DNA of 36,493 nt, from contig JADMJQ010000031.1 of the NCBI GenBank assembly GCA_018780415.1, forward strand, positions 72,112 through 108,604. Reading direction: 5' to 3'. Positions within the stretch are counted from its first letter, which is position 1. Every line of letters starts with the position of its first letter. Position numbers and translations under genes: made by a program. This stretch comes from Roseateles sp. Its GTDB lineage: Bacteria; Pseudomonadota; Gammaproteobacteria; Burkholderiales; Burkholderiaceae_C. Shown here piece after piece: positions 1 to 36,493 of this stretch. The notes beneath the pieces were generated by a model that had not been told where the DNA came from, ran no database searches, and saw only the letters and a list, made by a program, of their open reading frames with translations.

Positions 1-28
1 GGCTGCCAGCCAGCGTCCACTGTCATGC

Positions 29-445
29 CTATGCCGCCCGACCGGGCTCAAACTGGGCCAGCTGACTCAACGCCCATTGAATGATCTGCGCCACCACCAG
101 CAGCGCACGCGCGCGGTCCAAACCCGTCGGGTCAATCGTGCCACAACGCGCTTCCACAGCGTAGGGATTGAGCTCATCGACCCAATCGGCCCCCGGCGGC
201 GCATCGACGCCATGATCCTGCAATAGATCAAGCAAAGTGACCAAGTCATGGGTGCGGCGAAACTCGATGCCGCGGGCACTGAGCACCACCTTCAGTGATT
301 TTTCGACCGCTTGCTGAGCATGAAAACCGACCACGCCGTCACCTATCCCGGCTGCGCTCGCCAGCAAGATGCAAGCGGCCTGATCCTGCCGCGCCGCCTC
401 CAAAAGCAATTGCGCAACCGACTTGGCCGAGGCCGATTCAGCCAT
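29..445 (-). CDS. HEPN domain protein (likely partner of the adjacent MNT nucleotidyltransferase)
   Basis: From the internal ATG at 445: MAESASAKSVAQLLLEAARQDQ...HAQQAVEKSLKVVLSARGIEFRRTHDLVTLLDLL..., a typical HEPN pattern (AVEKxLK...THDLxxLL). Overlaps the upstream MNT ORF by 8 bp. Confidence 0.85.
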   Translation of the reverse strand: MAESASAKSVAQLLLEAARQDQAACILLASAAGIGDGVVGFHAQQAVEKSLKVVLSARGIEFRRTHDLVTLLDLLQDHGVDAPPGADWVDELNPYAVEARCGTIDPTGLDRARALLVVAQIIQWALSQLAQFEPGRAA

Positions 446-752
446 GCACAACCCGCCCTTCCTTGAGCGCCCAGTACAGCGCCGTGCCGGGCTGCTTGCC
501 CCAGCGCAAGACCTCGTCGCGGCTGTAGACCAAGACATCGGCGGCGATGCGCAAGGGGCGCAGCACACGCCGCAGCCGAACCATCTCACGAGCGCGATCG
601 GGCAACTCAGACTCAATCACCAAAAAGTCGAAGTCCGAACCCTCGGACGCATCACCGCGTGCGCGCGAGCCAAACAGCACAATCTGTTCGGCCTCAGGCG
701 CAGCCTGCGCCAAGGCACGCACGGCGGCAGTCAACTTCTCGGTGTCGTTCAT
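438..752 (-). CDS. MNT-type minimal nucleotidyltransferase
   Basis: IVLFGSRARGDASEGSDFDFLVIE contains the GSX10DXD motif of the MNT/Pol-beta-like minimal nucleotidyltransferases. Confidence 0.9.
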   Translation of the reverse strand: MNDTEKLTAAVRALAQAAPEAEQIVLFGSRARGDASEGSDFDFLVIESELPDRAREMVRLRRVLRPLRIAADVLVYSRDEVLRWGKQPGTALYWALKEGRVVHG

Positions 753-791
753 TGGGCTGACTCACACTGATGCAATGGAGCGACCATTCTC

Positions 792-1592
792 TCAGGCAAA
801 CACCGCCGCCAGCGCCGCACCCGGGTCCGGCGCCCGCACAAAGGCCTCGCCGACCAAGAAGGCGTTGACATTCGCCGCCCGCATCCGCGCCACATCGGCG
901 GCACCCAGAATGCCCGACTCGGTGACCAGTAGTCGATCGGCCGGCACGCGGTCCAGCAAGCCCAGCGTGGTGTCCAGCGTCACGTCAAAGGTGCGCAGAT
1001 TGCGGTTATTGATGCCGACCAGCGGCGTGCGCAGGCGCAAGGCACGGTCCAGCTCCGCGCCGTCATGCACTTCGACAAGCACGTCGAGCTTGAGGCTGAG
1101 CGCCACCGCTTCAAGGTCGGCCATCTGGGCATCATCAAGGCAGGCGGCGATCAGCAAAATGCAATCCGCACCCATCGCCCGCGCCTCGAAGACCTGGTAC
1201 TCGTCGACCATGAAGTCCTTGCGCAAGACCGGCAGCTCGCAGGCGGCGCGGGCCTGTTGCAGGTAGGCGACCGAGCCCTGGAAGAACTGCTCGTCGGTCA
1301 AAACGCTCAGGCAAGCCGCGCCATGTTTGGCATAACTCTCGGCGATGGCAGCAGCTTGAAAGTCGGCGCGCAACACGCCCTTGCTGGGTGAAGCTTTCTT
1401 GATCTCGGCGATCACGGCGCTTCCCGCCAAGGACGAGCCGACGGCGATCTTGGCGCGCAGCGCGGCCTCGAAGCCGCGTTGGTCATGTCGTCCTTCTGCC
1501 TCCTCTCGCTGGCTGGCCAGCGAGCGGCGCTTGCGGGCCAGGGCCAGCTCTTCATGTTTGACCGCAACAATGCGGCGCAGGATGTCGGACAT
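792..1592 (-). CDS. trpC: Indole-3-glycerol phosphate synthase
   Basis: [16 protein letters not shown]..., [60 protein letters not shown]; next to trpD. Confidence 0.97.
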
Positions 1593-1593
1593 A

Positions 1594-2634
1594 TCAGCCT
1601 CGCCCCAGGGCTTGTGTGGTACTCACGAAATGATCCAGCTTGGCTCGCGCTGCACCGCTGGCAATCGCCGCCCGGGCCAGTTGGATACCGCCGGCGATCG
1701 AATCGGCCACATTGGCGGCGTACAGCGTCGCACCGGCGTTCAGGATCACGATGTCGCGGGCCGCACCTTCTTCATTGTTCAAGGCACCTATCAACATCAG
1801 CCGCGACTCCTCAGGCCCGGCCACCTTCAGCGTACGGTTCGAGGCCATGGCCATGCCGAAGTCCTCGGGGTGGATCTCGTACTCGCGCACCTCGCCGTTT
1901 TTCAGCTCACCCACCAGGGTCGCGGCGCCGAGCGAAATCTCGTCCATGCCGTCCTTGCCGTAGACCACCAGCGCATGTTCGGCGCCGAGGCGCTGCATCA
2001 CGCGCACCTGGATGCCAACCAGATCGGGGTGAAACACACCCATCAGGATATTGGTCGCGCCGGCCGGATTGGTCAGTGGACCCAGGATGTTAAAGATGGT
2101 GCGCACGCCCAGCTCACGCCGCACCGGCGCGATATTTTTCATCGCCGGGTGGTGGTTGGGGGCGAACATGAAGCCGATGCCGGTCTGCGCCACCGAGGCC
2201 GCCACCTGCGCCGGCGTCAGCATGATATTGGCGCCCAAGGCCTCCAGCACATCGGCACTGCCGGTCTTGCTGGAGACGCTGCGGTTGCCATGCTTGGCGA
2301 CTTGCGCACCGGCCGCTGCGGCCACAAACATCGAACAGGTTGAGATATTGAAGGTGTGGGCGCCGTCGCCGCCGGTGCCGACCACGTCGACCAGATGCGG
2401 GTGGTCCGAAATCACCAAGGGCACCTTGGTCGACAGTTCACGCATCACCTGGGCTGCGGCGGTGATCTCACCGATGGTTTCCTTCTTGACGCGCAGGCCG
2501 GTCAGCAGGGCCGCAGCCATCACCGGCGACATCTCACCGGCCATGATGCGGCGCATCAGGGTGAGCATTTCGTCGTGGAAGATTTCGCGGTGTTCGATGA
2601 CGCGGGTCAGCGCTTCTTGGTCGGTAAATGGCAT
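1594..2634 (-). CDS. trpD: Anthranilate phosphoribosyltransferase
   Basis: [89 protein letters not shown]. Confidence 0.98.
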
Positions 2635-2646
2635 CTTGAATCCTGT

Positions 2647-3678
2647 TTATCCAGCGAAGTATTCGCGCATAGCGGCGATGGCTTGGTCCACCGCGGCTTC
2701 GTCCACATCCAGATGGGTGACGAAGCGCAGCTTGTAGAGGCCGGTGGCCAGCACGCCGCGCGCCTTCAAGTACTCGATCACGCCGGCGGCCCTGCTTGCG
2801 GTCACGCCGGCCACATCGACGAAGACGATATTGGTCTGCGGCGCCTCAACCGTCACGCCGGGCAGGCCTTGCAGCCCGGCGGCCAGACGCTTTGCCAGCG
2901 CATGGTCATCGGCCAAACGCGCCACCTGGTGGTCAAGCGCGTAATGCGCCGCCGCCGCCAACACGCCGGCCTGGCGCATGCCGCCGCCCAGCATCTTGCG
3001 CCAGCGCTTGGCCTGTTTGATCAGGGCGGCCGAGCCGCACAGCACCGAGCCGACCGGCGCGCCCAGGCCCTTGGAGAAGCAGACCGACACGCTGTCGAAA
3101 TACTGCGTTATCTCACGGGCAGCCGCATAAGGGTCGCCGCCAGCCGACACCGACGCGTTGAACAGCCGAGCACCGTCCAAATGGCGCGCCAGCCCATGCT
3201 TTTGCGCCAGCGCCGAGGCCTCGGCCAAGTAGGCCAAGGGCAGCACCTTGCCGCCAATGGTGTTCTCCAGCGTCAGCAAACGCGTGCGCGCGAAATGCAC
3301 ATCATCGGGCTTGATGTTCGCTGCGATGTCTGCCAAGGACAGCGAGCCATCGGCCTGGTGATTCAGCGGCTGCGGCTGGATGGAGCCCAAGACCGCTGCG
3401 CCGCCGCCCTCCCAGCGATAGGTATGGGCGAACTGGCCGACGATGTACTCGTCGCCGCGCTGGCAATGCGCCATCAAGGCACAGAGATTGCTCTGCGTGC
3501 CGGTCGGCATGAACAGCGCCGCCTCAAACCCTAAGCGCTCGGCGACTGCCTGCTGCAGCGCATTGACGCTGGGGTCATCGCCGAACACATCGTCCCCGAG
3601 CTGCGCTGCGGCCATTGCTTCGCGCATGCCGGCCGTCGGCTGGGTCACCGTGTCGCTACGGAAATCAACTGTTTTCAT
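2647..3678 (-). CDS. ltaE: Low-specificity L-threonine aldolase
   Basis: DFRSDTVTQPTAGMREAMAAAQLGDDVFGDDPSVNALQ, LENTIGGKVLPL, LDGARLFNA, CFSKGLGAPVGSVLCG: PLP-dependent beta-eliminating lyase/threonine aldolase signatures. Confidence 0.93.
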   Translation of the reverse strand: MKTVDFRSDTVTQPTAGMREAMAAAQLGDDVFGDDPSVNALQQAVAERLGFEAALFMPTGTQSNLCALMAHCQRGDEYIVGQFAHTYRWEGGGAAVLGSIQPQPLNHQADGSLSLADIAANIKPDDVHFARTRLLTLENTIGGKVLPLAYLAEASALAQKHGLARHLDGARLFNASVSAGGDPYAAAREITQYFDSVSVCFSKGLGAPVGSVLCGSAALIKQAKRWRKMLGGGMRQAGVLAAAAHYALDHQVARLADDHALAKRLAAGLQGLPGVTVEAPQTNIVFVDVAGVTASRAAGVIEYLKARGVLATGLYKLRFVTHLDVDEAAVDQAIAAMREYFAG

Positions 3679-3681
3679 GGC

Positions 3682-4266
3682 CTACAGCGCCAGCGTCAGG
3701 AAGTTCTTCAGCATCGCGTGGCCATGCTCGCTGAGGATGGATTCCGGGTGAAACTGCACGCCCTCCAGCGGCGTCGCCGTGCCGGCCAGCTCGCGGTGGC
3801 GCACGCCCATGATCTCGCCGTCTTCGCTGCGCGCGGTGATGTCGAGCACGGCCGGCAGCGAGGCCTCCTCGATCGCCAGCGAGTGGTAGCGAATCACGCT
3901 GAAATCCTTGGGCAGGCCCTTGAACACGCCCTTCTCGTCGGTCGTGATGGTGCTGGCCTTGCCGTGCATCTGGCGCTGCGCGCGGACTATTCTGCCGCCC
4001 AGCGCTGCACCCATGCTTTGGTGACCTAGGCAGACACCCAGAATCGGCAGCTTGCCGATGAAGTGCTGGATCGCCGCGATGCAGATGCCGGCCTCTGCCG
4101 GCGAGCAAGGCCCCGGTGACAGCACCAGATGGTCGGGCTGCATCGCTTGGATTTCTTCCAGCGTGATCTCGTCGTTACGGGCGACCCGCACCTCAGCGCC
4201 GAGTTCCCCAAAATACTGCACCAGGTTGAAGGTGAAGCTGTCGTAGTTGTCGATCATCAAGAGCAT
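3682..4266 (-). CDS. trpG: Anthranilate synthase component II (glutamine amidotransferase)
   Basis: [26 protein letters not shown]..., [43 protein letters not shown]. Start trimmed to the ATG at 4266, preceded by GGGG. Confidence 0.96.
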
Positions 4267-4287
4267 TTTTATCCCCAAGGCAAGCAA

Positions 4288-4325
4288 GGACGCAGAGTTC
4301 GCAAAGGGACGCAGAGTCCGCAGAG
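4288..4325. repeat. Left inverted repeat of the GxxExxY cassette, itself two ~19-nt gacgcagag-type subrepeats
   Basis: Direct reading; pairs with 4705-4742 at 32/38 positions. Confidence 0.9.
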
Positions 4326-4326
4326 C

Positions 4327-4704
4327 TCACAGCTGGTTCACAAGCCGCCTCAATCCTTTCAACAGAGTCGGCTGATTGAAATTGATCAGCAGACCAAGAC
4401 GTTTATCGCTGAGTCGCAAATAAGAAAGCAGCTGTGCTTCATGCTGCGGGGTCAAAGCATCCACCGCCTTGAGCTCCACCAGCACACAGTCCTGGACCAA
4501 AAAGTCGGCCCGGTACGAGACGCCAAGGTCCTGCCCTTTGTACAAGGCCCGAATCCCAAGCTCACGCTCGAAAGAGCAGTTCCGCAATTGAAGCTCGATC
4601 GACAGCGCATTGGCATACGCCGACTCCAGCAGCCCGGGTCCCAGGCAACGATGGACTTCGACAGCAGCGCCAATCACCATTTCGCTGACTTGATTTTCAA
4701 TCAC
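4327..4704 (-). CDS. GxxExxY family protein (PD-(D/E)XK nuclease-like)
   Basis: MIENQVSEMVIGAAVEVHRCLGPGLLESAYANALSIEL (GxxExxY = GLLESAY) and SYRADFLVQDCVLVELKAVD (D...ExK, PD-(D/E)XK-like). GTG start with GGAGG 8 nt upstream, inside the right inverted repeat. Confidence 0.9.
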   Translation of the reverse strand: MIENQVSEMVIGAAVEVHRCLGPGLLESAYANALSIELQLRNCSFERELGIRALYKGQDLGVSYRADFLVQDCVLVELKAVDALTPQHEAQLLSYLRLSDKRLGLLINFNQPTLLKGLRRLVNQL

Positions 4705-4742
4705 CTCTGCGACCTCCGCGTTCCTCTGCGCACTCTGCGTCC
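4705..4742. repeat. Right inverted repeat of the GxxExxY cassette; contains the ORF's Shine-Dalgarno (GGAGG) on the minus strand
   Basis: Plus strand ctctgcgacctccgcgttcctctgcgcactctgcgtcc; inverted relative to 4288-4325. Confidence 0.9.
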
Positions 4743-4755
4743 GAATTCCCGAGTC

Positions 4756-6252
4756 CTAAAACCCCTCCTCAACCAACTCCGCCGCCCGTATCAAGGCCCT
4801 CGCCTTAGCTTCCGTCTCGGCCCATTCCAGCTCGGGCACCGAGTCGGCCACCACGCCGGCCGCCGCCTGCACATAGAGGGTTTCGTCCTTGATGATGCCG
4901 GTGCGGATGGCGATGGCCAGGTCCATATCGCCGGCAAAGCTCAGGCAACCGACCGCGCCACCATAAATGCCGCGCTTGACCGGCTCCAGCTCATCGATGA
5001 TCTGCATCGCGCGGATCTTGGGCGCGCCGCTTAGCGTGCCGGCCGGGAAGCTGGCTCGGAACACGTCCAGATTGCTGATGCCGTCATTCAAGATGCCCTC
5101 GACATTGCTGACCAGATGCATCACATGCGAGTAGCGCTCGACGACAAAGGCATCGGTCACCTTGACCGAACCAGTCTTGACGATGCGGCCGATGTCGTTG
5201 CGGGCCAGGTCAATCAGCATCAGATGCTCGGCCAGCTCCTTGGGGTCGGCCTTCAGCTCACGCTCCAGGGCCAGGTCTTGCTCCAGCGTGCCGCCGCGCG
5301 GGCGGGTGCCGGCCAGCGGGCGGATGGTGACCTTGTCACCGTCGGGAGAATGCTCCTGGCGGACCAGAATCTCCGGCGAGGCGCCGACGATCTGGAAGTC
5401 GCCCATATCGTAGAAATACATATAGGGGCTGGGGTTCAAGGAGCGCAGCGCCCGGTACAGGCTCAAAGGCGATTCGGTGTAACGCTTGCGCAGGCGCTGA
5501 CCAATCTGCACCTGCATCATGTCGCCGGCGGCGATGTATTCTTTGGCCCGCAACACCGCCTTCAAATAATCTGCCTTGGCAAATTCGCGCTCGACCGGGT
5601 GCGCCTGCCCGCGTTTGACCAGCGGCGCCGAGACGCTATAGGCCAGCTTGTCGCGCAGCTCGGTCAGGCGCTTTTGCGCCTTGAAAAAAGCCTCGGGCTG
5701 GCTCGGGTCGGCGTAAACGATCAAATAGAGCTTGCCGCTGAGGTTGTCGATCACCGCCAGCTCCTCGCACTGCAAGAGCATCACGTCCGGCGTATCGATG
5801 CCGCCGGGCATTGCTGTCTTGGCGAGCTTGGGTTCGATATAGCGCACCGCGTCATAGCCGAAATAGCCGGCCAGGCCACCGCAAAAGCGCGGCATGCCGG
5901 GCCGCAGCGCGACCTTGAAGCGCTGCTGATAGGCGGCGATGAAGTCGAGTGGGTTGCCGTTGTGAGTCTCAACCACCTGGCCGTCGCAGATCACCTCGGT
6001 CAGCAGGCCGCGGCTCTGCAGCACGGTGCGGGCCGGCAGGCCGATATAGGAGTAACGCCCAAAGCGCTCGCCACCGACCACCGATTCCAGCAAGAAGCTG
6101 TTGCGCCCCCCTTTGCCGCCATAAGCCCCGGCGCCCGAGCAGAGCTTCAGGTAGAGCGAAAGCGGGGTTTCCAGATCGGCGAAGGCCTCGCTGATCAAGG
6201 GGATGCGGTTGTAGCCGAGCGCGGCCAGGCTTTTAAATTCAAGTTCGGTCAT
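4756..6252 (-). CDS. trpE: Anthranilate synthase component I
   Basis: MTELEFKSLAALGYNRIPLISEAFADLETPLSLYLKL..., IRPLAGTRPRGGTLEQDLALERELKADPKELAEHLMLIDLARNDIGRI, FPAGTLSGAPKIRAMQIIDELEP. Likely start at 6252 or 6255; the ORF-track start at 6288 lies inside a predicted terminator hairpin. Confidence 0.97.
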   Translation of the reverse strand: MTELEFKSLAALGYNRIPLISEAFADLETPLSLYLKLCSGAGAYGGKGGRNSFLLESVVGGERFGRYSYIGLPARTVLQSRGLLTEVICDGQVVETHNGNPLDFIAAYQQRFKVALRPGMPRFCGGLAGYFGYDAVRYIEPKLAKTAMPGGIDTPDVMLLQCEELAVIDNLSGKLYLIVYADPSQPEAFFKAQKRLTELRDKLAYSVSAPLVKRGQAHPVEREFAKADYLKAVLRAKEYIAAGDMMQVQIGQRLRKRYTESPLSLYRALRSLNPSPYMYFYDMGDFQIVGASPEILVRQEHSPDGDKVTIRPLAGTRPRGGTLEQDLALERELKADPKELAEHLMLIDLARNDIGRIVKTGSVKVTDAFVVERYSHVMHLVSNVEGILNDGISNLDVFRASFPAGTLSGAPKIRAMQIIDELEPVKRGIYGGAVGCLSFAGDMDLAIAIRTGIIKDETLYVQAAAGVVADSVPELEWAETEAKARALIRAAELVEEGF

Positions 6253-6271
6253 CATCAAGTCCAACCCTAGC

Positions 6272-6303
6272 AAAAGCGCGCCGGCCATCTCTGTGGGGCG
6301 CGC
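6272..6303 (-). terminator. Candidate intrinsic terminator/attenuator upstream of trpE
   Basis: Minus-strand RNA GCGCGCC-ccacagagauggcc-GGCGCGC-UUUU: 7-bp perfect GC stem (6297-6303 with 6276-6282), possible inner CCA/UGG pairing, then UUUU. Confidence 0.55.
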
Positions 6304-6347
6304 CGCAAAAAACAGGGCGCTTGGGCTGACCGGGCTCTAAAGAGCGA

Positions 6348-6452
6348 TCAGGGGCAGCGCGCAAGCGTCATCAAACGGGCAGCGGGCGTGCGGCGCCAGG
6401 GCCAGGCTCCCCGGTCGTGAGACCCCTTGATGAAGTTGCGCGTGATGAACAT
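6348..6452 (-). CDS. trpL: Candidate trp operon leader peptide (34 aa), not in the ORF track
   Basis: Translated codon by codon: MFITRNFIKGSHDRGAWPWRRTPAARLMTLARCP*, with two near-adjacent Trp codons (W-P-W), upstream of trpE and followed by a terminator-like hairpin. Confidence 0.5.
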   Translation of the reverse strand: MFITRNFIKGSHDRGAWPWRRTPAARLMTLARCP

Positions 6453-6458
6453 GAAATC

Positions 6459-6467
6459 AGTGTATCA
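6459..6467 (-). promoter_or_regulatory. Candidate extended -10 promoter (TGaTACACT) for trpL-trpE
   Basis: Minus strand TGATACACT-gatttc-ATG: TGn plus TACACT, with the A of the trpL ATG the 7th nt after the hexamer. No good -35 seen. Confidence 0.35.
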
Positions 6468-6508
6468 GCCGGGTGTGTCATCTTGCCCACGCCGAACGGC
6501 GCGCCGCC

Positions 6509-7273
6509 CTACTGCCCCTTGAACAAGGCCTGGAACTGCCGCGACACCGGCAGCTTCTCGTCGCGGCCCTTCAGCGTGATGTGCATGGCGTTCTCATCCA
6601 CCCGTAAAGCGCTGGCGATGCAGCGGCTGTTGACCAGCACGCTGCGATGAACCTGCCAGAACAGCTCGGCATCCAGGCCGGCCAGCAACTCCTTCAGCGG
6701 CGTGCGAATCAGCGCTTCGCCGCCTTGATAGACAACCCGGGTGTAGCGGCTGTCGCTCTCGAAATAGACCACCTCTTCCGGCGCGATCAGCTTGATCTCG
6801 CGCCCCAGCGAGGCCTGGATGGGGCGCATCGTCGCCTTCGGCGCGGGCAGCATTTGCTGCAGCAGCTTTTGCAAATCCAGCGCCGGCGCGGTCGGCGCGG
6901 CGCTCAAACGTGCCCGCACCCGCTGCAAGGCCTGCGCCAGCCGCACGTCCTCGACCGGCTTGAGGCAGTAGTCGACCGCACCGGCCTCGAAAGCCGACAG
7001 CGCGTGGTCACCATAGGCACTGACAAACACCACCTGCGGCGGCGTGGCCAACTCGCTCATGCGGCGCGCCACCTCCAGGCCACTCAGGCCCGGCATGCGG
7101 ATGTCCAGAAAACACAGGGCCGGCTCATGTTCCAGGTAGTCGTCCCAGGCGTCGACGCCGTTCTCGCTGGCGGCCACGATATGCAACTCCGGCCACAGCC
7201 GCTTCAGTGCGGCGCGCAGCTGCTCGCGCGGGCCTTCTTCGTCATCGGCGATCAAGGCCTTGAGGGTGCTCAT
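6509..7273 (-). CDS. LytTR-family DNA-binding response regulator
   Basis: LKALIADDEEGPREQLRAAL, LCFLDIRMPGLSGLEVA, VVFVSAYGDHALSAFEAGAVDYCLKPV receiver; C-terminal LytTR (YFESDSRYTRVVYQGGEALIRTPLKELLAGL...VHRSVLVN). Confidence 0.95.
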   Translation of the reverse strand: MSTLKALIADDEEGPREQLRAALKRLWPELHIVAASENGVDAWDDYLEHEPALCFLDIRMPGLSGLEVARRMSELATPPQVVFVSAYGDHALSAFEAGAVDYCLKPVEDVRLAQALQRVRARLSAAPTAPALDLQKLLQQMLPAPKATMRPIQASLGREIKLIAPEEVVYFESDSRYTRVVYQGGEALIRTPLKELLAGLDAELFWQVHRSVLVNSRCIASALRVDENAMHITLKGRDEKLPVSRQFQALFKGQ

Positions 7274-8394
7274 GCTGTGGGCTCCAGGGTTTGAATTTGC
7301 AGACGCGCCAGGCAGCCCGGCGACAAGGCCTCAAGACTCAGCCGAGCCCGCTCGCCAAAGAGTTGCTGCAGGCGTTCGCGTGAATTCTTCAGGCCCAGGC
7401 CATCCACGGCATCGGGGCTAAGGCCGGCGCCGTCATCGCTGATCTCGATCACGACCTGACTCTCGGCCGGGCGGGTCACCACGATGGTGATGCGCCCGCC
7501 ACGCAACGCCGGCTCGATGCCGTGGCAGATCGCGTTCTCGACCAGAGTCAGCAGCAGGCCCGGTGGCAGTAGCAGCAGCTCATCCACCCCATCGCAGAGC
7601 TCGACCTGCCATTGCAGCCGCGTACCCAAGCGCGCCTGCATCACTTCCAAGTAGCTGCGCACGATTTGCAGCTCGTCCTTTAGGTGGAGGCTCTCGCGCT
7701 CGAACATCGGCAAGGTGGCGCGCAAATAGGACGTGAACGAGCGCAAGGTGCTGGCGGCGCGTGGGTCTTGGGTGTCGACCCAATGCTGGACCGAGGCCAG
7801 CGTGTTGAACAAGAAATGCGGCTGGATCTGGGCGGTAGCGAGGCGGCGGGCGAGCTTGAGGTGACGCTCCTGCTCGTCCAACTCGCGCAGGCGGGCGGCG
7901 ATCTGCTGGCTGCGAATCAGCACCAAGAAAAACCAGGAAACTAGCGACGCCATCACCACCGCCGCAATGATCAGCGTCAGCCCCTTCAGCTCAGCTCGCG
8001 CCATATCTTGAACCGGCCCGATGGGACTGAACTTCAACAATAGCGCCACCCCTATCATCACGCCGCCCGAAACCAGGCTGGCCAGATTCAAGCACTTGCG
8101 AGTCGGTTGCCGCCACAGCGCCTTGGCCACCCACAAGGCCAAATAACTCAGGCCAAACACCAGCACCGCGGCCCACTGGATCAGCTCGCGGGCCAGCAGA
8201 TTGAAATTGATGACCAGCAACACAAACACATTGCTGTAGACGTAGTACTCAATCGCCTTGGGCCAGGGCTGCTGGCCGGCGCGGGCCATCTCACTGGCCG
8301 TGAACACGCGCTTAGGCCCCGGGTAGACCCATTGGGTCCAATCCAGCTTGAGCTTGTCGTCAGATTCGGTGGACTTGGAAGATGTGCAGCGCAT
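7270..8394 (-). CDS. LytS/AlgZ-type sensor histidine kinase (His_kinase family)
   Basis: ARRLATAQIQPHFLFNTLASVQHWVDT, LKDELQIVRSYLEVMQARLGTRLQ, LVENAICHGIEP, SDDGAGL; N-terminal hydrophobic segments; 4-bp overlap with the response regulator. Confidence 0.92.
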   Translation of the reverse strand: MRCTSSKSTESDDKLKLDWTQWVYPGPKRVFTASEMARAGQQPWPKAIEYYVYSNVFVLLVINFNLLARELIQWAAVLVFGLSYLALWVAKALWRQPTRKCLNLASLVSGGVMIGVALLLKFSPIGPVQDMARAELKGLTLIIAAVVMASLVSWFFLVLIRSQQIAARLRELDEQERHLKLARRLATAQIQPHFLFNTLASVQHWVDTQDPRAASTLRSFTSYLRATLPMFERESLHLKDELQIVRSYLEVMQARLGTRLQWQVELCDGVDELLLLPPGLLLTLVENAICHGIEPALRGGRITIVVTRPAESQVVIEISDDGAGLSPDAVDGLGLKNSRERLQQLFGERARLSLEALSPGCLARLQIQTLEPTA

Positions 8395-8451
8395 GATCGG
8401 CAGTCTAGGCCAGCCCTGCCGGCTCGCCGGCCCCAATGCGGCGAATGGCGC

Positions 8452-9210
8452 TCAGGCCGACACCAACTCACCGCCAACAAACACCAATAGCTGGCCAGGC
8501 TGGAACGCCGTCCAGGGTTCGTCCCGCGTCAGCGGCTCGGTCGCGATGATGGCGACGCGGTCGTTTTGCGTGGTCAAGGCAGCAAAGTCGACGCTGAGGT
8601 CTTCGTCCTGCAAATTGACCCGCCCAAACGGATGGCGGCGTTGCAAATAATGCAGATGGGTGGAGCCATGCGCCCACAGCGCTTGGCCGTTGGACAACAG
8701 CATATTGAAGGTGCCGAAGGCGTTCAGCTGCGGCAGCAGCTCGGCCAGCGTGTGCGTCAGCTCCTCGACCGAGGGCACATCGCAATGCGCTTTAGATAAC
8801 TCCTGCATCAGCCAGCAAAAGGCGCGCTCGCTGTCGGTCTGGCCTACCGGTTTGAAGGCCGCATGCAGGCGCGGCTCAAAGCCCAATAAATTGCCGTTGT
8901 GCGCAAACACCCAGTAGCGGCCCCACAACTCGCGCTGGAACGGGTGGGTGTTTTCCAGCGCGACCTGGCCCTGCGTGGCCTTGCGGATATGGGCAATGAC
9001 GTTGTCGCTCTTGATCGGATAGCGCTGCACCAGTTCGGCCAAAGGCGAGACGCGGGCGCTGTGATGGTCGACAAAATGACGCAGTCCGCGGCCCTCGAAG
9101 AAGGCAATGCCAAAGCCGTCCTTGTGCTCATCGGCGCGGTTAGCCAGGCCGGTGAAGCTGAACATCACATCGGTGGGCGTGTTGGCATTCATGCCGAGCA
9201 GCTGGCACAT
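8452..9210 (-). CDS. Class II glutamine amidotransferase (YafJ-like)
   Basis: MCQLLGMNANTPTDVMFSFTGLANRADEHKDGFGIAFFEGRGLR..., IAHIRKATQGQVALENTHPF, FAHNGNL. Confidence 0.93.
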   Translation of the reverse strand: MCQLLGMNANTPTDVMFSFTGLANRADEHKDGFGIAFFEGRGLRHFVDHHSARVSPLAELVQRYPIKSDNVIAHIRKATQGQVALENTHPFQRELWGRYWVFAHNGNLLGFEPRLHAAFKPVGQTDSERAFCWLMQELSKAHCDVPSVEELTHTLAELLPQLNAFGTFNMLLSNGQALWAHGSTHLHYLQRRHPFGRVNLQDEDLSVDFAALTTQNDRVAIIATEPLTRDEPWTAFQPGQLLVFVGGELVSA

Positions 9211-9222
9211 GGGTTTTACCTT

Positions 9223-10494
9223 TCAGCCCTCGAAAAACAGGCGCTTGAAGCCATTGAAGCTGAGCAGATTGCCCGGGTTGCTGGTCTCGTTCAGCACCCC
9301 GCTCATGCGCCTCAGCAGGCGCTCGCTCTTGTTGGCGCGCCAGATCAGGAGGTCGATCAACCAGGGGTGGGCGTTGACCTGGTTGGCGCGCTCGTACAAG
9401 TCGAACTTGGGTCTAAGCGCGGTCAAGCCTTGTTCGTAATGCGCGCGCACCTGGGCCTCGTCCAATCCTTTGGCTCGCGCTAGCAGCAGCGCGTCGGCGG
9501 CCAGCATGCCGGTTTCCATCGCCTTGCCAATGCCTTCGCCGGTGAAGGAATAAGTGCTGCCGGCCGCCTCGCCGGTGACCAATAAACCGGGACGGCTCCA
9601 CTTGGCGCCGCTCAAGGTACAGCGCAGCGGCGCGCCCTTGAGCTCACCGACCAAGACGCCCTCGCGCATCAGTTGCGCGGCGGGCGGATAGCTCTCGACA
9701 AAGGCATCAAAAATAGCGCGCAGGTTCAGCTCTTTCTTGCTGCCTTTGCCCCCAACGGCCTTGTGGCTGTCGGTCACGCCGACACCGATATTGAAGCAGC
9801 CATCCGGCGCCGGGAAGATCCAGCCATAGCCGGGCCGCACCGCCTTGGTCCACACCACATCCATCGCCTTGATGCGGCCGACCATGCTGGGCGCATGCAC
9901 ATAACCACGCAGCGCCACGCCACTGGGCGTGTGGCGCTCGCACAGGCCGGCGGCGGTCAGCGCCTTGGGCACGGCGCCGGTGGCCAAAATCACCCAGCTG
10001 GCGCGAACTTCATGCAGCGCGTCGCCGAGCTTCAGCGTCGCGCCGATCACGCGTTGCTGCGCATCCAGCAGCGGCGCCTCGAAGCGCACCGGCGCCAAGA
10101 ACCTCGCGCCGGCGTCCTGCGCGCCTTGGCACAAGATGTCATCCAAGACCTTGCGCGGCCGCACGGCCAACTGGCCGGGCACGTCGATGCGCCCACCGCG
10201 CGGGCCTATGCAGCCGACATGGGCGACCGGCTGCGCGCGCGCCATCACCTTGTCCAGCAGGCCCAAACGAGCCAGGGCGGCGTGAGAGTCCGGGATCAGG
10301 CCATCACCGCAAATCTTGTCGCGGCCTTGTGGCTGTTGGTCGATCAACAGCACGTCCAGGCCAGCCGCCGCCAACACCTTGGCCGCCGCACTGCCGGCGG
10401 GGCCGGCGCCGATGATCAAGATCTCACAAACGGCGGGCAGCGATGCACCGTCCGGCAGCGTCGCCGGGTCGGTCATCGTGTTGGGATCTGACAT
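9223..10494 (-). CDS. NAD(P)/FAD-dependent oxidoreductase, geranylgeranyl reductase family
   Basis: CEILIIGAGPAGSAAAKVLAAAGLDVLLIDQ (Rossmann), GDGLIPDSHAAL, GYGWIFPAPDGCFNIGVGV, GLLVTGEAAGSTYSFTGEGIGKAMETG. Start 10494 preceded by AGGAGG. Confidence 0.88.
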   Translation of the reverse strand: MSDPNTMTDPATLPDGASLPAVCEILIIGAGPAGSAAAKVLAAAGLDVLLIDQQPQGRDKICGDGLIPDSHAALARLGLLDKVMARAQPVAHVGCIGPRGGRIDVPGQLAVRPRKVLDDILCQGAQDAGARFLAPVRFEAPLLDAQQRVIGATLKLGDALHEVRASWVILATGAVPKALTAAGLCERHTPSGVALRGYVHAPSMVGRIKAMDVVWTKAVRPGYGWIFPAPDGCFNIGVGVTDSHKAVGGKGSKKELNLRAIFDAFVESYPPAAQLMREGVLVGELKGAPLRCTLSGAKWSRPGLLVTGEAAGSTYSFTGEGIGKAMETGMLAADALLLARAKGLDEAQVRAHYEQGLTALRPKFDLYERANQVNAHPWLIDLLIWRANKSERLLRRMSGVLNETSNPGNLLSFNGFKRLFFEG

Positions 10495-10939
10495 GCATTC
10501 CTCCTGATTCGGGACTGCGCATTCTAGGGGGCCGCTCCGTAACAACAGCGAGCCCCGATGGCCCATCCCCTGCGTCGCGCTCACACCATAAAGCATCAAT
10601 CGAGCTGTTGCACCAGTTGCAAAAGTCACCCCCAAAAAGTCTGCATCGAAGCTTGCCAGCGCACGCACCGACGAATTTGCCGCTGTTCATGGCGGGGCGA
10701 GAAGCGCGCCGCAGCGGTTCGCTTTCAAGTCCCATGGAAAACCCCTAGGGTTCTCGTGAACCTTGGCCAAACCGAGCGTTGCACGCCTCCGACAGGCTCG
10801 CTGTGACTTTCGGCAGGGTCGATTTTTGGTTCATAGACTCAGCCGCGCTGAAGGTATGCCGCCATCCCACACCTCTTACCAGCGGGGTCAAGAGCGCCGC
10901 CACCTTGGGTCACAAGCCACAACAACCAGGAGTACATCT

Positions 10940-13822
10940 ATGTTTAGAAAAGATCGAATCAGCGCTGCGGCCGCGCTACTGATGAGCGGCATGCTGCCGT
11001 TCGCGGGCACTGCTTTCGCGCAGAGCACCGACAAGGTCGAGAAAGTGGAAACCGTCGTCGTCACCGGTTCGCGCATCGTGCGCCCCAACTTGACCAGCTC
11101 GACGCCGGTGGTGGCCATCTCGGCCGACACCATGGGCAATATGGGTTTCGAGAACTTCGCCGATATGGCGACTCAGCTGCCCGCGTTTGCGCCGGCCTTT
11201 GGTGCCTCGCGCACGCAGTCGACCTTCTCCGGCGTCGAGTCCTCGGGCTTGAACAATGCCAATTTGCGCAATATGGGCTCACAGCGTAGCCTGGTGCTGG
11301 TGAACGGCCGCCGTGTCCCCGGCGGCACGTCCACCGGCATGTCGGTTGACTTCAACTCCATTCCGACCGCCAATATTGACCGCATCGAAGTGATCACCGG
11401 CGGCGCGTCGGCGATTTACGGCGCTGACGCGATGGCCGGTGTGATCAACATCATCACCAAGCGCAATTTCGAAGGCGTCGAAATGGGCGTCAGCTATGGC
11501 CAGACCTTCGAAGGCGACAATAAGAACCCTAGCGCATCGATCATGATGGGCGGCAAGTTCGGCGACAACAAGGGTCGCGCGTTGCTGACCATGCAGTTCG
11601 ACAAGCAAGGCCGCGTCAGCTGCGTCGACCGCGAAATTTGCAATGATGACATCTTCTGGGGCGCACCTGACAGCCTGGTGCGCGGCCCTGACGCGCGCTC
11701 CGGCGTCGGCATTGAAGGCAGCTTCATCCTTGACCGCATCGGTGCCGACGGCAAGCCTGCCGCCGTGCGCTACACTCGTCGCGGCGGCCAGTTCACTGAC
11801 GCTGCCGGCAATCTGATCCCGTTCAAGACCTCGGTCGACGGCTACAACCGCAATGCCCAGCGCGATCTGGCCATTCCGACCACGCGTATCTTGGTCGGCG
11901 GCGACGCCGAGTACCAGCTCACCAGCGGCATCAGCGCCTTTGGTGAATTCAATCTGGCCAACACCACGATCGAGTCGAAGTTCGAAGGTCACCCGTTCCA
12001 GTCGAACAACAACACCTTCGGCGGCACGGCGGCCACCATCCCCAAGGACAACCCCTTCATTCCCAAGGCGATGAAGGACAGCTTCCTGCCTACGCAGGGT
12101 GACCTGAACTGGTGGCAGCGTTTCTCGAACGAGAGCCTGGGCGGCAGCCGCGGCGCCGACAGCGAGCGTTCGATGATTCGCACCGTGGTTGGCTTGAAGG
12201 GCGAAATGGACACGCTGTTCGGCCTCGGCAATGACTGGCGCTGGGAAGCTTCGCACACCTACGGCCGCACGCGCACCAACCTGGGCACCGCGGGCTCGGT
12301 CGGCTTGCCACAGCTCTACAACGGCCTGCGCGTTGAAGAAACCAAGCCGGGTTCGGGCGTCTATCAGTGCAAGGACGCAACCGCACGCGGCCAGGGCTGC
12401 GTTCCTGTCAACCCGTTCGCGCCTTACACCAAGGCGATGGCGGACTATCTGGTGCAGGACACCACGTCGACCGGCGCCAACTCGCTGAACGACAGCATCA
12501 TTTCCTTGTCGGGCGGCATCTTCAAGCTGCCGGCCGGCGATGTGATGGCTTCGGTCGGCGCCGAGCGTCGCAGCTATTCTGGCTACCTGAACCACGATTC
12601 GCTGATCAACCAAGGCACGGTGACCGGCAACCAGATCGGTGACACCGACTACATCAAGACCACCACCAACGAAGTGTTCGGTGAGCTGGTGGTGCCGGTG
12701 CTGGCCAATATGGCCTTCGCCAAGCAGCTGAATGTGGAAGGCGCTTATCGCCGCTCCGAGTCCAGCGGTGAGAGCTACAACACCTGGAAGTTCGGCGGTG
12801 ACTGGGAGCCGGTCGGTGGCCTGCGTCTGCGTGCCATGAAGGCACGTGCGGTGCGCACCCCTGTGCCGGGCGAGTTGTCCGGCATTGGCCAGACCTTCGG
12901 CGTCATCAATGACCCCTGCACCAAGTCCCGCCGCAATGCCAACGCGACGCGTGCGGCCAATTGCAGCGCCGACGGCGTGCCGGCGGATTACACACCCTCG
13001 CAGATCATCGAGCAGAGCGTGCAAGGCTTCTCGGGTGGTAACGCCCTGCTGAAGCCTGAGACGGGTGACACGTTGACCTTCGGTCTGGTGTTCCAGCCTA
13101 GCTTTGCCAAGGGCTTGTCGCTGGCTGTCGACCGCTTCCAGATCGAAGTGACCGACCAGATCACTGCCGTGGGCCGCCAACTGGCCGTTGACCAGTGCTA
13201 TGACACCGCCAGCCGTCTGCTGTGCGATGCCAAGACACGCGGCCCCAACGTCTTGCTGCCGGGCGCCAACTATGTGCTGATCGGCGTCAACGAGCAGTTG
13301 CAGAACGTTGCCTCGATGAACATCAAGGGCATTGACTTCGATGTGCGCTACGCCTTCAAGACCGGCTTCGGCGACTTTGATTTGAACGCTTTGGCCACCG
13401 TCTATGACGAAGCCACCTTGTTGCCATTGGCTGGTCAACCCAGTGTTGACCTGCTGGGCCAGGCCGGCGGTTCCACTACCGACCAAGGCTTCATCAAGTT
13501 CACCGCCAACGCCAATGTGGGCTGGCGCATGGGCGCGATCCGGGCCAACTGGAACATTCGCTACATCGGCTCGGCCGATATGGCGACAGGCACGACGGCC
13601 GATGGCTTCCCGAAGATCCCGGCGCATGCGTATCACAATGTGAGCGCAGGCTACGAAGTCAAGAAGGGCTGGGAGTTGACAGCCGGCGTCACCAACTTGT
13701 TTGACAAGCAGCCGCCGCTGTTCGCATCCGGCACATCGGGCACGCAAGCGCTGGACACCATTCCCGGTTACTACGACGTGATGGGCCGTTCGTTCTTCGT
13801 TGGCGCCAAGGTCAAGTTCTGA
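10940..13822 (+). CDS. TonB-dependent receptor
   Basis: Signal peptide MFRKDRISAAAALLMSGMLPFAGTAFAQ; plug VVVTGSRIVRPNLTSSTPVVAIS...LVLVNGRRVPGG...IDRIEVITGGASAIYGADAMAGVINIITK; C-terminal barrel ending in ...FFVGAKVKF. SD AGGAG before 10940. Confidence 0.95.
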   Translation: MFRKDRISAAAALLMSGMLPFAGTAFAQSTDKVEKVETVVVTGSRIVRPNLTSSTPVVAISADTMGNMGFENFADMATQLPAFAPAFGASRTQSTFSGVESSGLNNANLRNMGSQRSLVLVNGRRVPGGTSTGMSVDFNSIPTANIDRIEVITGGASAIYGADAMAGVINIITKRNFEGVEMGVSYGQTFEGDNKNPSASIMMGGKFGDNKGRALLTMQFDKQGRVSCVDREICNDDIFWGAPDSLVRGPDARSGVGIEGSFILDRIGADGKPAAVRYTRRGGQFTDAAGNLIPFKTSVDGYNRNAQRDLAIPTTRILVGGDAEYQLTSGISAFGEFNLANTTIESKFEGHPFQSNNNTFGGTAATIPKDNPFIPKAMKDSFLPTQGDLNWWQRFSNESLGGSRGADSERSMIRTVVGLKGEMDTLFGLGNDWRWEASHTYGRTRTNLGTAGSVGLPQLYNGLRVEETKPGSGVYQCKDATARGQGCVPVNPFAPYTKAMADYLVQDTTSTGANSLNDSIISLSGGIFKLPAGDVMASVGAERRSYSGYLNHDSLINQGTVTGNQIGDTDYIKTTTNEVFGELVVPVLANMAFAKQLNVEGAYRRSESSGESYNTWKFGGDWEPVGGLRLRAMKARAVRTPVPGELSGIGQTFGVINDPCTKSRRNANATRAANCSADGVPADYTPSQIIEQSVQGFSGGNALLKPETGDTLTFGLVFQPSFAKGLSLAVDRFQIEVTDQITAVGRQLAVDQCYDTASRLLCDAKTRGPNVLLPGANYVLIGVNEQLQNVASMNIKGIDFDVRYAFKTGFGDFDLNALATVYDEATLLPLAGQPSVDLLGQAGGSTTDQGFIKFTANANVGWRMGAIRANWNIRYIGSADMATGTTADGFPKIPAHAYHNVSAGYEVKKGWELTAGVTNLFDKQPPLFASGTSGTQALDTIPGYYDVMGRSFFVGAKVKF

Positions 13823-13855
13823 CCCCACGCTTCGATAGCTAGTTAGTTAGATTGA

Positions 13856-13885
13856 AAACGGCGCCCGAGGGCGCCGTTTCTTTTT
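13856..13885 (+). terminator. Rho-independent terminator of the first TonB receptor
   Basis: aaacggcgcc-cgag-ggcgccgttt followed by ctttttgg. Confidence 0.9.
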
Positions 13886-13910
13886 GGGGCTGACATTTAG
13901 ATGGGCGTAA

Positions 13911-13934
13911 AAAAAGGGGCCTAAGCCCCTTTTT
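13911..13934. terminator. Bidirectional rho-independent terminator between convergent TonB receptors
   Basis: aaaaaggggc-ctaa-gccccttttt, perfect 10-bp stem with A/T tracts on both sides. Confidence 0.88.
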
Positions 13935-13956
13935 AGTTCGACCAAGGTCGCGCCTC

Positions 13957-16749
13957 TTAGAAGCTGTAGCTGCCGGTCAGATAGACACGACGCAGCAACA
14001 CATCAGAATAGCGCGGGTCGTAACCCACTTGGTGACCGGACGAGTCACGCAGCGTCAGTGGTGGCTCGGAGTTGAACAAGTTCTTGACGCCGGCCGTCAA
14101 TTGGAACGACTTGTTGTAGTTGTAGACGCCTTGCCAATCAAAGGTGAAGTAACGCGGCACACTCAAAGTGACCGCTTCGTTCTTGCCAGTCGCCACATTG
14201 CGCACGGTCGAATTTGCCTTGTCGGCATAACCATCACGACCACTCAACGTGAAGGTATTGACGAAAGAACCCGACTCCAGGCTGGCCGTCGCACGATAGA
14301 TATTGCGTGACGACACGGCCGCGTTTTCACCATATTTGTTCATGTTGTTGGTGAAGTCGTTGTCCGTACCGGGGCGTGTGTACTCCGATTCGATCAGATA
14401 GGTACCGGCCAGACCCAAGGTCAGGCGGCCGATATCCAGGTTGGCGCGACCGGTGATGTCCCAGTCAATACCGCTGGTATTCTGCTGCCCAATATTGGTC
14501 GACGACTCGATGAAGGCGTAGTAAGCCTGCGGTTCCTGCGACGTCTTGTAGGTCGTAAACAGGTTGCCGTACTTTGCAGGATTGCCGAAGGCCTGGTTCT
14601 CAGACACGGCGCTGACCGCATCCTTCAGCTTGACGCTCCAATAGTCGGCCCCAATCCCAAACGCAACATTGGGCTCGAAGCGAATACCGAATGTGCCTCC
14701 CTTGGAGGTCTCAGGCTTGAGCTTTTCATTGCCGCCGCTCAGCACACTGTACTGCTCGGTAGTTGCTGGTTTGCAAGCATCGGTACCAGGGAAAGGGCAA
14801 GGCTGCTTAGCTGCCGTCACACCAGCCGCAGTCAACGGCTGCGCCAGATCCAGCATCGACGGCACCTTGAAACCGGTGCCGTAAGAACCACGGAACAGCA
14901 GTTGCGGCAAAGCCTGGTAGCGTGCCGAGACCTTGTAAGTGCTGGAGCTCATGCTCTCGCCGACGGTCTTGTTCGCCACCGAATCCTTGATGGCATCGGT
15001 TTTGTCGTAACGCAAGGCAGCGTTGAATTCCAGATTCTTGATCACCGGGATCTGCAACTCAGCAAACACACCGCCCGACTTGCGCTCAAGATCGTAAGGC
15101 GCGACGGCGGCATAGTTGTAAATGTCGCCATTCACGGCCGCTGCCGATGGTGTCTGCGTGTACTTCATATTGCGCAGATCGCCGCCCATGCCCAGGGCCA
15201 CATCGCCGGCTGGCAATTTGAACAATTCACGCGAAGCGCGGAAGTCAACACCCGTCATGGTGGTTTCGGACTTGCGCACATTGCCGAGGTAAATCGAGTC
15301 CTGGATCAAGGCCATCGTCGCAGCCGACTGGTTGCCGGATTCAACGAAGGGATCGAACTTACCGCCGTCGCGCAAGGCCAGGAATTCATTGGTCTTGAAA
15401 TAGCCGCCGACATAGCGCTCATCGATCGAATTGCGCGACCAGGTCAAGCCGGATTCCATATTCCAGCCGGCCAACTCGGCCTCGGCGCCGATGACGAAAT
15501 GCTTGGAATCCGTGATCGTTTGCGAGTCACGCGTGCCGAAATCTTGCGCGCGGTAAGCAGCCGTGACCGTGTTGACATTGGCCAATTGAGCCGGCGTCAA
15601 ATAAGGCTTGATGTAATCGGTGAAATAGCTGGAAGTCTTGCTGATCGCCACTGGCACCGGGTTGGCGGCGATACGCGCCGTCAAGTCAAAACGCGACAAG
15701 GCCACATCGCTGAAGAAGCGCAACTGATCGTTGACCTTGAACTGTCCAGTCAGGAACAGCGAGTCACGCTTGTTCTCAGGGAAAATCTCGATCGTTTTGA
15801 CAAAGTCAAAGGCGCAGAGCTGGGTCACCGATGTCGCAGTGGCCGTATTGCTCAGGCTATAGAAGTTGCCGGCGGCACAGGCGCCCGTTTTCTTCTGGAA
15901 GGGGTTGAAGCCATACGAAGGAAAGGCTTTGCCGGTCGCTGGATCAATAGCGCCCTTCAAGAATGTCACCGTCGCATTGGCAGGCACGGCGGACGAACTG
16001 GTGCGGTCATAGATGTAGTTCTTGCCATTGAACTCAAACGGCAAATAGGCGGTGCTGCCGAAATCGCGGTCGGTCGCTTTCAGCTGCTTTTGCTCGTCAT
16101 GGCGATAGGACATCAGGACATTGAAGCGGTCCTTATCGATATCACCGATGCCGTAGGTGGCGCTGACATAGCCTGACTTGCCGCCGCCTTCTGTGGGCAC
16201 CATTCCGCTGGCGGTGATGTTGCCGCCCTGTTGGTTCTTCTTCAAGACGAAGTTGACCACGCCGGCAATCGCATCCGAGCCGTACAGCGCCGAGGCGCCG
16301 TCGGTAAGGATTTCAATGCGGTCAATGGCGCTCATCGGAATGGAATTCAGATTCACTGTGCTGCCCGAACCAGTCGGCGCCACGCGGCGGCCGTTCAGCA
16401 GCACCAGGGTGTAGGAAGCCCCAATATCGTGAATGCTGGCGGTCACGATGCCGCCGGAGTTTGAACCCACGGCGATGTCTGCAATCTGGAAACCCTGCAT
16501 TGCAGGCAGCTTTTGCAACACTTCGGCCACAGACGTCGCACCTGAGCGGGCAATTTCCTTGGCGCTGACGATTTGAACCGGCAGCGAACCTTCACTGGCA
16601 ATGCGCTTGATACTGGAACCTGTGATCTCGATACGCTCGAGTTGTGCCGGCGGTGCAGTCTGAGCCTGTGCCGACATCGTCATCGCGCCCATCGCGGCGA
16701 TCACGGCAATGCGAACCGCACTGGCTTTATGAGTTTTTTTCAGAGACAT
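13957..16749 (-). CDS. TonB-dependent receptor
   Basis: MSLKKTHKASAVRIAVIAAMGAMTMSAQAQ signal peptide; IEITGSSIKRIASEGSLPVQIVSAKEIARSGATSVAEVLQKLPAMQG, LVLLNGRRVAPTGSG, IDRIEILTDGASALYGSDAIAGVVNFVLKK; C-terminal ...RRVYLTGSYSF. Confidence 0.95.
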   Translation of the reverse strand: MSLKKTHKASAVRIAVIAAMGAMTMSAQAQTAPPAQLERIEITGSSIKRIASEGSLPVQIVSAKEIARSGATSVAEVLQKLPAMQGFQIADIAVGSNSGGIVTASIHDIGASYTLVLLNGRRVAPTGSGSTVNLNSIPMSAIDRIEILTDGASALYGSDAIAGVVNFVLKKNQQGGNITASGMVPTEGGGKSGYVSATYGIGDIDKDRFNVLMSYRHDEQKQLKATDRDFGSTAYLPFEFNGKNYIYDRTSSSAVPANATVTFLKGAIDPATGKAFPSYGFNPFQKKTGACAAGNFYSLSNTATATSVTQLCAFDFVKTIEIFPENKRDSLFLTGQFKVNDQLRFFSDVALSRFDLTARIAANPVPVAISKTSSYFTDYIKPYLTPAQLANVNTVTAAYRAQDFGTRDSQTITDSKHFVIGAEAELAGWNMESGLTWSRNSIDERYVGGYFKTNEFLALRDGGKFDPFVESGNQSAATMALIQDSIYLGNVRKSETTMTGVDFRASRELFKLPAGDVALGMGGDLRNMKYTQTPSAAAVNGDIYNYAAVAPYDLERKSGGVFAELQIPVIKNLEFNAALRYDKTDAIKDSVANKTVGESMSSSTYKVSARYQALPQLLFRGSYGTGFKVPSMLDLAQPLTAAGVTAAKQPCPFPGTDACKPATTEQYSVLSGGNEKLKPETSKGGTFGIRFEPNVAFGIGADYWSVKLKDAVSAVSENQAFGNPAKYGNLFTTYKTSQEPQAYYAFIESSTNIGQQNTSGIDWDITGRANLDIGRLTLGLAGTYLIESEYTRPGTDNDFTNNMNKYGENAAVSSRNIYRATASLESGSFVNTFTLSGRDGYADKANSTVRNVATGKNEAVTLSVPRYFTFDWQGVYNYNKSFQLTAGVKNLFNSEPPLTLRDSSGHQVGYDPRYSDVLLRRVYLTGSYSF

Positions 16750-16972
16750 TGTCTATAACCTTGGGGTAGTGGTTTTTACGATCGCTGCCGCCGATGACCC
16801 GCCTTTTTCGGGCGAGGCCGGCCAGACCAGCGGCTTTTCGTAATAAAACTTTACCCGCTAGTAGTGCCGAAAGACATGGCGGCATCTCCCCGTGACGGCA
16901 ATGCAACAACCCCCCCGAGATGAGGGGCAGTTTGCTGTAGGGCAAAACGCCTACCCGAATCGAAGCGAAAGT

Positions 16973-19150
16973 TCAATCCCTATTTGCTTTCACTTTGAGG
17001 CGCCAGGCGTGCAGCAGCGGCTCGGTGTAGCCGCTGGGTTGCTCCAGACCCTTGAAGACCAGATCCAGCGCTGCTTGATAGGCGGCCGAGGGCTCGAAAT
17101 GGCCGGCCATGGCTTGGTACTGCGCATCCCCGGCGTTTTGCCCGTCCACCACCGCTGCCATGCGCTGAAAGGTCGCGTTGACCTGCGCCGCGCTCACCAC
17201 ACCATGTAGCAGCCAGTTGGCAATATGTTGGCTGGAGATTCTTAGGGTGGCGCGGTCTTCCATCAGACCGATATTGTGAATATCCGGCACCTTGGAGCAG
17301 CCGACACCCTGGTCCACCCAGCGCACCACATAGCCCAAGATGCCCTGGGCGTTGTTGTCGAGTTCCTGCTGAACCTCGGCGGCGGACCAATTTGCTTGTG
17401 CGACTACCGGAATCTGCAGCAATTTATCCAGAATCGAGTGACGCTCCGCATCTGCATCGATTTGCTCCAGTTCCTTTTGCACCTGCGCCACATTGACCTG
17501 GTGGTAGTGCAAAGCATGCAAGGTCGCCGCCGTCGGCGACGGCACCCAGGCGGTGTTGGCGCCGGCCTTGGGGTGGGCAATCTTTTGCTCCAGCATCGCC
17601 GCCATCAGGTCGGGCATCGCCCACATGCCCTTGCCAATTTGAGCTCGACCACGCAGGCCGCAGCTGAGGCCCGTCAGCACATTGCTGCGCTCGTAAGCGG
17701 CAATCCAGGCGCTGGTCTTCATATCGCCTTTGCGGAACATTGCACCGGCTTGCATGGCGGTGTGCATCTCGTCACCGGTGCGGTCCAGGAAGCCGGTGTT
17801 GATGAAGGCGACCCGGCCCGCCGCGGCCGCGATACAGGCCTTCAGATTGACGCTGGTGCGGCGCTCTTCGTCCATGATGCCGAGCTTGACGGCGTTCTCG
17901 GCCAGACCCAGCATGGCCTCGACACGGCCGAAGATCTCGGACGCGAACGCGACCTCGGCCGGGCCATGCATCTTGGGCTTGACGATATAGACCGAGCCGG
18001 TGCGGCTATTGCCCTTGCGCTGCAGATCGTGGATCGCGATCGTCGTCGTGATGACGGCATCCATGATGCCCTCGGGGATCTCCCGGCCGTCGGCATACAG
18101 AATCGCCGGATTGGTCATCAGATGGCCGACATTGCGCACAAACATCAGCGAGCGGCCATGCAGCTTGACCTCGCCACTCGAGGCGCCGGTGTAAATGCGG
18201 TCCGGGTTGAGCCGGCGCGAAATGGTTTTGCCGCCCTTGCTAACTTCTTCGGTCAGCGTACCTTTCAAGATGCCCAGCCAATTGCCATAGGCCAAGACCT
18301 TATCCTCAGCGTCGACAACGGCGACCGAGTCCTCCAGATCAAGAATCGTCGACAGTGCCGCCTCCAGCACCAGATCGCTGACGCCCGCCAGATCGCTTTG
18401 GCCGATTGCGGTTGAGCGGTCGATCTGGATGTCCAGATGCAGGCCGTTATGGCGCAACAGCACCGAGCTGGGCGCTGCCGCCTCGCCTTGGTAACCGACA
18501 AACTGGGCCGCATCGGCCAGTCCAGTGACGCGGTCGCCCAAGGACACCTGCAAACGGCCCGCGACCACGCTGTAGCCGGTGGCGTCGCTGTGCGAGCCTT
18601 CAGCCAAGGGCGCGGCCTGATCCAACACCTGGCGAGCAAAGGCAATCACCTTGGCGCCGCGCACCGGGTTGTAGCGGCCCGCCTTTTCTGCGCCATCGGT
18701 CTCGGCGATCACATCGGTGCCATAGAGCGCGTCATAGAGCGAGCCCCAGCGTGCATTGGCGGCGTTCAAGGCATAGCGGGCATTCAGAATCGGCACCACC
18801 AATTGCGGGCCGGCCTGTGTGGCCAACTCGGCGTCGACGTTGGCGGTGCTGATCTGCACCGCACCGGGCGCCGGCACCAGATAGCCGATCTGCTCCAGAT
18901 GGGCACGGTAGGCCGGCATATCGCTGATCGGCCCTGGGTGGGCGCGGTGCCAGGCATCCAGATCGGCTTGCAGACGATCACGCTCGGCCAGCAAGGCCAT
19001 ATTCTTGGGCGCCAGGTCGCTGACGATGGCGTCAAAGCCGGCCCAGAACGCGGCGCTGGCCACACCGGTGCCGGGCAGCACCTGGTCCTCGATGAAGCTA
19101 AAGAGCTCGGTGGCAACTTGCAAACCGTGGATGGTGGTGCGTGCGGTCAT
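16973..19150 (-). CDS. glcB: Malate synthase G
   Basis: [30 protein letters not shown]..., [90 protein letters not shown]. Confidence 0.97.
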
Positions 19151-19176
19151 GGTGTTGAGCCTCAACAATTGAAATG

Positions 19177-19214
19177 GAATGCCCTGAATTTATGCCAAAA
19201 CCGACCCGGCATTC
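19177..19214. promoter_or_regulatory. Candidate regulator-binding inverted repeat in the glcB/LysR divergent region
   Basis: GAATGCC (19177-19183) ... GGCATTC (19208-19214); a further ggaatgccc copy at 19262-19270. Confidence 0.4.
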
Positions 19215-19306
19215 ATCGCCTTGGATGCATTGAATACCTGATGAATTTGCATGAATCAAACGGAATGCCCGTTTTTTCACTCGATGCGGCAGCACAATCA
19301 ACGGCC

Positions 19307-20215
19307 ATGGACCGCCTCAAACAGATCGAATCCTTTGTCTCGGTAGCCACCCGTGGCAGCCTGACCGCCGCCGCGCAAGTCGAGGGCGTGGCGCCAGCGG
19401 TGATGGGCAGGCGCATCGACGCGCTGGAATCTCGCCTGGGCGTCAAGCTCTTGCTGCGCACCACCCGGCGCATCAGCCTGACGCATGAGGGCAGCGCCTT
19501 CCTGGAAGACTGCCAGCGCCTGCTGGTGGACTTCAACAATGCAGAGGCCAGCGTCAGCGCCGGCGGCGTCAAGGCCAGCGGCCATCTGCGCATCACCGCG
19601 CCGGCTGGCTTCGGCCGCCGCCATGTGGCGCCGCTGGTGCCGGAGTTCCTCGCCCAGCACCCCGAGGTCAGCATTTCGCTGAACTTGAGCGACCGCGTGG
19701 TTGACATCAGCGGCGAGGGCTTTGACTGTGCGGTGCGCGTCGGCGATTTACCGGACTCCAGCTTGGTCAGTGTCCGGCTGGCCGACAACCGGCGCTTGTG
19801 CGTGGCCACGCCCGCCTATCTGAAGCGCGCTGGCACACCGCAACATCCGAGCGAGCTGAGCCGCCACAGCTGCCTGACGCTCAGCTCCGACGCCAGCCAG
19901 ACCCGCGGCTGGGCCTTTCTCATCAATGGCGAGTTGAGCTTCGCCCGGCCCAACGGCCGGCTCGATTGCAGCGACGGCCAGGTCTTGCACGACTGGTGCT
20001 TGGCCGGCTTAGGGCTGGCCTGGCGCAGCACCTGGGAGGTCGAGGCCGACATCCAGGCCGGCCGGCTGGTCGTCGTGCTGGACAGCTTCGCCGCGCCGCC
20101 CAACGGCATCTTCGTGCTGATCCCGCAGCGCAAACATCTTCCCTTGCGGGTACGGCTGTGGATGGATTTTCTGAAGCTGAACTACGGCAACGACAACTAC
20201 TGGTTGAACCGATGA
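19307..20215 (+). CDS. LysR-family transcriptional regulator
   Basis: MDRLKQIESFVSVATRGSLTAAAQVEGVAPAVMGRRIDALESRLGVKLLLRTTRRISLTHEGSAFLEDCQRLL... HTH plus substrate-binding domain; divergent from glcB. An alternative start at 19265 is possible. Confidence 0.93.
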   Translation: MDRLKQIESFVSVATRGSLTAAAQVEGVAPAVMGRRIDALESRLGVKLLLRTTRRISLTHEGSAFLEDCQRLLVDFNNAEASVSAGGVKASGHLRITAPAGFGRRHVAPLVPEFLAQHPEVSISLNLSDRVVDISGEGFDCAVRVGDLPDSSLVSVRLADNRRLCVATPAYLKRAGTPQHPSELSRHSCLTLSSDASQTRGWAFLINGELSFARPNGRLDCSDGQVLHDWCLAGLGLAWRSTWEVEADIQAGRLVVVLDSFAAPPNGIFVLIPQRKHLPLRVRLWMDFLKLNYGNDNYWLNR

Positions 20216-20676
20216 TGACGATGAATCTAGAAGCCCTGCTGGCCTATCTGCATATCGCCGCCATCCTGAGCCTGGTGGTTTTCATCAGCAGCCAGGCGGC
20301 GCTGTGCCGGGTCGAATGGCTGAATGCGGCCGTGGTGCGGCGTTTGGTCGTTTTGGACAAGATTTATCTGAGCGCCGCCGCGCTGATCCTGGCCAGCGGC
20401 CTGGCGCGCACGTTCTGGGGCATCAAGGGCTGGGTCTGGTACATCGGCCAGCCGCTGTGGTGGGCCAAGCTGGGGTTGATGCTGCTGCTCCTGCTACTGT
20501 CCATCAAGCCCAGCCTGGCGCTCCGGCGCTGGCTGGTTCAGCTTGAGGCCCAGGGCAGCTTGCCGGCCGAGCGAGAAATCAAGGCAGTGCGGGCGCACAT
20601 CATGCGCACCGCCCACCTGCTCTTGCTGATCCCCGTGGCCGGCGTGATGCTGGCGCGCGGGCTGGGGACTCTTTAA
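20212..20676 (+). CDS. DUF2214-like integral membrane protein
   Basis: MMTMNLEALLAYLHIAAILSLVVFISSQAALCRVEWLNAAVVRRLVVLDKIYLSAAALILASGLARTFWGIKGWVWYIGQPLWWAKLGLM...; multiple TM segments. Confidence 0.75.
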   Translation: MMTMNLEALLAYLHIAAILSLVVFISSQAALCRVEWLNAAVVRRLVVLDKIYLSAAALILASGLARTFWGIKGWVWYIGQPLWWAKLGLMLLLLLLSIKPSLALRRWLVQLEAQGSLPAEREIKAVRAHIMRTAHLLLLIPVAGVMLARGLGTL

Positions 20677-20677
20677 T

Positions 20678-21073
20678 TTACTTGGCGGCGGCGTCGGCGA
20701 CGCATTTCTTCTCGAAGCTGGTCTTGGCGGCGCCGGCCAGCTTCTTCTCGGCTGACTTGGCTGAGCAAGCGGCGGCGGCATCGCCGGCCGGGGCGGCAGC
20801 GGCCATATCGGGACCACCGTCGACCGTACATTTCTTGACGAAGCTGATCTTGGCTGCGCCGGCCAGTTTCTTCTCGGCCGCCTTGGCATCGCAGGCCGGG
20901 TTGCCGGCCACTGCGGCGGCGGCCGGGTGATCGGCATTGCACTTCTTCAAAAAGCTGGTCTTGGCAGCGCCGGCCAGCTTCTTCTCGACGGCCTGCGCGT
21001 CGCAAGTGGCGTCGGCCGCTGCGGCGCCGAAAGCAAACATGGCCAAAGCCGCAAAGCTAATCAGTTTCTTCAT
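20678..21073 (-). CDS. Secreted PsiF-repeat-like protein with three repeats
   Basis: MKKLISFAALAMFAFGAAAADA signal; three copies of C-(D/S)AK/Q-x-(A/V)EKKLAGAAKxSFxKKC. Confidence 0.85.
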   Translation of the reverse strand: MKKLISFAALAMFAFGAAAADATCDAQAVEKKLAGAAKTSFLKKCNADHPAAAAVAGNPACDAKAAEKKLAGAAKISFVKKCTVDGGPDMAAAAPAGDAAAACSAKSAEKKLAGAAKTSFEKKCVADAAAK

Positions 21074-21159
21074 CTGAGGACTTTCTGAATGAGTGGGGTG
21101 GATTGAAAACGGCCTTCTGAGCAATTCAAGCACGCTAACGCGACAGACTCAAGACGGGT

Positions 21160-22530
21160 TTACATGATGCGGCGCGGGTGGGCCATTGATTCGTGCGCGG
21201 CGTGCAAGCGGCGCACCAGCACCTGGATGAAACCACGGTCAAACCGGTGCTGGCACTCCGGGCTGAGCATGCCGATCGATTCGGGCGTGAACGAGATCGT
21301 GGTGCAGATCTCGCTGACGATCACGTCGGTGCTGTGCCGGCGCAGATCGGGGTTAGGCGCCAGATAGGCCATCTCGCCGACCGAGGTGCCCTGGCCCAGC
21401 GTGGCGACTGATGTGCCGTCACGGAACACCTCGACCGCGCCTTGCGCAATGATGTGAAAGGTATTGCCCTCCTGGCCGCGCTTGTACAGCGCATGCTCGG
21501 GCGGGAAGCGCCGCCAGCGGCCGCGGTGCACCACCTCCCACAGTTCCACATCGCCAAATTCGGCAAAAAACTCCAGCTCGCGCAGCATATTGAAGCGCTC
21601 GGAGTCCTTCACCTCATAGAGCCTGGCCAGCGGCACCAATTGCTTGGAGACCAGCTCCGACAGCGCGCGCCCGAACGCCTCCCAGTCCGCATAGCGCTCG
21701 GCCGGGTGTTTGGCTAGCGCCTTCAGGATCACCGCGTCCAGCTCGGCCGTGACGCCGCCACGCAGGCCCACCAGCGAGGGCGGTGCCTGGTGATAGATCT
21801 GGTGCATCAAGGCCATCTGGCTGGGCGCGTCAAACGGCGGCCGCCCGGCCACCAGGTGATAAAGCACGGCACCCAGCGCATAGACATCGGCCCGGCAATC
21901 GACGTCGCCGCCCTCGATCTGCTCAGGCGGCATATAGGCCAAGGAGCCGACCCGGTGCACCTGGGTGGAGTCGGAATGCAGATTCAGCGCGCTGCCGAAA
22001 TCGCTGACCTTGACGTCGGTGACCTGGCCTTGCGCGTCCAGCACCGCCAGCAGATTGGCCGGTTTGACATCGCGGTGGATCAGGCCTTGGCGGAACACAT
22101 AGCTCAAGGCCATTGCACACTTGAAACCCAACTCGACGATTTGGTCCAGCGGCAGTAGGCGGTCGCTGCGGCAAAAATGTTTGAGCGTCACGCCGGGCAC
22201 AAACTCCATCACCAGATAGGGTGCATCCTGATCCGGCACAGCGTCGAGGATTTGCACCACATTGGGATGCTGGAGCCGCCCGGCCAAAGCGGCCTCGGCG
22301 GCATAGAAGTGAAAACTGTAGTCGCCCTGCTGGCCGGCCCGGCTTTGCGTGGCCCAGGAGCGCATGCGTTTGATCGCCACCTCGGCCTTGCGGAACTCAT
22401 CGAAAGCCAGAAACACATCGCTGGTCGCGCCCTCGCCCAAGCGGCGCAGAACCTTGTACTTGCCGATATAGACCGGCAAGTCGACATTCGCTACTACGGG
22501 GAGATCGGAGTCCGGGGACATGACAACCAT
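21160..22530 (-). CDS. Eukaryotic-type Ser/Thr protein kinase with C-terminal cyclic-nucleotide-binding-like domain
   Basis: YKVLRRLGEGATSDVFLAFDEFRKAEVAIKRM, LIHRDVKPANLLAV, VSDFGSAL, AYMPPEQIEGGDVDCRADVYALG; C-terminal ALYKRGQEGNTFHIIAQGAVEVFRDGTSVATLGQGTSVGEMAYL (cNMP-binding/Crp-like). Exact start uncertain. Confidence 0.92.
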   Translation of the reverse strand: MVVMSPDSDLPVVANVDLPVYIGKYKVLRRLGEGATSDVFLAFDEFRKAEVAIKRMRSWATQSRAGQQGDYSFHFYAAEAALAGRLQHPNVVQILDAVPDQDAPYLVMEFVPGVTLKHFCRSDRLLPLDQIVELGFKCAMALSYVFRQGLIHRDVKPANLLAVLDAQGQVTDVKVSDFGSALNLHSDSTQVHRVGSLAYMPPEQIEGGDVDCRADVYALGAVLYHLVAGRPPFDAPSQMALMHQIYHQAPPSLVGLRGGVTAELDAVILKALAKHPAERYADWEAFGRALSELVSKQLVPLARLYEVKDSERFNMLRELEFFAEFGDVELWEVVHRGRWRRFPPEHALYKRGQEGNTFHIIAQGAVEVFRDGTSVATLGQGTSVGEMAYLAPNPDLRRHSTDVIVSEICTTISFTPESIGMLSPECQHRFDRGFIQVLVRRLHAAHESMAHPRRIM

Positions 22531-22561
22531 CATACGCAAGGCGGGCCCGTAGAATCTCGCC

Positions 22562-24271
22562 ATGATCCAAGCCAAGCAAGAACTGCTCGCCGCCCTGGGC
22601 GATGCCATCCAGGAACTCAGCCCCGGCTCCGCGCTGCCGGCTGCCTTTGAATCGCCCAAGCAGGCCAGCCACGGCGACTTCGCCTGCACGGCCGCCATGC
22701 AACTGGCAAAGCCGCTTAAAAAGAACCCGCGTGAGCTGGCGCAGGCGCTGATTGACGCGCTGCAGGCCAAGCCGGCCTTTCAAAAATGGGTCGCGGCGCT
22801 GGAAATTGCCGGGCCAGGCTTCATCAATATCCGCCTGCTCGATGCCGCCAAGCAGGCCGTCGTCGCCGAGGTCTTGAGCGCGGCCGAGGCCTTCGGCCAG
22901 CAGCCGGCCAACGAGCGCCATGTGATGGTCGAGTTCGTCTCGGCCAACCCGACCGGTCCCTTGCATGTGGGCCATGCCCGCCAGGCCGCCTTGGGCGACG
23001 CACTGTGCAGTCTGTTCAAGACCCAAGGCTCCCAAGTCACCCGCGAGTTCTATTACAACGACGCCGGCGTGCAGATCGCCACGCTGGCCAATTCAACCCA
23101 ATGCCGCTTGAAGGGCATCAAACCCGGCGACGCGGGCTGGCCCGAATCGGCCTACAACGGCGACTACATCCAGGACATCGCCAACGCCTTCCTGGCCAAG
23201 CAAACCGTGGTCGCCGATGACCGCCAATTCACCGCCTCGGGCGATATTGAGGACCTGGACAGCATCCGCCAGTTCGCCGTCGCCTATCTGCGCCACGAGC
23301 AGGATCTGGATTTGCAGGCCTTCGGGCTCAAGTTCGACAGCTATTTTCTCGAGTCCAGCCTCTACAGCAGCGGCCGCGTCGACGACACCATCGCCAAGCT
23401 GAACGCCAGCGGCAAGACTTTCGAAGAAGGCGGCGCTTTGTGGCTGCGCACCACCGACTACGGCGACGACAAAGACCGCGTGATGCGCAAGAGCGAAGGT
23501 GGCTACACCTACTTCGTGCCCGACGTCGCCTATCACATCGACAAGTTCCAGCGCGGCTACAGCAAGTGCATCAATATCCAGGGCACTGACCACCACGGCA
23601 CGATTGCCCGCGTGCGCGGCGGCCTGCAGGCGGCCAATGTGGGCATCCCGCTGGGCTTCCCTGACTACATCTTGCACAAGATGGTGACGGTGATGAAGGG
23701 CGGCCAAGAGGTCAAGATCTCCAAGCGCGCCGGCAGCTATGTAACGCTGCGTGACCTGGTCGACTGGACCAGCCGCGACGCGGTGCGTTTCTTCCTGATC
23801 GGCCGCAAGGCGGACACCGAATTCACCTTCGACGTCGATCTGGCCTTGAAGCAGAACGACGAAAACCCGGTCTTCTATGTGCAGTACGCCCACGCGCGAA
23901 TCTGCTCGGTGCTGCGCAACTGGGTCGCGCGTGGCGGCGATGAAGCGACGCTGAACCAGGCGGACCTGAGCCTGCTGAGCGCACCGACCGAGGCCGCTCT
24001 GATGCTCAAGCTGGCCGATTACCCGCGCATGTTGACCAGCGCTGCCGAATCGCTGGCGCCGCATGATGTGGCTTTCTATCTGCGCGACCTGGCCGCCTGC
24101 TATCACAGCTACTATGCCGCCGAGCGGGTGCTGGACCAGACGCCGGCGCTGAGCCAGGCGCGGGCCGCCCTGCTGGCCGCCACCCGTCAGGTGATTGCCA
24201 ACGCTTTGGCCGTGCTGGGCGTTACAGCACCTACCATCATGAATCGTGAAGCGATCGAGGAAAGCGCATGA
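22562..24271 (+). CDS. argS: Arginyl-tRNA synthetase
   Basis: [70 protein letters not shown]-terminal anticodon-binding domain. Confidence 0.98.
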
Positions 24272-24990
24272 GCCAAAGCAGCGGTAGCAGCAGCAGTAAA
24301 AAACAACAGCAGCGCGGCGGCTTTGTGCTGGGCCTGATCGTCGGCGTTTTGCTGGGGCTGGCGGTGGCGCTGGGCGTGGCGCTTTACATCACCAAGGTGC
24401 CGATTCCCTTCATCAACAAGGTGCCGCTGCGAACGGCCGAGCAGGATGTTGAAGAAGCCGCGCGCAACAAGAACTGGGACCCGAACGCGCCGCTGGCCGG
24501 CAAGGCCGGCGCCAAGGTGGCCAGTGGTGTGGTGAGCGCCGCGCCCGCCGCCGCACCCGCCGTAGAGCCGACAGCTGCCCCGGCACCGGTGAGCGCCGCC
24601 CCCGCGGTGCCCGCCAGTGCGCCGGCCCAGAAAGTGGCAGAAAAAGCTGCTGAAAAGGCAGCGGACAAGCCGCAAGACAAGGCCGCCGAGAAAGCCGCCG
24701 ACAAAAAGCTCGACGCCAAAGCCGCGGCAGCCGCTGCGGCGAACACCGCCGAGCCCTTTATTTACTTCGTCCAGGCCGGTGCCTTCGTCAAGACCGAAGA
24801 CGCCGAGCAGCAACGCGCTCGTCTGGCCATGCTGGGCTTCAGCGCCAAGGTGCTGGAGCGCGAGCAGTCCGGCCGCACGGTGATGCGCGTGCGCATAGGC
24901 CCGCTGGAGAACCGCGACGAGGCCGAGGAGCTGCAACGCAAGGTTGAGGCCGCCGGCATCGAAGCCAATCTGGTGCGCGTGCAACGCTGA
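24268..24990 (+). CDS. SPOR domain-containing (FtsN-like) membrane protein
   Basis: N-terminal TM ([25 protein letters not shown]), Ala/Pro/Lys-rich linker, C-terminal [84 protein letters not shown] overlap with argS. Confidence 0.93.
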
Positions 24991-25047
24991 TCGCTCAGCA
25001 TTGCACGCTCTACTCCAAGCCATTTTTACCCCGCCCCTAGGATTTTC

Positions 25048-25728
25048 ATGATGATGAAGCGTCGCGATTTCTCCGCAATTTTCAGCCTCAGCGCCATTGG
25101 CATGATCGGCGCCGCCGGCTTTCCGACTGCCGCCTTGGCCCAAGGCGGCCCGATCGAAGGCCGGCAATTCCAAAGGCTGGGGCAGCCCTTGGCGGTGGCG
25201 CCGGGCAAGGTCGAGGTGGTCGAGTTCTTCTGGTACGGCTGCCCGCATTGCTTCGCCTTTGAGCCCGTCGTCGAGGCTTGGTCCAAGCAGCTACCCGCCG
25301 ATGTGGCGTTCCGCCGGGTTCACGTTGGTTTTCGCGCCAATATCAAGCTGCACCAGCGCTTGTTCTTTGCACTCGAAAGCATGGGCAAGGAAGAAGAGCT
25401 GCGGCCGCGCATCTTCAACGCCTTCCACGTTGAACGCCTGAATCTCGACGATGAGAAGTCCATCCTCGAGTTGGCCGCCCGCATGGGGCTGGACATGGCC
25501 AAATTCACCGCCGCCTTCAACTCCTTCGGCGTCCAAACCAAGAGCGCGCAAGCCAGCAAGCTGTCGGAGAGCTACCGCATTGACGGGGTGCCGGCGCTCG
25601 GTATTGGCGGCAAGTTCCTGACCTCGCCCGCCATGGCCGGCGTGCAAGGGCAAAGCGAGGTGCAGCATGGCCAGCAAGCGGTGGCAGTGGCCGACTACTT
25701 GATCAAGCTCGCACGCAACAAGGCCTAA
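25048..25728 (+). CDS. dsbA: Thiol:disulfide interchange protein DsbA/DsbL family (CPHC)
   Basis: VEVVEFFWYGCPHCFAFEPVVEAWSKQLPADVAFRRVHVGF..., cis-Pro region YRIDGVPALGIGGKFLTSP. Confidence 0.94.
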   Translation: MMMKRRDFSAIFSLSAIGMIGAAGFPTAALAQGGPIEGRQFQRLGQPLAVAPGKVEVVEFFWYGCPHCFAFEPVVEAWSKQLPADVAFRRVHVGFRANIKLHQRLFFALESMGKEEELRPRIFNAFHVERLNLDDEKSILELAARMGLDMAKFTAAFNSFGVQTKSAQASKLSESYRIDGVPALGIGGKFLTSPAMAGVQGQSEVQHGQQAVAVADYLIKLARNKA

Positions 25729-25738
25729 GCCAATCATC

Positions 25739-26398
25739 ATGACGCAGATACAACGCCGCCACTTCAACACCGGCCTCATCGCCGTGGCTGTAGCCAGCTT
25801 GCCCAGCCTGAGCCAGGCGCAAGCCCCCGCACAAGCGCAGCCCATCGAGGGCAAACAATTCCTGCGCCTGAGCCAGCCGCTGGCTGCCGGCGCCGGCGGC
25901 AAGATCGAGGTGTTCGAGTTCTTCCTCTACACCTGCCCGCATTGCTTTGCCTTCGATCCTCTCGTCAGCGCCTGGAGCAAGCAATTGCCCGCCGACGTGC
26001 AGCTGCGCCAGATTCATGTCGGCATAGGCGCCATGCACAAGCTGCATCAGCGCCTGTTTTATGCGCTGGAGAGCCTGGGCCGCCTGGGTGATCTGCACAC
26101 GCAGGTTTTCAATGCCCTGCAAGTTGAGCGCCTGGATCTGAGCAGCGAGAAGGCCATCACCGCCTGGGCCGTCAGCAAGGGCCTGGACGCCAGCAAGTTC
26201 AGCGCCGCCTTCAATTCCTTCGGCGCACAGGCCCGCCTGGGCCAATCGACCAAGCTGGCCGAAGCCTATCGCGCCGACGGCGTGCCGGCCTTGGGCGTCG
26301 GCGGGCGCTTTTTGACCTCGCCCAGCATGGCCGGCGGCATGCCGCAGGCCTTGGCCGTTACCGACCATCTGATCAAGCTGGCCCGCAGCAAGGGCTAG
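25739..26398 (+). CDS. Thiol:disulfide interchange protein DsbA/DsbL family (CPHC), tandem paralogue
   Basis: IEVFEFFLYTCPHCFAFDPLVSAWSKQLPADVQLRQIHVGIG..., YRADGVPALGVGGRFLTSP. Confidence 0.94.
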   Translation: MTQIQRRHFNTGLIAVAVASLPSLSQAQAPAQAQPIEGKQFLRLSQPLAAGAGGKIEVFEFFLYTCPHCFAFDPLVSAWSKQLPADVQLRQIHVGIGAMHKLHQRLFYALESLGRLGDLHTQVFNALQVERLDLSSEKAITAWAVSKGLDASKFSAAFNSFGAQARLGQSTKLAEAYRADGVPALGVGGRFLTSPSMAGGMPQALAVTDHLIKLARSKG

Positions 26399-26470
26399 CG
26401 CAGGCCACCAGGCGCAGGCAGCCGCTGCCGGCGGGCTAGAATGAACTGCAAGAATTGTGCCGCCACCCAG

Positions 26471-27169
26471 ATGATGCCTATCCCTAAGCCTGCCCTTCGA
26501 CGCAACGTCGCCTTTTTGCCGCCCAAGCTGCTCGGCCTTGCCTTGGGCGTCGCTGGCTTGCTGCTGCTGGCCGCGGGGCCGGCACGGGCCGAAAAGGCCG
26601 ATCGCCTGATGCCGCTGAACATCGTCTCCGAGAAGGGTGGCAGTGTTGACGTCGCCAATCAACGGACCGAGTTCCTCGGCGATGTGGTGTTGAGCCGAGG
26701 CAGCCTGCTGTTGCGGGCCGAGCGCATCGACCTGCGCGAAACCGGTGACGGCTATTACCAGGCCAATGCCAGTGGCAAAACCGGCAAGCAGGTCAGCTTC
26801 CGCCAGGCTCGCGACGTGCCGGGCGAAGCGATCGAAGGCTATGCCGATGCGCTCGAATATGACACCCGCAGCGACTCGGTGCGCTTTTTGGGCAATGCGG
26901 TGGTGCGTCGCACCCAGGGCAACCGGGTCGCCGACGAGGTGACCGGCGCCGTCATCGTCTACAACAACCGCAGCGAAGTGTTCACCGCGGAAGGCGGCAA
27001 CGCCTCGCCGCACCCGACCGGCCGGGTGCGGGTGGTGCTGATGCCGCGCGGTGCGGCTGCCGCCGCCGATGCGGCGGCGTCGGCGGCGTCGGCGGCGTCG
27101 GCTGTAGCGACGCCTCCGGGCGTGCCGCTGCAGCCCAGCCTGACGCTGCCGCAGCCCAAGCCGCTATGA
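26471..27169 (+). CDS. lptA: LPS export periplasmic protein LptA
   Basis: [63 protein letters not shown]..., immediately upstream of lptB. Start could also be 26441. Confidence 0.9.
27074..27100 (+). repeat. Three exact tandem 9-bp units (gcggcgtcg) in the 3' part of lptA
   Basis: gcggcgtcg x3, in frame as Ala-Ala-Ser repeats ([16 protein letters not shown]). Confidence 0.95.
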
Positions 27170-27969
27170 GCGCCGCGCCAGCAGCCCCGCACGCGCACAG
27201 CCCCGTCGCCGCCCTTGAGTCCGGGCCGCGCAGCCGTTTAGAGGCCGAGGGTCTGGCCAAGAGTTATGGCGTGCGCCGCGTCGTCACCAATGTTCATGTC
27301 GGCGTCAATAGCGGTGAAGTGGTCGGCCTGCTGGGCCCCAATGGTGCCGGCAAGACCACCAGCTTTTACATGATCGTTGGCCTGGTGCGCGCCGATGCGG
27401 GCGAGATCCGCATCGACGGCCAGGCGGTGCAGCACCTGCCCATTCACCAGCGCGCGCGCCTGGGCCTGAGCTATTTGCCGCAAGAAGCTTCGATCTTCCG
27501 CAAGCTGACGACCGAAGAAAACATCCGCGCGGTGCTGGAGTTGCAGCTCGGGCCGGATGGCCAAGCCCTCGCGCCCGCGCGCATTGAGGAATTGCTGGAG
27601 AGCCTGCTGCACGATCTCAGCATCGAGAAGCTGCGCGACAGCCCGGCACCTGCCTTGTCGGGCGGCGAGCGACGGCGGGTCGAGATTGCCCGCGCGCTGG
27701 CCACCCAGCCGCGCTTCATCCTGCTGGACGAGCCCTTTGCCGGCGTCGACCCGATCGCGGTGCTGGAGATCCAGCGCATCATCGGCTTCCTGAAAGCGCG
27801 TGGCATCGGCGTTTTGATCACCGACCACAATGTGCGCGAAACGCTGGGCATTTGTGACCGCGCCTACATCATCAGCGAGGGCTCGGTGCTGGCCGAGGGC
27901 ACGCCGGCCGAGATCGTCGAGAACGCCGATGTGCGCAAGGTCTATCTCGGCGAAAACTTCCGCATGTAG
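27166..27969 (+). CDS. lptB: LPS export ABC transporter ATP-binding protein LptB
   Basis: Walker [20 protein letters not shown], signature [15 protein letters not shown], Walker [47 protein letters not shown]. Confidence 0.98.
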
Positions 27970-27973
27970 TGTG

Positions 27974-29494
27974 ATGAAGCCCTCTCTGCAGCTACGGCTG
28001 AGTCAGCACCTCTCTTTAACGCCGCAGCTGCAGCAGTCGATCCGGCTCTTGCAGCTCTCCACCTTGGAGCTGAACCAAGAGGTAGAGCAGATGCTGGCGC
28101 AGAACCCGCTGCTGGAGACCGAGGAGGACTTCAGCGTTGCCGCGCCCGAGCTGGCCGAGCTGCGCGCCAATCTCAGCGAGGCGACTGCCGCCGAGGACAG
28201 CGGCGCCGATGCCGAGTTGGGCGGCGGCAGCGAGACGACGGCCGAGTTGCAGGCGGATGACTTCGGCGCGCCGGAGCGCGAGGACTGGGAAAACGGCACC
28301 GAGCGAGATGATTTCGACGGCATCCGCGAGCTGCCCACCAACAAGCCTGGCAGCGCCAATGCTGGCGACGACGACGGTGAGCATGCCGACCAATCGAATG
28401 GCGAAATCAGCCTGCAGGAACACCTGACGCAACAAATGGCCGGCATGGGGCTGTCGGCGACCGACCGCATGGCCCTGCATGTGTTGATCGAATCGCTGAA
28501 CGAAGACGGTTATCTGGAAGACTGTCTGGATGAGATTGCCGAGGCCTTGACCGAAGATGCGGAGGAGCGCGAGGACCTGCTCGACCATTTGCGCATCGCC
28601 TTGAAATGGCTGAAAAACATGACGCCCACCGGCGTCGGCGCCAAGGATTTGGCCGAATGCCTGGAGCTGCAATTGCGCGCCCTGCCGCGCAGCGCCGCGC
28701 AGATGATCGCCATCATGATTTGCCAGAAGTATCTGGAGCTGCTGGCCCGGCGCGACAGCAAGAAGCTGATGGCCTTGACCGGCGCCGATGATGAGCTGTT
28801 GCGCGAAGCGCAGGCCTTGATCGTGTCGCTGGAGCCCAAGCCGGGGCGTGCGTTCGCGCGCGGCATGGCCGCGGCGGTGATCCCGGACGTGATCGTGCGC
28901 AAGGTCGGACGCGAGCTGCGCGTCATCATCAACCCCGAGGTGGCGCCCAAGCTGCGCATCAATGAGCTGTATGCGAATGCGCTGAGGCAGACGCGCGGCG
29001 GCATTACCAACAGCCCGCTCGGCGGCCAGTTGCAGGAAGCGCGCTGGTTCATCAAGAACATCCAGCAGCGCTTCGACACGATTTTGCGCGTCTCTCAGGC
29101 CATCGTGGAGCGCCAAAAAGCCTTCTTCACGCATGGCGCTTTGGCGATGAAGCCGCTGGTGCTGCGCGAAATTGCCGATGAGCTGGGCCTGCATGAGTCG
29201 ACGATTTCGCGCGTCACCACGGCCAAATACATGGCGACCGTGTTCGGCACCTTCGAGCTGAAGTACTTCTTCGGTTCGGGCTTGAGCACCGAGGCCGGCG
29301 GCAATGCCTCGAGCACCGCCGTGCGGGCGCTGATCAAGCAATTCATCGACGCCGAGAACCCGGCCAAGCCGCTGTCCGACAGCGCGCTGGCCAGCATGCT
29401 GGAGGAGCAAGGCATCCAGGTCGCTCGCCGCACCGTCGCCAAGTACCGCGAAGGCATGAAGATCGGCACGACGACGATGCGGCGGGTCAACTAA
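27974..29494 (+). CDS. rpoN: RNA polymerase sigma-54 factor
   Basis: MKPSLQLRLSQHLSLTPQLQQSIRLLQLSTLELNQEVEQMLAQNPLLE...; RpoN box ARRTVAKYRE. Start trimmed to 27974. Confidence 0.98.
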   Translation: MKPSLQLRLSQHLSLTPQLQQSIRLLQLSTLELNQEVEQMLAQNPLLETEEDFSVAAPELAELRANLSEATAAEDSGADAELGGGSETTAELQADDFGAPEREDWENGTERDDFDGIRELPTNKPGSANAGDDDGEHADQSNGEISLQEHLTQQMAGMGLSATDRMALHVLIESLNEDGYLEDCLDEIAEALTEDAEEREDLLDHLRIALKWLKNMTPTGVGAKDLAECLELQLRALPRSAAQMIAIMICQKYLELLARRDSKKLMALTGADDELLREAQALIVSLEPKPGRAFARGMAAAVIPDVIVRKVGRELRVIINPEVAPKLRINELYANALRQTRGGITNSPLGGQLQEARWFIKNIQQRFDTILRVSQAIVERQKAFFTHGALAMKPLVLREIADELGLHESTISRVTTAKYMATVFGTFELKYFFGSGLSTEAGGNASSTAVRALIKQFIDAENPAKPLSDSALASMLEEQGIQVARRTVAKYREGMKIGTTTMRRVN

Positions 29495-30336
29495 AACAAA
29501 TAGGTAACGCCGGCGAAACCGCTCACCGATGAGCTTTGCTGCACCAGCGGGCTTCGTTTGGCTTCGCTGAGCAATTGCCCCGCCGTCAGCCCGAACGAGA
29601 CCCCCAGCCGCTGGCTGTAGCTATAGGTCAGCGCCAGATTGGCGCGCGCATCGCGCCCGCCCGCCTTGGGGCTGTAGCGCGCCAGGCCACTGCGCCCGGC
29701 CTGCGCCTGAGTCACGCCAAAATAGCTCTGCATATAGTCCTCGTTGACCCAGCTCGCCGCGACGCCGACGCCCAGCATCCAGCTGGGCGAGACGGGGTAG
29801 GCGTAGCTCAGGCCCAGGTCGGCAACCAGGCCGTTTTTCTGATCACCGGAGCCATAGCGCAGCGAGCTGGTGGCTTGCAGACCCCGTGCGATTTCATAGT
29901 TGAAGAACAAGCCCAGCTCGGGCCTGACCTTGATGTCACCCAGGCCGGCCAGATGGTCGTCAGCGTCTTCTTTGCGGCCGATGTCGACCGTCAAACGGGC
30001 GCCGAACTGGGCCGGGCCGCTGCCGCCGAAATTGACGCCTATGCCATTGCCGGTGCCTGCAAATAATCCATTACTCCAGCGGTATTCGAGCAAGGGAAGC
30101 GGGCGCAGGCCGGCGTCCTTGGCGCCCATGTACTTGGGCAGATAGGCCAGCCCCATGCCGACCGAGCCGCCGCTTTCGGCGGTTTTGACGCCGTACAGGC
30201 GCACGGCATCGAAGGCCTGTGCGCGCGCGTCGCTGACCAGACTCAGAGACGCGATGCAGGCCAGCGCGGTGATCAGGGAGACCAGGGCCAGGCGGCCCGG
30301 CTTGAATTTGCTTGTTGCTTGCTGAAGTTGCTTCAT
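29491..30336 (-). CDS. MipA/OmpV family outer membrane protein
   Basis: Signal peptide ...LVSLITALACIASLSLVSDARAQA; GVKTAESGGSVGMGLAYLPKYMGAKDAGLRPLPLLEYRWSNGLFAGTGNGIGVNF...LGVGVAASWVNEDYMQSYFGVTQAQA; C-terminal F. Confidence 0.88.
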   Translation of the reverse strand: MKQLQQATSKFKPGRLALVSLITALACIASLSLVSDARAQAFDAVRLYGVKTAESGGSVGMGLAYLPKYMGAKDAGLRPLPLLEYRWSNGLFAGTGNGIGVNFGGSGPAQFGARLTVDIGRKEDADDHLAGLGDIKVRPELGLFFNYEIARGLQATSSLRYGSGDQKNGLVADLGLSYAYPVSPSWMLGVGVAASWVNEDYMQSYFGVTQAQAGRSGLARYSPKAGGRDARANLALTYSYSQRLGVSFGLTAGQLLSEAKRSPLVQQSSSVSGFAGVTYLF

Positions 30337-30419
30337 GTCGATACCAAAAAGTAGGAAAAGGGAGTGCGGGGGACGGGAGCCAGCCCGAAATGGGCGCGGC
30401 ATGAATTTCACTATACACT

Positions 30420-30436
30420 GACCGAACCGTTCAGTC
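30420..30436. promoter_or_regulatory. Candidate TetR operator, near-palindrome in the MipA/TetR divergent region
   Basis: gaccgaaccgttcagtc is near-palindromic (GACyGAAC-n-GTTCrGTC), next to tatacactg. Confidence 0.55.
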
Positions 30437-30521
30437 AGTGACAAGCGCCGACTTATTGCTGAGGCTGCCGGTTTTTGCTGAACTTACAATTTATCGACCC
30501 CTCGCTACCCACCGACCACCG

Positions 30522-31169
30522 ATGCCACAAAGCCATGGGACCTGCCCGCCATCCACCGCCCCAGCCTTGCGCGAAGGCCTGAGCGCCGCCAAGCGGGAGC
30601 AAATCCTGCAGGGCGCGATGCGCGTCTTCACCAGCGAAGGCTTCGGCGGCGCCAGCATGGAGCAGGTCGCCAAACACAGCGGCGTCTCCAAGGGCACGCT
30701 CTACAACTACTTCGACAGCAAACAGGCGCTGTTCGCCGTGCTGATTGAGCTGGAATGCGACAAGCTGCGCGGCCTGGTGTTCTCGCTTGACGGGGTGCGA
30801 GCGGCGCCCGAGGCCGTACTGATGCAGGTCGGCCTCGCCTTTATGCAGTCAACCTTGCGCCCGCATGAAATGGCGATGGCACGCACCGTGCTGGCCGAGA
30901 GCCACAAGTTCCCCGAGCTGGGCCGTGCGTTCGAGTCCGCCGGCCCCGAGCTGGGCGCCCTCTCTTTGGGCCGTTACTTGCGCGGCTTGGCCGACCAGGG
31001 TCTGCTGAAGATTGACGACGAGCTGCTCGCCGCCCACCAATTCATCGGGCTGTGCGATGCTGGCATGAGCCGGCGCGCACATTTGCAGATCGAGCAGCCG
31101 AGCGAGCAGCAAATCAGCGCGACGGTGGCCGCTGCGGTGCGGCTCTTTCTCAAAGGCTATGCCGGCTGA
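30522..31169 (+). CDS. TetR/AcrR-family transcriptional regulator
   Basis: KREQILQGAMRVFTSEGFGGASMEQVAKHSGVSKGTLYNYFDSKQALFAVLIELE HTH. Start trimmed to 30522. Confidence 0.95.
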   Translation: MPQSHGTCPPSTAPALREGLSAAKREQILQGAMRVFTSEGFGGASMEQVAKHSGVSKGTLYNYFDSKQALFAVLIELECDKLRGLVFSLDGVRAAPEAVLMQVGLAFMQSTLRPHEMAMARTVLAESHKFPELGRAFESAGPELGALSLGRYLRGLADQGLLKIDDELLAAHQFIGLCDAGMSRRAHLQIEQPSEQQISATVAAAVRLFLKGYAG

Positions 31170-31213
31170 GGTCGGCACCAGACTGCGTCAATCAACCCAC
31201 TTGGAGCAAATCC

Positions 31214-31732
31214 ATGGCCCAGCGAAACCGTCTTGCAATGCTTGCCCTCATCGGAGGCCTATGTATGAGCCTGGCTGCATGCGTCAGCATACCGAGCCCG
31301 GGCAGCGTCGGCCCTGGCATGAGCAGTGCCGCCGTGCTGGCCCAATATGGCCAACCCGTACAGATCTGGCCCGATCTGGACGGCAAGGGCGGCAAAACCT
31401 TGGAATATTCGCAGCAGCCGATGGGCAAGAGTGCCTGGATGATTCGGATCGACGCCGGAGGCAGGGTTTCCAGCATCGAAGACACGCTGCAGCCAGCCGC
31501 GCGTGCTCGCGTTCAGCCGGGCTGGACGCCCGATCAGGTCAGCCGCCTGCTGGGCCGGGAGCGCAGCCGCATGACGTTCAGATTCAGCGGCGAAGAGGTG
31601 TGGGACTGGACCGTACCCGATGAAATGATGGGTCAGCGCCAGCGCTTCAATGTGCACTTCAAGGACGGCGTCGTGCTGCGCACCACCCACAGCATGATCT
31701 TCGATGACGACCGTATGTTCCCCATGCGCTAA
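31214..31732 (+). CDS. Outer-membrane lipoprotein, BamE/OmlA-like domain possible
   Basis: MAQRNRLAMLALIGGLCMSLAACVSIPSPG (lipobox LAAC), GMSSAAVLAQYGQP. Confidence 0.75.
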   Translation: MAQRNRLAMLALIGGLCMSLAACVSIPSPGSVGPGMSSAAVLAQYGQPVQIWPDLDGKGGKTLEYSQQPMGKSAWMIRIDAGGRVSSIEDTLQPAARARVQPGWTPDQVSRLLGRERSRMTFRFSGEEVWDWTVPDEMMGQRQRFNVHFKDGVVLRTTHSMIFDDDRMFPMR

Positions 31733-31750
31733 GGCCTGCGGCCCGGGGCC

Positions 31751-32161
31751 TTATTTGGGGTAAAGCAGCAGCTGCGTGCAGCGAAACAGCGCCAGCGTCT
31801 TGCCGGTGTCGCGGTGCGTCACCACCGCGTCCCAAACTTGCGTCGTGCGGCCCAGATGCACCGGGCGGGCCTTGCACTCGATCACGCCGTCGCGGGCCGT
31901 GCGCAGATGGTTGGACTTCAGCTCGATGGTCGTGAAGCCATTGGCGCCGGCCGGCAGATTGGCGATGCAGCCATAGCCGGCGCAGGTATCGGCCAGGCTG
32001 ACGATGCTGCCGGCATGCAAATAGCCATTCGGCGCCATCACGACCGGGCGCACCGGCAGTTCGGCATGCACCTCCTCGGGGCTGGCTTGCAAAATCACGA
32101 TGCCCAGCAAGCCGGGCAAGCCGGCGGCGCCGAACTGGGTCAATTGGTCAGAGGTGAGCAT
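31751..32161 (-). CDS. PaaI-type hotdog thioesterase
   Basis: LQASPEEVHAELPVRPVVMAPNGYLHAGSIVSLADTCAGYGCIANLPAGANGFTTIELKSNHLRTARDGVI. Confidence 0.88.
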   Translation of the reverse strand: MLTSDQLTQFGAAGLPGLLGIVILQASPEEVHAELPVRPVVMAPNGYLHAGSIVSLADTCAGYGCIANLPAGANGFTTIELKSNHLRTARDGVIECKARPVHLGRTTQVWDAVVTHRDTGKTLALFRCTQLLLYPK

Positions 32162-32238
32162 GAGGTCCTGGGTTTGAAATGTGACGGGCAGTTTAGGCCG
32201 TTCGTCATCGCTGCTGCCGATGCTGGGACAATAGGCCC

Positions 32239-33522
32239 ATGGCCGCCAAAGAATCCCCCAAAACCTCTCTACAACTTTTCCTCTCCTGCGCCTCCGGCGT
32301 GGAGCGCTTGCTGGACGAAGAAGTCCGCCTGATCCTGCCCAAGACGCATATCGAGGTCTTGCGCGGCGGCATCGCGCTGAAGAGCGATCTCGAGGGCGTG
32401 ATGAAGCTCAACCTCGAATGCCGGCTGGCCCAGCGCGTGATGATCGAGTTGGCCTCGGGCGGCTACCGCCATGAGGACGATATCTATGCACTTGCACGCA
32501 CCATTGACTGGACCGAGTGGATCACGCCGGCCGAGACGATCCGGGTGGACACCGTGGCGCGCCACTCGCCGCTGCGCAGCCTCAACTTCGCCACGCTGCG
32601 CGTCAAGGACGCGATCTGCGATGTGTTGCGCGACGCCACCGGCGAGCGCCCCAGCGTCGACACCCGCTTCCCCGACCTGCCCATCATCCTGCACCTGAGC
32701 GAGCTGGACGCGACGCTCTATGTCGACACATCGGGCGAGCCGCTGTTCAAGCGCGGTTGGCGTGAGGACAAGGGCGACGCGCCGCTGAAAGAAACGCTGG
32801 CCGCCGCGATGCTGGCCGCCGCAGGCTGGAAGGGCACGCCCGAGACCGGCGGCGCCCTGCATGACCCCTGCTGTGGCTCGGGCACGATCGCGGTCGAGGC
32901 GGCGCAAATTGCCTGCGGCATGGCGGCCGGCATGCAGCGCCGTTTTTCATTCGAGAAGCAATTGCCGTTTGTGCCCTTGCGCGGCCGCTGGCAGGCGATC
33001 AAACAGGCCGCCAAGGACCGCGAACATGCGCCGGCCGTGCCTATCTTTTGCAGCGATGTGGCCTTCCGCATGGTGGACTTTGCGCGCCGCAATGCCGAGC
33101 GCGCTGGCGTCGCCCAGTACATCCAGTTCAACGGCGGAGACGCGCTGGAGCGCCCCGCGCCCGAGCTGCCGGAGGGCATGCCCGGCACCATCATGATGAA
33201 CCCGCCCTATGGCGAGCGGATCGAGGTACGCGGCAAGGCGGCTCATTACCGTGACGCAGGGGGCTCCGAAGCACGCGATGCCGGCGACGACTTCTTCCCG
33301 CGCCTGGCCTCGCATTGGAAGCGCGCCTACACAAACAACCCGGCCGGCTGGACCGCCTGGCTGCTCTGCCCGGATATGAAGTTACCTCAGCAGATGCGGC
33401 TGAAGGAATCGCGCCGCTTCCCGATGTGGAATGGCCCGATCGAATGCCGGCTGTTCCGCTTCGACCTGGTGGCCGGCTCGGCGCGTACACCCAAGCCAGG
33501 CGCCGAGCCGTCTGAAGTCTAG
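32239..33522 (+). CDS. THUMP-domain class I SAM-dependent RNA methyltransferase (RlmL N-terminal-half type)
   Basis: LFLSCASGVERLLDEEVRLILPKTHIEVLRGGIALKSDLEGVMKLNLECRLAQRVMIELA; HDPCCGSGTIAVEAAQIACGMA; IMMNPPYGERIEVRG. Confidence 0.92.
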   Translation: MAAKESPKTSLQLFLSCASGVERLLDEEVRLILPKTHIEVLRGGIALKSDLEGVMKLNLECRLAQRVMIELASGGYRHEDDIYALARTIDWTEWITPAETIRVDTVARHSPLRSLNFATLRVKDAICDVLRDATGERPSVDTRFPDLPIILHLSELDATLYVDTSGEPLFKRGWREDKGDAPLKETLAAAMLAAAGWKGTPETGGALHDPCCGSGTIAVEAAQIACGMAAGMQRRFSFEKQLPFVPLRGRWQAIKQAAKDREHAPAVPIFCSDVAFRMVDFARRNAERAGVAQYIQFNGGDALERPAPELPEGMPGTIMMNPPYGERIEVRGKAAHYRDAGGSEARDAGDDFFPRLASHWKRAYTNNPAGWTAWLLCPDMKLPQQMRLKESRRFPMWNGPIECRLFRFDLVAGSARTPKPGAEPSEV

Positions 33523-33527
33523 ACTTC
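33514..33527. other. 14-bp perfect palindrome GAAGTCTAGACTTC over overlapping convergent stop codons
   Basis: Direct reading; CTAG at 33519-33522 contains both stops. Confidence 0.98.
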
Positions 33528-34267
33528 CTGCAGGGACAACCAGCCGAGCACGGCCAACGGCGCGGTGTCGGCGCGCAGGATGCGGGGGCCGAGCTGGGCG
33601 GCCTGAAAGCCACGGCCGCGCGCCGCCTGCTCCTCGGCCGGGCTGAGCCCGCCCTCGGGGCCACTCAGGACCAGGGTTTGCTTGGCGACAACGGCGTTCA
33701 ACGAGGTCAAGGGCTGAGCGGCGGTCGGACTGAGCAGCCAGCGGCGTTGTTCAAGCGTGGGCTGGGCCAGCTCGGCCAGCCAGGCCGCCAAGCTCTTCAC
33801 CGGGGCGATCCTGGGCACCTTGGTGCGGCCGCTTTGCTCGCAAGCGGCAATGGCCACGCCGGTCCAATGAGCGGCCTTCTTGTCGGCCCGCTCACCGCTG
33901 AGCCGCAGCACCGAGCGCTCGCTCATCAAGGGCTGAATGCAGGCCACGCCGAGTTCGGTGGCCTTCTCGACCAGGCCGTCCATGCGGTCATTGGCCGGCA
34001 TCACCACGGCCAGGGTCACGTCCTGCGCCAACTCACGCTGCACCAGATGGCGCGCCTGCAGATGCACGCGCACCTCGCTGCGGCCCATCGCCAGCACTTC
34101 GGCCTGCCATTCATGGCCGGAGCCGTCGAACAGAGTCAGCGGGCTGCCCGGCTGCAGGCGCAGCACCTGCACATGGCGCGCCGGGCGGCCGAGGGCGGCA
34201 AAAGCAAATCAGTGCCGCTGAGCTCGGGGGCGCTCAGTGGGCTATCGACAAAAAAACGCGGGGGCAT
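33519..34267 (-). CDS. rsmE: 16S rRNA m3U1498 methyltransferase RsmE; reading frame apparently broken near 34173-34187
   Basis: HVQVLRLQPGSPLTLFDGSGHEWQAEVLAMGRSEV...VTLAVVMPANDRMDGLVEKATELGV...LVLSGPEGGLSPAEE in one frame; the expected N-terminus MPPRFFVDSPLSAPELSGTDLLLPPSAAR is in a different frame from ATG 34267. Confidence 0.85.
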
Positions 34268-34329
34268 GGCTGGCAGCTTGAATCGCAAAAGCGCTCAGTG
34301 TGCCAGCAAGTTCATGCGCATCAAGCACA

Positions 34330-34797
34330 TCAGGTGGATCGGATGATGGACATGGCACGCCGCACCTGATCGGCCACCACCGGACCCTGCGCTTGCTGGA
34401 CCTCGGCCACGAAGCGCTGCCCCAAGATACGCAGAGCCGCCAGGTCGCCGCAGCGTTCCACCTCCAGCACCATGCGGTAGCCCTTCATCAGACCCAGATA
34501 CTGCTTGGCATGGCGAGTCAGAAAGCCGTAGAGCTGCTCGTAGTCCAGCGGCGAGAGATCGTCCGGTGCACTTGCGCCGGCGTCCGGGCCTGCGTTGGCG
34601 TCGGCAATCAAGCCCTGCGCCAGCAGATAGTCGATGTCGGCCGCCACCGTGCCCTGCACCAGACTCAGCCATTGCGCCGCGGTCTTGCCGCCATCAATCA
34701 TCAGCAATAGATTGCGCACGCTGCGCGACATGGCCAAGCCGCGCGCCTTGATTTCGGCACGCCCCGCCTCGGTCTTGAGGTAAGCCCGGTCCAGCAT
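34330..34797 (-). CDS. Hypothetical protein
   Basis: MLDRAYLKTEAGRAEIKARGLAMSRSVRNLLLMIDGGKTAAQWLSLVQG...; intact ORF in a gene-dense context. No family assigned. Confidence 0.7.
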   Translation of the reverse strand: MLDRAYLKTEAGRAEIKARGLAMSRSVRNLLLMIDGGKTAAQWLSLVQGTVAADIDYLLAQGLIADANAGPDAGASAPDDLSPLDYEQLYGFLTRHAKQYLGLMKGYRMVLEVERCGDLAALRILGQRFVAEVQQAQGPVVADQVRRAMSIIRST

Positions 34798-34875
34798 TGT
34801 TGTCACCCCCTGCAGCACATGGTGGACTCTAAATGGGACTGGGCTTGTGCGCGCGTTGGTTCAGCGCACGCGGAC

Positions 34876-36493
34876 TCAGGTCTTGTCGCGTAATTCACGC
34901 CGCAAGATCTTGCCGACCGGCGTCTTGGGCAACTCATCGCGGAACTCGACCACCTTGGGCCGCTTGTAGCCGGTCAAATTCGCCTCGCAATAGGCGCGCA
35001 CATCGGCCTCGGTGACCGGCCAGACCGCGGGGTCCTTGCGCACAATCACCACCTTGACCGCCTCGCCGGCCTTGGCGTCGGCGATGCCGACCGACGCGCA
35101 TTCCAGCACACCCTCCATCTGCGTCAACACATCCTCGATCTCGTTCGGGTAGACATTGAAGCCGCTGACCAGAATCATGTCTTTCTTGCGGTCCACGATG
35201 CGGAAGAAGCCGCGCTCGTCCATGGTGCCCACGTCGCCGGTGCGGAAGAAACCATCGGCCGTCATCACCTGCGCGGTCTCATCGGGCCGCTGCCAGTAGC
35301 CCGCCATCACCTGGGGCCCGCGGATAGCGATCTCGCCCCGCTCACCATTGGCCACCGGCTGACCCAGATCATCCAGCAGCAAGATCTCGGTGCTGGGCAT
35401 GGGCAGGCCGATCGAGCCGGTGTAGGCAAGGCTGTCGGTCGGATTGCAACTGGCGATCGGCGAGGTCTCGCTGAGGCCGTAGCCTTCGCAGATCGGGCAA
35501 CCGGTCTTTTCCAGCCAGAGCTTGGCCGTGGCCTGCTGCACCGCCATGCCGCCGCCTACCGCGATCACCAAGCCGCTCCAATCCACCGTATTGAAATCCT
35601 TGTGGTTGGCCATGGCCATGAACAAGGTGTTGACCGCCGGCAGGCTGTGAAACCTATGCTTGGCCAACTCCTTGAAGGTGCCCGGGATGTCGCGCGGATT
35701 GGGGATCAAGACATTGCAGCCGCCCACATGCATGGACAACATCATGTTCGTCGTGAAACCGAAAATGTGATACAGCGGCAGCGCGCAGATGCTGACCAAC
35801 TGCTCGCCGGCCGGGATCTTCTTGAGTGCCGGCTGATACCAAGCCTCGGCCTGCATCACATTGGCGACCAGATTGCGATGCAAAAGCACGGCGCCTTTGG
35901 ACACGCCGGTGGTGCCGCCGGTGTACTGCAGCACCGCGATGTCGTTGGGGCCAACGGTGGGCGCCTTGTAGCTGAGCGCGCGGCCGCGCGTCACCGCATC
36001 ATTGAAATTCACCGCGCCGGGCAACTCGAAGGCCGGCACCAATTTTTTAACCTTGCGCACCACATAGTTGACGAGCAGCCCCTTGGGGAAGCCCAACATA
36101 TCGCCCATGGACGCCAGCACGATATGCTTGGTCGGCACCTGCTTGAGCACTTGTTGCAGGGTGATCGCAAAGTTCTCCAGGATCACGATCGCCTTGGCGC
36201 CGGAGTCCTTCAGCTGGTGCTCCAGCTCACGCGGCGTGTACAGCGGGTTGACGTTGACGACCACACAGCCGGCCCGCAGCACGGCGGCGACAGCGACCGG
36301 GTACTGCATCACATTGGGCATCATCAAGGCGACGCGGTCGCCCTTCTCCAGCCCCAGGCTTTGCAAATAGGCGGCCAGCGCGCGGGAACTTTCATCCAGC
36401 TGGGCGAACGGGATCTGCCGGCCCATCATCTTGTACGCCGGCTGCTGCGGGAATTTCTTGAACGCCGAGTTCATCAGCTCCACCAGCGACGGG
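34876..36493 (-). CDS. fadD: Long-chain fatty acid--CoA ligase (N-terminus truncated by window edge)
   Basis: AVLQYTGGTTGVSKGAVLLHRNLVANV, GYGLSETSPIASCNP, GEIAIRGPQVMAGYWQRPDET, GFFRTGDVGTMDERGFFRIVDRKKDMILVSGFNVYPNEIEDVL. Confidence 0.95.
   Translation of the reverse strand, partial: PSLVELMNSAFKKFPQQPAYKMMGRQIPFAQLDESSRALAAYLQSLGLEKGDRVALMMPNVMQYPVAVAAVLRAGCVVVNVNPLYTPRELEHQLKDSGAKAIVILENFAITLQQVLKQVPTKHIVLASMGDMLGFPKGLLVNYVVRKVKKLVPAFELPGAVNFNDAVTRGRALSYKAPTVGPNDIAVLQYTGGTTGVSKGAVLLHRNLVANVMQAEAWYQPALKKIPAGEQLVSICALPLYHIFGFTTNMMLSMHVGGCNVLIPNPRDIPGTFKELAKHRFHSLPAVNTLFMAMANHKDFNTVDWSGLVIAVGGGMAVQQATAKLWLEKTGCPICEGYGLSETSPIASCNPTDSLAYTGSIGLPMPSTEILLLDDLGQPVANGERGEIAIRGPQVMAGYWQRPDETAQVMTADGFFRTGDVGTMDERGFFRIVDRKKDMILVSGFNVYPNEIEDVLTQMEGVLECASVGIADAKAGEAVKVVIVRKDPAVWPVTEADVRAYCEANLTGYKRPKVVEFRDELPKTPVGKILRRELRDKT

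Follow-up and report, generated by a model that had tools for sequence, protein, structure and literature searches.

A GxxExxY nuclease-like gene framed by inverted heptamer arms between trpE and trpG: a candidate miniature palindromic mobile element

The unit between trpE and trpG

The window, by which we mean the whole stretch of Roseateles DNA analysed here (36,493 nucleotides), carries trpE (4756..6288, minus strand) and, downstream on the same strand, trpG (3682..4266, minus strand), the ATG of which lies at 4266 with GGGG upstream of it. Between these neighbours sits a compact unit made up of a single small gene and two repeat arms. A spacer of 13 nt (4743..4755), missing in relatives, leads from the trpE stop to the upstream arm (4705..4742, minus strand), and this arm directly abuts the GTG start of a GxxExxY gene (4327..4704, minus strand; TIGR04256 / PF13366, PDDEXK_3) that codes for 125 aa and a predicted nuclease of the RecB/Cas4/lambda-exonuclease kind. 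One nucleotide separates the stop codon from the downstream arm (4288..4325, minus strand), an inverted copy of the upstream arm, and a spacer of 21 nt (4267..4287), which carries the trpG Shine-Dalgarno, completes the distance to the trpG ATG. The placement is thus as an earlier note on this DNA had described it, 13 nt from the trpE stop and with the GGGG of trpG intact.

The two 38-nt arms are complementary at 32 of 38 positions. Their local alignment scores 26, whereas none of 1000 dinucleotide shuffles exceeded 16. The match and the tight fit of the arms to the start and stop codons, both reported in the note, are confirmed. Its description of the arms as built of subrepeats of about 19 nt stands in so far as each arm consists of two 19-nt halves, but the element that repeats is a heptamer, CGCAGAG, rather than a 19-mer: two CGCAGAG-type heptamers make up each half, giving four per arm, with the downstream four in mirror orientation. 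In mRNA sense the upstream arm reads GGACGCAGAG TG CGCAGAG GAA CGCGGAG GT CGCAGAG, with the GTG directly after; its opening, with the heptamers set off by hyphens, is GGA-CGCAGAG-TG-CGCAGAG-GAA. As read from the sequence, one heptamer of this arm supplies the GGAGG Shine-Dalgarno of the GxxExxY gene, 8 nt ahead of its start codon. The mRNA is predicted to fold so that the whole arm stem is paired and the ORF lies in the loop (z = -5.2). An Rfam search returned sub-threshold matches only, which we take as generic hairpin noise since most were to plant or animal miRNA models. That a chance inverted repeat happens to lie beside an ordinary gene has practically no probability: the score of 26 lies far from the shuffle maximum of 16, and the association with arms is general across the gene family (see below), which rules this explanation out.

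Elsewhere in the window, trpG and trpD are separated by a beta-eliminating-lyase (threonine-aldolase-like) gene (2647-3678), and a similar gene is found downstream of trpG in a relative of the same genus, G004 (L192). Downstream of trpC, adjacent ORFs at 29-752 resemble a HEPN / MNT-nucleotidyltransferase pair.

Comparison within the genus establishes that the unit is an insertion. In most of the genomes that are readable at this position trpE and trpG are adjacent, and since in many of them the two genes are only 0-3 nt apart, the window unit has been inserted between them. Two relatives carry another short insert in the gap, and in a few trpG is not beside trpE. The earlier note had proposed a compact inserted unit and a search for empty sites in the trpE-trpG gaps of relatives; such sites exist, and most relatives lack the gene altogether, a GxxExxY gene being present in only 2 of 18 genus genomes, the window's own included. 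The other is G004, where a unit occupies the same trpE-trpG gap with different arms (AACCACAGAGGCACAGAGGCACAGAG). The two proteins are about 50% identical and do not stand side by side on the tree, which is poorly resolved, and the trpE-trpG site is empty in G007, a close relative of G004. Protein divergence, different arms and this empty site together suggest that the G004 and window units are likely to be independent insertions into the same gap. The gap in G001 and G013 (L037, L051) holds a different short palindromic insert (CCCCCCGAGGGGG...GGGGCGGCCCGG), which suggests that this position tolerates or attracts inserts.

The earlier note had seen no clear target-site duplication, and none is seen either at the window or in the G004/G007 pair, two sites that were both compared across species. 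Among the genomes compared we saw no recent jump of the unit; phages gave no match to it, plasmids distant matches only, and neither source yielded an empty site at strain level.

A predicted nuclease of RecB/Cas4 type

The window ORF matches TIGR04256 (3.5e-41, NCBIfam) and PF13366 (1.7e-39, Pfam), well above both curated profile cut-offs (140.2 versus 35 bits and 135.3 versus 22 bits). Its GxxExxY motif, G24-E27-Y30, and the residues D67, E77 and K79 are conserved in 98-100% of 131 relatives, and Q91 and Y95, which form a QxxxY motif after the ExK, are kept in 98%. The QxxxY motif is a marker of the RecB/Cas4/lambda-exonuclease-type group of PD-(D/E)XK enzymes, and retention of all five residues (D67, E77, K79, Q91, Y95) in 98-100% of the relatives makes it likely that the window protein carries an active site of RecB/Cas4 type. 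The predicted structure points the same way. In Foldseek, the best PDB matches of an AlphaFold model (pLDDT 96) are lambda exonuclease and SSO0001, a Cas4 protein, with probabilities of 0.99-1.0 and TM scores of about 0.5-0.6 at modest E-values of about 5e-3; when viral models are searched, a haloviral PD-(D/E)XK nuclease ranks first of the named matches (E 1e-8). Cas4 profiles match the protein weakly, a PDB sequence search gave no useful match, and no PADLOC family rose above noise. Predicted fold and conserved residues thus support the PD-(D/E)XK nuclease reading offered in the earlier note.

In the freely accessible literature that we searched, no link of GxxExxY proteins to flanking repeats, mobility or mechanism was found. 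At an RT locus described in the literature, a GxxExxY gene takes the position expected for cas4 (PMC8934634).

Several GxxExxY copies, in seven genomes (L276-L283), are apparently decaying, their reading frame being broken in two or reduced to fragments. In some loci (L053, L057, L063) the ORF begins or finishes within the arms, and the heptamers are there translated (MNRRDAEAQ..., ...SAPLRLCG).

Arms, gene copies and gene-less palindromes

The association of arms with the gene extends far beyond this genus. Eighty named relatives, which were found with a four-sequence alignment and are thus confined to the LGPGLLESA clade, come from many phyla and include methanogenic and methane-oxidising archaea. 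For the 77 of these 80 loci with enough flank, the inverted-repeat score across the gene flanks has a median of 23 and is at least 20 in 69%, whereas control flanks displaced by about 700 bp reach a maximum of 14 (0% at 20 or above) and mismatched flank pairs score at least 20 in 8% of cases. Heptamers of the form CRCVRAK or CRCVRAA, inward in orientation and of matching class in both arms, are found at 117 of 131 loci, the arms usually being capped by ACC; CRCVRAK-type heptamers occur in both arms at 13 of 88 displaced controls and at 0 of 26 loci of the S23 family considered below. One candidate, C355 (L034), was excluded as an apparent coding repeat.

Heptamer class also follows the protein. 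On the protein tree, which is built from few columns and has many unresolved forks, the base that ends the heptamer (G, T or A) changes 2 times, the minimum possible; shuffling gives 15.2 changes, and 0 of 200 shuffles were as low as 2. The second heptamer base, with 25 changes on the same tree, varies freely. So small a number of class changes indicates that, as judged from these sequences, gene and heptamer class travel together across phyla; part of the matching could be simple linkage. The expectation in the earlier note that the arms are tied to GxxExxY genes is accordingly borne out at loci from many phyla, with arms that co-evolve with the protein.

The coding unit is found at many different intergenic sites, with housekeeping operons as its neighbours. 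The gaps that recur are trpE-trpG (2) and trpD-trpC (5, some by descent), and others include ribF-ileS, prfB-lysS and gaps in ABC-transporter operons, several of these gene names having been read from sequence. The homing unit envisaged in the earlier note is rejected because the sites vary in this way. Between co-directional neighbours, called by ORF length, the unit has the same orientation in 73 cases and the opposite one in 6. The likely reason for this bias is that the unit has no promoter of its own and relies on transcription of the operon, though insertion by an RNA-level route would yield the same bias. GxxExxY copies that share a genome reach an identity of no more than 74% (median 43%), and most are nearer to a copy in another genome than to those in their own; this mutual divergence suggests that the coding unit itself rarely multiplies.

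The arms, by contrast, do occur in many copies without the gene. Besides the unit itself, the window genome contains five short palindromes of this kind with no GxxExxY ORF inside, and across the order the arm pattern is present in 62 of 299 genomes, its background being almost nil. Most arms belong to such gene-less palindromes, and the solo elements inspected are 100-210 bp long. At least five arms are found in 25 of 45 gene-positive genomes versus 8 of 254 gene-negative ones (odds ratio 38, p = 1.4e-17, kinship ignored), leaving 8 of the 33 arm-rich genomes without a GxxExxY gene. Dispersal of arms without the gene, which the earlier note had thought would speak against a connection, is therefore real in some genomes, although the overall association is strong. 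In ten genomes with partial arm lists, solo arms resemble the heptamers of the resident coding arms (cosine 0.62 versus 0.32, p = 2e-4), and in G194 the solo copies also have their outer ends, outside the heptamers, in common with the coding unit. Four G194 copies gave a striking impression that both arms of a solo element change in concert, but a score test did not bear this out (arm likeness within versus between elements 28.4 versus 28.1, and 39.5 versus 37.9), and the idea was discarded.

The most conspicuous gene-less case is G010, a member of the same genus with no GxxExxY gene, which has about 30 amplified palindromes of nearly uniform length (169 bp; L221-L237, L307-L335) with outer ends CGGCAC(A/T)GA(A/G)CCGTCGTTCGC around a heptamer core. 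The gene may have been lost here, or another enzyme may move these palindromes. In G116 (L301-L303), palindromes with heptamer arms have a REPIN-like hairpin inside (GTAGGAGCGAGCTTGCTCGCGAT...), so that one palindrome family is nested within another.

Interpretation and comparison with known systems

The window unit is best read as a miniature palindromic mobile element, belonging to a class that is widespread and whose nuclease would work on hairpins made of arms of the cognate heptamer class, mobilising in trans the DNA that such arms flank; we give this a probability of roughly 55%. The ends of such an element would be the inverted arms of tandem heptamers (CRCVRAK, usually ACC-capped), and its only gene would encode a small PD-(D/E)XK nuclease of RecB/Cas4/lambda-exonuclease type matched to the heptamer class. 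As single-stranded DNA or RNA the arms would form a long hairpin, which the nuclease, or so we infer, would recognise and cut (its substrate might instead be the matching palindromes), and cutting would lead in trans to excision, copying or insertion of arm-flanked DNA, mostly of gene-less copies. RAYT has been proposed to act likewise on REPINs in trans (PMC3116915). Borrowing the promoter of co-transcribed genes would be the reason why the unit settles between them, and the arm would provide the GxxExxY gene with its ribosome-binding site. The term 'self-contained' used in the earlier note is doubtful: gene copies are old and diverged while arms alone multiply, even in the gene-less G010.

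A second gene family shows the same plan. ORFs of the S23/four-helix-bundle family (TIGR02436) in the same order are also framed by inverted tandem heptamers that abut the ORF, with an inverted-repeat score of at least 15 in 88% of loci versus 7% of mismatched pairs; their heptamers are of a different family (GTGAGGA, GTGAAAG, GTGACAG, GGGGATA and others). These S23 units (L082-L107) recur at ahcY-metF, dnaK-dnaJ, rfbB-rfbA and guaB-guaA, names again read from sequence. In Coxiella, RNase III cuts out the 23S rRNA intervening sequence (IVS), in which GACAGAT heptamers precede an S23 ORF (PMC4990558). It may be, then, that the window unit is an RNA element of this kind, with RNase III cutting the arm stem in the operon mRNA and so freeing the ORF segment from the trpE and trpG messages, much as the IVS is freed from 23S rRNA, the protein being incidental or acting on its own RNA. 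The stem that forms fully in the predicted mRNA, the co-direction bias of 73 to 6, the plan shared with S23 units of the same order and the Coxiella precedent are all consistent with such processing. Taken alone, however, it leaves the gene-less palindromes across the genome and the matching of heptamer to protein unexplained, and the near-invariance of the catalytic residues argues that the GxxExxY protein is not incidental. We consider it unlikely.

The gene-less palindromes themselves invite another account, that they are an independent repeat family moved by some other enzyme and that GxxExxY genes were captured between their arms, perhaps because the nuclease benefits the host or the repeat. 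This would fit the eight arm-rich genomes that lack the gene, the roughly 30 palindromes with defined ends in G010 and the REPIN-like sequence nested in G116 arms, but it sits poorly with arms that flank the gene almost universally in phyla far apart and with a heptamer class that tracks the protein lineage with minimal changes, and we regard it as slightly less likely still than the RNA element, the other main rival. Very improbable, in our judgement, is an addiction or defence cassette whose nuclease attacks foreign or arm-less DNA while the arms merely regulate expression. The weak Cas4 profile matches and the RT locus with a GxxExxY gene in the expected cas4 place (PMC8934634) could be read in that way, whereas the lack of any PADLOC family above noise, the absence of a partner gene from the unit and the housekeeping-operon neighbours all count against it.

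With the arms, a protein family of unknown function that is found very widely gains a genomic partner and a testable role; the prediction of a cognate heptamer makes the question directly testable. Intergenic heptamer repeats, noted piecemeal for decades, gain a candidate enzyme and, through the shared plan, a tie to 23S rRNA intervening sequences. If a RecB/Cas4-type nuclease does move palindromes, small mobile DNA would have a route of an unfamiliar kind. We entertain only tentatively the broader possibility that GxxExxY genes and heptamer arms constitute a new transposition system, in which a Cas4/RecB-like PD-(D/E)XK nuclease and no transposase spreads hairpin-forming palindromes in trans, with S23 units and their separate heptamer class as a second branch of one palindromic architecture that would cover the 23S rRNA IVS.

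The gene-plus-arms unit resembles an unrecognised, very small mobile element, and it shares features with several known systems. The protein is like Cas4, lambda exonuclease and RecB-family nucleases in predicted fold and in its D..ExK..QxxxY residues, but is about half their size, is framed by repeat arms and has beside it in the unit neither a CRISPR nor a recombination partner. As in a MITE or insertion sequence, the element is short and has terminal inverted repeats, present in the window unit, and defined ends (169 bp in G010); it differs in that the unit has no known transposase, its sole ORF being PDDEXK_3, and no target-site duplication was seen at the two sites inspected, both in cross-species comparison. 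Intergenic tandem heptamers like those of the arms have been described as GGGAATC/GGGGATT in Xanthomonas and Nostoc (PMC4692102), TAACTGA in Beggiatoaceae (PMC4679880) and GGGACCG in Geobacter (PMC2700814), those of Xanthomonas often as inverted pairs, and no enzyme has been assigned to these reported repeats; in the accessible text of these papers they are not tied to a GxxExxY or S23 gene.

Two further systems resemble the unit. The 23S rRNA IVS with its S23 protein (PMC4990558) likewise combines inverted repeats of tandem heptamers with a single small ORF and sits in a transcribed unit without killing it, but there the protein is a four-helix bundle rather than a predicted nuclease, the site is the 23S rRNA gene rather than the gap between trpE and trpG, and the heptamer class is different (0 of 26 S23 loci share the GxxExxY class). 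The REPIN-RAYT system (PMC3116915) has in common with the unit short palindromes that are dispersed in large numbers and linked to a gene, a repeat type that matches the gene lineage, and gene copies that are distinct within a genome and have their closest kin in other genomes, the same pattern of divergent copies having been reported for RAYT genes and REPINs (PMC3116915). It differs in its enzyme, a Y1 (HUH) transposase where the window protein has PDDEXK_3 as its only match and is a putative PD-(D/E)XK nuclease, and in its architecture, the arms of the present unit being tandem heptamers with the gene between the two.
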